Shown here: positions 1 through 64,000 of the stretch, one piece after another
Numbering within the stretch: position 1 is the stretch's first letter
Layout of the letters: every line of letters begins with the position of its first letter
Source: Bacilli bacterium
GTDB taxonomy: Bacteria; Bacillota_I; Bacilli_A; ML615J-28; CAG-313
Reading direction: 5' to 3'
DNA: 64,000 bases
NCBI GenBank assembly: GCA_017398545.1
Contig: JAFQFT010000073.1
Span: 1 to 64,000 of the forward strand
The notes under the pieces: model-generated
Database searches by the model: none
What the model was told of the DNA's origin: nothing
The model's input: only the letters and a program-made list of their open reading frames with translations
Translations under genes and position numbers: made by a program

Positions 1-153
1 AAAATAAGCAGTATAATATACTGTCACTTAATAGGCATTCCACTATTAATTGTATTTTATAAAATATTCAAGTTATTAAGTGTAAAATACATTATTATTA
101 AAGTTTATAGGGGTAGTTTAATAGACTATCTTTTTTGTATATTTAGAAATTAA
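1..153 (+). CDS. 3' end of an unidentified membrane-protein gene (partial)
   Basis: Frame 1 is open from the first base to TAA at 151-153, giving 50 codons. That is long for chance in sequence this AT-rich. The peptide is hydrophobic in the middle (IGIPLLIVFYKIFKLL) and basic towards its end, as in the last membrane segment and cytoplasmic tail of an integral membrane protein. No start or diagnostic motif is in the window, so I give no family. The coding reading is an inference from frame length and composition. Confidence 0.4.
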   Translation, partial: KISSIIYCHLIGIPLLIVFYKIFKLLSVKYIIIKVYRGSLIDYLFCIFRN

Positions 154-233
154 TATTAATATAATAAGAAAATATTATAAGTATTAAGATGATTCGTTTA
201 AATTACTTTTTTTATGATTTTTTTTATGTAATA

Positions 234-242
234 TGATATAAT
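234..242 (+). promoter_or_regulatory. Extended -10 promoter of the glpQ-like/galE/folD operon
   Basis: TGATATAAT at 234-242 is a perfect TATAAT with an upstream TGn. No good -35 box is visible at the right distance, which is tolerable for an extended -10. Transcription would begin near 249, leaving a leader of about 18 bases that carries the AGGTG site. Confidence 0.55.
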
Positions 243-266
243 AAATATGTTAAGTAGGTGAATAAA

Positions 267-1247
267 ATGAAAAAAAGAACAAAAATATTTTTAGGAATAG
301 TTACATTTGTAATTATTTTTCTTATAGTAATAAATATTATTCCACCAAAAAAGGTTGTTAGCGATAATCCTTTTTTAACGGATGGATTACCGATGGTTAC
401 AGCTCATCGTGGAGGAGGGGTTGATTATCCTGAAAGTACAATGAAAGCATTTAGATATTGTGTATATGATTTAAATGTTGATATTTTAGAGTTTGATGTG
501 CATTTAACTAAGGATAATATTTTAGTTGTAAATCATGATGATTCAATTAATAGAACTACTGATGTAGAAGTTATTACAGGAAGTAGTGATGAATATTATA
601 TCAAAGATCATACAATTGAAGAATTAAGACAATTTAATTATGGATATAATTTCAAAAAAGATGGAATTTATCTTTATCGTGATATTGTAGGATTAAATGA
701 AGAGAATCGTAGTGTTATTTTAGATAATAATGGTCTTAGTATTACTGCATTAGATATTTTACTAAGTGAACTTCATGATTATTATCCAAATCAATTATTC
801 TGTATAGAAATTAAAGATGAAGGTGAACGTGGAAAACAAGCTGCTGATGCTTTATATAAAACATTAAGTTTTTATCCTAATTATATTGGTAGGGTTGTAG
901 CAAGTAGTTTTGATAAAGAAGTTGGAGATTATTTTAAAGAAAAATATCCATCACTTTATCGTGGTGCATCATTAAATGATGCAATTGGTTTTATTGCTAC
1001 ACAATATTTGAAAGTTAATTTATTTTATAATAATAATTTTTCTTGTCTTCAAATTCCAACTGAAGAATATGGATTAGATTTAACAGGAAAAACTATTATT
1101 AAAAGAGCTCATAAACGTGGTATTGCAGTACAATATTGGACAATTAATGAAGCAGATGAAATGCGTATGTTAATTGAAAAAGGTGTTGACGCAATAATGA
1201 CAGATGATCCTAAGTTATTAATTGAAATATTAGAAGAATATAAATAG
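267..1247 (+). CDS. Membrane-anchored glycerophosphodiester phosphodiesterase (GDPD family)
   Basis: Predicted to hydrolyse glycerophosphodiesters, such as deacylated phospholipids or teichoic-type polymers, to glycerol 3-phosphate and an alcohol. An N-terminal membrane segment (about residues 6-24) should hold the catalytic domain outside the membrane. Family motifs are the HRGGG loop near residue 47 followed by PEST, the EFDVHLTKD segment, and NHDDSINRTT, which supply the two catalytic histidines and the acidic metal ligands. YWTINEADEM and DAIMTDDP near the C-terminus are also typical. I chose ATG at 267 over the upstream GTG at 258 because AGGTG at 256-260 is then correctly spaced. It is the first gene of an operon with galE 14 bases downstream. 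Substrate is not determined. Confidence 0.85.
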   Translation: MKKRTKIFLGIVTFVIIFLIVINIIPPKKVVSDNPFLTDGLPMVTAHRGGGVDYPESTMKAFRYCVYDLNVDILEFDVHLTKDNILVVNHDDSINRTTDVEVITGSSDEYYIKDHTIEELRQFNYGYNFKKDGIYLYRDIVGLNEENRSVILDNNGLSITALDILLSELHDYYPNQLFCIEIKDEGERGKQAADALYKTLSFYPNYIGRVVASSFDKEVGDYFKEKYPSLYRGASLNDAIGFIATQYLKVNLFYNNNFSCLQIPTEEYGLDLTGKTIIKRAHKRGIAVQYWTINEADEMRMLIEKGVDAIMTDDPKLLIEILEEYK

Positions 1248-1261
1248 GAGGAATCATATTT

Positions 1262-2272
1262 ATGAATATACTAGTTACTGGTGGTACTGGGTATATTGGT
1301 AGTCATACAGTTGTAGAATTATTAAATAAAGATCATAATGTAATTATCGTTGATAATCTATCTAATTCTAAATATGAAGTTTTAAATCGAATTAAAAGAA
1401 TTACAAATAAAGTTGTTACTTTTTACCAAATAGATGTTTGTAATAAGGATGATTTAAAAGAAGTTTTTAAAAATCATAAAATTGATTCAGTTATTCATTT
1501 TGCAGGTCTTAAAGCTGTAGGTGAATCTACGGAAATTCCATTAAAATATTATGAAAATAATATTTTAAGTACTCTTTCATTACTTGAAGTGATGAAAGAA
1601 TTTAATTGTAAAAATTTAATATTTTCATCATCTGCTACTGTATATGGATATCAAAGTGTTATGCCTATTAATGAGGAAGCAACTCTATCTGCAACTAATC
1701 CATATGGAAGAACAAAATTATTTATTGAATATATTTTAAAAGATTTATGTCTTTCTGATAAATCATGGAATATTGCATTACTAAGATATTTTAATCCAGT
1801 TGGTGCACATCCAACTGGTTTAATTGGGGAAGATCCAAATGGAATTCCAAATAATCTATGCCCATATATTACACAAGTTGCAATTGGCAAATTACCATAT
1901 TTAAAAGTATTTGGTGATGATTATGATACTATAGATGGAACAGGCGTTAGAGACTATATTCATGTAGTAGATCTTGCAGTAGGTCATGTATGCGCTATTG
2001 ATAAAATAACTACTAGTCCTGGTTTGGTTATTTATAATTTAGGTGCAGGTAAAGGATATAGTGTTTTAGAAATGGTTAAAGCATTTGAAAAAGCAACAGG
2101 TCGAAAAATTGCTTATAAAATTACCCCTCGTCGTGCAGGCGATATTGGCACTTGTTATGCAGATGCATCTAAAGCATATAATGAAATGGGATTTAAGACT
2201 ATTAAAACAATTGATGATATGGCCATTGATGCGTGGAGATTCCAACAAAATAATCCTGATGGAATAAAATAG
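1262..2272 (+). CDS. galE: UDP-glucose 4-epimerase
   Basis: NAD-dependent interconversion of UDP-glucose and UDP-galactose (or the N-acetyl forms), a cytosolic step of the Leloir pathway that also supplies sugars for surface polymers. The 336 residues match the usual GalE length. The sequence opens with a Rossmann motif (MNILVTGGTGYIGSH), has SSATVYG for the catalytic serine/threonine, and YGRTK near residue 147 for the YxxxK pair. It continues with the GIPNNLCPYI and TGVRDYIHV blocks typical of GalE. TAGGAGGA ends nine bases before ATG. It lies between the GDPD gene and folD with short gaps, so co-transcription is likely. A GlcNAc-specific epimerase (Gne) cannot be excluded. Confidence 0.92.
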   Translation: MNILVTGGTGYIGSHTVVELLNKDHNVIIVDNLSNSKYEVLNRIKRITNKVVTFYQIDVCNKDDLKEVFKNHKIDSVIHFAGLKAVGESTEIPLKYYENNILSTLSLLEVMKEFNCKNLIFSSSATVYGYQSVMPINEEATLSATNPYGRTKLFIEYILKDLCLSDKSWNIALLRYFNPVGAHPTGLIGEDPNGIPNNLCPYITQVAIGKLPYLKVFGDDYDTIDGTGVRDYIHVVDLAVGHVCAIDKITTSPGLVIYNLGAGKGYSVLEMVKAFEKATGRKIAYKITPRRAGDIGTCYADASKAYNEMGFKTIKTIDDMAIDAWRFQQNNPDGIK

Positions 2273-2284
2273 GAGAAATGTTTT

Positions 2285-3085
2285 ATGGAAATTAAAGAAT
2301 ATGTTAAATTAAGAAAAAGTTATTTAACTGAAACTATTAATAATTTAGAAGAAAAACCACATTTATTGATTATTCAAGTTAATGAAGATGAAGCTTCTAA
2401 TGCATATGTAAAAGGTAAAATCAAAGATTTATCTTTAATAGGTGCAAAATGCACTCATTTAAAACTTGCTCTTAATATTACAGAAGAAGAACTTCTTAAT
2501 GTAATTAAGATGAATAATTATAATGATGATGTGGATGGTATTTTAGTTCAAATGCCACTTCCAAAACATATTAATGAAACTAAGGTAAAAGAAACTATAG
2601 CACCTATTAAAGATGTTGATGGATTTCATCCATTATCTAAGTGTATTGCTTGTACACCTAAAGGTATAATTGATTACTTAAAGAGTGAAAATGTTGTTTT
2701 TGAAGGTAAAAATGCTGTTGTAATTGGTAGAAGTAATATTGTAGGTAAACCAGTAGCTCAATTACTATTAGGTCTTAACTGTAATGTTACAATATTACAT
2801 TCTAGAACAACTAAAGAAGATATGAATTTCTATTTAGCTCATGCTGATATAGTAGTTGTTGCAGTTGGAAGAAAACATTTTTTATGTGACCAACCATTAA
2901 AAGAAACTGCAGTTGTAGTTGATGTAGGAATTAACAGAGTAGATGGAAAATTACATGGTGATTGTGCACCAAATTTAAATGTAAAACTTCAAACACCAGT
3001 TCCTGGTGGAGTTGGACTTCTTACAAGATGTGCAATGCTTGAAAATTTATTAATTTGTTATAACAATAGAAGAGGAAATAAATAA
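2285..3085 (+). CDS. folD: Methylenetetrahydrofolate dehydrogenase / methenyltetrahydrofolate cyclohydrolase
   Basis: Bifunctional cytosolic enzyme linking 5,10-methylene-THF, methenyl-THF and 10-formyl-THF, supplying one-carbon units for purine and thymidylate synthesis. Visible family features are YVKGKIK (the Tyr and Lys of the active site), GILVQMPLP, DVDGFHP, the nucleotide-binding GRSNIVGKPVA, and the C-terminal PVPGGVGLLT, a small variant of the usual PVPGGVGPMT. At 266 residues it is somewhat shorter than most FolD proteins (about 280-300), mainly at the N-terminus, but every motif is present. Its stop overlaps the next start by one base (TAATG), so the two are translationally coupled. 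Confidence 0.93.
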   Translation: MEIKEYVKLRKSYLTETINNLEEKPHLLIIQVNEDEASNAYVKGKIKDLSLIGAKCTHLKLALNITEEELLNVIKMNNYNDDVDGILVQMPLPKHINETKVKETIAPIKDVDGFHPLSKCIACTPKGIIDYLKSENVVFEGKNAVVIGRSNIVGKPVAQLLLGLNCNVTILHSRTTKEDMNFYLAHADIVVVAVGRKHFLCDQPLKETAVVVDVGINRVDGKLHGDCAPNLNVKLQTPVPGGVGLLTRCAMLENLLICYNNRRGNK

Positions 3086-3678
3086 TGAAATTTAAAATAG
3101 AAAATACACAAGTTTATGGATATGAAAGAGCCATTAAAGCATCAGGTAATCCAATGCGTACAGTCATTGAGACATCTGATATAGATGATAAAGATATTGC
3201 TCGTGCAATAAGACTAGGTACAACTAAACAAGGTGCAGGACATGATAATTTCTTAAAAGGAATACTTGTTCAACTTGATGTTACAGCACCACTTTATTGG
3301 TGGAAACAAGCTCAAAGATATCATTGGTTTGATTTTATTTCAAGTCAATCAACAATGCATTGTCTTTTAAAATTTGATATTAGAAAACAATGTGTAGATG
3401 AAACTGATGATAGAGTTATTAAAGTATTAGAAGAACTTGTTGCAGAATACAATGCACTTCCTGAATTTGATGAATCTAAAAAAGCAAAATGGAGAACTTT
3501 AGTTGCAACGCTTCCATGTGGATTCTGCTTAGGTGCTACTATGACAACTAACTATCAACAACTTAAAACAATGTACTATCAAAGAAGAACTCACAAATTA
3601 GAAGAATGGAAAATCTTCTGTCAATGGTGCGAAACATTACCAGGATTTGTAGAACTTACAACAGTTAGAAAAAAATAA
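3085..3678 (+). CDS. Divergent ThyX-like protein of unknown activity
   Basis: 197 residues with no certain family. The order of conserved-looking blocks recalls flavin-dependent thymidylate synthase ThyX: a helix ending GAGHDNFLKGI, a strand VQLDVTAPLYWW, a SSQSTMH segment where ThyX has NExSxRY, and a C-terminal TLPCGF-TMTTNYQQLKTMYYQRRTHKLEEW block where ThyX has LP-TMNLRELLHFF-HAQWE. In this hand alignment the FAD/nucleotide-binding RHR motif reads YHW and SxRY reads STMH, so the classical active site is not kept. The one-base overlap with folD, which makes the ThyX co-substrate, supports a folate or nucleotide role. I infer a ThyX-like fold. The function is unknown. Confidence 0.5.
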   Translation: MKFKIENTQVYGYERAIKASGNPMRTVIETSDIDDKDIARAIRLGTTKQGAGHDNFLKGILVQLDVTAPLYWWKQAQRYHWFDFISSQSTMHCLLKFDIRKQCVDETDDRVIKVLEELVAEYNALPEFDESKKAKWRTLVATLPCGFCLGATMTTNYQQLKTMYYQRRTHKLEEWKIFCQWCETLPGFVELTTVRKK

Positions 3679-3706
3679 AATATGCAGACATTTGTCTGCA
3701 TATTTT
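3677..3706 (+). terminator. Intrinsic terminator after the folD operon
   Basis: A perfect 14-base inverted repeat starts inside the stop codon of the ThyX-like gene (AAAATATGCAGACA paired with TGTCTGCATATTTT) and ends in TTTT. It separates this operon from the polysaccharide locus. Confidence 0.85.
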
Positions 3707-3803
3707 CACACATTAAATAGGAATTTTTTGTTTAATAAAAGCAACTACTTTAATGCCCTTTTTTCTAATAATTACCTCTTTTGACTAAATGCAATTTTTT
3801 AAT

Positions 3804-3832
3804 TTGCAAAAAAACATGAAAAATGGTATAAT
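3804..3832 (+). promoter_or_regulatory. Sigma-A promoter of the surface-polysaccharide operon
   Basis: TTGCAA (3804-3809), a 17-base spacer and TATAAT (3827-3832) preceded by TGG give a near-consensus promoter with an extended -10. The start would be near 3839, with a leader of about 50 bases before the first capsule gene. No other comparably strong promoter is seen before 22820, so it may drive almost 19 kb. Confidence 0.75.
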
Positions 3833-3888
3833 AAGAATGTTATGTAGTATAAAAATTAATATTAGTATTTGAATTATAAGGTGAATTT

Positions 3889-5721
3889 ATGAAGCTTTTT
3901 AGGAAAATGAAAAAAATATGTTTAATTGTAGCGGATATAGTAATTATAATTTTATCTTTACTGTTCTCGTTACATTTAACAGGTAAATTAGTTTTTGAAA
4001 ATCAAAATATTATTTTATTTGCTGCTTTAGAATGCTTACTTTTATTGACTTTTTATACTGTATTTAAATTATATAGAATAATTTGGCAATATGTAGGTAT
4101 AACTGAATTATTAAATTTAACAATTTCAGTTCTTTTAATTACATTAATTAATACTGTTATTGGAATAGCAACGAATTATAGTTTTTTAACTTATGGTTTC
4201 TCCATCGTTAATGGTATGTTTTTACTATTAGGAACTGGATTTGTTAGATTTATTCCTAAATTACTAGCTTATTTAAAAAATAAAAAAGAAAATTATAAAC
4301 ATAAAAATATTAGAGTTATGATTATAGGTGCTGGTGATGCAGGGTCTAAAATCATTAGAGAAATGATTGAAAGTCAACAAACTAATAAAATTCCAGTATG
4401 TGTTATTGATGATAATCCAAATAAAATTGGTTCAAATGTATATAACGTTCCTGTGGTTGGAAATACTAATCAAATTATAGAATATGTAAATAAATTTGAT
4501 GTTACTGAGATTTTATTAGCTGTTCCATCTATTGATTCTAAAGATAAAGCTAGAATCCTTAATATTTGTAAAGAAACTGCATGTAAAGTAAAGGTATTAC
4601 CTGGAATTTATGAATTAGTGAATGGCACAGTTTCAATTTCTAAAGTTAGAGAAGTTGAAATTGCTGATTTACTTGGTAGAGAACAAATTGTTGTTAACTT
4701 AAATGAAATTATGGATTATATTATGAATAAAGTTGTTCTAGTTACTGGTGGTGGCGGTTCAATTGGATCTGAATTATGTAGACAAATAGCAAAATATAAT
4801 CCTAAAAAATTAATCATTTTAGATATTTACGAAAATAATGCATATGAAATAGAACAAGAATTAAAAAGAACAATTCCAAATTTAGATTTATTAGTTTTAA
4901 TTGCTAGCATAAGAGATAAAAATAAAATTGAGGATGTTTTTAAAAAATATTCTCCAGAAATTGTGTTTAATGCTGCTGCTCATAAACATGTTCCTTTAAT
5001 GGAGACTTCACCAAATGAAGCAATTAAAAATAATGTTTTTGGTACTCTAAATGTTGCTCGCGCTGCTGATAAGTTTGGTACAAAACGTTTTGTTCAAATT
5101 TCCACTGATAAAGCTGTTAATCCAACAAATATAATGGGTGCATCAAAACGTATTTGTGAAATGATTATTCAAGCAATTGGGAAAAAATCTCAAACTTGTG
5201 AATTTGTAGCTGTTAGATTTGGTAATGTTTTAGGCTCAAACGGTTCTGTTATACCACTATTTAAAAAACAAATTGCTGAAGGTGGTCCAGTAACAGTTAC
5301 TCATAAGGATATTATTAGATATTTTATGACAATCCCAGAAGCAGTTAGTTTAGTTTTACAAGCTGGAGCTTATGCAAAAGGTGGAGAAATATTTGTTTTA
5401 GATATGGGAGAACCTGTTAGAATATATGATTTAGCTGAAAACCTAATTAAATTATCTGGGTACACTCCTAATGTTGATATGGAAATTAAAATTACAGGAT
5501 TAAGACCTGGTGAAAAATTATATGAAGAAAGACTTATGAAAGAAGAAGGGTTAAAACAAACTGAAAATGGTCTAATTTCAATTGCAAAACCTATAAACTT
5601 TAATGAGGAAAATTTATTTGTAGTATTAGATAATTTATATGTTGAAGCATATAAAGAAACAAATGAAATGAAAAAATTAGTAAAACAGCTTGTTTCAACA
5701 TATAAAATTGATAATAAATAA
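3889..5721 (+). CDS. Membrane-bound UDP-GlcNAc 4,6-dehydratase (CapD/PglF/WbpM type)
   Basis: Converts UDP-GlcNAc to the UDP-4-keto-6-deoxy sugar, the first step towards bacillosamine-type or related amino sugars. Four membrane segments fill about residues 9-127. A CoA-binding-like Rossmann domain (MIIGAGDAGSK) follows, then the catalytic SDR domain beginning VLVTGGGGSIGSE near residue 280. The active site STDKAVNPTNIMGASKR near residue 404 has methionine where most SDRs have tyrosine, as is normal for this long dehydratase family. 610 residues is the usual length. AAGGTG precedes ATG. The downstream aminotransferase and PglC-like transferase support a PglF-like role. Confidence 0.85.
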   Translation: MKLFRKMKKICLIVADIVIIILSLLFSLHLTGKLVFENQNIILFAALECLLLLTFYTVFKLYRIIWQYVGITELLNLTISVLLITLINTVIGIATNYSFLTYGFSIVNGMFLLLGTGFVRFIPKLLAYLKNKKENYKHKNIRVMIIGAGDAGSKIIREMIESQQTNKIPVCVIDDNPNKIGSNVYNVPVVGNTNQIIEYVNKFDVTEILLAVPSIDSKDKARILNICKETACKVKVLPGIYELVNGTVSISKVREVEIADLLGREQIVVNLNEIMDYIMNKVVLVTGGGGSIGSELCRQIAKYNPKKLIILDIYENNAYEIEQELKRTIPNLDLLVLIASIRDKNKIEDVFKKYSPEIVFNAAAHKHVPLMETSPNEAIKNNVFGTLNVARAADKFGTKRFVQISTDKAVNPTNIMGASKRICEMIIQAIGKKSQTCEFVAVRFGNVLGSNGSVIPLFKKQIAEGGPVTVTHKDIIRYFMTIPEAVSLVLQAGAYAKGGEIFVLDMGEPVRIYDLAENLIKLSGYTPNVDMEIKITGLRPGEKLYEERLMKEEGLKQTENGLISIAKPINFNEENLFVVLDNLYVEAYKETNEMKKLVKQLVSTYKIDNK

Positions 5722-5736
5722 AAGGAGAAAATAAAC

Positions 5737-6963
5737 GTGAAAAAGTTCGATAAAAAAGTTTGGTTATCAACTCCAACTATGCATGGAGATGAAATTAAAT
5801 ATGTTCAAGAAGCATATGAGAAAAACTGGATGTCTACTATAGGTGAAAATATTAACGTAATAGAAAATCAAATTGCTGACAAACTTGGATGTAAATATGC
5901 TGTTGCTCTTTCTAGTGGGACAAGTGCTTTACATCTTGCAGTTAAGCTAGCTGGTGTTAAAGAAGGAGATTATGTTTTCTGTTCAGATATGACTTTTGCA
6001 GCGACAGTTAATCCTGTTTTGTACGAAAAAGCTATACCTATTTTTATCGATACTGAATATGACACATGGAATATGGATCCTATTTCTTTAGAAAAAGCTT
6101 TTGAACTTTATCCAAATGTAAAAGTTGTAATTGTTGTAAATCTTTATGGTACTCCTGCAAAGTATGATGAATTATTAGATATTTGTGAAAAACATGGTGC
6201 AGTTATTATCGAAGATGCTGCTGAATCTTTGGGTGCTACATATAAAGGCAAACAAACTGGTACTTTTGGTGATTATAATATTATTTCTTTTAACGGCAAT
6301 AAAATTATAACTGGTTCATCTGGAGGTATGCTTTTAACTGATGATCTTAAAGCTGCAAATAAAGCAAGAAAATGGTCTACACAAAGTAGAGAAAATGCCC
6401 CATGGTATCAGCATGAGGAAGTAGGATATAATTATCGTATGAGTAATGTTATTGCTGGTGTTGTTCGTGGGCAAATTCCGTATTTAGCAGAACATATTTC
6501 ACAAAAAAAGGCTATTTATGAACGCTATAAGAATGGTTTTAAAGATTTACCAGTTTCAATGAATCCATATGATGAAACAACAATGGAACCTAACTTTTGG
6601 TTATCATGTCTACTAATAAACGAAGATAGTCTTTGTAAATATGTAAGAAGTGATAATGATACATGTTATGTTTCTGAACCTGGCAAGTCTTGCCCAAGCG
6701 AAATATTAGAAACATTAGCTAAATATAACGCAGAAGGTAGACCTATTTGGAAACCTATGCATCTTCAACCTATGTATAGAATGAATCCATTTATTACAAG
6801 AGAAGGAAATGGAAGAGCACAAACAAATGCATATATTGAAGGTAAATCAATTGATGTGGGAGCAGATATCTTTAATAGAGGATTATGCTTACCAAGTGAC
6901 AATAAAATGACAATTGAGGAACAAGAACAAATAATTGAAATTGTTAAAAGTTGTTTTAAATAA
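5737..6963 (+). CDS. DegT/DnrJ/EryC1-family sugar aminotransferase, probably PglE-like
   Basis: PLP-dependent aminotransferase expected to add the 4-amino group to the keto-sugar made by the upstream dehydratase. Family marks are ALSSGTSALHLAV, EDAAESLGATYKG and FNGNKIITGSSGG, in which the lysine near residue 188 forms the PLP aldimine. GRPIWKPMHLQP and the terminal GLCLPSD segment bind substrate. An internal stretch with SEPGKSCPSEIL is characteristic of UDP-bacillosamine-type aminotransferases as I remember them. It starts with GTG at 5737 behind AAGGAG. The gap to the dehydratase is 15 bases. Specificity is inferred from neighbours. Confidence 0.82.
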   Translation: MKKFDKKVWLSTPTMHGDEIKYVQEAYEKNWMSTIGENINVIENQIADKLGCKYAVALSSGTSALHLAVKLAGVKEGDYVFCSDMTFAATVNPVLYEKAIPIFIDTEYDTWNMDPISLEKAFELYPNVKVVIVVNLYGTPAKYDELLDICEKHGAVIIEDAAESLGATYKGKQTGTFGDYNIISFNGNKIITGSSGGMLLTDDLKAANKARKWSTQSRENAPWYQHEEVGYNYRMSNVIAGVVRGQIPYLAEHISQKKAIYERYKNGFKDLPVSMNPYDETTMEPNFWLSCLLINEDSLCKYVRSDNDTCYVSEPGKSCPSEILETLAKYNAEGRPIWKPMHLQPMYRMNPFITREGNGRAQTNAYIEGKSIDVGADIFNRGLCLPSDNKMTIEEQEQIIEIVKSCFK

Positions 6964-6982
6964 TAGAAACGAGGAGTAAAAG

Positions 6983-7678
6983 ATGTATTCTAAATTCTTT
7001 AAAAGGTTTTTTGATTTTTTGCTATCATTAATTGCAATTATAATTTTATCTCCAATATTATTAGTATTAATTATTATTGGCTCTATCGCAATGAAAGGTA
7101 ATCCATTTTTTGTTCAATCTAGACCTGGTAAGAAAAACAAATATGGAAAAGAAAAAATCTTTAAACTTATAAAATTTAGAACTATGAGTAATAAAAAAGA
7201 TAAAAATGGTGATTTGTTACCAGATGAATTAAGACTTAATAAGTATGGAAAATTATTAAGATCAACTTCATTAGATGAATTACCTGAATTGTTTAATATA
7301 TTAGTTGGTGATATGGCGATAGTTGGACCTAGACCACAACTTGTTCGTGATTTAGTTTTTATGAATGAAGAACAAAGAAAAAGACATAATGTGAGACCAG
7401 GGCTTACTGGCCTTGCACAAGTTAGTGGTAGAAATAATATTACTTGGGAACAAAAATTTGAATATGATTTAAAATATATAAATAGTGGAATCACTTTATT
7501 CAATGATATAAAAATTATATTTGAGACAATTGGTAAAGTTTTAAAAAGAAGTGATGTAGTAAGAGAAGGAACATCAAGTGATATGGATTATGGCGAGTGG
7601 CTGTTAAATAAAGGATCAATTGACTATGATACATATGTAAATGAAAATAATAAAGCTAAGGAAATGTTAGGTGCATAA
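6983..7678 (+). CDS. Undecaprenyl-phosphate phosphosugar transferase (PglC-like)
   Basis: Starts the lipid-linked repeat unit by moving a sugar 1-phosphate from its UDP form onto undecaprenyl phosphate at the inner membrane face. The 231-residue protein is a small monotopic enzyme of the bacterial sugar transferase family. One hydrophobic re-entrant segment (about residues 12-33) precedes the soluble core with KFRTMSN, the catalytic Asp-Glu pair in TSLDELPELFNIL, VGPRPQL and RPGLTGLAQVSGRN. It lacks the extra membrane helices of WbaP-type enzymes, which fits PglC and a diamino-sugar substrate. Confidence 0.87.
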   Translation: MYSKFFKRFFDFLLSLIAIIILSPILLVLIIIGSIAMKGNPFFVQSRPGKKNKYGKEKIFKLIKFRTMSNKKDKNGDLLPDELRLNKYGKLLRSTSLDELPELFNILVGDMAIVGPRPQLVRDLVFMNEEQRKRHNVRPGLTGLAQVSGRNNITWEQKFEYDLKYINSGITLFNDIKIIFETIGKVLKRSDVVREGTSSDMDYGEWLLNKGSIDYDTYVNENNKAKEMLGA

Positions 7679-7680
7679 TT

Positions 7681-8517
7681 ATGGATAATACTAAGTTTTC
7701 TGTTGCTATGTGTGTTTATGGAAAAGATAATCCAGAATGGTTTGAAATTGCTGTTGAAAGTGTTTTAAATCAAACAGTTAAACCATCTGAAATTGTTATT
7801 GTTGTAGACGGACCTCTTACTGAAGAATTATATTTGATAACAGAAAAGTTATCATCAAATAAAATATTTAAAATAATTCGTTTTCCTGAAAATAGAGGAC
7901 ATGGTGAAGCTCGTCGTGCAGGATTTGAAGCGTGCTCAAATGAACTAATAGCTATAATGGATGCTGATGATATAAGCATTCCTACACGTTTTGAAAAACA
8001 ATTAAAATGTTTCGAAAATAATATTGATATTGTTGGAGGAAATATAGCTGAGTTTATTGATGATGTTAATAATGTTGTTGGATATCGCTTAGTACCTCAA
8101 AGTGATGCTGACATTAAACAATATTTAAAGAAAAGATGTCCATTCAATCAAGTAACAGTGATGCTTAGAAAAACAATGTATTTACAATCAGGTGGTTATA
8201 TTGATTGGTATTGGGATGAAGATTATTTTCTTTGGATAAGAATGCTGCAAAATGGGGCAACATTTATGAATATTGATGAAATTTTAGTAAATGTACGTGT
8301 TGGTAAAGAAATGTATCAACGTCGTGGAGGTATTAAATACTTCAAAAGCGAGAAAAAACTACAAAAGTATATGTTAAAAAATAAAATTATTGGATTACCA
8401 ACCTATGTAATTAATGTATTAAAAAGATTAATTGTGCAAGTTTTATTACCAAATAAACTAAGAGGTTGGGTTTTTAAAAAATTTGCGAGGAATAAAAATG
8501 AATTCAAAAAAATATAA
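7681..8517 (+). CDS. Family 2 glycosyltransferase
   Basis: Inverting GT-A glycosyltransferase that should extend the lipid-linked repeat unit in the cytoplasm. It shows FSVAMCVYGKDN at the N-terminus, VESVLNQTVKPSEIVIVVDGP, ENRGHGEARRAGFEA, and the metal-binding MDADDIS motif near residue 98. FLWIRMLQNGA resembles the acceptor-side ED/W motif. The C-terminus is basic and hydrophobic, suggesting peripheral membrane contact. It begins two bases after the PglC-like stop, and its 3' end overlaps the next gene by 20 bases. Confidence 0.85.
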   Translation: MDNTKFSVAMCVYGKDNPEWFEIAVESVLNQTVKPSEIVIVVDGPLTEELYLITEKLSSNKIFKIIRFPENRGHGEARRAGFEACSNELIAIMDADDISIPTRFEKQLKCFENNIDIVGGNIAEFIDDVNNVVGYRLVPQSDADIKQYLKKRCPFNQVTVMLRKTMYLQSGGYIDWYWDEDYFLWIRMLQNGATFMNIDEILVNVRVGKEMYQRRGGIKYFKSEKKLQKYMLKNKIIGLPTYVINVLKRLIVQVLLPNKLRGWVFKKFARNKNEFKKI

Positions 8518-8935
8518 AATAGGATATACAACTGGTGTCTTTGATATGTTTCATATCGGGCATCTTAATATCTTAAAAAAAGCTAAAGAACAATGTGAAT
8601 ATTTAATAGTTGGTGTTTCGACTGATGAAGTGGTTAAAAACTATAAAAATAAATTACCTATTATTCCTTTTGAACAAAGATGTGAAATAGTTTCAGCAAT
8701 AAAATATGTTGATGAAGTTGTACCGCAAACATCAATGAATAAGATGGATGCTTATAAGAAATTAAAATTTAATGCTATATTCCACGGTAGTGATTGGAAA
8801 GGCAGTGAAATGTATAATAAAATTATTGATGAATTTTCTGAAGTAGGAGTAGACATTGTTTTTTTGCCGCATACTGATGGGATAAGTTCAACAATGATAT
8901 CTGATAAGTTGGTAAATAATGAAAACCATAAATAA
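8498..8935 (+). CDS. TagD-like cytidylyltransferase (glycerol-3-phosphate or similar)
   Basis: Small cytidylyltransferase that activates a phospho-alcohol as its CDP form. The 145-residue sequence has TTGVFDMFHIGHLNIL, containing the HxGH nucleotide motif, and near the end TDGISSTMI, matching the ISTT-type motif of glycerol-3-phosphate cytidylyltransferase. I chose ATG 8498, with GAGG at 8487-8490, over the in-frame TTG at 8483. A LicD protein two genes downstream could use the CDP-alcohol. Substrate could be glycerol phosphate, phosphocholine or phosphoethanolamine. The sequence does not decide. Confidence 0.78.
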   Translation: MNSKKYKIGYTTGVFDMFHIGHLNILKKAKEQCEYLIVGVSTDEVVKNYKNKLPIIPFEQRCEIVSAIKYVDEVVPQTSMNKMDAYKKLKFNAIFHGSDWKGSEMYNKIIDEFSEVGVDIVFLPHTDGISSTMISDKLVNNENHK

Positions 8936-10103
8936 TATTGAAAACTTAGTAAATAAATGTACTGGATGTTTTGCATGCGTTGATGTTTGTCCAACAAATG
9001 CCATAACAGATTTCATTGGGAGTGATGGTTTTGCCTATACTTCTATTGAAAATGATAAATGTGTAAAATGTGGTAAATGTTATTCTGTTTGTCCAATTGA
9101 AAATTTAAATAAGAATACTAGTGTTCAATATTTATACGCAGCATATTCAAAGAAAGCAAATGTAAGAAATGCTGGGTCCTCAGGAGGCATTTTTGAACTA
9201 TTAGCTTCTTACTGCATTGATAAAGGTTATTATGTGTGTGGTGCGGCGTTTGAAAATAATACTTTAAAACATCGCTTAATTAATAGAAAAGAGGATTTAC
9301 CTCCGTTATTGAAGTCTAAATATATTCAATCTAATACAAATGGTATTTATAATAAAATACTTAATTTACTAAAAAATGGGAAAAAAGTTTTTTTCTGTGG
9401 AACACCTTGTCAAGTTTCTGCTTTAAAAAACATTGTCCCTAATAAATACCATGAAAATTTACTTTTAGCTGATATCATTTGTCATGGTGTGCCATCACAA
9501 AAAGTATTTGATATGTATATTGAAACTTTAGAAAAAAAATATGGTGGAAGTGTTTTTAATTTTTCTTTTAGAATTAAAGATAATAAGTATAAACATGCTC
9601 ATGGATATTCATTTAAGTTAAAAAAAGGAAATAAAGTTCTAGTTAAAAATGGGATTTATACACAATCAACTTTTTATAATGCATTTAAAAAGTATTTAAT
9701 TTTTAGAGAAAGCTGTTATAATTGTAAATATTCAACTTTAAATAGAACTTCCGATATAACATTGGCTGATTTTTGGGGCGTTGAGAAATATGGGTTTCCG
9801 GGAAATGTTGATGAAGGTGTATCTATGATTATAACTAATAGTTGTAAAGGTTTTGATATTTTTAATGAAATTAAACCTTTTACTATATATGAAGAATTTC
9901 CTTTACAATATGGAATTGATTCTAATTACTGTTTAACCCATAGCACTGTTAAACCGATTAATAGAGATTCAATAATAAAAGACTTACCCACAAAAGGATA
10001 TGAATATATTGCTAATAAATATTTTAAAGAAGGTTTAATAAGTAAAATTTATTGGTTGGTACCTTCTAAAATTAGAAAAATTATAAGAAAGCTAAGAGGA
10101 TAA
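8919..10103 (+). CDS. Iron-sulfur F420-dehydrogenase beta-subunit-like protein of polysaccharide loci
   Basis: The N-terminus has two ferredoxin-type 4Fe-4S motifs, CTGCFACVDVCP and CVKCGKCYSVCP. They are followed by the F420 hydrogenase/dehydrogenase beta-subunit N- and C-domains, with GSSGGIFELLA, FCGTPCQVSALK, CHGVPS and DFWGVEKYG. Such proteins are common in capsule and EPS clusters, usually beside a polysaccharide pyruvyl transferase, and their reaction is not established. No pyruvyl transferase is seen here. It overlaps the cytidylyltransferase by 17 bases. F420 use is unlikely on taxonomic grounds. A flavin- or ferredoxin-linked redox step on a sugar is possible. Confidence 0.8.
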   Translation: MKTINNIENLVNKCTGCFACVDVCPTNAITDFIGSDGFAYTSIENDKCVKCGKCYSVCPIENLNKNTSVQYLYAAYSKKANVRNAGSSGGIFELLASYCIDKGYYVCGAAFENNTLKHRLINRKEDLPPLLKSKYIQSNTNGIYNKILNLLKNGKKVFFCGTPCQVSALKNIVPNKYHENLLLADIICHGVPSQKVFDMYIETLEKKYGGSVFNFSFRIKDNKYKHAHGYSFKLKKGNKVLVKNGIYTQSTFYNAFKKYLIFRESCYNCKYSTLNRTSDITLADFWGVEKYGFPGNVDEGVSMIITNSCKGFDIFNEIKPFTIYEEFPLQYGIDSNYCLTHSTVKPINRDSIIKDLPTKGYEYIANKYFKEGLISKIYWLVPSKIRKIIRKLRG

Positions 10104-10109
10104 TGCAAT

Positions 10110-10991
10110 ATGTATAAATATATGCGTGAAAATACACCTGATGATTGGGGGATTAAAAAATTACAAGAAAAAATCCTTGAAATTGCTGTGTATGTAGACC
10201 AATTTTGCTTAGAAAATAATATTGATTATTGTCTAATGGGAGGTTCAGCATTAGGTGCTGTTAGACATCAAGGGTTTATTCCCTGGGATGATGATCTTGA
10301 TTTTTTCATGACTCCAGATAATTACGAAAAGTTTGTAAAATTGTTTAATGAAAAAGGTGATAAAAGTAGATTTTTTTTAGAACCGTTTGGAGAATTTGAT
10401 AATATGGTAACATTAGGAAAAGTCCGTGCTAAAAATACCACATATATTGAAAATAGTTTACTTGATTATCAAATTTCGCATAATATTTATTTAGATATTT
10501 TTATTTTGCATAATTGTCCTAATAATAAATTTAAAAGAAAAAAACAATATATTTGGTCTAAATATATTGTTGCAAAAGCTCAATCAGTTAAAGATTTATC
10601 TAGATATAGTTTTAAATTAAAAATGGCACTTAGATTATTGAAGTGCTTTCCAAGACTTTTTTTAGTAAAATATGCGTTAAAACAAGTTTATAAGTATCGA
10701 AATATAGATACTGATTTATATTGTAATTATTTAGGCAAGGCAAAGTATAAAAGAGGGACCTATAAAAAAGAATGGTTTATTTCTACAAAAAGGGTTAAGT
10801 TTGAAAATGTATTTTTAAATGTTCCCGTAGGAGTAGAAGAATTTTTAAGTGAACGTTTTGGTAATTATATGGAAATTCCAAGTATTGAACAAATTAAAAG
10901 AGAACAACATGCTTCAGTATGGGATGTAGAAAAAGATTATAAAGAATACATAGATAATGAGCCAAAACTTCCAAAAAAATATGTTCTTTAA
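10110..10991 (+). CDS. LicD-family phosphotransferase
   Basis: LicD/fukutin-type nucleotidyltransferase-fold enzyme that transfers a phospho-alcohol (phosphocholine in the founding examples) from its CDP form to a glycan. Diagnostic is YCLMGGSALGAVRHQGF followed by IPWDDDLDFF near residues 50-60, which carries the catalytic metal-binding aspartates. The length of 293 residues is normal. AGAGGA lies nine bases before ATG. The TagD-like enzyme upstream is the natural supplier of a CDP-alcohol, so together they may decorate the repeat unit with a phosphodiester. Confidence 0.86.
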   Translation: MYKYMRENTPDDWGIKKLQEKILEIAVYVDQFCLENNIDYCLMGGSALGAVRHQGFIPWDDDLDFFMTPDNYEKFVKLFNEKGDKSRFFLEPFGEFDNMVTLGKVRAKNTTYIENSLLDYQISHNIYLDIFILHNCPNNKFKRKKQYIWSKYIVAKAQSVKDLSRYSFKLKMALRLLKCFPRLFLVKYALKQVYKYRNIDTDLYCNYLGKAKYKRGTYKKEWFISTKRVKFENVFLNVPVGVEEFLSERFGNYMEIPSIEQIKREQHASVWDVEKDYKEYIDNEPKLPKKYVL

Positions 10992-11002
10992 AGGTGTAAA
11001 TT

Positions 11003-11794
11003 ATGAGTAAAGTACAAGTTTTAGTTGCATGTATGAATCAAAAAGATGATTCTTTGTATGAAACTATGAATTTACAAACTGATGCCATATTAGCAAATCA
11101 GTGTGATGAGTATTCATATAAAGAATTTATTAAAAATAATGGAAATAAAGTAGAATTAATATCTAGTGCTGACAGAGGCGTTGGTAAAAACCGCAATAAA
11201 GCTCTAATTTATGCTAGTGGAGAATATTTAATGTGTGCGGATCAAGATATGATCTACGTTGATGGGTACGACAAAATTGTTGAATCTGCTTTTGAAAAAT
11301 GTCCTAAAGCTGACATAATAGTATTTAAACTTATATATTTGAATAGATTTACTCCAGAACGAAAAGAGAAGAATAAGTTTAAAAGAGTTCACTGGTGGAA
11401 TTGTATGAGATATGGTGCTGCTCGCATAGCTATTAAAAAAAGCGCTGTTGATAAAACTTGCTTGTCATTTTCTACCTTATATGGTGGAGGAGCTAAATAT
11501 TCCTCAGGAGAAGATTCCTTATTTATTAGAGATGCTATTCGTAAAGGACTAAAAATGTACACTTCACCTGTGGTGATTGCTAAAGTTAAACAAGAAGAAT
11601 CTTCCTGGTTTAAAGGTTATAATGATAAATTTTTTATTGATAAAGGCATTTTAATTGCCAATGCGTTTCCTAAAATAAAAAGATTGCTTATACCTTATTT
11701 CGCTTTTAAACTAAGAAATGTTTCTAAAAAATATAATTATTGGAAAATTTGTAAATTAATGATGAAAGGTATTATAAAGTTTAAGAAAATTTAA
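11003..11794 (+). CDS. Glycosyltransferase family 2-like protein
   Basis: A GT-A type transferase of 263 residues. The N-terminus VQVLVACMNQKDDSLYETMNLQ resembles a subgroup of GT2 proteins in capsule loci. SADRGVGKNRNKALIYASGEYLMCADQDMIY contains a DQD metal motif near residue 83, and GGGAKYSSGEDSLF carries the acidic ED expected on the acceptor side. AAAGGTG precedes ATG. The donor sugar is unknown. Confidence 0.78.
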   Translation: MSKVQVLVACMNQKDDSLYETMNLQTDAILANQCDEYSYKEFIKNNGNKVELISSADRGVGKNRNKALIYASGEYLMCADQDMIYVDGYDKIVESAFEKCPKADIIVFKLIYLNRFTPERKEKNKFKRVHWWNCMRYGAARIAIKKSAVDKTCLSFSTLYGGGAKYSSGEDSLFIRDAIRKGLKMYTSPVVIAKVKQEESSWFKGYNDKFFIDKGILIANAFPKIKRLLIPYFAFKLRNVSKKYNYWKICKLMMKGIIKFKKI

Positions 11795-11831
11795 AGGTTA
11801 TTTATACAAAATATTTTTTGGAGGTGAAATT

Positions 11832-13055
11832 TTGAATTTAGATATTATGTTCTTAACAAAACTGTTTCCTAAAGAATACGAAAATGAAATTGTAAAAAAA
11901 ATAAAGACTAATAATCAAGCAGCTGCTAATACTTTTCAATGGAATCTAATTAATGGTTTTGATGATAACAAGTGTGGGACTATTAAAATAATTAATTATT
12001 TACCCATCGATAGCTATCCTAATGGATATGAAGATAGAATTATTAAGCGATTTGTTTTTCATCATACAAATAAATATGAAACAGAAGATATTAATGTAGG
12101 TTTTAATAATACAAGGTATATAAAGCGTATTGTAAATTATCATTCTATAAAAAAAGAAGTTAAAAAATGGGTGTGCGAAAAAAATATTAATGAAAAAATT
12201 ATTATTTCATATACTGCTGATATAAATTTTTTGAAGATATGTCGGTATGCTAAAAAAATAAATTCTAAGATAAAAACTTGTTGTGTTATTGCCGATCTTC
12301 CTCAATATATTACTGCTTCTGATTTGCACGGTCTAAGAAAAATATATTCGGATTATATAACACATAAATCAGTAAGTCTGTATAAGTATATTGATAAATT
12401 TGTACTTTTAACTGAACAAATGGCAGAAAAGGTTGGTGAAAATCCTGATTATATTGTAATAGAAGGAATATATTCATCATGTTTTATTGAAGAGTATAAA
12501 GAATTTGACTATTTAAAAGAAAAAAAATATGTTTTATATTCAGGAACATTAAATTATAAATTTGGAATCAAAAAACTTATAGACGCATTTTCGTTGGTTG
12601 ATGAAAATATTTATTTAGTAGTGTGTGGTGCAGGACCTGCAGCAGCAGAATTGAAAACAAGTAAAAATGATAAAATCATATTTTTGGGAGAAGTGTGTCG
12701 CGAAAAGGTTTTATATCTTCAAAAAAATGCTGCAGTTTTAGTTAATCCTAGAGAAAATAATGAAGAATTTACAAAATACAGTTTTCCATCTAAACTAATG
12801 GAGTATTTAGGAGCCGGAGTTCCTGTAGTTACATATAAATTAGATGGCATTCCTGATGAATATGATGAGTTTTTCCGTTATGTACCGGATGGTAGCGTTA
12901 AAAGTTTAGCTTCTGAAATTATGAATGTTTGTAGAATGTCTGATCAAGAAAGATTTTTTATTGGTCAAAAAGGTAAGAGTTTTGTTTGTAATAATAAAAA
13001 TTACATATACCAAACAAATAAAATTCTTCGATTTTTAACAAAAAAGAATAAATAA
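11832..13055 (+). CDS. Family 4 (group 1) glycosyltransferase
   Basis: Retaining GT-B glycosyltransferase of 407 residues. The C-terminal half has the family signature KKYVLYSGTLNYKFGIKKLI, the nucleotide-contact region VVCGAGP, IIFLGEV, and the E(x7)E-like segment ENNEEFTKYSFPSKLMEYLGAGVP. It starts at TTG 11832, chosen because GGAGGTG ends five bases upstream and no ATG near it is as well placed. It is the last gene before the 351-base gap in the locus. Confidence 0.85.
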   Translation: MNLDIMFLTKLFPKEYENEIVKKIKTNNQAAANTFQWNLINGFDDNKCGTIKIINYLPIDSYPNGYEDRIIKRFVFHHTNKYETEDINVGFNNTRYIKRIVNYHSIKKEVKKWVCEKNINEKIIISYTADINFLKICRYAKKINSKIKTCCVIADLPQYITASDLHGLRKIYSDYITHKSVSLYKYIDKFVLLTEQMAEKVGENPDYIVIEGIYSSCFIEEYKEFDYLKEKKYVLYSGTLNYKFGIKKLIDAFSLVDENIYLVVCGAGPAAAELKTSKNDKIIFLGEVCREKVLYLQKNAAVLVNPRENNEEFTKYSFPSKLMEYLGAGVPVVTYKLDGIPDEYDEFFRYVPDGSVKSLASEIMNVCRMSDQERFFIGQKGKSFVCNNKNYIYQTNKILRFLTKKNK

Positions 13056-13058
13056 TTT

Positions 13059-13083
13059 AAGTATTCATAAGAATGCTTTTGTT
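13059..13083 (+). terminator. Weak intrinsic terminator in mid-locus
   Basis: AAGTATTC and GAATGCTT pair over eight bases with one G-T, a four-base loop, then TTTTGTT. The U-tract is short, so partial termination is more likely than a full stop. Confidence 0.45.
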
Positions 13084-13341
13084 GGAAAAATATAAAAAAA
13101 TGATATACAAATTTGGTGAAAACGAATTTAATTTGAATATTTCAATTAGGAGTTCATAATTGAACGTCGTTGATGTGTTTGTTTATGTTTTAATTATATA
13201 TAATATAATTATTTATCTGTGGGCAACTTTTTAGCATATCATTATTATGAAAAAATCAATTATTCTCGATTTTTTGTAAATATCAGTATAACAATATGTG
13301 TATTGAGCAAGAAAAAATTAGGAGAATTAGAAAATATCTTG

Positions 13342-13380
13342 TTCTAGAATAGATAAACAATGTTTGTCAATTATCTAGAA
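13342..13380. promoter_or_regulatory. Composite dyad upstream of the second half of the locus
   Basis: Outer arms TTCTAGA and TCTAGAA flank inner arms GATAAACA and TGTTTGTC around one central base. The inner palindrome has one mismatch. It lies 12 bases before the AAGGAG of the next gene. It could be an operator or an RNA hairpin near the ribosome-binding site. No known factor is implied. Confidence 0.4.
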
Positions 13381-13406
13381 TAATAGATTTATAAGGAGTT
13401 ATAGAA

Positions 13407-14405
13407 ATGTTTGATATTCCAGTTGTTTTATTCATGTTTAAGAGGTTAAAAGCAGTTGAAATTATTAAGAGGATTTCCTGTGTTAAACCTAATAAAATTT
13501 ACTTAATGGCTGATAGTGGTAGAAATGCAATTGAGAAAAAACAAGTTGATGAATGTAGAAAGGCTGTTGAATCTGCAATTGACTGGCCTTGCGAAATTAT
13601 AAAAAACTATGCAGAAAAAAATAGAGGTGTTTATAAAAATATAGGTGAAGGAGCTATTTGGGTTTTAAAAAGAGAAAAATGGGCTATTTTTCTAGAAGAT
13701 GACAATTTACCAGAAATATCGTTTTTCCGCTTTTGTAAAGAAATGTTAGAGAAATATGAGGATGATACTAGAATATTCTGGATTTGTGGTACTAATTATT
13801 TAGGTAAGTACAATTCAAAAAGTAATCATAGTTATGTCTTTACTCGTCACATGTTACCTTGTGGATGGGCTTCATGGAGTTCTAAATTTCTTAAGTATTA
13901 CGATGGAAAATTAGAAAATTATAGTAGTGAGTTCGTTCAAAAAAACATTGATTATAGTTATTATAATTATAAAGTTTATAAACAATATAAAGAGTGTTGG
14001 AAATCTGAATATATACGAATTAATAATGATCAAAACCCGATTTCATGGGACTACCAAATGGACTTTACTATAAAAGCAAATAATTTATTTGGTATCTGTC
14101 CTTGCAATAATCAAATTAAGAATATTGGAGTGGATGAAAATTCAATCCATGGAGGAAATGATTTTTCTGATATAATGACAAAAAGATTTTGTGGTATGGA
14201 TTCATATCCTGTTGAATTTCCGTTAATACATCCTGAGACATTACTTATCGATAAAAAATTTGAAGATAAAATTTCAAAAATTTTATTATATCCACTTAAT
14301 AGAAGACTTAGGAATTTGTTTTTAAATGGTGTTCGTAGTATTTTTAGAATACCTGATGGTGTTTCTACTAAACAATTTTTTTTAAAAAAAGGTAAAAAGA
14401 AATGA
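13407..14405 (+). CDS. Putative GT-A-fold nucleotide-diphospho-sugar transferase
   Basis: 332 residues resembling nucleotide-sugar transferases related to eukaryotic GNT-I that occur in bacterial capsule clusters. FDIPVVLFMFKR at the start, IYLMADSGRN, a basic RGVYKNIGEG loop and AIFLEDDNLP near residue 95, with the EDD metal motif, support the GT-A fold. CGWASWSSKFLKYYD is a conserved-looking acceptor region in such proteins. AAGGAG precedes ATG. Its stop overlaps the next start as ATGA. Donor and acceptor are unknown. Confidence 0.68.
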   Translation: MFDIPVVLFMFKRLKAVEIIKRISCVKPNKIYLMADSGRNAIEKKQVDECRKAVESAIDWPCEIIKNYAEKNRGVYKNIGEGAIWVLKREKWAIFLEDDNLPEISFFRFCKEMLEKYEDDTRIFWICGTNYLGKYNSKSNHSYVFTRHMLPCGWASWSSKFLKYYDGKLENYSSEFVQKNIDYSYYNYKVYKQYKECWKSEYIRINNDQNPISWDYQMDFTIKANNLFGICPCNNQIKNIGVDENSIHGGNDFSDIMTKRFCGMDSYPVEFPLIHPETLLIDKKFEDKISKILLYPLNRRLRNLFLNGVRSIFRIPDGVSTKQFFLKKGKKK

Positions 14406-15631
14406 TAGTAAAATTGAGAAATAGTTTTAATGAAATGGATGCTTTAAAAAAAATTATTGCATCTTTTTGGGTGATTGTGATATATCTCTTTAGTGGAAGT
14501 GCATATCAAACTATTTTCAGTATTACCAATTATTTGTTAATAATTGGTGTTGTTTGTGCTATATTTTTAGTATTTCGTTTTTACAAAGTTTTATTGTATA
14601 AACATTTAATTTTTATAAGTTTATTATTTATGACTTTGATTACAATGATCTTTAATGGTGAACTGTTTTTAAATTTTTATTTAAGGTTTATATCAGTATT
14701 AATAATTAGTTTTTATTTAGGTACTACTTATTCTTTTAAAGAAATAAAAAGTGTTTTTGTAAATTTTATGTTTATAGTAACGGTAATTTCTTTAATTGGA
14801 TTTTTTTTAGTAAACAATACTACTTTACTAAATTTTTTACCTCGTTTTTCTAATATTAATGATAAAGAGTATGCTATAGGTGTAATTTTTAATTACATGC
14901 CTGTTATTCCAGAACGTAATTGTGCTATTTTTTGGGAACCTGGTATTTTTGCAACCTATTTAGTTTTAGCTATTATTTTTGAGCTAATTTATAATAGTAA
15001 AAAGTATCATATAATAAAATTAGTTGTTTTTTATATTGGTTTATTAACAGCAAATTCAACTGCAGGATTTTTATTAGGATTTATTACGTTACTATTTATG
15101 TTTTATTCTAAAGTAAAACATAAAAAACAAAATGTCATAATGAATATAGTGTCTATGTTTTTTTTAATACTGCTATTGTTAGTAATATTAAACTTAGATG
15201 TTATAATTTTGAATTCTTCACTAGCAAATAATAAATATATAACAAAGTTATTATCAGATGAATTTATTAATTCTGCAAGAATGAAAGCTTTTGTTGGAAA
15301 TTTAAAATTGTTTTTTGATAATCCTATTTTTGGTGTTGGAATTTCCTCTTATGAATTGTCTGTTATTCCTTTTGCAGACATTTCAACATTAACATATTCT
15401 TTAGCTGTTTTTGGAATACTTGGATTGATGATATCAGGTGGTTTTTTTATAGGGATTGTTAAACAAAAAAGATTGACTATTTTTCAAAAAATAATTTTTA
15501 TAGCAGTTTTATTTAGTATACTAAGTAAAGAACCACACTTAGAAATGTTGTTTTCATGGTTAATCTTTTTTTCATTGAATAATAATAAGTATGCAACTGG
15601 CGAAATAGAGGGTAATTTATATGATAAATAA
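14402..15631 (+). CDS. Wzy-like polysaccharide polymerase
   Basis: Integral membrane protein of 409 residues with about ten or more hydrophobic helices and no other domain. It has a long extracytoplasmic loop in the middle containing PERNCAIFWEPGIF and a second around IFGVGISSYELS. This layout, including a WEPGIF-like segment and NSTAGFLLG, is typical of O-antigen polymerase/ligase-type (Wzy, WaaL) proteins. Such proteins join lipid-linked repeat units outside the membrane. It sits between a transferase and the flippase, where a polymerase is expected. Sequence conservation in the family is low, so the call rests mainly on topology and position. Confidence 0.75.
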   Translation: MIVKLRNSFNEMDALKKIIASFWVIVIYLFSGSAYQTIFSITNYLLIIGVVCAIFLVFRFYKVLLYKHLIFISLLFMTLITMIFNGELFLNFYLRFISVLIISFYLGTTYSFKEIKSVFVNFMFIVTVISLIGFFLVNNTTLLNFLPRFSNINDKEYAIGVIFNYMPVIPERNCAIFWEPGIFATYLVLAIIFELIYNSKKYHIIKLVVFYIGLLTANSTAGFLLGFITLLFMFYSKVKHKKQNVIMNIVSMFFLILLLLVILNLDVIILNSSLANNKYITKLLSDEFINSARMKAFVGNLKLFFDNPIFGVGISSYELSVIPFADISTLTYSLAVFGILGLMISGGFFIGIVKQKRLTIFQKIIFIAVLFSILSKEPHLEMLFSWLIFFSLNNNKYATGEIEGNLYDK

Positions 15632-16982
15632 AATAAAACATATATTCTCGGATAGGGATGAAAGAAATTTATTTCTTAATATTGGTTTATCTTTTTTGGT
15701 GAAAGGGTTATCTCTAATTATTTCTTTGTTTTCAATGCCTTTATACATCAAATATTTTAATGATGATGAAGTGTTAGGTTTATGGTATACTATATTATCT
15801 GTGATAAATTGGATTATTATTTTTGATTTTGGTTTAGGAAATGGACTGCGAAATCGTTTGACGGAAGCGTTGTCACTAAAACAATATGATAAAGCGAAAT
15901 CATTTATTTCTTCAACGTATATAACTTTGATTGTTATAATTTTTCCTGTATCAATTGTTGGGGTTTTATTTATAACAATATTTGATTTAAATTCTTTTTT
16001 CAATGTTAGCACAAATTTGATATCTTCTGAAGTGCTAAAGGAATCTGTTTTGATATTATTTTTAGGTGTATGTTTAAATTTTGTTTTAAAAATTATTAAT
16101 TCAATTATTTATGCTATTCAAAAATCTTCATTAAATAATATCTTATCATTATTAACAAGTTTAATCCCAATTATATATATTTTTTTATTTAATGGGGGAG
16201 AAATGGAAAGGAATTTAATTTCATTAACAATTGTTCATGTAATTGCAATTAATGTGCCGTTGTTAGTTTCAAGCTTGATATTGTTCAACAGTAAACTATT
16301 GAACCAATGTAAACCTTCAATTAAAAATTGCAATTTTAGAACTGGTAAAACTATTCTATTCTTTGGCTCAAAGTTTTTTTTGGCACAAGTTTTTTTTATG
16401 TTTTTAACAACAACTAATGAAATCATTATTACAAAAATTTTTGGATCATCATATGTAGTAGAATATAGTATATATTATAGATTATTTACAATGATTGGTT
16501 CTTTGTTTATGTTGGCATTAACACCCCTTTGGTCTAAAGTTACAAAAGATTTTTATGAAAAAAAATATAATAAAATTTTAAATACTAATCGTGTGTTATA
16601 TGTTTTATCTGGGTTGGCATTTGTTTTAGAATTATTATTAGTACCTTTATCGCAGTTTGCAATTAATTTATGGCTACAAGAAGAAGCGATTAAAGTGAAT
16701 TATTATATTGCAACAATTTTTGCTTTATATGGTGGAATTTATATATTTAATGTTGTTGTAACAACAATTGCAAATGCGCTTGCGGATTTAAAAATTCAAA
16801 TTATTTTTTATGGAATTGGAAGTATTTTAAAAATTCCTGTAATACTTATAATGTCTTTATTTACTTCTAATTGGAGTATTGTAATGTTGTTTAATTCTAT
16901 TATATTACTTTTATTTTGTATTTTTGAAGTAATTTGGATTGAGAAAAAAATTAAAAAAAATATTCTAATTCAGTTGAATTAA
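15621..16982 (+). CDS. Wzx-like oligosaccharide flippase
   Basis: 453-residue membrane protein with about 12 predicted helices, of the MOP superfamily (polysaccharide-export branch). It should flip undecaprenyl-linked repeat units to the outer face for the polymerase encoded just upstream. The start has NIGLSFLVKGLSLIISLFSMPLYIKYF and DFGLGNGLRNRLTEAL, close to the usual Wzx opening with a loop after helix 2. AGAGGG lies before ATG 15621 and the frame overlaps the polymerase gene by 11 bases. Confidence 0.86.
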   Translation: MINKIKHIFSDRDERNLFLNIGLSFLVKGLSLIISLFSMPLYIKYFNDDEVLGLWYTILSVINWIIIFDFGLGNGLRNRLTEALSLKQYDKAKSFISSTYITLIVIIFPVSIVGVLFITIFDLNSFFNVSTNLISSEVLKESVLILFLGVCLNFVLKIINSIIYAIQKSSLNNILSLLTSLIPIIYIFLFNGGEMERNLISLTIVHVIAINVPLLVSSLILFNSKLLNQCKPSIKNCNFRTGKTILFFGSKFFLAQVFFMFLTTTNEIIITKIFGSSYVVEYSIYYRLFTMIGSLFMLALTPLWSKVTKDFYEKKYNKILNTNRVLYVLSGLAFVLELLLVPLSQFAINLWLQEEAIKVNYYIATIFALYGGIYIFNVVVTTIANALADLKIQIIFYGIGSILKIPVILIMSLFTSNWSIVMLFNSIILLLFCIFEVIWIEKKIKKNILIQLN

Positions 16983-17001
16983 AATATAATTGGAGGAAAT
17001 C

Positions 17002-18030
17002 ATGTCAATATTTAATAATAAAATTCTTTTAATAACTGGTGGCACAGGTTCTTTTGGTAATGCTGTGTTAAATAGATTTTTAACATCTGATATTAAAGAA
17101 ATTAGAATTGTTTCACGTGATGAAAAAAAACAAGATGATATGAGACATAAATATCAAATTGAATATCCTGAATATGTAGAAAAGATTAAATTTTATATTG
17201 GAGATGTTCGTGATTACAATTCAATTGTAGGTGCCTTTAGAGGTGTTGATTATGTATTTCATGCAGCTGCATTAAAACAAGTTCCTTCATGTGAATTTTA
17301 TCCTATGGAAGCTGTTAAAACTAACGTAATTGGATCAAATAATGTTATTGATGCATGTGTTGCATGCGGAGTTAAGAAAGCTATTTTCTTATCAACTGAC
17401 AAAGCTGCTTATCCTATTAATGCAATGGGGATGAGTAAAGCTATGATGGAAAAGAATGTGATTGCTAGAAGTCGTCAAATGGTTGAAGGTGATCCAGTAT
17501 TTTGTTTAACAAGATATGGTAATGTTATGGCTTCTCGTGGATCAGTAATTCCGCTATTCTGTGATCAAATAGAAGAAGGTAAGAGTTTAACTATTACAAA
17601 TCCTGATATGACACGTTTTATGATGACATTAAATGATGCTGTAGATCTAGTATTATATGCTTTTGAACATGGCGAACAAGGTGATTTATTTGTTCAAAAA
17701 GCTCCAGCTGCAACTATTGAAACACTTGCAAAAGCAGTTCTTGAATTAAAGGGTAGTGATGTTGGATATAAAGTGATTGGTACACGTCATGGAGAAAAAC
17801 TTTATGAAGTACTTGTTACTACTGAAGAAATGCTAAGAGCCGAAAGTTTACCTGGTTTCTATCGTATCCATGCTGATAATCGTAATTTAAATTATGATAA
17901 TTTTACTAATAAAGGTAATAAGGATTTAGAATCTATTGAACAATATCATTCTCATAATACTGAACGTTTAGGTGTAGAAGGAATGAAAGAATTATTAAAG
18001 AAATTAACACTATTTGGTGGAAAATATTAA
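17002..18030 (+). CDS. capE: UDP-GlcNAc 4,6-dehydratase/5-epimerase (CapE/FnlA)
   Basis: First enzyme of UDP-N-acetyl-L-fucosamine synthesis, making UDP-2-acetamido-2,6-dideoxy-beta-L-arabino-4-hexulose. It is a soluble SDR of 342 residues with LLITGGTGSFGNAVLNRF, HAAALKQVPSCEFYP and LSTDKAAYPINAMGMSKAMMEK, in which methionine replaces the usual catalytic tyrosine, as in CapE and PseB. The following CapF and CapG homologues separate it from PseB. I start at ATG 17002 rather than TTG 16990, because GGAGG at 16992-16996 is spaced for the ATG. Confidence 0.88.
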   Translation: MSIFNNKILLITGGTGSFGNAVLNRFLTSDIKEIRIVSRDEKKQDDMRHKYQIEYPEYVEKIKFYIGDVRDYNSIVGAFRGVDYVFHAAALKQVPSCEFYPMEAVKTNVIGSNNVIDACVACGVKKAIFLSTDKAAYPINAMGMSKAMMEKNVIARSRQMVEGDPVFCLTRYGNVMASRGSVIPLFCDQIEEGKSLTITNPDMTRFMMTLNDAVDLVLYAFEHGEQGDLFVQKAPAATIETLAKAVLELKGSDVGYKVIGTRHGEKLYEVLVTTEEMLRAESLPGFYRIHADNRNLNYDNFTNKGNKDLESIEQYHSHNTERLGVEGMKELLKKLTLFGGKY

Positions 18031-18042
18031 AAGGTATATTAT

Positions 18043-19218
18043 ATGAAAGTTTTAGTTACTGGTGCACTAGGTTTTATTGGTAAAAACCTTGTGACAGCTT
18101 TAAATAATATAAAAGATAAAAAAGATAAAACAAGAAGTGTAGAAATTGAAGCAGTTTATGAATTCGACATTAACACAGATAGTAGTTTATTAGATGAATA
18201 TACAAAAATCTGTGATTTCGTATTTCACTTAGCTGGTGTTAATCGTCCAAAAGATGAATCTGAATTCATGGAAGGAAATTTTGGCTTTACTAATGTTTTA
18301 CTTGATTCATTAAAGAAAAATAATAATAAGTGCCCAGTGATAATTTCTTCATCTACTCAAGCTGCACTAGATAATCCTTATGGTTTATCTAAACGTAAGG
18401 GCGAAGAATTAATGTTTTCTTATGCTAAAAAAACTGGTGCAAAAGTATTAGTATATCGTTTCCCTAATGTTTTTGGTATGGGATGTAGGCCGAATTATAA
18501 TAGTTTTGTTACTACAATGTGTTATAACATTGCTAATGACTTACCTATTTCTATTAATAGTCGTGATACTATTCTTACACTAGTATACGTTGGTGATATC
18601 GTTGAAGAATTAATTCTTGCTTTAAGTGGTGAGGAACATTATGATGGTGAGTATGCGTTAGTTCCAGTAACTTATCAAAAGACTTTAGGTGAAATTGCTG
18701 ATTTATTATATTCTTTTAAATCTGCAAGAAATGCCAATTCAGAAAATAAACTTGGCATTCCTAATGTTAAGTGTTTATTTTCTAAAAAATTATATTCAAC
18801 TTTTACATCTTATTTACCTAAAAATGAATTTAGTTATGATTTGAAAATGAATTGTGATCATCGTGGATCATTTACTGAAATTTTAAGAACGGATTATCAT
18901 GGACAATTTTCAGTAAATATTTCTGAACCAGGTATTACTAAAGGATTCCATTATCATACTTATTCAAAAGTTGAAAAATTTGTAGTTGTAAGTGGTATTG
19001 GTTTAATTAGATTTAGAAAACCTGATAGTGATGAAATTATTGAATATTATGTAACTGGAGACAAAATTCAAGTTGTAGATATTCCACTTGGATATACACA
19101 TGAAATCGTAAATTTATCTAAAACAGAAAAACTTATAACATTTATGTGGTGTAATGAATGTTTTGATCCAGAACATCCAGATACATATTTTTTAGAAGTA
19201 GGTGAAAAACATGAGTAA
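18043..19218 (+). CDS. capF: CapF/FnlB bifunctional reductase-cupin of UDP-FucNAc synthesis
   Basis: Reduces the CapE product to UDP-N-acetyl-L-talosamine using NADPH. The 391 residues split into an N-terminal SDR domain (VLVTGALGFIGKNL, FHLAGVNRP, SSSTQAALDNPYGLSKRKGEE with YxxxK) and a C-terminal zinc-cupin domain beginning near residue 270. The cupin part has GITKGFHYHTYSKVEKFVVV, holding the metal-ligand histidines, and GYTHEIVN. The domain pair and position between capE and capG are diagnostic. Confidence 0.9.
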   Translation: MKVLVTGALGFIGKNLVTALNNIKDKKDKTRSVEIEAVYEFDINTDSSLLDEYTKICDFVFHLAGVNRPKDESEFMEGNFGFTNVLLDSLKKNNNKCPVIISSSTQAALDNPYGLSKRKGEELMFSYAKKTGAKVLVYRFPNVFGMGCRPNYNSFVTTMCYNIANDLPISINSRDTILTLVYVGDIVEELILALSGEEHYDGEYALVPVTYQKTLGEIADLLYSFKSARNANSENKLGIPNVKCLFSKKLYSTFTSYLPKNEFSYDLKMNCDHRGSFTEILRTDYHGQFSVNISEPGITKGFHYHTYSKVEKFVVVSGIGLIRFRKPDSDEIIEYYVTGDKIQVVDIPLGYTHEIVNLSKTEKLITFMWCNECFDPEHPDTYFLEVGEKHE

Positions 19219-20350
19219 ATTAAAATTAATGACGATTGTGGGAACTCGTCCTGAGATTATAAGATTATCAGAAGTAATTAAAAAATGTGATAAGTATTTT
19301 GACCATATTTTAGTTCATACAGGTCAAAACTATGATTATAGCCTAAATCAAGTTTTTTTTGAAGATTTAGGATTAAGAGAACCTAATTATTACCTAAACG
19401 TTGTAGGTGGATCATTAGGCGATACAATGGGAAATATTATTTCTTCAAGTTATAATTTAATGGTTGAAGTACAACCTGATGCAGTTCTTGTTTTAGGTGA
19501 TACTAATTCTTGTTTATCAGTTATCGCTGCTAAACGTCTTCATATTCCTATTTTCCATATGGAAGCAGGTAATAGATGTTTTGATGAATGCTTACCTGAA
19601 GAAACAAACAGAAGAATTGTTGATATTATTTCTGATGTTAATATGTGCTATTCTGAACATGCAAGAAGGTATTTAAATGCATCTAGTGTTGCTAAAGAAA
19701 GAACATTTGTAACTGGAAGTCCAATGGCTGAAGTATTAGAAGCTAATTATGATAAAATTATTGCATCTAATATTTTAGAAAAATTAGGACTAAATAAAAA
19801 AGGCTATATGCTGCTTTCTGCACATCGTGAAGAAAATATTGATAATGATGCTAACTTTATTAGTTTATTTAGCGGTATAAACAAACTTGCAGAAAAATAT
19901 GATATGCCTATTCTTTATTCTTGTCACCCAAGAAGTAGAAAGAAATTGGAAAAAACTGGATTTGTATTAGACAAACGAGTTATTATGCATGAACCTCTTG
20001 GTTTCCATGATTATAATAACTTACAAATGAATGCATTTGCAGTTATTTCTGATTCAGGAACACTACCAGAAGAATCAAGTTATTATTTAAGCAAGGGCCA
20101 AAGTTTCCCTACTGTATGTATTAGAACTTCAACAGAACGTCCTGAAGCTCTTGATAAAGGATGCTTTGTACTCGCTGGACTTGAAGGAGATACTTTAATT
20201 AATACAGTAGAACTTGCAGTTAGTATGAATGATAACAAAGATTTAGGTATTCCAGTACCTGATTATATAGATACTAATGTATCAGATAAAGTTGTAAGAA
20301 TTATTCAATCATATACTACTATTGTTAATAAAGTAGTTTGGAAAAAGTAA
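19211..20350 (+). CDS. capG: UDP-N-acetyl-L-talosamine 2-epimerase (CapG/FnlC)
   Basis: Non-hydrolysing UDP-HexNAc 2-epimerase family. In this context it converts UDP-L-talNAc to UDP-L-FucNAc. Family motifs include MTIVGTRPEIIRLSEVI, HTGQNYDYSLNQVFFEDL, VLGDTNS, HMEAGNRCFDECLPEETNRR, SAHREENID and ISDSGTLPEE. The length of 379 residues is normal. I use ATG 19211 over GTG 19202 because TAGGTG at 19199-19204 then serves as the ribosome-binding site. It overlaps capF by eight bases. WecB-type UDP-GlcNAc 2-epimerase is the alternative if the cassette were ignored. Confidence 0.88.
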   Translation: MSKLKLMTIVGTRPEIIRLSEVIKKCDKYFDHILVHTGQNYDYSLNQVFFEDLGLREPNYYLNVVGGSLGDTMGNIISSSYNLMVEVQPDAVLVLGDTNSCLSVIAAKRLHIPIFHMEAGNRCFDECLPEETNRRIVDIISDVNMCYSEHARRYLNASSVAKERTFVTGSPMAEVLEANYDKIIASNILEKLGLNKKGYMLLSAHREENIDNDANFISLFSGINKLAEKYDMPILYSCHPRSRKKLEKTGFVLDKRVIMHEPLGFHDYNNLQMNAFAVISDSGTLPEESSYYLSKGQSFPTVCIRTSTERPEALDKGCFVLAGLEGDTLINTVELAVSMNDNKDLGIPVPDYIDTNVSDKVVRIIQSYTTIVNKVVWKK

Positions 20351-20368
20351 TATTTTAAAGGAGTTATT

Positions 20369-21532
20369 ATGTTTTATCAAAAAATTCAAATTATTATAGA
20401 TTACATAAATAAAAAAGAATCATTTGATAAAACAAATGATTTAGATATTAATTATTTAATTAAATTATGTAAGAACCATTCTATGCTTCCTTTATTATAT
20501 GTTTCTTTGAAACATTATAATATAGAGTTAACTGAAGAACAAGAATCTTTTTTAAGTAAACAATATAAAAATGCTGTTTATATAGAAGCTGTTCAAGAAA
20601 GTGAAAAGAATCTTATTTTAGATACTTTATCTGAAAATATGGTTAAATGTATGCCATTAAAGGGATCTGTTTTAAAATATTTATATCCTAGTCCTGAACT
20701 TAGAACAATGAGTGATTTGGATATTTTGTTTGAATCAAGTAAATCAAAATTAGTTAAAGAAGTACTAAAAGATTTAGGATATAAATGTGAAAAGAGTGGT
20801 GGAACAGATGATGAATATAATAAACCTCCGTTTATGAATGTAGAAATGCATAGAATCATGGTTGATGGCAATTTTGAAGCTATTGCTTCTTATTATAGTA
20901 ATATTTGGGATGTAGTTAAACCTATTAAAGCTGGTTCTTTAGTGTATGAAATGAGTTTAGAAGATTTCTATGTACATATGGTTGCTCATGTTGCTAGACA
21001 TTATGCAGTTGGTGGAATAGGTATCAGATTTGTTTTTGATGAATGGATATATTTAAAACATTATGAAAATGTTTTAAATTTTGAATATATTAATGGTGAA
21101 TTTGAAAAATTAAATCTTTTAAAGTTTGCTGAAAACTTTAAAAATATGACTGTTAAATGGTTTAAAGGATTAGAAACTACTGAATTAGAAGAAGATATGA
21201 GTAAATATATCTTTGAAAGTGGTACCCATGGTAGTCTAATTCATCAACAATCTATAAAAATATTGCTTGGAAAAGATGGTACTAATAATTTTAAAAGTAA
21301 TAAACTTTTATACATGTTAAGACTTATATTTCCATCTTTTAAATATATGAAAGCTCGTAATCATATTTTAAAGAAAATTCCTATATTACTTCCATATTTT
21401 TATATTGAAAGAATTTGTGTAGCTATATTTAAAAAGAAAAAACTTGCTATACAATCAATTAAAGGATTAGATCATTATAATGAAGATAAAGCAAAAGAAA
21501 TTCATGAATTACATGAAAAAAGTGGCTTTTAA
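20369..21532 (+). CDS. Uncharacterised nucleotidyltransferase-fold protein (NTP_transf_5 type)
   Basis: 387 residues. The segment MPLKGSVLKYLYPSPELR followed by TMSDLDILFE near residues 95-120 matches the uncharacterised nucleotidyltransferase family seen in capsule and peptide clusters, with DLD as the likely metal-binding pair. A later HRIMVD and a helical second half with HMVAHVARHYAVGG are typical. Substrate is unknown. Transfer of a nucleotide or a phospho-sugar group is only a family-level guess. AAAGGAG precedes ATG. Confidence 0.72.
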   Translation: MFYQKIQIIIDYINKKESFDKTNDLDINYLIKLCKNHSMLPLLYVSLKHYNIELTEEQESFLSKQYKNAVYIEAVQESEKNLILDTLSENMVKCMPLKGSVLKYLYPSPELRTMSDLDILFESSKSKLVKEVLKDLGYKCEKSGGTDDEYNKPPFMNVEMHRIMVDGNFEAIASYYSNIWDVVKPIKAGSLVYEMSLEDFYVHMVAHVARHYAVGGIGIRFVFDEWIYLKHYENVLNFEYINGEFEKLNLLKFAENFKNMTVKWFKGLETTELEEDMSKYIFESGTHGSLIHQQSIKILLGKDGTNNFKSNKLLYMLRLIFPSFKYMKARNHILKKIPILLPYFYIERICVAIFKKKKLAIQSIKGLDHYNEDKAKEIHELHEKSGF

Positions 21533-21559
21533 AGTACATATAGATGGCAGGTGAAAAAT

Positions 21560-22309
21560 ATGAGTAAAGATGTTAATATCTTAAGAACTGAAATGATTGG
21601 ATATAATGAACAAGCAGATAAATACTGTAATGATGGGATGCTTAGTAATAGTTGTAATGAATTAAAACTTGCTATAGCGAAAGCTGAAGAAATTTTCCAT
21701 ATAACTAATTCTATAGATGATAAGAATGTATTATTAGAATTATATATGAAAATAGCTAAATACTATAGTAAAATATATACTATTACTTGTAATAAAAAAG
21801 ATATTTTACCTTCATGTATGTATTATGAAAAGTTAATTTATTTTTATGAAGAAGAATTAAATAATAGTTCTAAAAACAAAATTGAAAATTTAAATAAAAT
21901 AATGGAAGTTTATGTTCAATTATTATGGGTTTGTTTAGAAATAAATGATTATCAATCTTTTGAAAGATTTATTCCAAAAGCATATAAATATGCTTTAAAA
22001 TTATTAAGAATTTCTAAAGTGTATGAAGATGAACAATATTTTATTTTAGTAAATATATTTAAAGGTGATTATTATAAAGCTTTAGATAAATATAAAACTG
22101 CTTATTTATATTATCTTGTTGCAATGAAGAAAATGAAAAATATTTATAAAAAGTTGCCAAATGAAGGCTTACTTAATGATTTAATTATTATATATAATAA
22201 TTTATCTGATATTGCAAAACACTTAAAAAGAAGTAAAGATAAAATAAAATGGGATACTATTATTAGTAAATTAGAAAAAGAAAGTGAGATGTTTAATAAT
22301 GATAAATAA
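21560..22309 (+). CDS. Helical (TPR-like) protein of unknown function
   Basis: 249 residues, strongly charged and almost all helical, with spaced Tyr/Ala/Leu patterns such as KYALKLLRISKVY and ALDKYKTAYLYYLVAMKKM that suggest tetratricopeptide-like helical pairs. No signal peptide or membrane segment is seen, so it is probably cytoplasmic. I start at ATG 21560, since AGGTG at 21549-21553 fits it better than the in-frame GTG at 21551. It lies between the nucleotidyltransferase-like gene and a small membrane protein at the end of the polysaccharide operon. A scaffold or regulatory role is speculation. Confidence 0.55.
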   Translation: MSKDVNILRTEMIGYNEQADKYCNDGMLSNSCNELKLAIAKAEEIFHITNSIDDKNVLLELYMKIAKYYSKIYTITCNKKDILPSCMYYEKLIYFYEEELNNSSKNKIENLNKIMEVYVQLLWVCLEINDYQSFERFIPKAYKYALKLLRISKVYEDEQYFILVNIFKGDYYKALDKYKTAYLYYLVAMKKMKNIYKKLPNEGLLNDLIIIYNNLSDIAKHLKRSKDKIKWDTIISKLEKESEMFNNDK

Positions 22310-22643
22310 TTTAATGTTTCTTACGGAAAATACAAATGATATCTATAATGCGACTTGGTATATTGTAATGGTGTTATTATTGGTTATTTTAATATCTCCA
22401 TGGATTTTTATAATATTTAAGTTTGGTATTTATCGTAAACTTCGTGTTCGTTTTATTATAGAAGAAGGAAAAGAATTAGAACCTGTTTATCTAAAAAAAG
22501 GATCTGAAATTGTTTTACCTGAAGCTCCTATTATTGAAGGTAAAACATTTGTTGGATGGTTCATAGATAAAGAACTAACTGAAGAATATATTCCAATTCC
22601 AATGCCAAATTATAATATTAAATTATATGCAAAATATGAGTAA
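22299..22643 (+). CDS. Small membrane protein with an InlB-type beta repeat
   Basis: 114 residues. One long hydrophobic helix (about residues 19-44) is followed by one repeat of the Listeria-Bacteroides (InlB B-repeat) type: FIIEEGKELEPVYLKKGS, APIIEGKTFVGWF and YNIKLYAKYE. These repeats are usually extracellular beta-grasp units. Here a single copy follows a membrane anchor. ATG 22299 overlaps the upstream gene by 11 bases. It is the last gene before the operon terminator. Function unknown. Confidence 0.6.
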   Translation: MINNLMFLTENTNDIYNATWYIVMVLLLVILISPWIFIIFKFGIYRKLRVRFIIEEGKELEPVYLKKGSEIVLPEAPIIEGKTFVGWFIDKELTEEYIPIPMPNYNIKLYAKYE

Positions 22644-22653
22644 AATTTGAAAT

Positions 22654-22679
22654 AGAGTGGCTAATGCTACTCTTTTTTT
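22654..22679 (+). terminator. Terminator of the polysaccharide operon
   Basis: AGAGTGGC pairs with GCTACTCT (one G-T) around TAAT, followed by seven T. It begins 11 bases after the last gene of the locus. Confidence 0.8.
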
Positions 22680-22819
22680 AAAATGAAAATGTTTACAAAG
22701 GAATAGACTATTATGGATTATTGTATACATCCATTTAAAAAAATAGTTTATATAGCAAATTTGAATAAAGTTTTTGTTTAATATTAACAATAGATTCTTA
22801 ATTATTATAATCATTTGAT

Positions 22820-22847
22820 TTGACATATAAAATAAATATGATATACT
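22820..22847 (+). promoter_or_regulatory. Sigma-A promoter of the dGTPase-like gene
   Basis: Perfect TTGACA (22820-22825), a 16-base spacer, and TATACT (22842-22847) preceded by TGA. The start would be near 22854, just before a series of hairpins and a terminator. The 22680-22819 stretch upstream shows nothing else I can support. Confidence 0.75.
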
Positions 22848-22852
22848 ATTAA

Positions 22853-22947
22853 TACATTTATAATGTAGTTCTTAGCTGAACGAAGGTTGAATGTGAGCCG
22901 GAAAACATTCATAAAATTAATTGTTCTTAGCTGAACAATTTTTTTTT
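22853..22947 (+). ncRNA. Structured leader with internal terminator (candidate attenuator)
   Basis: Successive hairpins are visible. TACATT pairs with AATGTA (22853-22867), GTTC-TTAGCT-GAAC lies at 22868-22881, and TGAATGT pairs with ACATTCA (22888-22911). The intrinsic terminator at 22919-22947 holds a second identical copy of the 14-base GTTCTTAGCTGAAC. The two copies can exchange arms, giving a possible antiterminator. The terminator ends seven bases before GGGGAG of the next gene. I recognise no known riboswitch consensus. A short independent RNA is the alternative. Confidence 0.5.
22919..22947 (+). terminator. Terminator inside the dGTPase leader
   Basis: AATTGTTC pairs perfectly with GAACAATT around TTAGCT, followed directly by seven more T. 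It stands between the promoter and the only downstream gene, so it must be bypassed for expression. Confidence 0.75.
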
Positions 22948-22962
22948 AGAAAAGGGGAGTTT

Positions 22963-24306
22963 ATGAATTGGGAATTTTATGATGGAAAGAAAAAAGAATT
23001 ATTTGCAAATTACAAATATAAATTAATTTGTTCAAAAAATTATAGAAGATTAGATGGAAAAACACAGTTATTTAGTTCTGATAAAGGTGATCATTTTAGA
23101 AATCGAATGATTCATACTGCTGAAGTTAGAGAGATTGCGGTAAAGATTTCTAATAAAATTAATGAAGAATTTGTTAAAAATTATAATGAAAAAATTATAA
23201 ATACTGATTTGGTAGAATGTATTGCTATAGCACATGATTTTGGTCACACCCCATTTGGACATATTGGTGAAAGAACATTACAACAAATAGTTTCGAATGA
23301 TGATCTTTTAGGTGGGTTACTTTGTAAAAATACTAATAGAAAAAAATTGTTTTTTAAACATAATATTAATAGCTTAAGGTTGTTAGTTGAAGAATTCGGT
23401 AAAGGTATTCCTTGGGAAATATTAGATGGCGTTTTAAAACATAGTAAACTTAGTTATAATAAAGACCAAGATAATGGAGTTTCTAATATAATTAGTGGAA
23501 TAGAGTATGATAAAATTTTTTATAAATTTAAAGAATCTAAAAATCCGTTAACTATTGAAGGACAAATTGTGGCGATAGCTGATGAAGTTGCACAACGATA
23601 TTCTGATTTTGAAGATACTTTTAGAGCGAAAAATATAAATATTTTGAAAAAACAAATTTCAATTATGCAAATAGACTTGTCTGATTATGAAGAAGAAAGA
23701 TGTATAAAATATATAGATCGAATATGTTCAAATTTGATTGAAAGTATTGTAAAACAAAGTATCTATAATTTAGAAAATATTATGAAAAATGACTTATTTA
23801 ATCATGATTTTATTGAAGTATTGTCTAATAGAATTGTAATAACTTTTGATTCTGAAGGTGTAAAGTTGAATAACACTTTAGAATACTTTATAAAAGAATG
23901 TATATTTAATATTGATGAATTAAGAAAAATTGATGAAAAAAATAAATATGTAATTCGCCAATTGTTTAAAGCGTATTATAATAATTGTTTTCAAATTACT
24001 GGAGAATATTTTACTAAATTTATAAAAAAACTTAATAAATTGAAAAACAAGTTAGTGTTTAATGATGATACGAAAGAAAAATATTGTAATTTATTAAGTA
24101 TTTCTTTCGTAAACGGAAATAAAATTGATTATAAAAAATTTGATGAATTCATTACTGAACTAAAAAAAGTTGATTTTGATTTAGAAAATAAAGATGAAAA
24201 TTTAACTAAATTATTTTTTGAATATATAAGATTAATAGTATTTTATATAGCGTCTATGACTGATAAGTATGCGCTAGATTGTTATAAATTTTTATATGAA
24301 GTATAA
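22963..24306 (+). CDS. dgt: dGTPase-like HD-domain dNTP triphosphohydrolase
   Basis: Predicted to cleave dGTP or other dNTPs to the nucleoside and triphosphate. The N-terminus has YRRLDGKTQLF and HFRNRMIHTAEVREIA, then IAHDFGHTPFGHIGE with the HD pair near residues 91-92, all standard dGTPase motifs. IEGQIVAIADEVAQRYSDFED carries the later aspartate. 447 residues fits the family. ATG 22963 is preceded by GGGGAG. A frame opening upstream would begin inside the terminator and is not used. The gene stands alone with its own regulated leader. Roles in dNTP balance or anti-phage dNTP depletion are both known for this family. Confidence 0.83.
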   Translation: MNWEFYDGKKKELFANYKYKLICSKNYRRLDGKTQLFSSDKGDHFRNRMIHTAEVREIAVKISNKINEEFVKNYNEKIINTDLVECIAIAHDFGHTPFGHIGERTLQQIVSNDDLLGGLLCKNTNRKKLFFKHNINSLRLLVEEFGKGIPWEILDGVLKHSKLSYNKDQDNGVSNIISGIEYDKIFYKFKESKNPLTIEGQIVAIADEVAQRYSDFEDTFRAKNINILKKQISIMQIDLSDYEEERCIKYIDRICSNLIESIVKQSIYNLENIMKNDLFNHDFIEVLSNRIVITFDSEGVKLNNTLEYFIKECIFNIDELRKIDEKNKYVIRQLFKAYYNNCFQITGEYFTKFIKKLNKLKNKLVFNDDTKEKYCNLLSISFVNGNKIDYKKFDEFITELKKVDFDLENKDENLTKLFFEYIRLIVFYIASMTDKYALDCYKFLYEV

Positions 24307-24385
24307 AATATTTAAATTATCATACAATATAGTGTGTATTTAGTTATACACGTTGTTTATCGTTAGCAAGAAAACGGTTAAAAAA

Positions 24386-24415
24386 AGGTGTTTATTAGAT
24401 TAAATGCCTTTTTTT
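24386..24415 (+). terminator. Terminator after the dGTPase-like gene
   Basis: AGGTGTTTA pairs with TAAATGCCT (two G-T pairs) around TTAGAT, with seven T after and a run of A before, so it may work both ways. A smaller hairpin, GTGTAT-ATACAC, lies upstream near 24330-24350. Confidence 0.7.
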
Positions 24416-24503
24416 ATTTATAGTATGAATTTGTAAATATTGATAATTTTAATTAATAAATTAATTTAATTAATATTTGTGTTAAAAAAATTAATTAAAT
24501 TAA

Positions 24504-24532
24504 TTGACATAATTAATTAAATAGTGTATAAT
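24504..24532 (+). promoter_or_regulatory. Consensus sigma-A promoter within a TTAATTAA-rich region
   Basis: TTGACA (24504-24509), a 17-base spacer and TATAAT (24527-24532) are both perfect. Several TTAATTAA/AATTAATT palindromes lie from about 24448 to 24521, upstream of and within the spacer. This suggests binding by a small regulator, perhaps the DUF2089 protein encoded first in the operon. Confidence 0.8.
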
Positions 24533-24551
24533 TTTAATCGAGGTGATAAAT

Positions 24552-24926
24552 ATGAATAAAAAAGTAATTGGTACTTGTCCAGTATGTGGAGAAAACTTAA
24601 GTGTAAGTGTTCTTACATGTGAGAAATGTGATACAAGTATTCATGGGAATTTTAATTTATCTAAGTTTGATTATTTAAGTGTTTCTCAACAAGAGTTTGC
24701 ATTTGTTTTTATTAAAAATGGTGGAAATATTAAACTTATTGAAAAAGAACTTAATATTTCATATCCTACTGTTAAGAAAAATTTAGATGATTTAATTAAT
24801 GCACTTGGATTTGAAAAGATTAATGAAACTTTGGTTGATAAACCTTCAAAAGAGGATATTTATAAAGCTTTAAAAAATGGTGAAATTACTTTTGATGAAG
24901 CTGAAGAAATGTTAAAGGAGGTATAA
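24552..24926 (+). CDS. DUF2089-family regulator
   Basis: 124 residues. An N-terminal zinc-ribbon with two CxxC pairs (CPVCGENL and CEKCDTS) is followed by a helix-turn-helix-like segment, NIKLIEKELNISYPTVKKNLDDL. The C-terminus has short acidic helices, including NGEITFDEAEEML. DUF2089 proteins are predicted transcription regulators often coded before HAAS/DUF4097 proteins, as here. ATG 24552 is chosen because GAGGTG at 24540-24545 is well spaced to it. It ends one base before the next start. Autoregulation at the palindrome-rich promoter is an inference. Confidence 0.78.
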   Translation: MNKKVIGTCPVCGENLSVSVLTCEKCDTSIHGNFNLSKFDYLSVSQQEFAFVFIKNGGNIKLIEKELNISYPTVKKNLDDLINALGFEKINETLVDKPSKEDIYKALKNGEITFDEAEEMLKEV

Positions 24927-24927
24927 G

Positions 24928-25695
24928 ATGACAAAAGAAGAATATTTAATATCTTTAGAACTAGCACTTAGTAATGCTGGTGTAAGTAATTATGAAGAAA
25001 TTGTAGAGAAATATCGTAAAAGATTTGAACTTGCTGCACTGGCTGATATGACAACTGATGAAGCTATTAAAATGATGGGAAGTGTTGAATCCGTTGTAAA
25101 AAAATATGTTGGTGAAGAAAAAAGCGAATATTTTGATGTTTACACTTTTAAATTAGAAGATGCTTTAGCAAGTAATATAGTTATTAAAAAAGGTAGTAAA
25201 CCAGGAATTGTTATTAATATTGATGAAGAATTACTTGATAAGTTAAATATTCAACATCAAGATAATAAACTAAGTATTACAGATAAATTTGGCAAATCTT
25301 TTTTTAGAAAATGTCGTGGTTCTATATTAATTGAAATTGGTGATAATATTAAATTTGATAAATTTGAGATTTCAACTGTTTCATGTGATGTTGAAGTTTG
25401 TGCTATTAATACTATTAAAACTGTCTTTTATACAGTTTCTGGTGATTTTGATGTTGATAAGATAATTGCAGAAGATGTATTATTAAATAGTGTAAGTGGA
25501 GATTTTAATGTAGGAAGAATTAAAACAAATGAAATTCGTATAAATACTGTTAGTGGGGATGTTGATGTATCATATATTGAAGCAGAAAAAGCTATCTTTG
25601 ATACAGTTAGTGGAGATATTAATGTATGTGGGAAATTAAAATTAAAACGTGGATCTAGTATTACTGGATCAATAAATTATAAAGCAGTGAATTAA
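24928..25695 (+). CDS. HAAS (DUF1700-like)-DUF4097 protein
   Basis: 255 residues in two parts. Residues 1-70 resemble the HAAS/DUF1700 helical domain (MTKEEYLISLELALSNAGV, ALADMTTDEAIKMMGS). The rest is a DUF4097 beta-helix with repeated TVSGDxDV units, seen four times between about residues 160 and 240. No membrane segment or signal is present. In Firmicutes such proteins belong to envelope-stress or lantibiotic-sensing cassettes next to DUF2089 or PadR regulators. AAAGGAGG before ATG is a strong site. The molecular role is not known. Confidence 0.75.
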   Translation: MTKEEYLISLELALSNAGVSNYEEIVEKYRKRFELAALADMTTDEAIKMMGSVESVVKKYVGEEKSEYFDVYTFKLEDALASNIVIKKGSKPGIVINIDEELLDKLNIQHQDNKLSITDKFGKSFFRKCRGSILIEIGDNIKFDKFEISTVSCDVEVCAINTIKTVFYTVSGDFDVDKIIAEDVLLNSVSGDFNVGRIKTNEIRINTVSGDVDVSYIEAEKAIFDTVSGDINVCGKLKLKRGSSITGSINYKAVN

Positions 25696-25711
25696 AAAGG
25701 AGATTAAATTT

Positions 25712-26065
25712 ATGAGTCAAAAATATTATGATGAAAATGGAGTGGAAATTAACGTGAATAGAAATGTAAGATCAAAAATTTCAAGAAAAATATCAGCAGT
25801 TACACCAATTCTTTGTACTGCAGCATTCTTTTATTTAGGATTATATCAAAATATGTGGCATCCAGGTTGGGTTGTATTTACTGCAATTCCTCTTGTTGAA
25901 ATATTACTTTCAATTTATACACAAGAAGGTAAAGCAAAATGGATTTCAATATCTGTAATATTTAGTATTGTTGCTTATATAGTTTTAGGTATTTTAACTG
26001 GTGAATGGTGGAAAGTTTGGTTAGTATTCTTCTTAATTCCAGTTACAGCTATTATTGCAGAATAA
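25712..26065 (+). CDS. Small multi-pass membrane protein
   Basis: 117 residues with a polar N-terminus (YYDENGVEINVNRNVRSK) and about three to four hydrophobic helices from residue 28 to the end. HPGWVVFTAIPLVEILLS and the closing FFLIPVTAIIAE resemble membrane proteins linked with DUF4097/LiaI-type stress cassettes. It follows the DUF4097 gene by 16 bases with AAAAGGAG. No enzyme motif. Likely the membrane partner of the cassette, by context only. Confidence 0.65.
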   Translation: MSQKYYDENGVEINVNRNVRSKISRKISAVTPILCTAAFFYLGLYQNMWHPGWVVFTAIPLVEILLSIYTQEGKAKWISISVIFSIVAYIVLGILTGEWWKVWLVFFLIPVTAIIAE

Positions 26066-26106
26066 TAAATATTATTGATAATTTAATATTTATTAATATA
26101 TAAAAT

Positions 26107-26922
26107 ATGAAACGAAAATTTAATAGGATTTATTTGATTGTAATTACTTTAATTATGCTATGTGGAACTATTGTTTTGGAATCTTGCACAAGTTCTTATA
26201 ATTATTCACAACAGTTGATTAATGCAATTGAAAATAATGATTATGATTTATTTGAAGAATTACTTAAACAAGGAAAAAATCTTGATTCTAGACCATATGT
26301 TTTAGATAATGATAGAGTTAATATGCCACCTTTACATTTTGCATGTAAAGAAGGTAAATATGACTTTGTTGTTAAACTAGTAGAAGCAGGAGCATATATC
26401 AATAACACTGATGTATGGGATGAACATACTCCTTTAATGGTTGCATTAAGTCAAAATAATGAAAGTAGGTTGTTAATTGCAGAATATTTGATAAAAAGTG
26501 GAGCAGATGTCACTATTATAAAAAATAATTATTCTGCATTAGATTATGCCTTTACATATAATGTAGTTGATTATAGTGAAAGTACTGAAATATTAGATTT
26601 TCAATTAGCAATGTTATTATTAAATAATGGTCTTTCAATTACAGATGTTCGATTAGGAAATGTAATTTTTATTGCTGCAAAAAATAATAATAAATTAATG
26701 GTTGAGTATTTGATAAAAGAGTTAAACGTTAATATTGATATTATAGATTCAACATATGGCAATACTGCTTTAATTTGGGCAGTTCAAAATAATTGCTACA
26801 ATGTTGCTAAATATTTATTAGATAATGGAGCTAATATTGATATTAAGAATAATAATGATAAAACTGCTCTTGATATTGCGATTGAAAAAAATAATATTGA
26901 TATATTAAATTTATTTAAATAA
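26107..26922 (+). CDS. Ankyrin-repeat lipoprotein
   Basis: 271 residues. The N-terminus is basic, then hydrophobic, ending in LESC near residue 27, a plausible though atypical lipobox. From about residue 32 it is built of ankyrin repeats, with MPPLHFACKEGKYDFVVKLVEAGA, HTPLMVAL, IAEYLIKSGADV, NTALIWAVQNNCYNVAKYLLDNGANI and KTALDIAIEKNN. It should mediate protein contacts outside the membrane. No Shine-Dalgarno site precedes ATG 26107. TTGATA (26075-26080), 16 bases and TATATA (26097-26102) would start a nearly leaderless message. Confidence 0.75.
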   Translation: MKRKFNRIYLIVITLIMLCGTIVLESCTSSYNYSQQLINAIENNDYDLFEELLKQGKNLDSRPYVLDNDRVNMPPLHFACKEGKYDFVVKLVEAGAYINNTDVWDEHTPLMVALSQNNESRLLIAEYLIKSGADVTIIKNNYSALDYAFTYNVVDYSESTEILDFQLAMLLLNNGLSITDVRLGNVIFIAAKNNNKLMVEYLIKELNVNIDIIDSTYGNTALIWAVQNNCYNVAKYLLDNGANIDIKNNNDKTALDIAIEKNNIDILNLFK

Positions 26923-26949
26923 AAGTCAGTTCAATAGAACTGGCTTTTT
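26921..26949 (+). terminator. Terminator after the ankyrin lipoprotein gene
   Basis: AAAAGTCAGTTC pairs with GAACTGGCTTTT (one G-T) around AATA. It overlaps the stop codon and ends in a T-run. Confidence 0.8.
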
Positions 26950-26957
26950 ATCAAAAT

Positions 26958-26988
26958 TGTATGATTAATATTGCTTTTGTGGTATAAT
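26958..26988 (+). promoter_or_regulatory. Promoter placed for leaderless transcription
   Basis: TGGTATAAT with TATAAT at 26983-26988 is an extended -10, and TTGTAT at 26958-26963 is a possible -35 with a wide 19-base spacer. The expected start, seven bases after the -10, falls on the A of ATG 26995. No Shine-Dalgarno sequence lies between. Confidence 0.55.
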
Positions 26989-26994
26989 ATATTT

Positions 26995-27807
26995 ATGAAA
27001 AAATTTAAGAACATATACGTAGAAATAACTAAAGCATGTAACTTAAAGTGTAAGTTTTGTCCATCAAGTAGTGTAAATAAACATGAATATTTAAGCTTTG
27101 ATAAATTCAAATATATAATAGATCAAATAAAAGATTATACTGATGGAATATATTTACATATTTTAGGAGAACCACTACTTCATAAAGAAGTGTTTGATTT
27201 TATTGAATATGCTAGTAAAACTTTAAAAGTATCACTTACTACAAATGGACATTTAATTAAGAATCATTATAAAGAACTTATTAACAGTTCTTTATATGTA
27301 TTAAATGTAAGTTTACAAAGCATTAATAAGATTGAAGATATTGAAGAATATTTTTATTATTTAAATGAATTAGTGGTTAATAGAAAGCATAAATTACCAA
27401 TTCATTTAAGAATTTGGAATAATAAAGAAAATGATGAAATCAATAATTTAAATAATAAATTTAATGAATTTATTGAAAAGTATCATTTACTTGATTATCC
27501 ATATGTAAATATGTCTATTGCTGATGAATTTGCATGGCCTAATCTTAATATGGATGATAATAAGGTAAGAAGTAGTTGTCTTGGTGGTAAATCACAGATG
27601 GGTATATTACTTAATGGTGATGTAGTTATTTGTTGTTTGGATTATTTAGGGAATACTTCAATAGGTAATATTTATAATAATAGTTTTAGAGATTTATTAT
27701 GTAGTAGTGAATATAAAAATGTTTTAAAAGGATGGAATGATATTAGTCCATATTTTGAATTATGTAAAAAATGTACATATCGAAATCGTTTTAGAAAGGA
27801 GAAGTAA
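26995..27807 (+). CDS. Radical SAM protein with SPASM-like C-terminus
   Basis: 270 residues. KACNLKCKFCPSSS holds the CxxxCxxC cluster motif (Cys15, Cys19, Cys22) that binds the SAM 4Fe-4S cluster. HILGEPLLHKE and LTTNGHLI are standard radical-SAM segments. The C-terminal half has CLGGKSQMGILLNGDVVICCLDYLG and CKKCTYRN, a SPASM-like set of cysteines for an auxiliary cluster. The family modifies peptides or other substrates. No precursor peptide was found beside it. ATG 26995 is used, because the upstream in-frame codons lie within the promoter. It abuts the LytTR gene. Confidence 0.82.
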   Translation: MKKFKNIYVEITKACNLKCKFCPSSSVNKHEYLSFDKFKYIIDQIKDYTDGIYLHILGEPLLHKEVFDFIEYASKTLKVSLTTNGHLIKNHYKELINSSLYVLNVSLQSINKIEDIEEYFYYLNELVVNRKHKLPIHLRIWNNKENDEINNLNNKFNEFIEKYHLLDYPYVNMSIADEFAWPNLNMDDNKVRSSCLGGKSQMGILLNGDVVICCLDYLGNTSIGNIYNNSFRDLLCSSEYKNVLKGWNDISPYFELCKKCTYRNRFRKEK

Positions 27808-28266
27808 ATGAAGGTTAAAATAATCGAGAATCCAGATTTACTTGAAGATTTAGTCACCATAGAATGTAAGAAAATTAACCAAGAAATACTTTCAATTTCT
27901 GAATATATAGAGAATTATGGTATGAGTATTGTTGGAAAAAAAGATGGTGAAAAAGTATTTATAAATTTAAAAGATATTTATTATTTTGAGGCTGTTGATA
28001 ATAGAGTTTTTGCATATACAAAAGATTTAGTATATGAGGTTAATTACCGAATTCAAGATATAAATGTTTTATTTGGAAAGTTATTCTTTATTCAAATATC
28101 AAGAACAATTGTTATTAATATTGATATTATAGAAAAAGTATCTACACTTGTTAATGGTCGTATTTTAGCAGTTCTTATAAATGGAGAAAAACAAATAATT
28201 TCTAGAGCATATGCTCATGAATTCAAAAATAAATTAATGATGAAAGGAGAACATAGTTATGAATAA
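27808..28266 (+). CDS. LytTR-family DNA-binding regulator
   Basis: 152 residues without a receiver domain. The C-terminal LytTR domain spans about residues 45-145, with VFINLKDIYYFEAVDNRVFAYT, FFIQISRTIVINIDIIEKV and NGRILAVLINGEKQIISRAY. It is the stand-alone LytTR type that pairs with a DUF3021 membrane protein, and that gene follows with an eight-base overlap. It probably controls its own operon. AAAGGAGA at 27796-27803 gives the ribosome-binding site. No LytTR direct repeat was identified upstream. Confidence 0.85.
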   Translation: MKVKIIENPDLLEDLVTIECKKINQEILSISEYIENYGMSIVGKKDGEKVFINLKDIYYFEAVDNRVFAYTKDLVYEVNYRIQDINVLFGKLFFIQISRTIVINIDIIEKVSTLVNGRILAVLINGEKQIISRAYAHEFKNKLMMKGEHSYE

Positions 28267-28702
28267 GAAATTAGTAAAAAGATGTTATTTAATTTTAATA
28301 AGATTCATATCATTTTTACTTAGCTTGTTTGCGGTATACGTTGGATGTTATGCGATAATATCATTAGGTGTATTTAAACAATATATTTTTCCGATTAATT
28401 ATTTAGGTGTATTGTTTTTTACTGCTTGTATTGTTGCCGCAATACTAACTGTGGTTTTGTATTTTGATAAATTAAATTTCATTGTTCAAGCTGTATTAAT
28501 ATATGTAATTGTTACTATTTCTATATATTTTGTTGGTTTTTATACTAACTGTTTTACTACTGATAAGAATTTCTGGTTGTTTTCTTTAATTATTAATTTA
28601 ATTGGTTTAACTTTATTATTTGGTGTTATAATAATAAAGAGAACACTAGAAAATCGTGATTTAAATAATAAACTTCAAAAATATCAGGAACGTGATAAAT
28701 AA
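28259..28702 (+). CDS. DUF3021-family membrane protein
   Basis: 147 residues with four hydrophobic helices (about residues 10-35, 43-65, 72-95, 102-125) and a short charged C-terminal tail (RTLENRDLNNKLQKYQERDK) predicted as coiled coil. DUF3021 proteins are coded directly after LytTR regulators and are thought to act as their membrane partner, possibly restraining or sensing. AAGGAGA precedes ATG. The stop overlaps the next start by one base. Confidence 0.8.
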   Translation: MNKKLVKRCYLILIRFISFLLSLFAVYVGCYAIISLGVFKQYIFPINYLGVLFFTACIVAAILTVVLYFDKLNFIVQAVLIYVIVTISIYFVGFYTNCFTTDKNFWLFSLIINLIGLTLLFGVIIIKRTLENRDLNNKLQKYQERDK

Positions 28703-29436
28703 TGAAAAAGTTTATATTTAGTATTTTAATGATGTTTTTAATGGTATGTTTATTACCATTTAGTGTTCAAGCAGAAGAGAATAATAGTGATAATAATAAT
28801 GATAATAATCAAGATGAAATTGTTATTGATACTACAATTATAAAGTTTGATTATTATCCTGGTGGAACATTAGCAAAAGAAAGAGAATTAACTTTTGAGT
28901 GGATTTCAACTAATAAAATGGAAAACTTATTAATCTGTTTGTATAATCCTAATACTTATGTTTATGTTGATATTTTTGATATTAATTGGGATTTAACTGA
29001 TGAAGAATTAGAATATGATGTTGAATTTGAAATTATTAATGAACCAATTGATGATCCACTAACTACTGATATTGATGAATCAAAAGACAAATTATGGGAA
29101 TATAAATTAACATTTAAAATTGCAAAAGACACATATGGTTTACTTAAATTTAAGTTTATCTATGATTGTAACGAAACAACATATGAAAATTTATTCTATT
29201 TACCAAATGTAGTTTATCCTTCGGTAATTGTACCACCAACACCACCAACAGTTGATGAGAATAATGGTAGTAGTAGTGGTGATAATAATAACGATAATGA
29301 TGATAATAAAGGATATTTTACAACAAGCAATGCGCTAATAGCTGCAATTTTTGCAACACTTTGTAGTGTTATTGGAACTTTATTAATAATATTCTCTTCA
29401 CAATATCGAAAAATTGATGATGAGGAACTTAAATAA
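28702..29436 (+). CDS. Membrane-anchored surface protein, acidic linker
   Basis: 244 residues. A signal peptide (about 1-25, ending VQAEE) is followed by an Asn/Asp-rich stretch, a beta-rich ectodomain (about residues 45-180), a proline-threonine segment IVPPTPPTVDE, a second Asn/Asp/Gly/Ser linker and a C-terminal membrane helix (about 208-232) with a short charged tail. No family recognised. It is translationally coupled on both sides (TAATG) between DUF3021 and pullulanase. A role in sensing or in contact with cell-wall material is possible but not shown. Confidence 0.65.
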   Translation: MKKFIFSILMMFLMVCLLPFSVQAEENNSDNNNDNNQDEIVIDTTIIKFDYYPGGTLAKERELTFEWISTNKMENLLICLYNPNTYVYVDIFDINWDLTDEELEYDVEFEIINEPIDDPLTTDIDESKDKLWEYKLTFKIAKDTYGLLKFKFIYDCNETTYENLFYLPNVVYPSVIVPPTPPTVDENNGSSSGDNNNDNDDNKGYFTTSNALIAAIFATLCSVIGTLLIIFSSQYRKIDDEELK

Positions 29437-31466
29437 TGAAAATATTTGGTGCGTATTTAGAAGATTATCATTTTATTAAATTAATAATACCTAAAAGTTT
29501 TAATTATGTAACACTAAAATTAATTAGTAAGAATGAAGAAGAATATTTAAGTGTATTTAAAGACGAGACATATTCCAATGAAAGACATTTATATACATCT
29601 TTTTTAGGTTATATTAATTTACAATTAGATTATACTGTTGTTGCAGTAGATTCAAATAATGAAAAACTATCATTTCATTTAGATCTTGGTAAAATTACAA
29701 GAACTAAAAGATTTGATTTAGAAAATTCAACTAGTGATTCACTTGGTGTGTTTTATTCAAAAAATGAAACTATTTTTAAAGTATGGAGCCCTGTTGCAAA
29801 AGAAATAAAGTTAGTATTAGATGAAGTTGAATATAATATGGAATATACTAACAAAGGTGTATGGGTTAAAAAAATTAATCAAGATATTCTATGTTCAAAG
29901 TATTATTATATGGTAAGAGTAAATGAAGAATTTATGAAAACGCTAGATCCATATGGTATAAGTAGCACACCTAATTTTACTGCAAATATTGTTGTAGATT
30001 TAAAAAAAACATATCAGTTAAAACATGATTATGTCCATTTTGATGATCCAATAATCGAAGAATTAAGTATTCGTGACATTACATCGCTTAAGGGTGGTGG
30101 AACATTTAAAGATTTAACAGATACTGTTAATAAAGAATATGGACTAGGATATTTAAAAAACATTGGATTTAATCATTTACAAATTATGCCTGTTTTTGGT
30201 TTTGGTGGTGTAGATGAAATTGAAAAAAATGATTATAACTGGGGTTATAATCCAATTAATTATTTTTCAATATCAAATTATTTAACAAAAGACTTTTATA
30301 ATCCACTTGGTGGAATAAATGAATTGAAAGAGTTAATAGATACAATACACTCATTAAATATGGGAGTAACTTTAGATGTTGTATTTAATCATGTTTATGA
30401 TGTTTGTAAATATCCATATTCTATCTTAGTTCCTGGTTATGCATATCATACACAAGATAATGGATTTTTAACAAATTCATCAGGGTGTGGTAATGACTTA
30501 AATTCAACTAAATTAATGATTAGAAGATTAATTATTGATTGCTTACTATATTTTAAAAATGAATTTAAAATTGATGGATTTAGATTTGATTTAATGGACT
30601 TAATTGATGTAGATACCCTTAATACCGCAAAAGATTTATTACTAGACATTGATAGCAATAATCTTATGTATGGTGAAGGATGGAATATTCCAATGAAATT
30701 ACCACATGATTTAGGTGGGTTATGTGAAAACTTCTGGCAACTTCGTGGATTTAGTTTCTTTAATGATTCGTTTAGAAACTTGATGAAATCTAATTTTGAT
30801 TGTACAGAAGGTGGCTATATACTTGGTAAAAAAGCATCAAACTTAGAACTTTATCAAGCTCTAACTGGTTATTGTGCAAAAGAAGAAAAATGGGACAGTC
30901 CTAGATTTTCAATTAACTATATTGAATGTCATGATAATTATACATTATATGATACAATTATTAAATTATATCCAAATATTACAGATGATGAATTAATAGA
31001 TAGACTATCGCTTGCAGTAAGTGTTATAGCACTATCACAAGGTATTCCATTTTATCACTTAGGTATGGAATTTGGAAGAAGCAAAAAATTACATCATAAT
31101 TCATATAATATAGGTGATGAATATAATGGTGTACATTGGGAAAATGTAGATAAATATAATGAAGTTATAAACACATTAAAGAATGTTCTTAAAGTAAGAA
31201 ATAAATATCCAATATTTAGATTTAATACTAAAGATGAAATTGCAAAATATATTAAAATTGAACAATTTGATGGATCGTTAGTATTAAGATATTATGATTA
31301 TATTAATAATATTGATTATTGTTTAATAATGAAAAATGATTATACATTAGAACAAAAAGTATCTGCTCCAGGTAGTACGTTAATTTTTGATGGAAGAAAA
31401 GAATTAAAAGAAGACGTTGAATTATTTAAATTTAATAAACCTGGAATATACTTAATAAAAAAATAA
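29436..31466 (+). CDS. pulA: Type I pullulanase (alpha-1,6 debranching enzyme)
   Basis: Hydrolyses alpha-1,6 links in glycogen, pullulan or limit dextrins. The 676-residue protein has no signal peptide, so it should act inside the cell. A CBM48-like domain starts near residue 103 (FKVWSPVAKEI). The GH13 barrel has the type I signature YNWGYNPINYF, DVVFNHVYD, the nucleophile Asp385 in FRFDLMDL, acid/base Glu414 in YGEGWNIP and Asp500 in IECHDNYTLYD. It is the last gene of a five-gene operon starting with a radical SAM gene, possibly under LytTR control. Confidence 0.93.
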   Translation: MKIFGAYLEDYHFIKLIIPKSFNYVTLKLISKNEEEYLSVFKDETYSNERHLYTSFLGYINLQLDYTVVAVDSNNEKLSFHLDLGKITRTKRFDLENSTSDSLGVFYSKNETIFKVWSPVAKEIKLVLDEVEYNMEYTNKGVWVKKINQDILCSKYYYMVRVNEEFMKTLDPYGISSTPNFTANIVVDLKKTYQLKHDYVHFDDPIIEELSIRDITSLKGGGTFKDLTDTVNKEYGLGYLKNIGFNHLQIMPVFGFGGVDEIEKNDYNWGYNPINYFSISNYLTKDFYNPLGGINELKELIDTIHSLNMGVTLDVVFNHVYDVCKYPYSILVPGYAYHTQDNGFLTNSSGCGNDLNSTKLMIRRLIIDCLLYFKNEFKIDGFRFDLMDLIDVDTLNTAKDLLLDIDSNNLMYGEGWNIPMKLPHDLGGLCENFWQLRGFSFFNDSFRNLMKSNFDCTEGGYILGKKASNLELYQALTGYCAKEEKWDSPRFSINYIECHDNYTLYDTIIKLYPNITDDELIDRLSLAVSVIALSQGIPFYHLGMEFGRSKKLHHNSYNIGDEYNGVHWENVDKYNEVINTLKNVLKVRNKYPIFRFNTKDEIAKYIKIEQFDGSLVLRYYDYINNIDYCLIMKNDYTLEQKVSAPGSTLIFDGRKELKEDVELFKFNKPGIYLIKK

Positions 31467-31500
31467 ACAGATGAACAAATTTTGTTCATCTGTTTTGTTT
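31465..31500. terminator. Bidirectional terminator between convergent operons
   Basis: ACAGATGAACA pairs with TGTTCATCTGT around AATTT, with A-rich sequence before and T-rich after. It separates pulA from the leftward ABC operon and can serve both. Confidence 0.85.
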
Positions 31501-33399
31501 TTAGTTATCACGTTCATTGATAACATCAATGATTTTTTGTGAAAGAATCTTAAATAATGGAATAATTGTTGAAATAGCTGTCATTAAGATTACTAATAGG
31601 GCTAAATATAGAGGCGTACGATATGTAAATGAATATAGATAAAGTGTTACTTTGCCAAATTCATCGGTTATACCGTTATTGAGAAGAGGTATTATTTTGT
31701 ATCCTCCAAATACACCTACAAAATATGATAGTAATATAATTACTGATGTTTGGAAGATGAAGATAAATGCTACTTTTCCTCCACTTAGACCTATTGATCT
31801 TAAGATACCAATTTCTTTTTTCGAATCAACTATTTCAATACTTATAATTGTCCACATCATACCCATTGTAAATATTGCAAATATAAATAAACCAGCTTTA
31901 GATGCTAAATCTAGGAATGGGTCAACAATATATGTATCAATATCTTGTTGATATGCCCAAACATCAATTACATATCCTGCTTCAAGAGTTCTATTAAATA
32001 GATTATATGCTTCAACTGAGTCATTTGGTAATTCAACTAGAATTTTTTCTTCATCAGTATTATAAGTATAGTAAATATTTTGATATTCAGCTTCAGAAAC
32101 TTGCACAGCATTAGCATTTACAGAAGAAACATTTTGTGTTGAATTAGTAATACCTACAATTTTGTATGTTTTTTCATAATCATATGGATATTCATCTGTT
32201 CCTGTTAATGTAATTGTGATTTCTTTATCTTTAATATTATTCCAAATTCTTTGATGGTTACGATAATCATGCCAATCTCTATATTTTGTATATGTCCAAT
32301 TATAACCAAATAAATGAGATATTAATTTATAAGAAATAACAATTTCATCATCACTTTCAGGAGCGCGACCAAATGGTGTAAGCCATCCTTCATCAGCCAA
32401 AATATTAAGATTATTACTTGAAATAGCATATGATCCAAGCGTTGGATCTTCATCTGGTTCATTATAACCATAATAAATTGTTTTTGAGGAATCAGTAGAA
32501 TCTTTTACACTAAATGTCCAATTTGCAACATTATTTTTTTCATCTGTATCACTGTTAATAAATAGCATACTTGGATTATCGCTAATTTTTTCAATTTCAA
32601 AGTATTCATCATTTAAGATAACACTATTCATAAATGTAAAATCGTTTAAATATGAATAATTCTCTTTATCTTCTGTTTTAACTGATTCAACAGTTGAAAA
32701 ATGAGTCCATTGATCATAATTAGTTTTAATTATTCCTACAATTATATAATTATCATTATGAGTTAAGTTAATTCTTTGATTTAAATAATCATAAATAGAA
32801 TTAATTGATGGATAAATATCAAAGTAATCAAATGCTGCCGCAAGATAATCTGTAATTAAGATTTCTTTAGTGTTTGGTTTAGGAAGTCTTCCTGCGATTA
32901 AATCATAATTATTACTTGCATCAAAACGAATAATTGAGTTAATATAACCTGTATAGAAATAGTTTGACATTTCTAGGTTAAGGTTAGCATATTTAATCTC
33001 TACTGGTTTATATTCATGAATTGTAATATCAGTTACAGATTCTTTAATTGTTTTTAATGAATTCCCTTGTAGAGTAGTATATGCATATTTATTGTATTCA
33101 TTTTCTTTTAATTCTTTTTCAGAAAGTTCAACGTGTTCATAAATGTCAGTATAACGATACCCGTTTTCAATCATTGTATAAACGTTTTGACGTAATTTTT
33201 CACCATTTAGTTCAATTGTGACTGAGAAGAAGGTAAGTGAAAGGGAACAAATTAAAAACATTACTAAATATCTGAATTTTTTCTTCCACATGTTTTTAAG
33301 TGATAATTTAAAACATGTTTTTAGAGGAACTTTTGCTTTTTTAAGTTCTAAATGAGAAACTAAAGCTTGTTCTTCAGGTAATAATACTTTTTTAGCCAT
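31501..33399 (-). CDS. FtsX/MacB-type ABC transporter permease
   Basis: 632 residues. A membrane helix near residues 40-62 (RYLVMFLICSLSLTFFS) is followed by a long extracytoplasmic domain (about 70-500) and three more helices, the classical four-helix FtsX layout. VDSKKEIGILRSIGLSGGKVAFIF between helices 2 and 3 matches the conserved cytoplasmic loop of this family. Such systems work as mechanotransmission devices in peptide resistance, lipoprotein traffic or signalling rather than as classic channels. It is the last gene of the leftward operon, overlapping its ATPase gene by eight bases. Confidence 0.87.
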   Translation of the reverse strand: MAKKVLLPEEQALVSHLELKKAKVPLKTCFKLSLKNMWKKKFRYLVMFLICSLSLTFFSVTIELNGEKLRQNVYTMIENGYRYTDIYEHVELSEKELKENEYNKYAYTTLQGNSLKTIKESVTDITIHEYKPVEIKYANLNLEMSNYFYTGYINSIIRFDASNNYDLIAGRLPKPNTKEILITDYLAAAFDYFDIYPSINSIYDYLNQRINLTHNDNYIIVGIIKTNYDQWTHFSTVESVKTEDKENYSYLNDFTFMNSVILNDEYFEIEKISDNPSMLFINSDTDEKNNVANWTFSVKDSTDSSKTIYYGYNEPDEDPTLGSYAISSNNLNILADEGWLTPFGRAPESDDEIVISYKLISHLFGYNWTYTKYRDWHDYRNHQRIWNNIKDKEITITLTGTDEYPYDYEKTYKIVGITNSTQNVSSVNANAVQVSEAEYQNIYYTYNTDEEKILVELPNDSVEAYNLFNRTLEAGYVIDVWAYQQDIDTYIVDPFLDLASKAGLFIFAIFTMGMMWTIISIEIVDSKKEIGILRSIGLSGGKVAFIFIFQTSVIILLSYFVGVFGGYKIIPLLNNGITDEFGKVTLYLYSFTYRTPLYLALLVILMTAISTIIPLFKILSQKIIDVINERDN

Positions 33400-34075
33400 T
33401 TTGTTTTACCTCCTTAAGAGAATCTCCGTCAGGGGAAATGCTTACTATCATATCAGCAAATTCAAGTGCTGATTCTTCATCATGAGTAACAATGATGACT
33501 AAACATTTTTGTGAAAGTTTTTTAAATAAATTAAAGATATTTCTACTAGTTTCAGAATCTAGATTACCTGTTGGTTCATCTGCAATAATCATTTTAGGGT
33601 CTTTAATTAAAGCTCTTGCTATGGCAATTCTTTGTTTTTGGCCACCAGATAATTGGTTAACTTTACGTTTTTCAAGTCCCGTAAGTTCTACATCGTTTAA
33701 AATTTCAGCAAATTTTTGATTTATTTGTTTTCTTTTGTACCCTTGTATTTCAAGTGGTAGAACAATATTTTCTTTTAAAGATAAGTCTTTTAAAATATTA
33801 TATTCTTGGAAAACAAAACCTAAATAACTATTTAAGTAGTTTGTTCTATCTTTTCTTGAAAATGTTGAAAGTTCGCGATCTTCAATCCAAATTTCACCTT
33901 CATCTGGTGTATCAAGTCCTCCAAGAAGATTAAGTAATGTAGATTTACCACTTCCAGATGGACCTAATATAAATGCAAGCCCAGTATTAGGGAAAGTAAC
34001 ACTCAGATTTCTAACTGCATGAACTTTTTCTCCACCAGTTTCGTAATATTTGTTTACATTTTTAAGTATAATCAT
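33392..34075 (-). CDS. ABC transporter ATP-binding protein (LolD/MacB type)
   Basis: 227-residue ATPase partner of the flanking FtsX permeases. All motifs are present: Walker A GPSGSGKST, Q-loop FVFQEYN, signature LSGGQKQR, Walker B MIIADEPTGNLDS and H-loop VTHDEES. GGAGG lies before ATG. It lies between a fused ATPase-permease gene and a permease gene, so the complex may be a heterodimer of permeases driven by two ATPase units. Confidence 0.93.
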   Translation of the reverse strand: MIILKNVNKYYETGGEKVHAVRNLSVTFPNTGLAFILGPSGSGKSTLLNLLGGLDTPDEGEIWIEDRELSTFSRKDRTNYLNSYLGFVFQEYNILKDLSLKENIVLPLEIQGYKRKQINQKFAEILNDVELTGLEKRKVNQLSGGQKQRIAIARALIKDPKMIIADEPTGNLDSETSRNIFNLFKKLSQKCLVIIVTHDEESALEFADMIVSISPDGDSLKEVKQNG

Positions 34076-34085
34076 GCTGGCCTCC

Positions 34086-36608
34086 TTACGAAACTTTTAT
34101 TACATCGATTGGTTTCTTTCTAGCTAAGCTAAAAAGTGGTGATGCAATAGCAATAATTGGTGTTAGGTATGAAAGAAGAACTATTCCTATAATACCTAAA
34201 TTTGTGTTATGAAGAATCTTAAAGTCTACAATGACATGTTCAGTGAAAGATCCATCAATGACTTTTAATAATACTGTAGAACCTATAATACCAATAATCA
34301 TAGCAATTGTACTGATTAGTAATACTTGGAATAAATAAATTAATGATATTTTAAAGCCATTCATACCAAGTGACATGTAAATACCAATATCTCTAGTACT
34401 ATTTTTAATATTAATGATAATAAAATTAAAGATCATTAATGTACTAAATAAACAGAATGTAAAGAATAATGCAGCAAATAATAATAAATTATCATTAATA
34501 AAATCATCAACAAGCTGTAATTTTACAAATGAAGGGTTATTAATGCTAATACCATTATCTAATAAATTTCTATATATTAAACTATTAGCTTCTACATCGT
34601 CATTAATAAGAATTGTTAAGAAACCACCTTCAATAAAACTCATATTAATCCAGTTATTATATAGGGTTGCTTGAGTATCAAGTGCAGGTGCATAAACAAT
34701 AATTTCATCACTATCAACAATACCAGTAATGTTAAATTCTGTTTGTGTTGGAATGTGATTTACACCACAAATGTAGTAGTTATATGGATATTGTTCAGCA
34801 TTTGGAAGTGATGGGTCTGAATAAGTAATCTTAGTTGTACCAAATGATTTACAATAATTTATACTATCAGGATCTTTATTTAAAACTTTTTCAATAAATC
34901 CCTTAGAAACAGCTACTTGAGTAATTTCTCCTCTTTGTGGTTTTGTTGGAGCATTTCCTGAATAGAATACTGTTTCACTAGTAACTACACTATATTTCAT
35001 ATTTGTAAATTTTTCTGCAACGTCATTATCATAATAAATCATATCATCATAATAATATTCTAAATTAGAAGTTGAGAATATTTTACTATATTTATCTGCG
35101 CTAACAAAAATTGAATTATACACAGCAAGATTATCTTTAAATGCTGCTAAACTTAATGAAGAAATACTTTTTGATGAATCTTCAGGAATAAAATCTGAAT
35201 AATTAGTTGTTATGATACCTGCAATTAAGATATCATTTTTCATTCCATCGACTACAAGACCTTTACCTTTTAAATCAGCTCTTGTTTGAACCGCATCACC
35301 AAAATAATTTGTTGCGATTAAATTATCTGCTAAATAATCTGTAATATAACAACTGTAATCATTTCTCCCTACAACTGACCATTTATAATCTTTAGGAATT
35401 GTAAAGGCGCTTTCTAAGTGACTATTATCGTCATAAACAGTAATATTATTAATTGATGTAGAGAATAATGAATCTAAAGTATCTTCCTCATTTAAATTTG
35501 TATCAATTGGAATATTAATATTCATATTTTTATATGTTATCATTGAGTTTTCTTCATCAGATGTAAATAATTTAGCTGTTTGTTCATAATCTCTTGTAAA
35601 GAAAGCTGATGAAGATATGATATCATGATAATTATACTTATCACTTATTGAAATAACATTATTATCATATTCTTGTTGGAAATTAGCATATTCTTTTGTA
35701 GTATCTGTTAAATAAAGATTTATAACACTACCTGCAAAGATTAAACTAATTGAGAAGAGGATTATTATAAAAATAAATCTTATTTTATTAAGTTTAAAAC
35801 CTTTCCAAGCAAGATCTAGTGATACAATTGCTTTAGGAGTAATAGGTTTAATTTTATGTTTTGTTGGAACAACATTTTTAACGTTTTCGGGATGAATGAT
35901 TTCATCTTTTACTATTTCGCCATCTTTAATTTTAATTTCTCTATCACCATAAACTTTAGATAGATGTTTATCGTGTGTTACAATAATAACTAGTTTTTCT
36001 TTAGATAATTCTTTTAAGATATTCATTACAATATCTCTATTTTTACTATCTAAGTTACCAGTAGGTTCATCTGCGATAATTACTTTTGGATCTTTGATAA
36101 GAGCTCTTGCTATAGCAACTCTTTGTCTTTCACCACCAGATAATTCATTAATTCTTCGTTTTTCTTTACCTTTTAAACCAACTTTTTCAATAATATTTAA
36201 AATATTTTTATGATTTTCTTTAACAGATTTTTTTTGAAGTTCTAAAGATAAAGCAATATTTTGATATACTGTTAATCCTTTAATTACATTAAATTCTTGG
36301 AATATAAATCCAATATAGGTATTACGATAACTATTGTAATCTCTACGAGTAAATTTTGCGGTATCAATAACATCTGTTGTTGAATTTAATTCATTATCAC
36401 TTAAAACATTATTTTCAATAATTAACTTACCGCTATCGTATTTGTCAATTCCACCTATAACATTAAGTAATGTTGATTTACCACTTCCACTTTTACCAAC
36501 GATATAAACCATACCTTGGTCAGGGAATGTGATATTAATGTTTTTTAATGCATGGAATTTACCTTGTTGTGAACTATAATATTTGTTTATATCTATTAAC
36601 TTAATCAT
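34086..36608 (-). CDS. Fused ABC ATPase-FtsX permease
   Basis: 840 residues. The N-terminal ATPase (about 1-225) has GKSGSGKST, FIFQEFN, LSGGERQR and VIIADEPTGNLDS. A linker with KHKIKPITPKAIVSLDLAWKGF leads to a permease with one helix near 275-297, a large extracytoplasmic domain (about 300-690) and three C-terminal helices. The NSTRDIGIYMSLGMNGFKISLIY loop is typical of FtsX/MacB. Unlike MacB, the ATPase is fused to the N-terminus of a four-helix permease of nearly twice the usual ectodomain length. Substrate unknown. A peptide-sensing or export role is plausible. Confidence 0.88.
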   Translation of the reverse strand: MIKLIDINKYYSSQQGKFHALKNINITFPDQGMVYIVGKSGSGKSTLLNVIGGIDKYDSGKLIIENNVLSDNELNSTTDVIDTAKFTRRDYNSYRNTYIGFIFQEFNVIKGLTVYQNIALSLELQKKSVKENHKNILNIIEKVGLKGKEKRRINELSGGERQRVAIARALIKDPKVIIADEPTGNLDSKNRDIVMNILKELSKEKLVIIVTHDKHLSKVYGDREIKIKDGEIVKDEIIHPENVKNVVPTKHKIKPITPKAIVSLDLAWKGFKLNKIRFIFIIILFSISLIFAGSVINLYLTDTTKEYANFQQEYDNNVISISDKYNYHDIISSSAFFTRDYEQTAKLFTSDEENSMITYKNMNINIPIDTNLNEEDTLDSLFSTSINNITVYDDNSHLESAFTIPKDYKWSVVGRNDYSCYITDYLADNLIATNYFGDAVQTRADLKGKGLVVDGMKNDILIAGIITTNYSDFIPEDSSKSISSLSLAAFKDNLAVYNSIFVSADKYSKIFSTSNLEYYYDDMIYYDNDVAEKFTNMKYSVVTSETVFYSGNAPTKPQRGEITQVAVSKGFIEKVLNKDPDSINYCKSFGTTKITYSDPSLPNAEQYPYNYYICGVNHIPTQTEFNITGIVDSDEIIVYAPALDTQATLYNNWINMSFIEGGFLTILINDDVEANSLIYRNLLDNGISINNPSFVKLQLVDDFINDNLLLFAALFFTFCLFSTLMIFNFIIINIKNSTRDIGIYMSLGMNGFKISLIYLFQVLLISTIAMIIGIIGSTVLLKVIDGSFTEHVIVDFKILHNTNLGIIGIVLLSYLTPIIAIASPLFSLARKKPIDVIKVS

Positions 36609-36616
36609 ATTATCAC

Positions 36617-38275
36617 CTAGTAAATAATTTTATCATATATTGGATCTAGAACATATGATGCAGTTAATAAGTTCGTAGAATCATCATATTTTTCATAATA
36701 AATAGTTCCTGTGTCATATCTTACAAGACCATATTTATTAGATCTATTCATTCTAATTTTGTTAATTAAACAATCAGAACTATAGTATTCTGAAATGCTT
36801 AATTCAGTCATTTCATAAGGGTTTTCAATAGCATATTTTAAGGTTACATTAGAAGCTGTATTTTTTAAATAGTCAGCTTTATATTTAAGTCCCCATTCAG
36901 GTACTATTTCTGACACTGTGCCATCTTCATTTACTACTTCCTTAATTACATCCCATGTAACTTCTTTAAATAAATAATCTTGGTCGTAGAAACTGTATTG
37001 AAGATAATATACAGTCCAACTTGGAGAAGATAATGTTTGACCTGCAATAAATGCATAAGTATCATTAATTTTTACAACATTACCTACACTAAATAAACCT
37101 GGAGATTGACATTGATAATTATTAGCATTTTTATGACCAGCATCATATCCAAATTTATATTTAGTTTTTTCAAATATTGCTAGAGTATAATCCATTTTAC
37201 CAGTAGTACTAACTAGCATATACTCTTTTAAAGGTGTTTGAATTTTAGAATAACGATATTTTGCAACAAATGTTATATCTGAAGTGAAGTTTTTAGCAAA
37301 AGGAAGATATACTTCATCAGTATAATGAATATCTTCTGTAACTTCTTTAGTACCATTATTAACAAAGTACTTAAACACATATTCATGATCAAAATGTAAA
37401 GAAGTTTTTTCTGCAGTTATATATTTATAAACCATTGTGTTTTCTTTTGTAAAACTATCTTCATTTGCACCAGGAATATAAGCATTAGTTTGACCAACAC
37501 TTGGTACATAAATATTGTCATAATTACCTACGATTGCAAAACCATTAGAAAAATCATCTGCATAGTCATATGTATATTCATCAAAAAGAAGTTCAAAATT
37601 AGTATTTACATAATTATATTTTAATGATTCAGATAATTTAATTTCTTCAATTTCTTCAGTTACATTACCTTCATCATCAATCTTATAAATGATTTCTTCA
37701 GGATAAATACCTACTACTGCGTATCCATCTTTAAATGATTTTGCATAATCATAAATAATTTCAGAACAATTAAAAGTTTTAGTTTCAGGATTATATAATA
37801 AATATCCATATTTATCATCTTTATTAATTATTAAACTATTTTCTGAAAAATAGCTTTCTGAAATAATGTTATCAGTAAAGTTATATAAAGATTTTCCAAA
37901 ATTATCAATAATTTCGTATTTTCCTTCCTTGATTACGACAGCTTTTTCTTCATACATAGGGTATACTTTATCATAGATTGGTTCAATGATAAGTTTTCCA
38001 GTTCTGTTAATAAAACCATATTTACCATCTTTTTTTACTGCAATATACTCATTAAATATTTCAGCTACTTCATCGTAGTAGTCTAGTGAGTATGTTTCTT
38101 TTTCAGCATTGATAAGATATGGTTTATTATCTTGGTAAACAATTGCAATTGCATTATCAATGTAATTCTTATCAGGCCCTTTTGAACAATTAGAAAGGGA
38201 TAGGACTGTTAACATTGATAATGAACAAATAAAAGATTTTTTAAAAATGTTTTTAAAGTTTTGTTTAGTCACCAT
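36617..38275 (-). CDS. WG-repeat lipoprotein
   Basis: 552 residues, starting with a lipoprotein signal whose lipobox LSNC ends near residue 30. The N-terminal third has WG-type beta repeats (KYGFINRTGKLIIEPIYDKV, KYEIIDNFGKSLYN, KYGYLLYNPET), a fold for binding surface components. Later repeats are more diverged, with NKYGLVRYDTGTIYYEKYD near the end. It is first in the leftward operon, eight bases before the ATPase-permease gene, so it may be the extracytoplasmic binding partner of that transporter. This role is inferred. Confidence 0.8.
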   Translation of the reverse strand: MVTKQNFKNIFKKSFICSLSMLTVLSLSNCSKGPDKNYIDNAIAIVYQDNKPYLINAEKETYSLDYYDEVAEIFNEYIAVKKDGKYGFINRTGKLIIEPIYDKVYPMYEEKAVVIKEGKYEIIDNFGKSLYNFTDNIISESYFSENSLIINKDDKYGYLLYNPETKTFNCSEIIYDYAKSFKDGYAVVGIYPEEIIYKIDDEGNVTEEIEEIKLSESLKYNYVNTNFELLFDEYTYDYADDFSNGFAIVGNYDNIYVPSVGQTNAYIPGANEDSFTKENTMVYKYITAEKTSLHFDHEYVFKYFVNNGTKEVTEDIHYTDEVYLPFAKNFTSDITFVAKYRYSKIQTPLKEYMLVSTTGKMDYTLAIFEKTKYKFGYDAGHKNANNYQCQSPGLFSVGNVVKINDTYAFIAGQTLSSPSWTVYYLQYSFYDQDYLFKEVTWDVIKEVVNEDGTVSEIVPEWGLKYKADYLKNTASNVTLKYAIENPYEMTELSISEYYSSDCLINKIRMNRSNKYGLVRYDTGTIYYEKYDDSTNLLTASYVLDPIYDKIIY

Positions 38276-38295
38276 TTATTTCACCTCAATGTATT

Positions 38296-38324
38296 ATTTT
38301 AACATATTTTAAAAACGTTTACAA
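38296..38324 (-). promoter_or_regulatory. Promoter of the leftward WG-repeat/ABC operon
   Basis: On the minus strand TTGTAA (38319-38324), 17 bases and TAAAAT (38296-38301) preceded by TGT form a good sigma-A promoter about 12 bases upstream of the GAGGTGA site. Confidence 0.72.
38310..38323. promoter_or_regulatory. cre-like catabolite-response element on the -35 box
   Basis: On the minus strand TGTAAACGTTTTTA matches the CcpA cre consensus TGWAANCGNTNWCA at all positions but one. It overlaps the -35 box and the spacer, where repression would be expected. CcpA itself is not in the window. Confidence 0.5.
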
Positions 38325-38357
38325 TAAAAAAACATAATTTTAAGGAAGGATTAGACT

Positions 38358-38681
38358 ATGAAATTAATAATTTTAAATATCACTCCAAATGACTCTATTA
38401 AAGTAACAAATTATCTAAGAAAAACTCCTGTTTACTTTACTAAAATAGCTTCTATTGGTGGTGTAATATCTAGTGGTAGTTATACATATTTAATTAAAAT
38501 AAATGATGAATTAGTAGATGAAGTCATCAAGAAAGTTGCAGCAATTTGTAAGACTAGAAAAGTAAAAATAAACTCTATAAATAATGTAGAAATGGGGATG
38601 TTTCATAACATATCAACAACGCAAAAAGAAGGTGGAGCAAGTATTTTTGTAGTAGATTTAGAACAATTTATTAAAGTGTAA
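38358..38681 (+). CDS. darA: Cyclic-di-AMP receptor, PII-like (DarA/PstA)
   Basis: 107-residue PII-like trimeric protein that binds c-di-AMP in Firmicutes. Features are MKLIILNITPNDS, TKIASIGGVISSGSYTYLI, which holds the nucleotide-contact loop, KVAAICKTRKVKI, and the C-terminal GGASIFVVDLEQFIKV that is nearly diagnostic. The long B-loop region in the middle is shorter than in the Bacillus protein. AAGGAAGG precedes ATG. No effector gene is linked in an obvious way. The next gene is a membrane protein of unknown role. Confidence 0.82.
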   Translation: MKLIILNITPNDSIKVTNYLRKTPVYFTKIASIGGVISSGSYTYLIKINDELVDEVIKKVAAICKTRKVKINSINNVEMGMFHNISTTQKEGGASIFVVDLEQFIKV

Positions 38682-38724
38682 TATTTAAAATTTTTAATAA
38701 TAAAATAACATATGAGGTGGTCTT

Positions 38725-39303
38725 TTGTTTGATCCTTATCAAGTATCTAGCATAAGTATGCAGTGTGAAAAGAAGAAGAAAAACAAAATTAAAAAAGTAT
38801 ATATTTCTGCACTCGTTGGTATGATTGTTGCAGTTGCAGGGATTTATATTGCAAATATTATTTTTAATATTTTAGAAAAAAGAAAATTTAATGAAATATT
38901 TAAAGTTACAAGTACGTGGCAACTTTATTATGCATCTATTATTGCAGGTGGAATTAATGGCATATTATCAGTATTATTACCACCAAAACTATATCGTTTT
39001 GCTTCTGTCATTATAATAACAATTGTTTATGAAGTAATTGCAGGACTTACTGGTCAAACAACACTTGATAATATGGGACTTGTCAGAGCACTTGTAAGAG
39101 ACATTTTTTTAATTTTTTTTATTATTGATTTGTATAAAAAACTATTTAAAGATTATACAAAAAAAGATAAAAAAAGTAATAAAGAAGATGATGAAAACAT
39201 TGAAATTAATGAACTACTTAATGTAACTTTACTTAGTTCAATTGTATTAAATATTGGAATTATTACTACTAAAACTGGTATAAATTCTATATTAGGTTTA
39301 TAA
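38725..39303 (+). CDS. Multi-pass membrane protein of unknown function
   Basis: 192 residues. It starts at TTG 38725, four bases after GAGGTGG. A basic KKKKNKIKK segment is followed by four to five hydrophobic helices, with a polar charged loop (KDYTKKDKKSNKEDDENIE) between the last two. LPPKLYRFASVIIITIVYEVIAGLTGQ is the most conserved-looking part. No transporter or enzyme motif is recognised. It follows darA by 43 bases and may be co-transcribed, so a c-di-AMP-related function is conceivable. Confidence 0.55.
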   Translation: MFDPYQVSSISMQCEKKKKNKIKKVYISALVGMIVAVAGIYIANIIFNILEKRKFNEIFKVTSTWQLYYASIIAGGINGILSVLLPPKLYRFASVIIITIVYEVIAGLTGQTTLDNMGLVRALVRDIFLIFFIIDLYKKLFKDYTKKDKKSNKEDDENIEINELLNVTLLSSIVLNIGIITTKTGINSILGL

Positions 39304-39307
39304 AAAA

Positions 39308-39332
39308 ACCAATCAAAATTAATTTGATTGGT
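39308..39332. terminator. Terminator for convergent genes
   Basis: ACCAATCAAA pairs perfectly with TTTGATTGGT around ATTAA. The minus-strand exit has seven T, the plus-strand exit a weaker CATTTTT. It overlaps the 3' end of the Nudix gene. Confidence 0.78.
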
Positions 39333-39855
39333 CATTTTTGGTATTTAAAAACATCATTAATGCTAAAGCAGTTTTCATATCCATGATATTATTAGAAGTA
39401 AGAAGACGTTTAATTTGTTTAATATTATATCTAAAAAGTTCAATAAATTCATCTTCATCTTCTGATAATGGACTTTCAAATAAGTCTTCTGCAAGATATA
39501 AATGAACAAGCTCGTTTGTAAAACCAGGGGATGAATAATACCCTCCTAAGTAGGTAATATTCGTTGAGGAATATTTTGTTTCTTCTTGTAATTCTCGCAG
39601 TGCTGCATCAAGTAAAGTCTCATTTTCATCAACAATTCCAGCAGGAAGTTCTAATAAAACTTTTTCTGCACCACTTCTAAATTGTGATACAAAAATGATT
39701 TCATCATTAATTACAGGAATAATACAAACTCCTTCTTTATGTTTAACAATTTCGCGAAAAGCAAGTTCATCATTAGGAAGGCTTACTAAATTTCTTTGTA
39801 AATCTAATATTTTACCTTTATAAATGGGAATAGATTTAATTATTTTTTCGCTCAT
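39319..39855 (-). CDS. Nudix hydrolase, ADP-ribose pyrophosphatase type
   Basis: 178 residues. The Nudix box is GIVDENETLLDAALRELQEE, matching GX5EX7REUXEE, followed by TKY where the consensus has xGU. The preceding ELPAG and the later GGYYSSPGFTNE region match the NudF/ADP-ribose pyrophosphatase group, whose members act on ADP-ribose and other nucleoside-diphosphate compounds. It overlaps the upstream C26 peptidase gene by four bases (ATGA type). Its 3' end lies in the shared terminator hairpin. Confidence 0.87.
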   Translation of the reverse strand: MSEKIIKSIPIYKGKILDLQRNLVSLPNDELAFREIVKHKEGVCIIPVINDEIIFVSQFRSGAEKVLLELPAGIVDENETLLDAALRELQEETKYSSTNITYLGGYYSSPGFTNELVHLYLAEDLFESPLSEDEDEFIELFRYNIKQIKRLLTSNNIMDMKTALALMMFLNTKNDQSN

Positions 39856-40523
39856 TTAATTAAATCAAAGAAGTAGTTAAAAATAATTTCTGATTCTTTT
39901 GTATAGAATCGTTCTGGATGCCATTGAACTCCTAAAATAGGTAATGTTGTATGTTCAATTGCTTCAATAGTTTCATCATTTTTAAAGATTACTTCAAATC
40001 CTTCTGGGGCAATTTTTACTGCTTGGTGATGCCAAGAGTTAATTAAAAAGTGATCTGGTAATAGTTTAGCAACACCAATATTGTTAACTTTATCAATATA
40101 ATGTTTATGTTCTTCTGTAAGTGGATGATTAACTTGTTCATATTTTAAATCTTGAACTAACTTTCCGCCCATAAATGCACAAATTGCTTGTACTCCTCTA
40201 CAAATACCTAGCATTGGTTTTTTGTATTTTACTGCGTGGTCGATAATTGCTTTATCAACTTTATCTGCAACAGGATGAATATCTTTTGAAAGTCCTAATT
40301 CATTAGTTTCTCCATATGTTTCAGGATTAAGGTCATCACCACCTATAATTAAAAATGCATCACATAGGTTAAGAGTATCTTCTAGGTTAACTGAATCAAC
40401 AATAATGAATGGAATTAGGTCATTTCTTTGTAGTTGATTAGTATATTGTACTCCTACTCTTACGTATTCTTGTGTTTCATTAGACCAAAATCTTGGACTA
40501 ATTCCGATAATTTTTTTACTCAT
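39852..40523 (-). CDS. Class I glutamine amidotransferase-like peptidase C26 (PuuD type)
   Basis: 223 residues of the gamma-glutamyl-gamma-aminobutyrate hydrolase family. The nucleophile elbow is PMLGICRGVQAICAFMGG, with the catalytic cysteine in GICRG. FLIIGGDDLNPETYGE precedes it, and GVQWHPERF supplies the His and Glu of the triad. Family enzymes release glutamate from gamma-glutamyl conjugates, e.g. in putrescine breakdown. No other Puu gene is linked. It is transcribed with the Nudix gene from the minus-strand promoter just upstream. Confidence 0.85.
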   Translation of the reverse strand: MSKKIIGISPRFWSNETQEYVRVGVQYTNQLQRNDLIPFIIVDSVNLEDTLNLCDAFLIIGGDDLNPETYGETNELGLSKDIHPVADKVDKAIIDHAVKYKKPMLGICRGVQAICAFMGGKLVQDLKYEQVNHPLTEEHKHYIDKVNNIGVAKLLPDHFLINSWHHQAVKIAPEGFEVIFKNDETIEAIEHTTLPILGVQWHPERFYTKESEIIFNYFFDLIK

Positions 40524-40543
40524 TTTACACCTCTTTCAAAGGT

Positions 40544-40572
40544 ATTTTATCACATTTCTCTTGTATTTTCAA
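40544..40572 (-). promoter_or_regulatory. Promoter of the C26 peptidase/Nudix pair
   Basis: On the minus strand TTGAAA (40567-40572), 17 bases and TAAAAT (40544-40549) preceded by TGA. AGAGGTG follows before ATG. Confidence 0.72.
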
Positions 40573-40598
40573 GACATACGAAAAAATGCTTATTTTAC

Positions 40599-40627
40599 TT
40601 GATAAAATTAATCAATTATGATAAAAT
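40599..40627 (+). promoter_or_regulatory. Promoter of the P-type ATPase gene
   Basis: TTGATA (40599-40604), 17 bases and TAAAAT (40622-40627) preceded by TGA. It is divergent from the peptidase promoter 27 bases away. Confidence 0.7.
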
Positions 40628-40670
40628 ATATATAGTAATAATAGACAAAAAAATATTAAATGGAGGACAT

Positions 40671-43328
40671 ATGGCGAAGAAAAAACAACAAATAAAAATT
40701 GAACCTGAACGCTTTAATCCTTCCTATAATGAGGGGTTAAGTAGTGATCAAGTATTATTAAGACAAGAACAAGGTCTTTCAAATAAAATTATTAAGAAAA
40801 ATGGTAAATCATATTTATCTATCATTATTTCTAATTTTTGTACTTTATTTAATTTTATATATTTAGTAATTTTCTTATTGTTATTCTTTACCCAAAAATA
40901 TGCAGGTAAAGTTCAGATAACAAACTATACTTTCATAATTATTGTTTTAGTAAATATTATGATTGGTACAGTTCAAGAAATTAAATCTAAGATTACAATC
41001 AGTAAATTACAACTAATTTCAACACCAACTGTAAAAGTTATTAGAAATAAAGAAACAATTGATGTTAATGTTAGTGAAGTTGTTGTTGATGATATCGTTA
41101 TTTTATCACCTGGTAATGAAATTACTACCGATAGTATTTTAGTAGAAGGTGAAGTAGAAGTAAATGAATCACAACTTACTGGTGAGAGTGTTCCAATAAG
41201 AAAACAAGTTGGGGACATGCTATATTCAGGTAGTTTTATTGTATCTGGTAAATGTCATTGTAAAGTTGAACGTGTTGGGGAAGAAAACGCAATTGAAAAA
41301 CTATCAGCACAAGCTAAACAATATAAAAAACCTAATTCTCAAATTTTAACTGCTGTTAGAGGATTAATAAAAGTAATTACAGTATTTTTAGTTATTAGTG
41401 GTATTGTAATGATTTTACAAAATTATAATTTCCAAGAATATTCTGATTCTGTAAGTGGTATTGGTAAATTTTTATACGATAAAATTTATTTAGGATTTAC
41501 TAAGAAAATATTTTCTAATCCTAATATTAGTTGGTATGATACAGTAAGTACAACTTGTACTGCACTACTTGGACTTATTCCATCTGGACTTATTATGATG
41601 ACATCTGCAGCACTTGTGCTTGGTGTTATTAGACTTTCAAAACATCAAACATTAGTTCAAGACATTTATTGTGTAGAAATGCTTGCAAGAGTTGATGTAT
41701 TATGCTTGGATAAAACTGGAACAATTACTGATGGATCAATGAATGTTGTAAACTATATTGATTTATTGCATGGTAAATATGATGTAAAACAAATAATCTC
41801 TAATATTAATGCAGCTTTATGTGAAACAAATTCTACTGCAAAAGCTTTAGAAAAATATTTTGGAGTTGATGCAAGTAAAGAAGCTACTAAAATTATTCCA
41901 TTTTCATCAGAACGTAAATTTAGTGGTGCAATGTTTGATGATGAAACATTTATTATAGGCGCTCCTGAATTTGTATTAAGATCAGGATTTGAAAAATATG
42001 CTGAAATGGTTAATATTGAAGCTAATAAAGGTTATCGTGTACTGTGCTTAGCTGTTACAAAGCAAGATTTATCAAATAGTAAAGTGTCACGCGGTGCAAA
42101 ACCAATTGCTTTTATTCTTATTGAAGATCATATTAGACCTGATGCAAGTGAAACAATTCGTTATTTTAGGGAAAGTGGTGTAGAAGTTAAAGTAATCTCT
42201 GGGGATAATCCTGTTACAGTATCAGAGGTAGCTAAAAGAGTAGGTATTGCTAGTGCTGAAAACTATATTAGCTTAGATGGATTAACTGATGATGAAGTAT
42301 ATGATGCTGCAACAAAATACACTGTATTTGGTCGTGTTAAACCTAATCAAAAACAAATTATTGTTAAAGCATTAAAGGCAAATAAGAAAACTGTTGCGAT
42401 GACTGGTGATGGTGTTAACGATATCTTAGCATTAAAAGAAGCAGATTGTTCTATCGCAATGGCATCTGGTAGTGATGCAGTAAGAAGTGTAGCACAACTT
42501 GTACTTCTTGATTCAAGTTTTTCTTCAATGCCTAAAGTAGTAGAAGAAGGTCGTCGTGCTATCAATAATGTTCAACAAATGGCAATGCTTTTCTTGGTTA
42601 AAACCTTCTTTATCTTAACTTTAGTAATTCTTACTATTACAGGATTTTTTAAAAAGTTCTCAGGAGATGGATCATTCCCATTTACAAATCCAACACAACT
42701 TTTAATGATTGAATTATTTATTATAGGTATACCATCTGTTTTCTTAACTATTCAACCTAATAAAAAACGTGTAACTGGTAATTTCTTATGGAATGTATTA
42801 CAAAAATCTCTTCCTGGTGTTGTAGCCATTATTTTTGGTGTAATTGTTACATATTTATTAAATTATAAATGTGCATTTGGTGTAGATTTAACTAAAACTA
42901 TTGTTGTTGTAACTACAACATTTATTGGTTTAATGATTCTATATCTTGCATGTAAACCATTTACTTGGGAAAAAATTGTATTATTTGTTGCAATGGCATT
43001 TTGTTGTTTATTTTTAACTAGTCAAGCTGTATTTAAACTTCCATATATAGGTTGGTTAAACTTAACAAATACACTTCATGAACAATTTGATTTACAAAAT
43101 GTTCTCATGATATACACTGATGCATCTGGTAATGAAGTGATTAATTTAACAGCAATCTTATTAACATTATGTCTTGTTGCATTATCATTTATAATTATGA
43201 GTATTTGTAGTTATATCATTTCAATTATTAATAAAATTGCAATTGTTAGAGCAATCAATAAAACAAAAGAAGAAATTGGTGCTATTGATGATGTTGATCA
43301 ATATATAGAACCTGAAAATGAATATTAG
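40671..43328 (+). CDS. P-type cation-transporting ATPase (CtpE-like)
   Basis: 885-residue ion pump. The N-terminal GLSSDQVLLRQEQGLSNK and the SNFCTLFNFIYLVIFLL region match the CtpE-like group, whose mycobacterial member is linked to calcium uptake. The actuator has QLTGESVPIRK near residue 170. The phosphorylated Asp347 is in CLDKTGTITDG, and the hinge is MTGDGVNDILALKEADCSIAM near residue 577. About ten membrane helices are visible. GGAGG lies just before ATG 40671. An upstream open frame to 40434 runs through the divergent gene and promoters, so I do not use it. The transported ion is not certain. Confidence 0.87.
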   Translation: MAKKKQQIKIEPERFNPSYNEGLSSDQVLLRQEQGLSNKIIKKNGKSYLSIIISNFCTLFNFIYLVIFLLLFFTQKYAGKVQITNYTFIIIVLVNIMIGTVQEIKSKITISKLQLISTPTVKVIRNKETIDVNVSEVVVDDIVILSPGNEITTDSILVEGEVEVNESQLTGESVPIRKQVGDMLYSGSFIVSGKCHCKVERVGEENAIEKLSAQAKQYKKPNSQILTAVRGLIKVITVFLVISGIVMILQNYNFQEYSDSVSGIGKFLYDKIYLGFTKKIFSNPNISWYDTVSTTCTALLGLIPSGLIMMTSAALVLGVIRLSKHQTLVQDIYCVEMLARVDVLCLDKTGTITDGSMNVVNYIDLLHGKYDVKQIISNINAALCETNSTAKALEKYFGVDASKEATKIIPFSSERKFSGAMFDDETFIIGAPEFVLRSGFEKYAEMVNIEANKGYRVLCLAVTKQDLSNSKVSRGAKPIAFILIEDHIRPDASETIRYFRESGVEVKVISGDNPVTVSEVAKRVGIASAENYISLDGLTDDEVYDAATKYTVFGRVKPNQKQIIVKALKANKKTVAMTGDGVNDILALKEADCSIAMASGSDAVRSVAQLVLLDSSFSSMPKVVEEGRRAINNVQQMAMLFLVKTFFILTLVILTITGFFKKFSGDGSFPFTNPTQLLMIELFIIGIPSVFLTIQPNKKRVTGNFLWNVLQKSLPGVVAIIFGVIVTYLLNYKCAFGVDLTKTIVVVTTTFIGLMILYLACKPFTWEKIVLFVAMAFCCLFLTSQAVFKLPYIGWLNLTNTLHEQFDLQNVLMIYTDASGNEVINLTAILLTLCLVALSFIIMSICSYIISIINKIAIVRAINKTKEEIGAIDDVDQYIEPENEY

Positions 43329-43357
43329 TCTCTTAATTTATTAAGAGGCTTTTTTTT
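43327..43357 (+). terminator. Terminator of the P-type ATPase gene
   Basis: AGTCTCTTAA pairs with TTAAGAGGCT (one G-T) around TTTA, followed by seven or more T. It begins inside the stop codon. Confidence 0.85.
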
Positions 43358-43371
43358 GCCCAGTCAATAAG

Positions 43372-43394
43372 TGTAGTTATAACATATAATTACA
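43372..43394. promoter_or_regulatory. Dyad operator overlapping the -10 box of the SsuBCA-like operon
   Basis: TGTAGTTATA and TATAATTACA are inverted repeats matching at nine of ten positions around ACA. The right arm contains TATAAT (43385-43390), the probable -10 of the operon, with no good -35 visible. A repressor bound here would block transcription. The regulator is not encoded nearby. Confidence 0.55.
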
Positions 43395-43417
43395 TTGACG
43401 ATGAAAGAAGGAATTAG

Positions 43418-44143
43418 ATGAATAGAGTAGTTTTAAAAAATATTTCAAAGTCTTATTATAATCAAAAACAAGTACTTGATGTAATTGATAATTTATCATT
43501 AGAAGTAAAAGAAGGAGAAATCGTTGCGATTGTTGGACCAAGTGGAACAGGAAAATCAACTATTCTAAATATAATTGCAGGACTTGTTGATATTGATAAT
43601 GGAAATATTTGTGTAGATGGTAAAATTGGTTATATGTTTCAACATGATTTATTATTTGATTGGAAAACTGTTTATAAAAATTTATTTATTGGTTTAGAAA
43701 TAAAAGATAAAATAAAAAATACTGATAAGATTAAAGCAATGAAGTTATTAGAAAAATATGATTTAGTTGATTTTAAAACATCTCTTCCAAAAGAACTATC
43801 AGGAGGGATGAGGCAACGAGTTGCGTTAATCAGAACATTAATGACGAATCCAAATATTTTATTATTAGATGAACCATTTTCTGCCCTTGATTCACAAACA
43901 AGAATTAAAGTAAGTAATGATGTTTATAGAACAATAAAAGATGAAAAACTTACGGCTATTTTAGTAACACACGACATTGCAGAAGCTATAACACTAGCAG
44001 ACCGTATTATTATTTTATCTAAAAGACCAGCTAAAGTAATAAAAGAATATATCATTAATTTTGGTGATATATCACCTCTTGAGAAAAGAACTAATCCATT
44101 ATTTTTAGAATATTTTGATAAGATTTGGAATGATATTGCGTGA
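43418..44143 (+). CDS. ABC transporter ATP-binding protein (SsuB/TauB/ThiZ type)
   Basis: 241-residue ATPase of the nitrate/sulfonate/taurine/HMP uptake family. Walker A is GPSGTGKST, the Q-loop GYMFQHD with the LLFDWKTVYKN continuation typical of this group, the signature LSGGMRQR, Walker B ILLLDEPFSALDS and the H-loop VTHDIAEA. GAAGGA precedes ATG. The stop overlaps the permease start (GTGA). First gene of the operon. Confidence 0.9.
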   Translation: MNRVVLKNISKSYYNQKQVLDVIDNLSLEVKEGEIVAIVGPSGTGKSTILNIIAGLVDIDNGNICVDGKIGYMFQHDLLFDWKTVYKNLFIGLEIKDKIKNTDKIKAMKLLEKYDLVDFKTSLPKELSGGMRQRVALIRTLMTNPNILLLDEPFSALDSQTRIKVSNDVYRTIKDEKLTAILVTHDIAEAITLADRIIILSKRPAKVIKEYIINFGDISPLEKRTNPLFLEYFDKIWNDIA

Positions 44144-44928
44144 ATAAAGAATTAAAGTATAGCAAAATGATAAAAAAACAAAAAACAACTGTTTTTATTG
44201 TACAAATAACTTTATTGATATTGATATTTTCTTTATGGGAAATTTTAGGAAGATTAAAATTAATTAATACTTTTTTATTTAGTTATCCTAGTGATATTGT
44301 TAAAATCTTTAATTTATATTTACAAAATAATGAGATTTTTAGGCATATTGGTGTTTCTGTTTATGAAACAATATTAGGATTAATAATAGGTACAATATCT
44401 GGATTAATAATTGCGGTGATATTATGGTGGAATGAATTGGTTGCAAAAATATTTGATCCTTTTTTAGTAGTTCTAAATGCACTTCCAAAAACAGCACTTG
44501 CACCAATTATTATTATATGGGTTGGAACAGGTATTGATGGGATTGTTTGTGTAGCAATATCTATTTCACTTGTACTTACTATTTTATCTGCATATCAATA
44601 TTTTAAAAATGTAAGTAATGAGCAAATCTTAATGATGAAAAGCTTTGGCGCAACAAAGATTCAAATATTATTTAAACTTGTAATTCCATCAAATATAGGT
44701 AATTTAATCAATTTATTTAAAATAAATATCGGGATGAGTTGGGTAGGAGTAATTGTTGGTGAATTTATAGTTTCTAAAGAAGGTATTGGATATTTAATAA
44801 TGTATGGTTCTCAAGTATTCAAAATGGGGGTAGTTATGATGGGAGTATTAGTATTAGGTGTTCTTTCTTTTCTTATGTATGAAATCGTCAATATTATTGA
44901 AAAAGTATGGAAGGAAAATAGGAAATGA
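44140..44928 (+). CDS. ABC transporter permease (SsuC/ThiX type)
   Basis: 262 residues with about six helices of the binding-protein-dependent (BPD) family. The EAA-like loop near residues 155-180 reads SNEQILMMKSFGATKIQILFKLVIPS, which docks the ATPase. ILNALPKTALAPIIIIWVG-like sequence is present before it and is typical of the SsuC/TauC/ThiX group. It starts at GTG 44140 and ends with ATGA at the binding-protein gene, so all three genes are coupled. Confidence 0.88.
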   Translation: MNKELKYSKMIKKQKTTVFIVQITLLILIFSLWEILGRLKLINTFLFSYPSDIVKIFNLYLQNNEIFRHIGVSVYETILGLIIGTISGLIIAVILWWNELVAKIFDPFLVVLNALPKTALAPIIIIWVGTGIDGIVCVAISISLVLTILSAYQYFKNVSNEQILMMKSFGATKIQILFKLVIPSNIGNLINLFKINIGMSWVGVIVGEFIVSKEGIGYLIMYGSQVFKMGVVMMGVLVLGVLSFLMYEIVNIIEKVWKENRK

Positions 44929-45941
44929 TTAATAAGAATTTGAAAAAAATATGTGTGATAATGCTTTGTTTTATGATGTTAATATCTATTAATAGTTGTA
45001 AGGAAAATGATTTAGAGAAGGTTAAGGTTGCAGAAGTTGCACATAGCGTGTTCTATGCTCCACAATATGTAGCACTAGAACTAGGATATTTTGAAGAAGT
45101 AGGGCTTGATGTTGAACTAATTAATGCAAATGGTGCTGATAAAGTCACTGCATCTTTATTATCGGGTGATGTAGAAATTGGTTTACAAGGACCTGAACCT
45201 ACAATTTATTTATATAAAAATCAATCAAGCGATTATTTAGTTAACTTTGCACAACTTACTAGAACTGATGGAAGTTTTATTTTTGGAAGAGAACCGGTTG
45301 ATAATTTTGATTTATCAATGCTAAAAGGAAAATCTATTTTAGGCGGTCGTGCAGGTGGAGTTCCTGAAATGACACTAGAATACGTTCTAAAACAAGCAGG
45401 ACTTACGATTGCTAAAAATTCTTTTGAAGCCGATGTAAATGTTAGAACTGATGTTGCTTTTGCGGCAATGGCAGGCGCATTCTTAAATGGTGAAGGTGAT
45501 TATACAACTTTATTTGAACCAACTGCTTCAGAAATGCAAGCAAGTGGAGAAATCTATTTACTTGCTAGTGTTGGAGAGTATGCAGGTGAAGTTGCTTATA
45601 CAGCTTATTCTTGTTTAAATAGTTATTTTAACAAAAATCAAGAAACACTTAAAAAGTTTACAACTGCAATTTATAAAGGTCAACAATATGTTGATACTCA
45701 CAGTGATGAAGAAGTTGCAAAAGTAATTCATAAACAGTTTACTGATGTTTCTATAGAAACTTTAACAAGTGTAGTAAATAGATATAGAAGTATTAATGCT
45801 TGGTGTAAAACGCCAGAATTCACTAAAACAGCATTTGATAATTTACAAAAGATTATGATTGAAGCAAAAGAACTAGATGAGTTTGTAGATTTTGATATTT
45901 TAGTAAATAATAAAGTTGCATTTGAAGTAATTAATAACTAG
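44925..45941 (+). CDS. Substrate-binding lipoprotein (NMT1/SsuA/ThiY-like)
   Basis: 338 residues with a lipoprotein signal ending SINSC near residue 26. The mature part has VFYAPQYVALELGYFEEVGLDVELI, ASLLSGDVEIGLQGPEPT and KSILGGRAGGVPEMTLEYVL, which are hallmarks of the NMT1/THI5-like and sulfonate-binding family. Likely ligands are a pyrimidine thiamine precursor, an alkanesulfonate or a related small anion. No thi or ssu enzyme gene and no TPP riboswitch is linked, so the substrate stays open. Confidence 0.85.
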   Translation: MINKNLKKICVIMLCFMMLISINSCKENDLEKVKVAEVAHSVFYAPQYVALELGYFEEVGLDVELINANGADKVTASLLSGDVEIGLQGPEPTIYLYKNQSSDYLVNFAQLTRTDGSFIFGREPVDNFDLSMLKGKSILGGRAGGVPEMTLEYVLKQAGLTIAKNSFEADVNVRTDVAFAAMAGAFLNGEGDYTTLFEPTASEMQASGEIYLLASVGEYAGEVAYTAYSCLNSYFNKNQETLKKFTTAIYKGQQYVDTHSDEEVAKVIHKQFTDVSIETLTSVVNRYRSINAWCKTPEFTKTAFDNLQKIMIEAKELDEFVDFDILVNNKVAFEVINN

Positions 45942-45971
45942 ATTAGACTCTTTTTTAAGAGTCTAATTTTT
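45942..45971 (+). terminator. Terminator of the SsuBCA-like operon
   Basis: ATTAGACTCTT pairs perfectly with AAGAGTCTAAT around TTTT, followed by a T-run. Confidence 0.85.
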
Positions 45972-46000
45972 ATCTTTTTTATAAAAAAATTATAAATGAT

Positions 46001-46029
46001 TTGCCATAATTTAGAATATTTGTTATAAT
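46001..46029 (+). promoter_or_regulatory. Promoter of the malate/lactate gene group
   Basis: TTGCCA (46001-46006), 17 bases and TATAAT (46024-46029) preceded by TGT. The start would be near 46036, with AAAGGTG before the first gene. Confidence 0.78.
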
Positions 46030-46062
46030 AAGGATGTAAAAAAATGAAAGGTGAAATATATT

Positions 46063-47184
46063 ATGGCTTATATTAATTATTCTCGTGAATTATTAGACAA
46101 ATTCTGTATGGATGCTTTCCAAAAGTTTGGTTTTACTTTTGATGAAGCAAGAATTATTACAGATGTTTTAATTATGTCTGATGACTTTGGTATTGAATCT
46201 CATGGTATGCAACGTTTAGTTCGTTACCATAAAGGTATTGAAAGTGGTTTAATCCATGTTGATGCAAAACCAGAAGTAGTATTTGAAACTCCAATTTCTG
46301 CAGTTATTGATGGACATTCAGGAATGGGGCAATTAATTGGACACAAAGCAATGCAACTTGCTATTGAAAAAGCAAAGACTGCTGGTGTTGGTATTGTTTC
46401 TGTTAAAAATTCTAACCACTATGGTATTGCTGGTTATTATGCAAGACTTGCTATGGACCAAGGTTTAATTGGTTTTTCTTGTACTAACTCTGAAGCAATT
46501 ATGGTTCCTACATTTGGTAAAAAAGCAATGTTAGGTTCTAACCCTATTGCAGTAAGTGCTCCTGCTGAACCTTATCCATTCTTCTTTGATGCATCTACTA
46601 CAGTTGTTACTCGTGGTAAGTTAGAAATGTATAATAAGATGGATAAACCTATCCCAACTGGTTGGGCAGTAAATAAACTTGGTGAATCATCTAATAGTGC
46701 AAATGAAGTATTAGGAAATATTAAAGCTCACGAAGGTGGCGGTATTGTTCCTCTAGGTGGTGACACTGAACAACTTGGTGGTCATAAAGGTTATGGTTAT
46801 GGTATGCTTTGTGAATTATTCGCATCTATTTTATCACAAGGTTATACTTCAGCTCATACAATGCAAAATGGTTTCTCAGGTATTTGTCATGGCTTTATGG
46901 CAATCAATCCTGCATTCTTTGGTGATCCTGAAGCAATTAAAGCACACTTCAGTCAATATTTAACTGAACTTCGTGAAAGTCCTAAAGCTGATGGTGCTGA
47001 AAGAATTTACACTCATGGTGAAAAAGAAATGGAAGCTATTGAAAGAGTTAAAGAACAAGGTATTCCAGTTAATGTTAATACATTAAGAGAAATGATTGAT
47101 ATGGCTAATTATTTAGGTATGGATCCAAAAGAATATTTTGGTGATGTTAAGTTAGATGATACTAACTTCAAGAGTAGTTATTAA
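46063..47184 (+). CDS. Malate/L-lactate dehydrogenase family oxidoreductase (Ldh_2 type)
   Basis: 373-residue NAD(P)-dependent dehydrogenase of the malate/L-sulfolactate/ureidoglycolate family, unrelated to classical MDH. Motifs are ESHGMQRLVRYHKGIESGLI, GHSGMGQLIGHKAM, VKNSNHYGIAGYYARLA with the catalytic His, MVPTFGKKAMLGSNPIAV and LGGHKGYGYGMLCELF. I use ATG 46063 with AAAGGTG. The GTG at 46051 lies in that site. The malic enzyme gene downstream supports malate as substrate, linking malate, oxaloacetate and pyruvate. Lactate is the alternative. Confidence 0.87.
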   Translation: MAYINYSRELLDKFCMDAFQKFGFTFDEARIITDVLIMSDDFGIESHGMQRLVRYHKGIESGLIHVDAKPEVVFETPISAVIDGHSGMGQLIGHKAMQLAIEKAKTAGVGIVSVKNSNHYGIAGYYARLAMDQGLIGFSCTNSEAIMVPTFGKKAMLGSNPIAVSAPAEPYPFFFDASTTVVTRGKLEMYNKMDKPIPTGWAVNKLGESSNSANEVLGNIKAHEGGGIVPLGGDTEQLGGHKGYGYGMLCELFASILSQGYTSAHTMQNGFSGICHGFMAINPAFFGDPEAIKAHFSQYLTELRESPKADGAERIYTHGEKEMEAIERVKEQGIPVNVNTLREMIDMANYLGMDPKEYFGDVKLDDTNFKSSY

Positions 47185-47205
47185 AATAAAAGAGGTATTA
47201 TAAAA

Positions 47206-48387
47206 ATGGCTGAAAAAACAGTTTATGAAAGAAGTCTAGAACTTCATGCAGAAAAAGTAGGTAAAATTGAAGTTAATTCTAAAGTTGTAGTAGAAAATAA
47301 AGATCAATTATCGCTTGCATATAGTCCAGGTGTTGCAGAACCTTGTCGTGAAATTCATAAAGATCCCGTAAATGTATTTAAATATACATCAAAAGGTAAC
47401 TTAGTAGCTGTTGTATCTGATGGTACTGCAGTATTAGGCCTTGGTGATATTGGACCGCTTGCTGCTATGCCAGTTATGGAAGGTAAAGCAATCCTATTTA
47501 AAAACTTTGCAAACGTTGATGCTTTCCCTATTTGTTTAGATACAAAAGATGTTGATGAAATCGTTGAAACAGTTAAGAGAATTGCTCCATGTTTTGGTGG
47601 TATTAACCTAGAAGATATTTCAGCACCTCGTTGTTTTGAAATTGAAAGACGTTTAAAAGAAGAATTAGATATTCCTGTATTCCATGATGACCAACATGGT
47701 ACTGCCATTGTTGTTTGTGCTGGTTTAATCAATGCACTTAAATGTGTTGGTAAAGAAGCTAAAGATATTAAAGTAGTTATCAATGGTGCTGGTAGTGCTG
47801 GTATTTCTATTTGTAAATTACTTCTTCAATATGGTATTGGTGATGCAGTACTTGTAGATCGTCAAGGAGCATTATGTCCTGGTCAAGATTGGATGAATCC
47901 TGCTCAAGCTGCAATGGCTGAAATCACTAATAAAAATAAACAAACTGGTCCTTTAACTGAAATTATTAAAGGTAAAGATGTATTTATCGGTGTTTCTGCT
48001 CCAAACTTAGTTACAGCTGAAATGGTTGGTACAATGGCTAAAGATCCTATCGTATTTGCTATGGCTAACCCTACACCTGAAATTATGCCAGATGTTGCTA
48101 AAGCTGGTGGTGCTACAATTGTTGCAACAGGTAGAAGTGACTTCCCTAACCAAATTAATAACGTTTTAGTATTCCCTGGTATTTTTAGAGGAGCACTTGA
48201 TGTAAGAGCTACTAATATCACTGAAGAAATGAAATTAGCTGCTGCAAAAGCTATTGCTTCACTTGTAACTGATGAAGAATTAAATCCAGAATACATCATC
48301 CCATCTCCATTTGACAAACGCGTATGTAATGTTGTTGCAAAAGAAGTTGGTAGAGTTGCACGCGAACAAGGTATTGCTAGAAACTAA
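47206..48387 (+). CDS. Malic enzyme (malate dehydrogenase, decarboxylating)
   Basis: Oxidatively decarboxylates L-malate to pyruvate, giving NAD(P)H. The short bacterial form of 393 residues has YSPGVAEPCREI, VSDGTAVLGLGDIGPLAAMPVMEGKA, the metal-binding DDQHGTAIVVCAGL, the Rossmann loop INGAGSAGISICKLL, VFAMANPTPEI and GRSDFPNQINNVLVFPGIFRGALD. All catalytic features are present. It follows the dehydrogenase by 21 bases with AGAGG. Such enzymes are also close to malolactic enzymes, but the short type argues for malic enzyme. Confidence 0.92.
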   Translation: MAEKTVYERSLELHAEKVGKIEVNSKVVVENKDQLSLAYSPGVAEPCREIHKDPVNVFKYTSKGNLVAVVSDGTAVLGLGDIGPLAAMPVMEGKAILFKNFANVDAFPICLDTKDVDEIVETVKRIAPCFGGINLEDISAPRCFEIERRLKEELDIPVFHDDQHGTAIVVCAGLINALKCVGKEAKDIKVVINGAGSAGISICKLLLQYGIGDAVLVDRQGALCPGQDWMNPAQAAMAEITNKNKQTGPLTEIIKGKDVFIGVSAPNLVTAEMVGTMAKDPIVFAMANPTPEIMPDVAKAGGATIVATGRSDFPNQINNVLVFPGIFRGALDVRATNITEEMKLAAAKAIASLVTDEELNPEYIIPSPFDKRVCNVVAKEVGRVAREQGIARN

Positions 48388-48395
48388 TAAATTAG

Positions 48396-48424
48396 ATGTG
48401 CAATAGAAATATTGCACATTTTTT
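48396..48424 (+). terminator. Hairpin terminator between malic enzyme and larA-like genes
   Basis: ATGTGCAATA pairs perfectly with TATTGCACAT around GAAA, followed by six T. The next coding start is only 22 bases on, too close for a separate promoter, so it may set a read-through ratio. Confidence 0.8.
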
Positions 48425-48446
48425 AAAATATTTTAAGGAGAAAAAC

Positions 48447-49721
48447 ATGGCTAACTTTAAATTACCATATTATAAAGAACATATTGATTTTAAAATTGCT
48501 GATGAACGTGTTGCAGGAGTACTTGTATCTAAAGTAGAAGAATACGTTCCTACAAACACTGAATCAGGTTTAGTAGAAGAAGCTCTTAATAATCCAATAG
48601 GGTCAGAATCATTATCAAATCTTGCAGTTGGAAAAAAACATATTGTTATTATTTCAAGTGACCACACTCGTCCTGTTCCAAGTCATGTAACAATGCCTAT
48701 TTTACTAAAACATATTAGAGCAAATAACCCTGATGTAAAAATTACTATATTAATTGCAACAGGAATGCACAGACCTACAACTTATGAAGAATTAGTTGCT
48801 AAATATGGTCAAAAAATAGTTGATGAAGAAAACATTGTTATTCATGATGCATATAAAGATAGCGATATGACATTTAAAGGAATTCTACCTTCTGGTGGTG
48901 AACTTTGGGTTAATAAACTTGTTGATGAATGCGATTTACTTGTAAGTGAAGGATTTATTGAACCTCATTTCTTTGCAGGTTTTTCAGGTGGTAGAAAATC
49001 TGTACTTCCAGGTATTGCGTCTAAGAAGACAGTTTTATGGAATCATAACGCAAGATTTATTGCAAGTAAAAATGCAAGAGCTGGTTCTATTGATGAAAAC
49101 CCTATTCATAAAGATATGCTTTTTGCTGCAAAAGCTGCTAAGCTAGAATTTATTTTAAATGTAGTTATTAACTCTGAAAAGAAAGTTATTAAAGCATTTG
49201 CAGGAAACTTAGAACTTGCTCATGCTCATGGTTGCAAACTTGTTAAAGAAATTGCTGAAGTTAAACCTATTATGTCTGATATTGTTATTACAACAAATGG
49301 TGGATATCCACTAGATCAAAACATTTATCAAACAGTAAAAGGTATGACTGCAGGTGAAGCTTGTGTAAATAAAGGTGGAGTAATTATTATTTGTTCATCT
49401 TGTGCTGATGGTACTGGTGGTGAATTCTTCTATAAATTACTTGCTGATTTTGATAGTGCAGAAGAATCATATAATTCACTTAATAATGTTGCACCTGAAA
49501 ACACAGAGTTTGACCAATGGGAAGCTCAAATCTTAGGAAGAATTTTATGTAAAGCAAATGTAATAATTGTATCTAAACATTGTGATCCTAAGATAATTAC
49601 AGATATGCATATCATGCATGCTTATACAATTGAAGAAGCACTTGCAAAAGCTGATGAAATTGTAGGAAGCGACAAAAAAGTTACTATTATTCCTGATGGA
49701 ATTAGTGTTATTGTAAGATAA
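48447..49721 (+). CDS. larA: LarA-family nickel-pincer 2-hydroxyacid racemase
   Basis: 424 residues. All key residues of Lactiplantibacillus plantarum LarA occur at the same numbers: Asp72 and Arg75 (SSDHTRP), His108 (GMHRPTT), His174 (EPHFFAGFSGG), Lys184 (GGRKS, the pincer-cofactor attachment) and His200 (LWNHN). The family racemises lactate, and related members act on malate and other 2-hydroxyacids. Gene order after malate dehydrogenase-like and malic enzyme genes favours malate, while a D-lactate dehydrogenase at 56829 keeps lactate possible. The cofactor genes larB, larC and larE are not in the window. AAGGAG precedes ATG 48447. Confidence 0.85.
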   Translation: MANFKLPYYKEHIDFKIADERVAGVLVSKVEEYVPTNTESGLVEEALNNPIGSESLSNLAVGKKHIVIISSDHTRPVPSHVTMPILLKHIRANNPDVKITILIATGMHRPTTYEELVAKYGQKIVDEENIVIHDAYKDSDMTFKGILPSGGELWVNKLVDECDLLVSEGFIEPHFFAGFSGGRKSVLPGIASKKTVLWNHNARFIASKNARAGSIDENPIHKDMLFAAKAAKLEFILNVVINSEKKVIKAFAGNLELAHAHGCKLVKEIAEVKPIMSDIVITTNGGYPLDQNIYQTVKGMTAGEACVNKGGVIIICSSCADGTGGEFFYKLLADFDSAEESYNSLNNVAPENTEFDQWEAQILGRILCKANVIIVSKHCDPKIITDMHIMHAYTIEEALAKADEIVGSDKKVTIIPDGISVIVR

Positions 49722-49722
49722 T

Positions 49723-50628
49723 ATGAAATGTTATTTCATCTTAAATCCTGCTGCAGGTAATGGTGAAAAAGGGAAAATTTTTTTAGAAGCCTACAACAAA
49801 TTAAAAGCACTAAATAAATATGATATTAATATTTATGAAACTATTGGTGTCGGTGATTCAACAAGATTTGTAGCAGAAATATGCACTAAATATCCTAACG
49901 AAGATATTTATATCTTCGCATGTGGAGGGGATGGAACGATGAATGAAGTGGTGACTGGAGTTGCAAATTATCCAAATGCAATTTTAGGAATTGTTCCTAC
50001 TGGATCTTGTAATGATTTTTTAAAATCATTTCCAGGATATGATTTTATGGATTTAGAAAAACAAATCAATGGTGAAATTATTCCATGTGATTTGTTAAAA
50101 GTAGATGAATTTTATTCTTTAAATGTTACTAACATTGGATTTGATGCAAGAGTAAATTATGATCAAATTAAACTTAGAGCTAAATATCATAATGTAAAAA
50201 AAGCATATAATAATGCAATAATTCGAAATCTTTTAAAACCATTAGGTGATAAAGTTAAAATAACTATTGATAATGAAGAATTTTTCGATGGAAAATCACT
50301 ACTCATGGCATTTGGTAATGCTTCCTATTATGGTGGAGGTTATAATTGTACTCCTAAATCTAGCATCAATGATGGATTAGTTGATTGTATAGTTATTAAA
50401 AAGGTATCAATTCTTACTTTTGCAAGCCTAATTGGAAAATATAAAAAAGGTCTTATTTATGACAATCCTAAATATAAAAGAATAGCTTTTTGTAAAAAAG
50501 CAACAAGGGTTACTATAGAATCTCCTAAAATTCTTACTATTTGTATTGATGGAGAAACAATTCATCGTAATAAAGTTACAATTGAAATATTAAAACATAA
50601 GATAAAATTTCTTTTACCACAAAAATAA
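49723..50628 (+). CDS. Diacylglycerol/lipid kinase (DgkB/YegS family)
   Basis: 301-residue ATP-dependent lipid kinase, probably recycling diacylglycerol left by lipoteichoic acid or membrane turnover. It has FILNPAAGNGEKGK, the ACGGDGTMNEVVTGV nucleotide loop, LGIVPTGSCNDFLKSF and a C-terminal beta domain with DGETIHRNKVTIEI. The usual GTGNDFAR motif reads GSCNDFLKS. The start is one base after the larA stop, without a clear ribosome-binding site, so coupling is likely. Confidence 0.87.
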   Translation: MKCYFILNPAAGNGEKGKIFLEAYNKLKALNKYDINIYETIGVGDSTRFVAEICTKYPNEDIYIFACGGDGTMNEVVTGVANYPNAILGIVPTGSCNDFLKSFPGYDFMDLEKQINGEIIPCDLLKVDEFYSLNVTNIGFDARVNYDQIKLRAKYHNVKKAYNNAIIRNLLKPLGDKVKITIDNEEFFDGKSLLMAFGNASYYGGGYNCTPKSSINDGLVDCIVIKKVSILTFASLIGKYKKGLIYDNPKYKRIAFCKKATRVTIESPKILTICIDGETIHRNKVTIEILKHKIKFLLPQK

Positions 50629-50640
50629 TATAAAATTAAT

Positions 50641-50673
50641 GTCTTTAAATCATTTTGGTTTAGAGACTTTTTT
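50641..50673 (+). terminator. Terminator after the lipid kinase gene
   Basis: GTCTTTAAATC pairs with GGTTTAGAGAC (two G-T pairs) around ATTTT, followed by six T. Confidence 0.8.
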
Positions 50674-50703
50674 GTTATATTTAATATTATTTAATCATAA
50701 ATA
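50674..50703 (+). promoter_or_regulatory. Weak forespore-type promoter candidate before dacF
   Basis: GTTAT (50674-50678), 17 bases and CATAAATA (50696-50703) loosely resemble a SigG/SigF promoter. In Bacillus dacF is read by forespore sigma factors. The -35 match is poor. Confidence 0.25.
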
Positions 50704-50718
50704 ATAATGGTGATAGAA

Positions 50719-51885
50719 ATGAAAAAATTATTAATTGTTGGTTTAATGTTAATATGTGTAAATATTCCAGTTGTTAAGGCTAATGTAAGTAATAACTTAG
50801 TTAATTTAATTCCACTTGAAATAGGAAGTGCTAAATCGATAGTTTTAATGGAGGTAGAAACTAAAGAAGTATTATATGAATTAAATGCACATAAGAAACG
50901 TGCTCCTGCTTCAATGACAAAAATAATGACAATGAAGTTAGTTTTAGATGCTATGAAAAATAATGAATTTACAATGGATGATATTTTAACAACTAGTAAT
51001 TATGCATCTAGTATGGGAGGATCACAAATATATCTTGCCCCTAATGAACAAATGAAAGTAGAAGATTTATTTAAAAGCATGGTTATCGCATCTGCTAATG
51101 ATGCGGCGGTTGTACTTGCGGAACGAGTATCTGGTAGTGAAGAATTATTTGCAAATAAAATGAATCATATTGCTAAAACACTTGGTTGTAAAAATACTAA
51201 TTTTATTAATGCAACAGGTCTTCCTACTGATAATCACTATACAACAAGTTATGATATGGCACTTATTGCATGTGATTTATTAAAAGAATATAAAGATATT
51301 GTAATACCATATTCATCTATGTATGAAAGTTATATTAGAACAGATACTAATAATCCATTTTGGTTAGTGAATACTAATAAAATGTTAAAATTAAATAACG
51401 GAGTAGATGGACTAAAAACTGGTTGGACAAGTGAAGCTGGATATTGTATTACAACTACAATGGAAAAAAATGGAATGAGACTTGTATGTGTCGTTATGGG
51501 AGCCGAAACTCCAACACTTAGAAATAGTGATGCAATGAAGGTTTTAAATTACGGATTTAATTCGTATGAACTAGTAACATTGAAAGAAAAAAATGAAATA
51601 ATTGAAACAGAATCTGATGTTTTAGTAAATCCTAGTAAATATAATATAGTTACAAGTAATAAAATGTGTTACTTAAAAAATAAAGGTGAATCCTTTAATG
51701 AAGTGACTTATGAAATAACATTATATCGTGATAAAATTAGAAATCAAGAATATGAAAATATTGGTTTAATTAAAGCATATATTGATGGAAAATTAGTTGA
51801 TGAAGTTTCATTAGATTTAGAAGAAGAACTAAGGAAAAGTAGTTATTTAGAGATCTTGTATAAAGTTTTTATATCGTTGTTTTAA
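50719..51885 (+). CDS. dacF: D-alanyl-D-alanine carboxypeptidase, DacF-like
   Basis: Low-molecular-weight penicillin-binding protein (S11 family) that trims the terminal D-Ala of peptidoglycan stem peptides. A signal peptide covers about residues 1-22. The catalytic motifs are SMTK near residue 66, SAND and KTGWTS. The C-terminus keeps a PBP5-like beta domain and a hydrophobic end (YLEILYKVFISLF) that may anchor it. I use ATG 50719 with GGTGAT, since the ATG at 50707 lies in that site. Position just before spoIIA is the usual dacF place, although another gene now intervenes. Confidence 0.88.
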   Translation: MKKLLIVGLMLICVNIPVVKANVSNNLVNLIPLEIGSAKSIVLMEVETKEVLYELNAHKKRAPASMTKIMTMKLVLDAMKNNEFTMDDILTTSNYASSMGGSQIYLAPNEQMKVEDLFKSMVIASANDAAVVLAERVSGSEELFANKMNHIAKTLGCKNTNFINATGLPTDNHYTTSYDMALIACDLLKEYKDIVIPYSSMYESYIRTDTNNPFWLVNTNKMLKLNNGVDGLKTGWTSEAGYCITTTMEKNGMRLVCVVMGAETPTLRNSDAMKVLNYGFNSYELVTLKEKNEIIETESDVLVNPSKYNIVTSNKMCYLKNKGESFNEVTYEITLYRDKIRNQEYENIGLIKAYIDGKLVDEVSLDLEEELRKSSYLEILYKVFISLF

Positions 51886-51897
51886 AAAACATAATGA

Positions 51898-51926
51898 TTG
51901 CTTTTTCGTGATTATAATGATAAAAT
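51898..51926 (+). promoter_or_regulatory. Promoter downstream of dacF, before a candidate small RNA
   Basis: TTGCTT (51898-51903), 17 bases and TAAAAT (51921-51926) preceded by TGA. A transcript from about 51933 would meet a terminator at 51974-52023. Confidence 0.5.
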
Positions 51927-51932
51927 TATAGT

Positions 51933-52023
51933 ATCTAAAAAACATAAATATAGCATTTTATATAGTAATATTCAAAGCATTTAATCGTACTACTAATTAT
52001 TGTATTTGATTAAATGCTTTTTT
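51933..52023 (+). ncRNA. Candidate small RNA between dacF and the AlbA_2-type gene
   Basis: A promoter-like sequence and a strong terminator bound about 90 bases with no supported reading frame. It may be a small RNA. It may also be only the end of the dacF message with a chance promoter. Confidence 0.35.
51974..52023 (+). terminator. Long-loop terminator upstream of the AlbA_2-type gene
   Basis: AAAGCATTTAATC pairs perfectly with GATTAAATGCTTT across a 21-base loop, followed by T-rich sequence. Confidence 0.7.
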
Positions 52024-52059
52024 ATTTTTTAGAAAATTTCTTAAGAAAGGCTATATAAA

Positions 52060-53385
52060 ATGAAATACATTGAAAGTGAAACAGTAGAATTAAAAGCTAT
52101 TTTAAATGATGATATGAAAACTGAAGTAATAGCATTTTTAAATAGTTATTTAGGTGGGAAAATTTATGTAGGTGTAGATAATTTTGGAAACATTTTAAAA
52201 TTATCACAAGAAGAAAAAGATTTAAATGAATCTAAAATTATTAATTGGATTAGAGATGAATCAATTTATCCAAATTGTTCTGAATTTGTTAGTATTAAGT
52301 ATAATAAAGATGATGTTCTTGAAATATCAATAACACCAGGGAATAATAAACCTTATTTTTTAAAAGAAAAAGGACCAAAATCATCAGGTGTTTATATTAG
52401 ATATGGGAGAAATAAAAGCCAAGCATCTCAAAAAGAAATTACTAGAATGATTATGGAATCTAATAATATTTTTTATGAAGAGATGATTTCAAGTATTCAA
52501 GATTTAACATTTAATTATTTAAAGCTAAAATTTGAAGAAAAAAATTTAGAATTTAAAGAATTTAAAATGGTAACTTCAGGTTTTATAAGAGATAATAAAT
52601 TTACAAATTTAGCATTTATTTTTAGTGACCAATATGATGTAGAAACTAAAATTGGTGTATATCATGGATTAGATAGAGCTGTCTTTAAATCAAAAAAAGA
52701 ATTTGGAGGTTCAATTATTAAACAAATTGATAAAACATTAGAATATTATGATTTGTGTAATGAAACAAGAATTGTAATAGATGGATCTCCAATGAGAAAA
52801 GAATTCGTTTCTTATCATAATAAAGCAGCTAGAGAAGCAATTTTAAATTGTTATTGTCATAGAGATTATAATAGAAGATCAAACATTAAAATAGAATTTT
52901 TTGATAACAGGTGTGAAATAATATCACCAGGTGGTTTTTATGGAGGCTTAACTTTAGAAGAAGCACTTAATGGTGTTCAAAGTTTTAGAAATTAATATTT
53001 AGTACAACTCCTTCATAAGTTAGGGTATGTTGAAAATTATTCTTCAAGTTTAGATAGAATATTTAAAGAATACAAAAACGATAAAGTTAAACCTGTAATA
53101 AAGACTACACTAAATATGTTTAAAGTAACATTTCCAAATATGAATTATAAGTTTGATGACCAAGAAATTGACCAAGAAACTGACCAAGAAATTGACCAAG
53201 AAAGTATTCAAAGAATGATTCTAGAAGTAATTAAAAATGAACCTACAATTACAAGAAATGGGATGGCAAAAAAATTAAATATAAGTTCAACAAAAATTAA
53301 ACATTATTTAGATAAAATGAGAAACAGTGGATTAATTGTGCATAAAGGTTCTACTAAATCTGGTCATTGGGAGATAGTTGATTAA
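52060..53385 (+). pseudogene. AlbA_2/Schlafen-type ATP-binding regulator interrupted by an in-frame stop
   Basis: One frame runs through 52060-53385 but has TAA at 52993-52995. Before the stop, residues 1-311 hold an AlbA_2 domain (ESETVELKAI, FLNSYLGGKIYVGVD) and a GHKL-like ATPase part (AAREAILNCYCHRDY, EIISPGGFYGGLT). After it, without frameshift, come YLVQLLHKLGYVENYSS, a repeated EIDQETDQ stretch and a winged-helix end (TRNGMAKKLNISSTKIKHYLDKM). In intact relatives, as I recall them, FRN is followed by Lys, so one A-to-T change would make TAA. It lies between dacF and spoIIAA, which are normally adjacent, so it looks like an insertion that has begun to decay. Confidence 0.75.
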
Positions 53386-53404
53386 AATAATTCAATAAAT
53401 ATTA

Positions 53405-53436
53405 AAAAGAAACAAATTTATTTTTGTTTCTTTTTT
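53405..53436 (+). terminator. Terminator before the spoIIA operon
   Basis: AGAAACAAA pairs with TTTGTTTCT in an A-rich/T-rich context (53405-53436), with a T-run. It isolates spoIIA from the interrupted gene. Confidence 0.75.
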
Positions 53437-53439
53437 GTT

Positions 53440-53467
53440 TTAGGTTTTTTATTATTTTTTTGAATTA
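53440..53467 (+). promoter_or_regulatory. SigH-like promoter of the spoIIA operon
   Basis: TTAGGTTTT (53440-53448), 12 bases and TGAATTA (53461-53467) match the SigH pattern RWAGGAWWT-N11-13-HGAAT with two differences in the -35. The Bacillus spoIIA operon is SigH-dependent. T-rich sequence makes chance matches possible. Confidence 0.4.
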
Positions 53468-53566
53468 ATTTAATTAATTTTTAATGGATTATTTTGTAAG
53501 ATTATGATGAAGGTATTGAAGTTTATAATTAAATTTGATATTATGTATCTTGATAGGAGGGAGAAA

Positions 53567-53920
53567 ATGGGGTTATCAGTTCAAATGGCGATTAAAAAGA
53601 ATCGTTTGGTGATTAGATTAGATGGTGAATTAGACCAATCTAATGTTGAAGAATTAAAAAAGAAAGTTTGTAATATTATTAAAAAGTATTCAATTGTTAA
53701 TTTAGTATTTAATTTTGAGAATTTATCTTTTATGGATAGTACTGGTATTGGTTTTATTATTGGAAGATATGGTGAAATTAAACGTAAGGGTGGTTCAATT
53801 GTAATATGTTCAATGAACAATACAATTAAAAAAGTATTTAATATATCAGGTCTTAAAAGAATATGTAATGTTGCAAATGATGAAGTAAGTGCAGATAAAA
53901 TATTGGGGGTGATTGCATGA
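53567..53920 (+). CDS. spoIIAA: Anti-sigma-F factor antagonist SpoIIAA
   Basis: 117-residue STAS-domain protein. When dephosphorylated it binds SpoIIAB and frees SigF in the forespore. The phosphorylated serine lies in FMDSTGIGFIIGRY near residue 57, with LDGELDQSNVEEL and GSIVICSMNNTIKKVFNISGL as flanking STAS motifs. I use ATG 53567 with AGGAGG six bases before. The longer frame from 53504 has no ribosome-binding site. Its stop overlaps the spoIIAB start (ATGA). Confidence 0.93.
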   Translation: MGLSVQMAIKKNRLVIRLDGELDQSNVEELKKKVCNIIKKYSIVNLVFNFENLSFMDSTGIGFIIGRYGEIKRKGGSIVICSMNNTIKKVFNISGLKRICNVANDEVSADKILGVIA

Positions 53921-54339
53921 AAAATGAGTTAAATATTAGTTTTCCATCTAAACTAATTAATGTACAAACATCAAGAGCAATTTTAATAGGTTTTTTAGCA
54001 GAACTTGATTTACCAATGTCGGTTATTAATGAGTTAAAGACAGCATTATCAGAAGCGGTAACTAACGCAATAGTACATGGTTATAATAATGATGAAAGTT
54101 GTGTGGTTAGTTTATATTTTAGTTATGATGATTTTAGTATTAAAATGATTGTTGAGGATAAAGGTGTTGGAATAGAGAATATTGATGCTGCGAAAGAACC
54201 ACTATTTTCTACAAAATTTGATGAAGAACGTGCAGGACTTGGGTTTACAATTATGGAAGTATTTACAGATTCACTTCAAATTGATTCAGTTTTGGGAAGT
54301 GGAACTAAAGTTACAATGATAAAAAATTATGCTTCCTAA
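53917..54339 (+). CDS. spoIIAB: Anti-sigma-F factor and kinase SpoIIAB
   Basis: 140-residue GHKL kinase that holds SigF inactive and phosphorylates SpoIIAA. The N-box is ELKTALSEAVTNAIVHGY, the G1 box VEDKGVGI and the G2 region ERAGLGFTIMEVF, all typical. It is coupled at both ends, overlapping spoIIAA by four bases and sigF by 11. Confidence 0.93.
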   Translation: MKNELNISFPSKLINVQTSRAILIGFLAELDLPMSVINELKTALSEAVTNAIVHGYNNDESCVVSLYFSYDDFSIKMIVEDKGVGIENIDAAKEPLFSTKFDEERAGLGFTIMEVFTDSLQIDSVLGSGTKVTMIKNYAS

Positions 54340-54910
54340 TGATGAAATTGAAGTTTTATTAAAACAATATGAAGGAATAATTAGGAAAATAGTAAATAAA
54401 TATAAAGTATCAAGTTTTGATAGGGAAGATTTGTATCAAGCAGGTTTATTAGGACTTTTTAAAGCAATTAAAAATTATAAAGAAGAATATAATGTAAAAC
54501 TTACTACTTATGCATTTAAGTATATAATTGGTGAAGTAAATAGAGAATATAAAAAGTTAAATTTATATGGAAGGGTTGATTATAATAAAATTAGAAGTTT
54601 TGTTTATTTGAATAATACCTTAACTCCTGAAGAAATCTGTAAAGAGTTAAATATAAGTATTGAAACGTTTTATGATGCAATGAGTAGAGTTGATCAGGTG
54701 ATGTATTTAGAAGATGATACAAGAGATTCTATTATTGATAATAAAGCATATATTGATTTAGAACTTAATAAAGATGAAGAATTATTATATCAGTATTATG
54801 TAGTTAGAAGATTTTCTCAAACAGAGATCGCTAAACTTCTTAATGTTTCTCAATCTACAGTTTCAAGAAGTATAAAGAAATTAAAACTTAAGATTAAAGA
54901 ACGAGCTTAA
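54329..54910 (+). CDS. sigF: Forespore sigma factor SigF (compact form)
   Basis: First forespore-specific sigma factor. 193 residues against about 255 in Bacillus. Region 2 is present (FDREDLYQAGLLGLFKAIKNYK, LTTYAFKYIIGEVNREYK) and region 4 is clear (RRFSQTEIAKLLNVSQSTVSRSIKKLKLKI). Region 3 and the 3-4 linker are shortened, with TPEEICKELNISIETFYDAM keeping a region 3-like helix pair. The start at 54329 lies within spoIIAB without a clear ribosome-binding site. Operon position identifies it as SigF rather than SigG. Confidence 0.88.
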   Translation: MLPNDEIEVLLKQYEGIIRKIVNKYKVSSFDREDLYQAGLLGLFKAIKNYKEEYNVKLTTYAFKYIIGEVNREYKKLNLYGRVDYNKIRSFVYLNNTLTPEEICKELNISIETFYDAMSRVDQVMYLEDDTRDSIIDNKAYIDLELNKDEELLYQYYVVRRFSQTEIAKLLNVSQSTVSRSIKKLKLKIKERA

Positions 54911-54932
54911 AGAATTACTTTAAGCTTTTTTT
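54904..54932 (+). terminator. Terminator of the spoIIA operon
   Basis: AGCTTAAAG pairs perfectly with CTTTAAGCT around AATTA, followed by six or more T. The stem begins before the sigF stop codon. Confidence 0.85.
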
Positions 54933-54962
54933 GTATAAATTTACCATTAATAGGAATAATAA
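54933..54962 (+). promoter_or_regulatory. Forespore (SigF/SigG-type) promoter of spoVA
   Basis: GTATA (54933-54937), exactly 15 bases and GGAATAATAA (54953-54962) match the SigF pattern GYWTA-N15-GGNRANAHTW at all but two positions. Transcription would begin a few bases before AGGAG of spoVAC. Confidence 0.6.
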
Positions 54963-54981
54963 AATAAAAAAGGAGAATGAA

Positions 54982-55419
54982 ATGAAAAATAAAATTTATA
55001 ATCAAATACTAGATAATGAACAAATAAAAAGACCAATTATAAAAAACTCAATTAAAGCTTTTATAATCGGAGGACTTATTTGTGCATTTGGTGAACTTTT
55101 AATAATGTTATTTAATAAAGGTTTTAAGATAGATTTAGATACTTCTAAAATGTTAATGTCATTTGTTTTAGTTCTAATTACCGCTATATTAACTGGATTT
55201 GGTGTATTTGATAAAATAGGTGAAGTTGCAGGTGCTGGTACAATTGTTCCAATTACCGGTTTTGCAAATTCATTAACAGCTTCAGCACTAGAATCTAAAA
55301 GTGAAGGTATAATAACTGGTATTTTAACAAATATGTTTAAGTTAGCAGGAGCTGTTATTGCAACTGCAATAATTTCAGCATTTATTATTGGATCTATTAT
55401 TTATTTTGTGAGGGTATAA
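54982..55419 (+). CDS. spoVAC: Stage V sporulation protein AC
   Basis: 145-residue membrane protein of the spore dipicolinic acid channel in the inner spore membrane. It has about four helices, with the family segment GVFDKIGEVAGAGTIVPITGFANSLTASALE and a C-terminal AGAVIATAIISAFIIG helix. I use ATG 54982, six bases after AGGAG. The frame from 54931 starts inside the promoter. It is followed by spoVAD after one base. Confidence 0.9.
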   Translation: MKNKIYNQILDNEQIKRPIIKNSIKAFIIGGLICAFGELLIMLFNKGFKIDLDTSKMLMSFVLVLITAILTGFGVFDKIGEVAGAGTIVPITGFANSLTASALESKSEGIITGILTNMFKLAGAVIATAIISAFIIGSIIYFVRV

Positions 55420-55420
55420 A

Positions 55421-56428
55421 ATGATTAAAGTAGGTAGAAATAGTATTTTATTTAGTGATGTGTATTTAGTATCATCAGGAACTGTATGTGGTAGTAAAGA
55501 ACACGATGGACCAATGGGTAAGTATATTGATAAATATTATGAAGATTCATATGCAGGGTGTGATTCTTGGGAAAAAAGCGAGCAGAAGATGCTTAATGAC
55601 GCGATTAAAATTGCGCTTTCTAAAGAAGGAATTACGGAACATAGTATAGATTTATTTGTAGGAGGAGATTTAAATAATCAACTTGCATGTACAAATTATA
55701 CAGTTAAAAATTATGCATTCCCATATTTAGGAGTGTATGCTGCATGTTCTACTCTTACAGAATCTTTAATTGTTGCAAGTACATTTATTGATTCTAATTA
55801 TGGAAATTATATATTAGCTAGTGCTTCAAGTCATAATGCTACAAGTGAAAGACAGTTTAGGTATCCTACTGAATATGGAGGACAAAAACCATCATCTATA
55901 ACATCTACTGCAACAGGATGTGGAGTGGCACTGCTTTCATCTATTCCATCTTATATTCAAATTACAAAGGCAACAATTGGTAGAGTAGTCGAGAGTAATA
56001 TTGTTGATGCACAAGACTTAGGTAGAGCAATGGCTCCTGCTTGTTGCGAAACTTTAAGAAATCATTTGCATGATTTTGCAGTTACACCTGATGAATATGA
56101 TCTAATATTAACAGGTGATTTATCTACATATGGAAGTAGTTGTTTTAAAAAGATGGCTGAAGCGTATGGGATAAAACTTGGAGATAATTATAATGATTCA
56201 GGCCTTATGCTATATGATTTAGAAAAACAACATGTTCATGCAGGAGGAAGTGGATGTGGATGTGTAAGTTTAGTAAGTTTAGGGTATGTCCTTAAAAAAA
56301 TGTATGAAAATAAGCTTAAAAAAGTACTTATTATCGCAACAGGGGCACTTATGAACCCTGTTATGGTTGCACAACAAGAAAATATTCCATCTATTGCACA
56401 TGCAATAGTATTAGAAAGAGTGAAATAA
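55421..56428 (+). CDS. spoVAD: Stage V sporulation protein AD
   Basis: 335-residue thiolase-fold protein that binds dipicolinic acid and works with SpoVAC and SpoVAE. Motifs are VSSGTVCGSKEHDGPMG near the start, YAACSTLTESLIVAS, ASASSHNATSERQFRYPTEYGGQ, TGCGVALLS and HVHAGGSGCGCVSL. The length is normal. Its stop overlaps spoVAE by one base (TAATG). Confidence 0.94.
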   Translation: MIKVGRNSILFSDVYLVSSGTVCGSKEHDGPMGKYIDKYYEDSYAGCDSWEKSEQKMLNDAIKIALSKEGITEHSIDLFVGGDLNNQLACTNYTVKNYAFPYLGVYAACSTLTESLIVASTFIDSNYGNYILASASSHNATSERQFRYPTEYGGQKPSSITSTATGCGVALLSSIPSYIQITKATIGRVVESNIVDAQDLGRAMAPACCETLRNHLHDFAVTPDEYDLILTGDLSTYGSSCFKKMAEAYGIKLGDNYNDSGLMLYDLEKQHVHAGGSGCGCVSLVSLGYVLKKMYENKLKKVLIIATGALMNPVMVAQQENIPSIAHAIVLERVK

Positions 56429-56778
56429 TGAACATACTTAATGCTTTTTTAATTGGTGGATTTATTTGTTTTATTGGTCAAATATTAATGGATCAATTCA
56501 AGTTTTTACCACTTCATGTAACGGTATTGTTTGTTGTGATTGGTTCAATATTAGAAGCTTTTAATGTTTATGATTATTTAATTGAATTTGCAGGAGCTGG
56601 AGCTTTGGTACCAATTTCTAATTTTGGCCATAGCATGACACAAGCTGCAGTTGATTCTGCGCTTGATGAAGGATATTTAGGTTTATTAACTGGAGTGTTT
56701 GATTTGTCAGCAAGTGGACTATCTTTTGCGGTCTTTAGCGCTTTTATAGTTTCTTTAATATTTAAACCAAAGGGCTAA
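56428..56778 (+). CDS. spoVAE: Stage V sporulation protein AE (SpoVAEb type)
   Basis: 116-residue membrane protein with three to four helices, completing the minimal dipicolinic acid transport set C-D-E. FLIGGFICFIGQILMD at the start and FAGAGALVPISNFGHSMTQAAVD in the middle are characteristic and resemble the matching part of SpoVAC. No spoVAA or spoVAB is present on either side, as in clostridia. Confidence 0.92.
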   Translation: MNILNAFLIGGFICFIGQILMDQFKFLPLHVTVLFVVIGSILEAFNVYDYLIEFAGAGALVPISNFGHSMTQAAVDSALDEGYLGLLTGVFDLSASGLSFAVFSAFIVSLIFKPKG

Positions 56779-56802
56779 TTTAGTTAAATTTTATTTTAAA
56801 TA

Positions 56803-56811
56803 TGGTATATT
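56803..56811 (+). promoter_or_regulatory. Extended -10 promoter of the D-lactate dehydrogenase gene
   Basis: TGGTATATT at 56803-56811. The -35 region is weak (GTTAAA near 56783). The expected start near 56818 leaves almost only the GAGGTGAT ribosome-binding site as leader. Confidence 0.45.
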
Positions 56812-56828
56812 ATTTATGAGGTGATATA

Positions 56829-57860
56829 ATGAAAAAAATTGCTTTTTTTGATGCTAAAACATATGATATAATGACTTTTAATAGTGTTAATAAAGATTAT
56901 GAAATACATTATTTTGAAGATAAATTAAATATTAATACAGTTATTTTAGCTAAAGGAATGGACGCAGTATGTGCGTTTGTTAACGATGATGTATCTAAAA
57001 AAGTATTAGATAAGTTAGATGAATATGGTATTCATTTAGTTGCACTTAGATGTGCGGGATTTAATAATGTAGATATTGAGGCGGCTTATAAAAAAGTTCA
57101 TATTGTAAGAGTTCCTGCTTATTCACCATATGCAGTTGCAGAACATGCGATGGCACTTTTACTTTCGTTAAATAGAAAGATTCATAAAGCATATTTAAGA
57201 ACAAGAGAGTTTAATTTTAATATTCAAGGTCTTACGGGATTTGATTTATTTGGAAAAACAGTTGGTGTTATTGGAACTGGTAAAATTGGCGTTGCATTTA
57301 TTAATATTTGTAAAGGATTTGGTATGAATGTGCTTGCATATGATCCATTTCCTAGAAATGATTTAGATGTTTCATATGTTAGTGTCGATGAACTTGTTAA
57401 AGAAAGTGATATTATTTCTCTTCATTGTCCATTAACTAATGAAACAAAACACATTATTAATAAAGATACAATTAGTAAAATGAAACAAGGTGTAATAATT
57501 GTTAATACATCTCGTGGTGCACTTGTTGATTCACAAGCTTTACTACAAGGATTAAAAGACAAAAAAATTCTTGGGGCATGTTTAGATGTTTATGAAGAAG
57601 AAGCTAATCTTTTTTTTGAAGATAATAGTAGTGAAATTATTCAAGATGATATTTTATCTTTATTGATTTCTTTACCTAATGTGATTATGACTTCTCATCA
57701 AGGATATTTAACAAAGGAAGCATTAGAAAATATTGCGGAAACTACTTTAAATAACATAACTCTTTATTTTAAAGATGAATATTTAGAAAATGAGATTTGT
57801 TATCGTTGTAAAAAGAATCCTAGTGGTTGTATGGCAAAAAGAAATAAAAATTGCTTTTAA
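56829..57860 (+). CDS. ldhA: D-lactate dehydrogenase (D-2-hydroxyacid dehydrogenase)
   Basis: 343 residues. Reduces pyruvate to D-lactate with NADH. Family motifs are ALRCAGFNNVDIEAA, with the substrate arginine region, VGVIGTGKIG for NAD, HCPLTNETKHIIN, NTSRGALVDSQAL, DVYEEEA and MTSHQGYLTKEAL with the catalytic His. After the normal end near residue 322 there is an extra tail, CYRCKKNPSGCMAKRNKNCF, with four cysteines that could bind a metal. GAGGTGAT precedes ATG. It could feed or use the lactate/malate racemase encoded upstream. Confidence 0.88.
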   Translation: MKKIAFFDAKTYDIMTFNSVNKDYEIHYFEDKLNINTVILAKGMDAVCAFVNDDVSKKVLDKLDEYGIHLVALRCAGFNNVDIEAAYKKVHIVRVPAYSPYAVAEHAMALLLSLNRKIHKAYLRTREFNFNIQGLTGFDLFGKTVGVIGTGKIGVAFINICKGFGMNVLAYDPFPRNDLDVSYVSVDELVKESDIISLHCPLTNETKHIINKDTISKMKQGVIIVNTSRGALVDSQALLQGLKDKKILGACLDVYEEEANLFFEDNSSEIIQDDILSLLISLPNVIMTSHQGYLTKEALENIAETTLNNITLYFKDEYLENEICYRCKKNPSGCMAKRNKNCF

Positions 57861-57890
57861 AAAAAGACACATCGTTTGATGTGCCTTTTT
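57861..57890. terminator. Shared terminator of the D-LDH gene and a minus-strand peptide gene
   Basis: AAAAAG-A-CACATC pairs with GATGTG-C-CTTTTT around GTTT (one mismatch). T-runs leave on both strands, so it can stop transcription from each side. Confidence 0.78.
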
Positions 57891-57891
57891 C

Positions 57892-57942
57892 TTATACTAA
57901 TCCTAAACAAATTCCAGGTAGTGTTTTTAATATTTTCTTCAT
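57892..57942 (-). CDS. 16-residue peptide gene with its own promoter and terminator
   Basis: On the minus strand, ATG at 57942 opens a 16-codon frame ending with TAA at 57892-57894. The peptide MKKILKTLPGICLGLV has a basic start, a hydrophobic end and one cysteine. GAGG lies ten bases before the ATG, a near-consensus promoter is at 57968-57996, and a hairpin terminator follows the stop. The transcript would be about 100 bases. It is too short for a family call. It could be a toxin, a signal peptide-like messenger, a leader peptide, or chance coding in a small RNA. Confidence 0.45.
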   Translation of the reverse strand: MKKILKTLPGICLGLV

Positions 57943-57967
57943 ATAATATAGACCTCACTAAAAAAAT

Positions 57968-57996
57968 AGTATAATACAATTTGATAGTTTTTTCAA
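57968..57996 (-). promoter_or_regulatory. Promoter of the 16-residue peptide gene
   Basis: On the minus strand TTGAAA (57991-57996), 17 bases and TATACT (57968-57973). The start would be near 57961, about 18 bases before the ATG. Confidence 0.68.
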
Positions 57997-58058
57997 ATGT
58001 TATGTCACAAAGTGTTTGTATAATTTGTTTTGTATGTAGATGAGAGTATTTTTTATGT

Positions 58059-58087
58059 TTGCAAATAATTATAAATTATGTTATACT
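58059..58087 (+). promoter_or_regulatory. Promoter of the RNase J-like/ABC operon
   Basis: TTGCAA (58059-58064), 17 bases and TATACT (58082-58087) preceded by TGT. The 57997-58058 stretch shows nothing else. Confidence 0.72.
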
Positions 58088-58129
58088 AAATGTAAATTAA
58101 TGGAATTAACATAAAGAAAGGATTTATTT

Positions 58130-59797
58130 ATGTCAAATATAAAAATTATGGCTCTAGGGGGACTAGGGGAAAATGGAAAGAATTTAACTGTTGTTGAAGT
58201 TAATAAGAAAATCTTTATTTTAGATGCTGGGATGCGTTATCCAGATATTGATATGTATGGAGTAGATTTAGTTATTCCTAATATTGATTATTTAATTCAA
58301 AATAAACAAAATATTCAAGGTATTTTTATTTCTCATGGACATGACGAGAATGTTGGAGCAATACCTTATTTATTAAAACAATTGCACGCTAAAGTTTATG
58401 CAACTCATTTTACAATTAGTATTATTGAATCTATGCTTGCAGAACATCATTTAAATATTAAAGATTATAAGTTATATCGTATTAATCCATCACGTGTTAT
58501 GAATTTTGGGGATGTTGAGGTAAGTTTCTTTAATACAACGCATAGTTTACCTGAATCTATTGGTATTTCTATTAATACTAAAGATGGTTGTATTGTTTAT
58601 TGTACAGATTTTAATTTTAGTTCTGTAAATGATAACAAGTATCAAACTAGTTTTGATAAAATTACTGATTTAGGTAAGAAAAAAGTACTTGCGGTTCTTT
58701 CTGAAAGTGTAAATTCTGGTGTTACTGGTCGTATAACTAACGATACCCTTTTAGAACATCACTATAATAATATTTTATTACATAATAAAAAACGTATTTT
58801 TGTTGCTGCTTATGTTTCTGATTTAATTCGTATTCAAAAGATTATTGATTTAAGTGCATTAAGTGGTAGAAAAGTTTGTGTTTTATCTAAAAAGAATGAA
58901 CGTATTTTTAAAGTAGCTACTAGTTATAATTATTTAAATATACCAAGTGATAATCTTTTAAATGTAGAAGATTATACTAAAGAAGAACTAGAAGAGTTAG
59001 AAAATGTTGTATTTATTATCGCAGGTACAAGAAATGAACCATATAGTTTACTTGTTAAAATGGCACTTGATGAAGCATTTAATTTAAAATTTAAAAATGA
59101 TGATAAAGTTGTTTTAATGTGTCCACCTGCTCCTGGGATTGAAAAACATGCTAATGATTCAATAAATATTTTAAGCGAATATGATATAAACTTTACTATT
59201 TTTGATCGTGATATACTTCGTAGTCAACATGCATCACCAGAAGATTTGAAATTACTTTATACAATGTTAAAACCTAAGTATATTATTCCAATTAAGGGTG
59301 AATATCGTCAAATGTATGATCAATTTTTAGTTGCTAAAAGTGCTAATTTTGATAAGAGTAAAGTATTACTTTTAGATAATGGTGAGATTGTTACTTTTGA
59401 AGATGGAGTACTTGTAGCAGAAAATGAAATTATTTCAACTGGGGATGTATTTATTGATGGTACAAGTATTGGTGTAGTTGATAGCGATGTAATTAAAGAA
59501 AGAACTTTGCTTGCAGAAGAAGGGGTAATCTTTATATATGGGGTTATTGATATGCGTTTAAGACAAATAAGTGGAGAGTTAACTGTAAAAACTAGAGGAT
59601 TTACACATTCATTTAGTTATGATGAATTGTCAACTATTATTACAGGTTTAGCTGAAAAACTTATTAATAATTATTTTAAAAAGAAAACTTGGAGTTTAGA
59701 TGCTGTAAAAGTAGGTATTATAGAAGAAACACAAAAATTAATATTTAGATTTACAAAACATCGTCCGATAATTGTTCCAATCTTAATCGAAATTTAA
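58130..59797 (+). CDS. rnjB: RNase J family protein, probably J2-like
   Basis: 555-residue metallo-beta-lactamase/beta-CASP protein of mRNA decay. MALGGLGENGKNLTVVEV and ILDAGMRYPDIDMYGVDLVIPNIDYL are typical. The metal motif reads SHGHDENVGA (His69, His71, then Glu73 and Asn74) where active RNase J1 has HGHEDHIGG, so two ligands differ. Later ligands remain (NTTHSLPES, YCTDFNF, SQHAS). Bacillus RNase J2 also has an altered motif, hence the J2-like call. It probably partners an RNase J1 encoded elsewhere. AAGGA precedes ATG, and the ABC gene follows after 17 bases. Confidence 0.85.
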   Translation: MSNIKIMALGGLGENGKNLTVVEVNKKIFILDAGMRYPDIDMYGVDLVIPNIDYLIQNKQNIQGIFISHGHDENVGAIPYLLKQLHAKVYATHFTISIIESMLAEHHLNIKDYKLYRINPSRVMNFGDVEVSFFNTTHSLPESIGISINTKDGCIVYCTDFNFSSVNDNKYQTSFDKITDLGKKKVLAVLSESVNSGVTGRITNDTLLEHHYNNILLHNKKRIFVAAYVSDLIRIQKIIDLSALSGRKVCVLSKKNERIFKVATSYNYLNIPSDNLLNVEDYTKEELEELENVVFIIAGTRNEPYSLLVKMALDEAFNLKFKNDDKVVLMCPPAPGIEKHANDSINILSEYDINFTIFDRDILRSQHASPEDLKLLYTMLKPKYIIPIKGEYRQMYDQFLVAKSANFDKSKVLLLDNGEIVTFEDGVLVAENEIISTGDVFIDGTSIGVVDSDVIKERTLLAEEGVIFIYGVIDMRLRQISGELTVKTRGFTHSFSYDELSTIITGLAEKLINNYFKKKTWSLDAVKVGIIEETQKLIFRFTKHRPIIVPILIEI

Positions 59798-59814
59798 TTT
59801 AAGGAGGAGCTTAT

Positions 59815-61881
59815 ATGCTCGAATTAAAAGAAGTCAGTAAGTTTTATACGAGTAATGGTATAACAAATATTGGTCTTAGTAATATTAATTTAAAATTACA
59901 TCGTAATGAAATAATTGCGATTACTGGTGAATCTGGTAGTGGTAAATCAACATTATTAAATGTAATTTCTAAGATTGATACTTTTGATGAAGGTGAAATA
60001 TATTATTATGGAAATGAAACATCATATTTTTCTATATCAGATATGGATGATTTTAGAAAAAATAAAGTTGGTTTTATTTTTCAAAACTATAATATTTTAG
60101 ATTCATATACTGTATTAGATAATGTTATGATACCTCTTTTATTAAAAGGTTTATCTAAAGAAGATGCTAAAGTTGAAGCAATGCTATTAATTAAAAAAGT
60201 AGGACTTGATGGACGAGAAAAACATCGTGGAAGTAAGTTATCAGGTGGTGAGAAACAACGTTGTGTTATTGCAAGAGCGCTAGCTGGTGATTGTGATATT
60301 CTTGCTTGTGATGAACCAACTGGTAATTTAGATAGCCAAACAGCTTCAGAAATTATTAAGTTAATTAAAGAAGTTGCAAAAGATAAACTTGTTTTAATTG
60401 TTACCCATAATTATCCAGAAGTAGAAGGAATTGCTACACGTCTTTTAAAAATGGCTGATGGTAAAATTGTTGAAGATATTACTTTTGAACAAGTACCTTG
60501 CGAAGAAAATAAAGAAATGGAATTATCATTTCAACCATTAAATAAAAAGGTTATTTGGTCACTTGGCTTAACTAATATCTTAAGAACACCTAAAAAGACT
60601 TTTTTGGTATGTTTAATATATTTTATTATTTCATTTTGCTTTTTATTTATTGCACAATATTTATCTTCTTCAATTAGAAATTCTGAATCTTCTAGTTATT
60701 TTTATAATACATTTGATAATAGATTATTTGTATATGGTAAAAATGGTACTTCATTTGATGATGATTTATTAAGTGGATATAATTATGAGATTAATGACTT
60801 TGCAACTGAACTTAGTTATTATTATGAATTTAATAATAATAGTCTTAATTTCTGTTATGCTGATAATATTACTGATTATAAGTTAATTGCAGGTACTTTA
60901 CCTGAAAAAGAAAATGAGTTTATTCTATTGTTTAATTCACCTAATAAGCTTACAATTCAAACTAACACTAAAAATATTGGTTCTGAAATTGTATTTGAAA
61001 TAAACAATGGAAGTGGTTATGAAAGATTTAAACTTGTTGGTATTGGTAGTTATAAAAGTAGCAAAACTTCAGAAGTTTTCGCAAGTGGTTGTAAAAGACT
61101 TCAAAAAGTTTTAAATAAAGTAACTCCTAATTATAGTTTAGAACAAAATGGTGAAAGAACTGATATTTACTTATCACTTGTTAATGGTAATAGTTCACCT
61201 AGATTAATTATTCCATCAAAGATGTATGAACAAAATCCAAATATTAGTTTATATGCTGATATGTATAAAATGAATGATTGTGAAGTTATTACTTATGGTG
61301 GTGAGAAGGTTTATTTAGAATTGTCTGTGGATGGACCTAGTAATCTTGATCCTTATTTTGCGAGTATTTATTCATCTAAATCTAGAGTTAAGAAAATTAT
61401 GAATAATTTAGATGTCGATAATCTGAAGGTAATATATCCAAGTGAATTTACTGATGATAGTTCACTTTCTCAATTTTTAACACAATTATTGATTATTATA
61501 TCTGTAGGGTCTGTTTCTGCTTATTTAATTGGTATATTCTTTATTTGTTATGTAATTTTAAGTAGAATTTATAGATCAAGAGTTAAAGATTATGCGATTT
61601 TAAGAACTCTTGGTGTTACAAAAAAAGATATGGCTAAGATTGTAAATGTTGAAATGATTATAATAGGTTATGGTATTATATTATTTACTTATCTATTATT
61701 TAATGGGTTAATATTTGCGGTTGATGCGTTAACTTTCTTGCGTCAAATAGGATTATTAACAGTAATTTTATATTTCTTTGTAATGATTATTTTTACAACA
61801 TCAATGTCTAAAAGATTTAATAAACGTGTATTTATGTTTACAGTTCGTGAATCTGTGAGAGGAGATGAAGATGATGATTAA
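59815..61881 (+). CDS. Fused ABC ATPase-FtsX permease
   Basis: 688 residues. The ATPase (about 1-220) has TGESGSGKST, FIFQNYN, LSGGEKQRCVIARAL, ILACDEPTGNLDS and VTHNYPE. After a linker the permease has a helix near residues 263-283, an ectodomain (about 285-555) and three final helices, with SRVKDYAILRTLGVTKKDMAKIV as the FtsX loop. AAGGAGGAG gives a very strong ribosome-binding site. It overlaps the next gene by 11 bases, suggesting that the two fusions form a heterodimeric complex of MacB/BceB-like type. Substrate unknown. Confidence 0.88.
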   Translation: MLELKEVSKFYTSNGITNIGLSNINLKLHRNEIIAITGESGSGKSTLLNVISKIDTFDEGEIYYYGNETSYFSISDMDDFRKNKVGFIFQNYNILDSYTVLDNVMIPLLLKGLSKEDAKVEAMLLIKKVGLDGREKHRGSKLSGGEKQRCVIARALAGDCDILACDEPTGNLDSQTASEIIKLIKEVAKDKLVLIVTHNYPEVEGIATRLLKMADGKIVEDITFEQVPCEENKEMELSFQPLNKKVIWSLGLTNILRTPKKTFLVCLIYFIISFCFLFIAQYLSSSIRNSESSSYFYNTFDNRLFVYGKNGTSFDDDLLSGYNYEINDFATELSYYYEFNNNSLNFCYADNITDYKLIAGTLPEKENEFILLFNSPNKLTIQTNTKNIGSEIVFEINNGSGYERFKLVGIGSYKSSKTSEVFASGCKRLQKVLNKVTPNYSLEQNGERTDIYLSLVNGNSSPRLIIPSKMYEQNPNISLYADMYKMNDCEVITYGGEKVYLELSVDGPSNLDPYFASIYSSKSRVKKIMNNLDVDNLKVIYPSEFTDDSSLSQFLTQLLIIISVGSVSAYLIGIFFICYVILSRIYRSRVKDYAILRTLGVTKKDMAKIVNVEMIIIGYGIILFTYLLFNGLIFAVDALTFLRQIGLLTVILYFFVMIIFTTSMSKRFNKRVFMFTVRESVRGDEDDD

Positions 61882-64000
61882 ACTAGAGAATATTAATAAA
61901 TATTATTTTAAAGGGGAACGTCATCAAATTCATGTTGTAAATAATGTTACACTTGAATTTCCTAAAGCTGGATTTGTTACGCTTCTTGGTGCATCAGGTA
62001 GTGGTAAAACTACACTTCTTAATATTATTGGTGGGCTTGATAAGTTTGATTCTGGAACAATTTATTATGGTGATAAATCATTTGATAAGTATCAAATGGA
62101 TGAAGTTGATAAATTAAGAAATGAAAAGATTGGTTATATTTTTCAAAATTATTTATTAATTAATCATTTTACTGTTTATGATAATTTAAGAGTTGCATTA
62201 GAAGCAATTGATGTATTAGATCCAGCTGAACAAAATAAACGTATTGAATATGCGTTAAAGTGTGTAGGGTTATATAAATATCGTAAAAAGAAGGTTAAAA
62301 ACTTATCTGGTGGTCAAATGCAAAGAGTATCAATTGCTCGTTGTATTGTAAAAAATAGCGAAGTTATTATCGCAGATGAACCAACTGGAAATATTGATAG
62401 TGAAAATACGATTCAAATTATGAATATCTTAAAGAAAATAAGTGAAACTAAGCTTGTTATTTTAGTTACACATGAAATCTCTATAGCAAGATATTATAGT
62501 GATCGTATTATTCAAATTAAAGATGGTCAAATTCTTTCTGATGGATTAGTAACTAATAATGGAACATTAAACACGCAAACTGATCGTAAAATTTATTTAG
62601 GTGATTTAAAGAATGAAAATACATCTTCAAATAAGTTAAATTTTGAATTATATGTAGATGAATCTTCTACTGAATCAGATTTGATTATTGCGGTTAGAAA
62701 TGATACGATTTATATTAAATCTAGTAAAAAGATTGTTAATTTAGATGAATCTAGTATTGAACTTGTTGATGGATCTTATAAAGAACCCGAAAAAATGCTA
62801 GAAGAGTTTGATTTTGATACTTCATGGTATAAAGAGCCTAAAAAAGAAACAAAAAGACATTTTTTTAAAACTAATCTTTTAAATGGTTTTAAAGAACTAT
62901 TAAATCAAGGTAAATCTAAAGTAGGTTTAATAATTCTTAATATTATTTTAGGTATTTTAATTGGTGTTTGTTTTGTTAATCTTGGTAAATTTACACATAT
63001 TGTATATACAGATGTAACAAGAGATGTTGTTGGACAAGTTGTTACAACACCGATTTCATACTTAAATACCTTAGCTCCTGAAAATGAAAAAGAAGTTTAT
63101 TTAGATGCCTATGATGAGGGATATGTTAATAATGTAATTCCTTTTAATTACGGTAATTATTATTTCTCATTTAAGGAAAACTTTATTTTCTCAACATATG
63201 AATATTTAGATATTTGGTCTTTCCCATATCAAGATGATTTTGTGTTGATTACAGGAAATAGACCTTATGGGAAAGAAATTGTTATTGGTAAAGCATTAGC
63301 TGATGTATTAATTAATAATTTAGGCTATAATAAAAAAGATTATAATAGTTTATTAGGTTATAAACTATATGATTACACTATTAGTGGTGTTGTAGATAAA
63401 GATACAATGTCATTTTATTATAATCCTATTGCTTTATATTATCCTGGTCATTTAAATAGTCGTAATGATAGTATTATGATTGATAATTTAAATTACTATC
63501 TTGATACTTATACTTTAATTAATGGTACAAATCCTGTATCTAAAGATGAGATTATAATTGATAATGTTTTTGCAAGTACTGAAACTTTAAGTATTAATGA
63601 TACACTTAAAGTAGGGAATAAAAATTATAAAATAGTTGGTGTATTTAAAGAGAAAAATATTATAGATGTTCCATCTATTTTAACACTAGATTCAAATTTA
63701 TATGGACATACATATAATTCATATAATTATTCAGTTACTGAAACAGTATTTTCATATGAACTAACATATTTACCAGATAATGAATATGAAATTGTTAAGG
63801 GAAGAGATGTTGTAAAAAAAGGTGAATGTATTGTTCATGTTGGGTCTAACCTAGAAATTGGTGAAAGCATTTATGGTTATAAGATTGTTGGAATGTATAA
63901 TAAGAGTTACAATAGTGGTTCACTTGGTAATAATCTTATGTTTGATAATATTGTAATTATTAGTATTTATAATTATACTAATAGAAATTATAGTTTAGCT
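61871..64000 (+). CDS. Fused ABC ATPase-FtsX permease, cut by the window end
   Basis: Open to the last base, 710 codons so far. The ATPase has LLGASGSGKTT, YIFQNYL, LSGGQMQRVSIARC, VIIADEPTGNIDS and VTHEIS. A linker of about 100 residues follows, unusually rich in acidic and serine residues, then KTNLLNGFKELLNQGKSKVG, a membrane helix near residue 360 (LIILNIILGILIGVCFVNL) and a long ectodomain. The final helices are not reached. ATG 61871 is six bases after AGGAG. ATG 61874 is an equal alternative. Confidence 0.85.
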   Translation, partial: MMIKLENINKYYFKGERHQIHVVNNVTLEFPKAGFVTLLGASGSGKTTLLNIIGGLDKFDSGTIYYGDKSFDKYQMDEVDKLRNEKIGYIFQNYLLINHFTVYDNLRVALEAIDVLDPAEQNKRIEYALKCVGLYKYRKKKVKNLSGGQMQRVSIARCIVKNSEVIIADEPTGNIDSENTIQIMNILKKISETKLVILVTHEISIARYYSDRIIQIKDGQILSDGLVTNNGTLNTQTDRKIYLGDLKNENTSSNKLNFELYVDESSTESDLIIAVRNDTIYIKSSKKIVNLDESSIELVDGSYKEPEKMLEEFDFDTSWYKEPKKETKRHFFKTNLLNGFKELLNQGKSKVGLIILNIILGILIGVCFVNLGKFTHIVYTDVTRDVVGQVVTTPISYLNTLAPENEKEVYLDAYDEGYVNNVIPFNYGNYYFSFKENFIFSTYEYLDIWSFPYQDDFVLITGNRPYGKEIVIGKALADVLINNLGYNKKDYNSLLGYKLYDYTISGVVDKDTMSFYYNPIALYYPGHLNSRNDSIMIDNLNYYLDTYTLINGTNPVSKDEIIIDNVFASTETLSINDTLKVGNKNYKIVGVFKEKNIIDVPSILTLDSNLYGHTYNSYNYSVTETVFSYELTYLPDNEYEIVKGRDVVKKGECIVHVGSNLEIGESIYGYKIVGMYNKSYNSGSLGNNLMFDNIVIISIYNYTNRNYSLA

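Follow-up and report, generated by a model that had tools for sequence, protein, structure and literature searches.

Transcription attenuators with mutually exclusive hairpins are known from trp, pyr and antibiotic-gene leaders. RNAs also restrain effector proteins: the AvcI RNA restrains the deaminase AvcD (PMC10511110), and the RCd22 RNA restrains AbiF (PMC12373285). How bacterial dGTPases, which deplete a DNA building block and can be toxic, are restrained is largely an open question. The authors of the AvcID study considered it unclear whether dGTPase defence constitutes a toxin-antitoxin system, while noting that a halt in transcription activates this defence as well (PMC10511110). Here we analyse the leader of a dGTPase gene within a 64-kb window (the whole stretch of DNA analysed), and propose, with a probability of about one half, that it is a transcription attenuator which keeps an acquired, potentially toxic and probably anti-phage dGTPase low. 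The kind of control is a known one, while this example is unlisted.

The dGTPase cassette and its leader

The features of the locus are as follows.

22706-24459: segment of ~1.75 kb without counterpart in the sister genome G004
22820-22847, + strand: sigmaA-type promoter, TTGACA-16-TATACT with TG ahead of the -10 element, scoring 11/12
22853-22867, + strand: short 5' hairpin TACATT-TAT-AATGTA, absent from an RNA that begins at 22855 or further downstream
22868-22881, + strand: repeat copy 1, GTTCTTAGCTGAAC, a GTTC/GAAC hairpin with loop TTAGCT
22888-22911, + strand: middle hairpin TGAATGT-gagccggaaa-ACATTCA, present in either alternative fold
22893-22934, + strand: candidate leader peptide of 13 codons (GTG...TGA), VSRKTFIKLIVLS, with GAAGG 6 nt upstream and its stop within copy 2
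22919-22947, + strand: terminator-like hairpin AATTGTTC-TTAGCT-GAACAATT (22919-22940) followed by T9, with repeat copy 2 (22923-22936) as its core
22951-22959, + strand: Shine-Dalgarno region AAAGGGGAG, directly 3' of the terminator-like hairpin and T9
22963-24306, + strand: gene for a 447-aa dGTP triphosphohydrolase with an HD domain
24384-24415, + strand: terminator-like hairpin AAAGGTGTTTA-TTAGAT-TAAATGCCTTT and T run, after the gene

The G004 flanks on both sides are 87-91% identical to the window, and the slot between them is occupied instead by a different open frame of ~200 codons, which we take, by eye, to resemble a CotH-type fragment. Since segment 22706-24459 is absent from G004, comparison of the two sequences indicates that gene, leader and promoter were jointly acquired or differentially lost as a single segment. 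Promoter, gene and terminator are all contained in the cassette, which occupies a variable intergenic slot between a Flg_new-repeat gene and a DUF2089 gene; no clear defence partner was found among the genes nearest to it. The DUF2089 regulator gene (24504-25695 region) has its own perfect TTGACA-17-TATAAT promoter, and the gene that follows it in the same region is, judged by eye, presumably DUF4097 or LiaX-like. A radical SAM gene at 26971-27807 gave a partial match to the PADLOC prokaryotic viperin model (residues 15-121, E 3.9e-16) and is probably an ordinary SPASM-type enzyme.

By its sequence, the gene product is a dGTPase family enzyme, as had been proposed from the open reading frame: it passes the cutoff of TIGR01353 (dGTP triphosphohydrolase; 168.7 bits, cutoff 152.35), and its HD-type metal-site residues H51, H91-D92 and D207 are intact and fall in invariant alignment columns. 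An AlphaFold model of moderate confidence (pLDDT 75.8) has solved dGTPases (4xds, 9p8w and 2dqb), and also CloA, as its best structural matches. The PADLOC dGTPase model was matched with an E value of 1.6e-46, and the cutoff of the NCBIfam anti-phage dGTPase family NF041026 was missed (116 bits vs 400). We consider the enzyme probably anti-phage and potentially toxic.

Upstream of the gene, the promoter described in the original prediction as consensus is present but is better termed near-consensus; in DNA as AT-rich as this, promoter-like matches as a class do not exceed chance (40 seen vs 38.3 expected). From the promoter spacing, an RNA start at about 22853-22856 is expected, and the leader that follows the promoter spans ~92 nt. 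The original prediction also described a 14-base unit occurring twice, 55 bases apart, and this is exact: GTTCTTAGCTGAAC is found without mismatch at 22868-22881 and 22923-22936, 55 nt from start to start. Apart from a TT inserted between bases 4 and 5, the unit is the perfect palindrome GTTCAGCTGAAC. Outside this leader it was found neither in the 1.83-Mb genome nor in 14 family genomes; the exact tandem pattern was seen only in the window among 395 class genomes and viral contigs. In second-order Markov shuffles of the 64-kb window (200 trials), exact 14-mer repeats no more than 100 nt apart arose 0.255 times per 64 kb, or 0.025 times where at least 5 G/C were required, and an exact repeat with four-base hairpin arms arose in none of the 200 shuffled windows. 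In a scan for exact repeated hairpins over 1.08 Mb (the window and fetched loci, both strands), only this leader carried a T tract (at least 7 T in 8) after the second copy; the few other exact repeated hairpins had second copies without such a tract. The placement of a repeat with hairpin arms inside the terminator is therefore non-random. The sequences flanking copy 1 and copy 2 have no similarity, which makes it unlikely that the repeat arose by plain duplication of a larger stretch.

That the second copy forms the core of a terminator-like hairpin just before the Shine-Dalgarno sequence also agrees with the original prediction. The predicted stem has 8 bp with only 2 G-C pairs, and was missed by an automated terminator scan because the scan requires 3; it nonetheless falls within the range of the other terminator-like hairpins in the window, and an intrinsic terminator with a weak stem is plausible. 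The distance from the T tract to the ATG is 15 nt, which leaves no space for a second promoter, such that copy 2 lies on the sole path from promoter to start codon.

Predicted alternative folds and relatives of the enzyme

The unit is nearly self-complementary, and as a result each copy can either form its own hairpin or join the other in a shared helix of 12 bp with two UU bulges. The arm swapping that had been suggested is borne out in silico, where the copy 1-copy 2 helix was the best alternative fold obtained when the terminator hairpin was penalised, with predicted leader energies of -18.3 kcal/mol for the terminator fold and -16.2 kcal/mol for the helix (a gap of 2.1 kcal/mol). An alternative of this kind is expected, since any hairpin present twice can cross-pair; its closeness in energy depends on the repeat, as replacing copy 1 with 500 random hairpins of like composition gave a median gap of 6.5 kcal/mol, and a gap as small as that observed in 1.8% of these controls. 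In simulated folding of the growing transcript, the copy 1-copy 2 fold was best at 22934-22938, before the terminator is complete. The stability of the whole leader was ordinary relative to shuffled sequence (z = -1.19), and what is unusual in these models, which rest on one sequence, is thus the repeat and the predicted bistability rather than overall stability.

Homologues were sought in order, class, phylum, viral, phage, plasmid and genome collections. Among the matches listed, the nearest dGTPase homologues reach a best full-length identity of 37%. These nearest enzymes have a patchy distribution in another family of the class, with matches in 18 of the 279 genomes of that order. In the window's own order, the search of the 42 other genomes gave nothing beyond one distant copy interrupted by stops (G038). 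None of 126 homologue leaders resembles the GTTCTTAGCTGAAC leader; a terminator-like hairpin lies close to the start in two, and one has a repeated-hairpin array (G252). Searches for the leader by DNA and sequence model, across relatives and the 43 genomes of the order, returned no convincing homologue, with DNA matches falling mostly in AT-rich or promoter DNA and sequence-model matches being weak and scattered. Leader matches in phages and plasmids were set aside as promoter-like or other chance matches. Consistent with the earlier view that no known riboswitch is present, the window contains no match to Rfam 15 at gathering score; the best sub-threshold match in the leader (E<=10 search), a PyrR site, was dismissed as noise (17.8 bits vs 54). 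Absence of the leader from relatives, which had been named as a ground for rejecting the prediction, is no fair refutation, because the relatives also lack a dGTPase above 37% identity among the matches listed.

Several homologue leaders have features of their own. In three near homologues from the family of G175 (L149, L151 and L152), a TATAAT-like box lies within about 10 nt of the ATG, which suggests that these dGTPase mRNAs may be leaderless. At L037 (G210:C18, ~1410-1520), a promoter-like sequence is followed by the hairpin ACTCTC-GAAA-GAGAGT and a T run. Only about 4 nt separate the end of this run from the dGTPase ATG, and they contain no Shine-Dalgarno sequence; the dGTPase gene itself is split by a frame break. 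At L226 (G252:C3), the reverse strand carries at ~8400-8860 a 213-nt tandem array, with 2.3 copies that are 97% alike, which holds the hairpin GTTCGATTTAGGGAAC five times. The array lies immediately before a distantly related dGTPase homologue whose ORF opens at 8940. Promoter-like and terminator-like sequences on the reverse strand suggest that the array may represent repeated small RNA genes. A motif common to the G252 hairpin (GTTC-GAT-TTAG-G-GAAC) and the GTTCTTAGCTGAAC leader was considered, and homology is not claimed, because the pattern was defined post hoc, ~2 chance matches are expected in the scanned DNA by our own estimate, and an unrelated host terminator (L220) also fits.

Proposed attenuation and its alternatives

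Under the attenuator reading, transcription would start near 22854, and in the default state self-folding of copy 2 would end most transcripts after about 92 nt in T9. In some transcripts copy 1 may instead capture copy 2 (GUUC1-GAAC2, AGCU1-AGCU2, GAAC1-GUUC2), forming a long helix that would dissolve the terminator and permit read-through into the dGTPase gene. The balance might be shifted by a protein, by transcription speed or by translation of the small leader ORF, or may merely be a fixed ratio. We favour attenuation as the simplest account in which every part has a role: by sequence and predicted fold a terminator lies between promoter and gene, and the mutually exclusive folds are of similar energy. 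Against it, the enzyme's relatives do without such a leader, the terminator stem has only two G-C pairs, the leader as a whole is of ordinary stability, a cross-paired fold follows from any repeated hairpin, and termination at the hairpin, the copy swap and their purpose are what we infer from the one sequence in which the leader is known. The original prediction of a nucleotide-sensing attenuator holds in part: an attenuator-like leader is supported by anatomy and by repeat-dependent folding, but no evidence was found for the sensing of nucleotides.

The strongest competing reading has the terminated RNA acting on the enzyme; a DNA operator, a leader peptide and an absence of function are weaker. 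If the ~92-nt RNA were itself the product, an antitoxin that binds and restrains the dGTPase, the terminator would merely set the excess of RNA over enzyme mRNA, and phage transcription shut-off would free the enzyme. We regard an RNA antitoxin as possible, though unlikely, and its fuller form, in which RNA in excess through the internal terminator would guard the dGTPase until shut-off removes it, as rather improbable. The succession of promoter, structured RNA with repeated hairpin, terminator and effector gene follows the type III order (PMC5086642), AbiF has a similar arrangement with two repeated motifs (PMC12373285), and AvcID depletes dNTPs under RNA antitoxin control (PMC10511110). Further, structures of the E. 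coli dGTPase contain DNA effector molecules, and one other dGTPase homologue (G252) has an upstream repeated-hairpin array. However, the repeat unit here is 14 nt and occurs twice, 55 nt apart, whereas type III systems need a tandem array of 34-50-nt units, and the protein is an HD dGTPase rather than a ToxN-type endoribonuclease; strict type III membership thus fails on repeat length and toxin fold, with only the order of parts in agreement. Copy 2 also lies inside the terminator, a conserved RNA is absent among homologues, and the literature searched contained no RNA antitoxin of a dGTPase.

The possibility that there is no regulation at all is unlikely; under it, the terminator-like hairpin would be leaky or decayed, and the repeat a relic or an accident in the non-coding leader of a recently acquired gene. 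It would be in keeping with an unconserved leader, a weak stem and relatives of the enzyme that lack the leader, but is opposed by the placement of a repeat with hairpin arms in the terminator, far above shuffled expectation. It is also doubtful that GTTC-N6-GAAC is a repressor site, with two sites downstream of the promoter serving as roadblocks and the hairpins as a by-product. The half-sites are about one helical turn apart and the two copies are identical, including their centres, but the centre TTAGCT is asymmetric, the cassette has no regulator gene and the exact site is found nowhere else in the genome, where near matches (<=2 mismatches) show a modest excess (15, including these two, vs 6 for the reversed pattern). 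Least probable of all, translation of the 13-codon GTG ORF, or of an ATG-TGA start-stop, into the terminator arm would block termination, such that the switch senses the speed of the ribosome or of RNA polymerase. The GAAGG 6 nt before the GTG at 22893 and the stop in copy 2 are in keeping with this, yet AT-rich DNA often gives short ORFs by chance, the frame has no run of codons for a regulated amino acid, and the identity of copy 1 and copy 2 is left unexplained.

Comparison with described systems

The leader shares with classical attenuators a promoter, an alternatively folding leader and an intrinsic terminator just before the gene (here predicted), but differs in that two identical near-palindromes form the alternative and that it has neither an Rfam match nor an assigned ligand, leader peptide or protein site. 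AvcID, which comprises a dCTP deaminase and the AvcI RNA, similarly joins a dNTP-depleting enzyme to a structured non-coding RNA; however, the enzyme differs, and the ~280-nt AvcI lacks a predicted terminator ahead of avcD, in contrast to the terminator-like hairpin that precedes the dGTPase gene (PMC10511110). AbiF/RCd22 of Clostridioides difficile resembles the locus in that a SigA promoter is followed by an RNA of ~100 nt, in which two motifs are repeated, and then by a terminator and an effector gene, although the RCd22 motifs are 33 and 35 nt and stand apart from the terminator, and the effector is AbiF in place of a dGTPase (PMC12373285). The anti-phage dGTPases of Shewanella (PDB 9p8w) and of Clover (CloA; PMC12265719) share the dGTPase family and fold, while the enzyme described here has low identity to them, falls below the NF041026 cutoff and belongs to a cassette without a CloB-like partner. 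A leader that throttles a dGTPase, or an RNA that guards one, would provide a small and directly testable case of how such enzymes are restrained, and the antitoxin reading, if true, would add dGTPases to the deaminases as enzymes of nucleotide-depletion defence that are guarded by an RNA.
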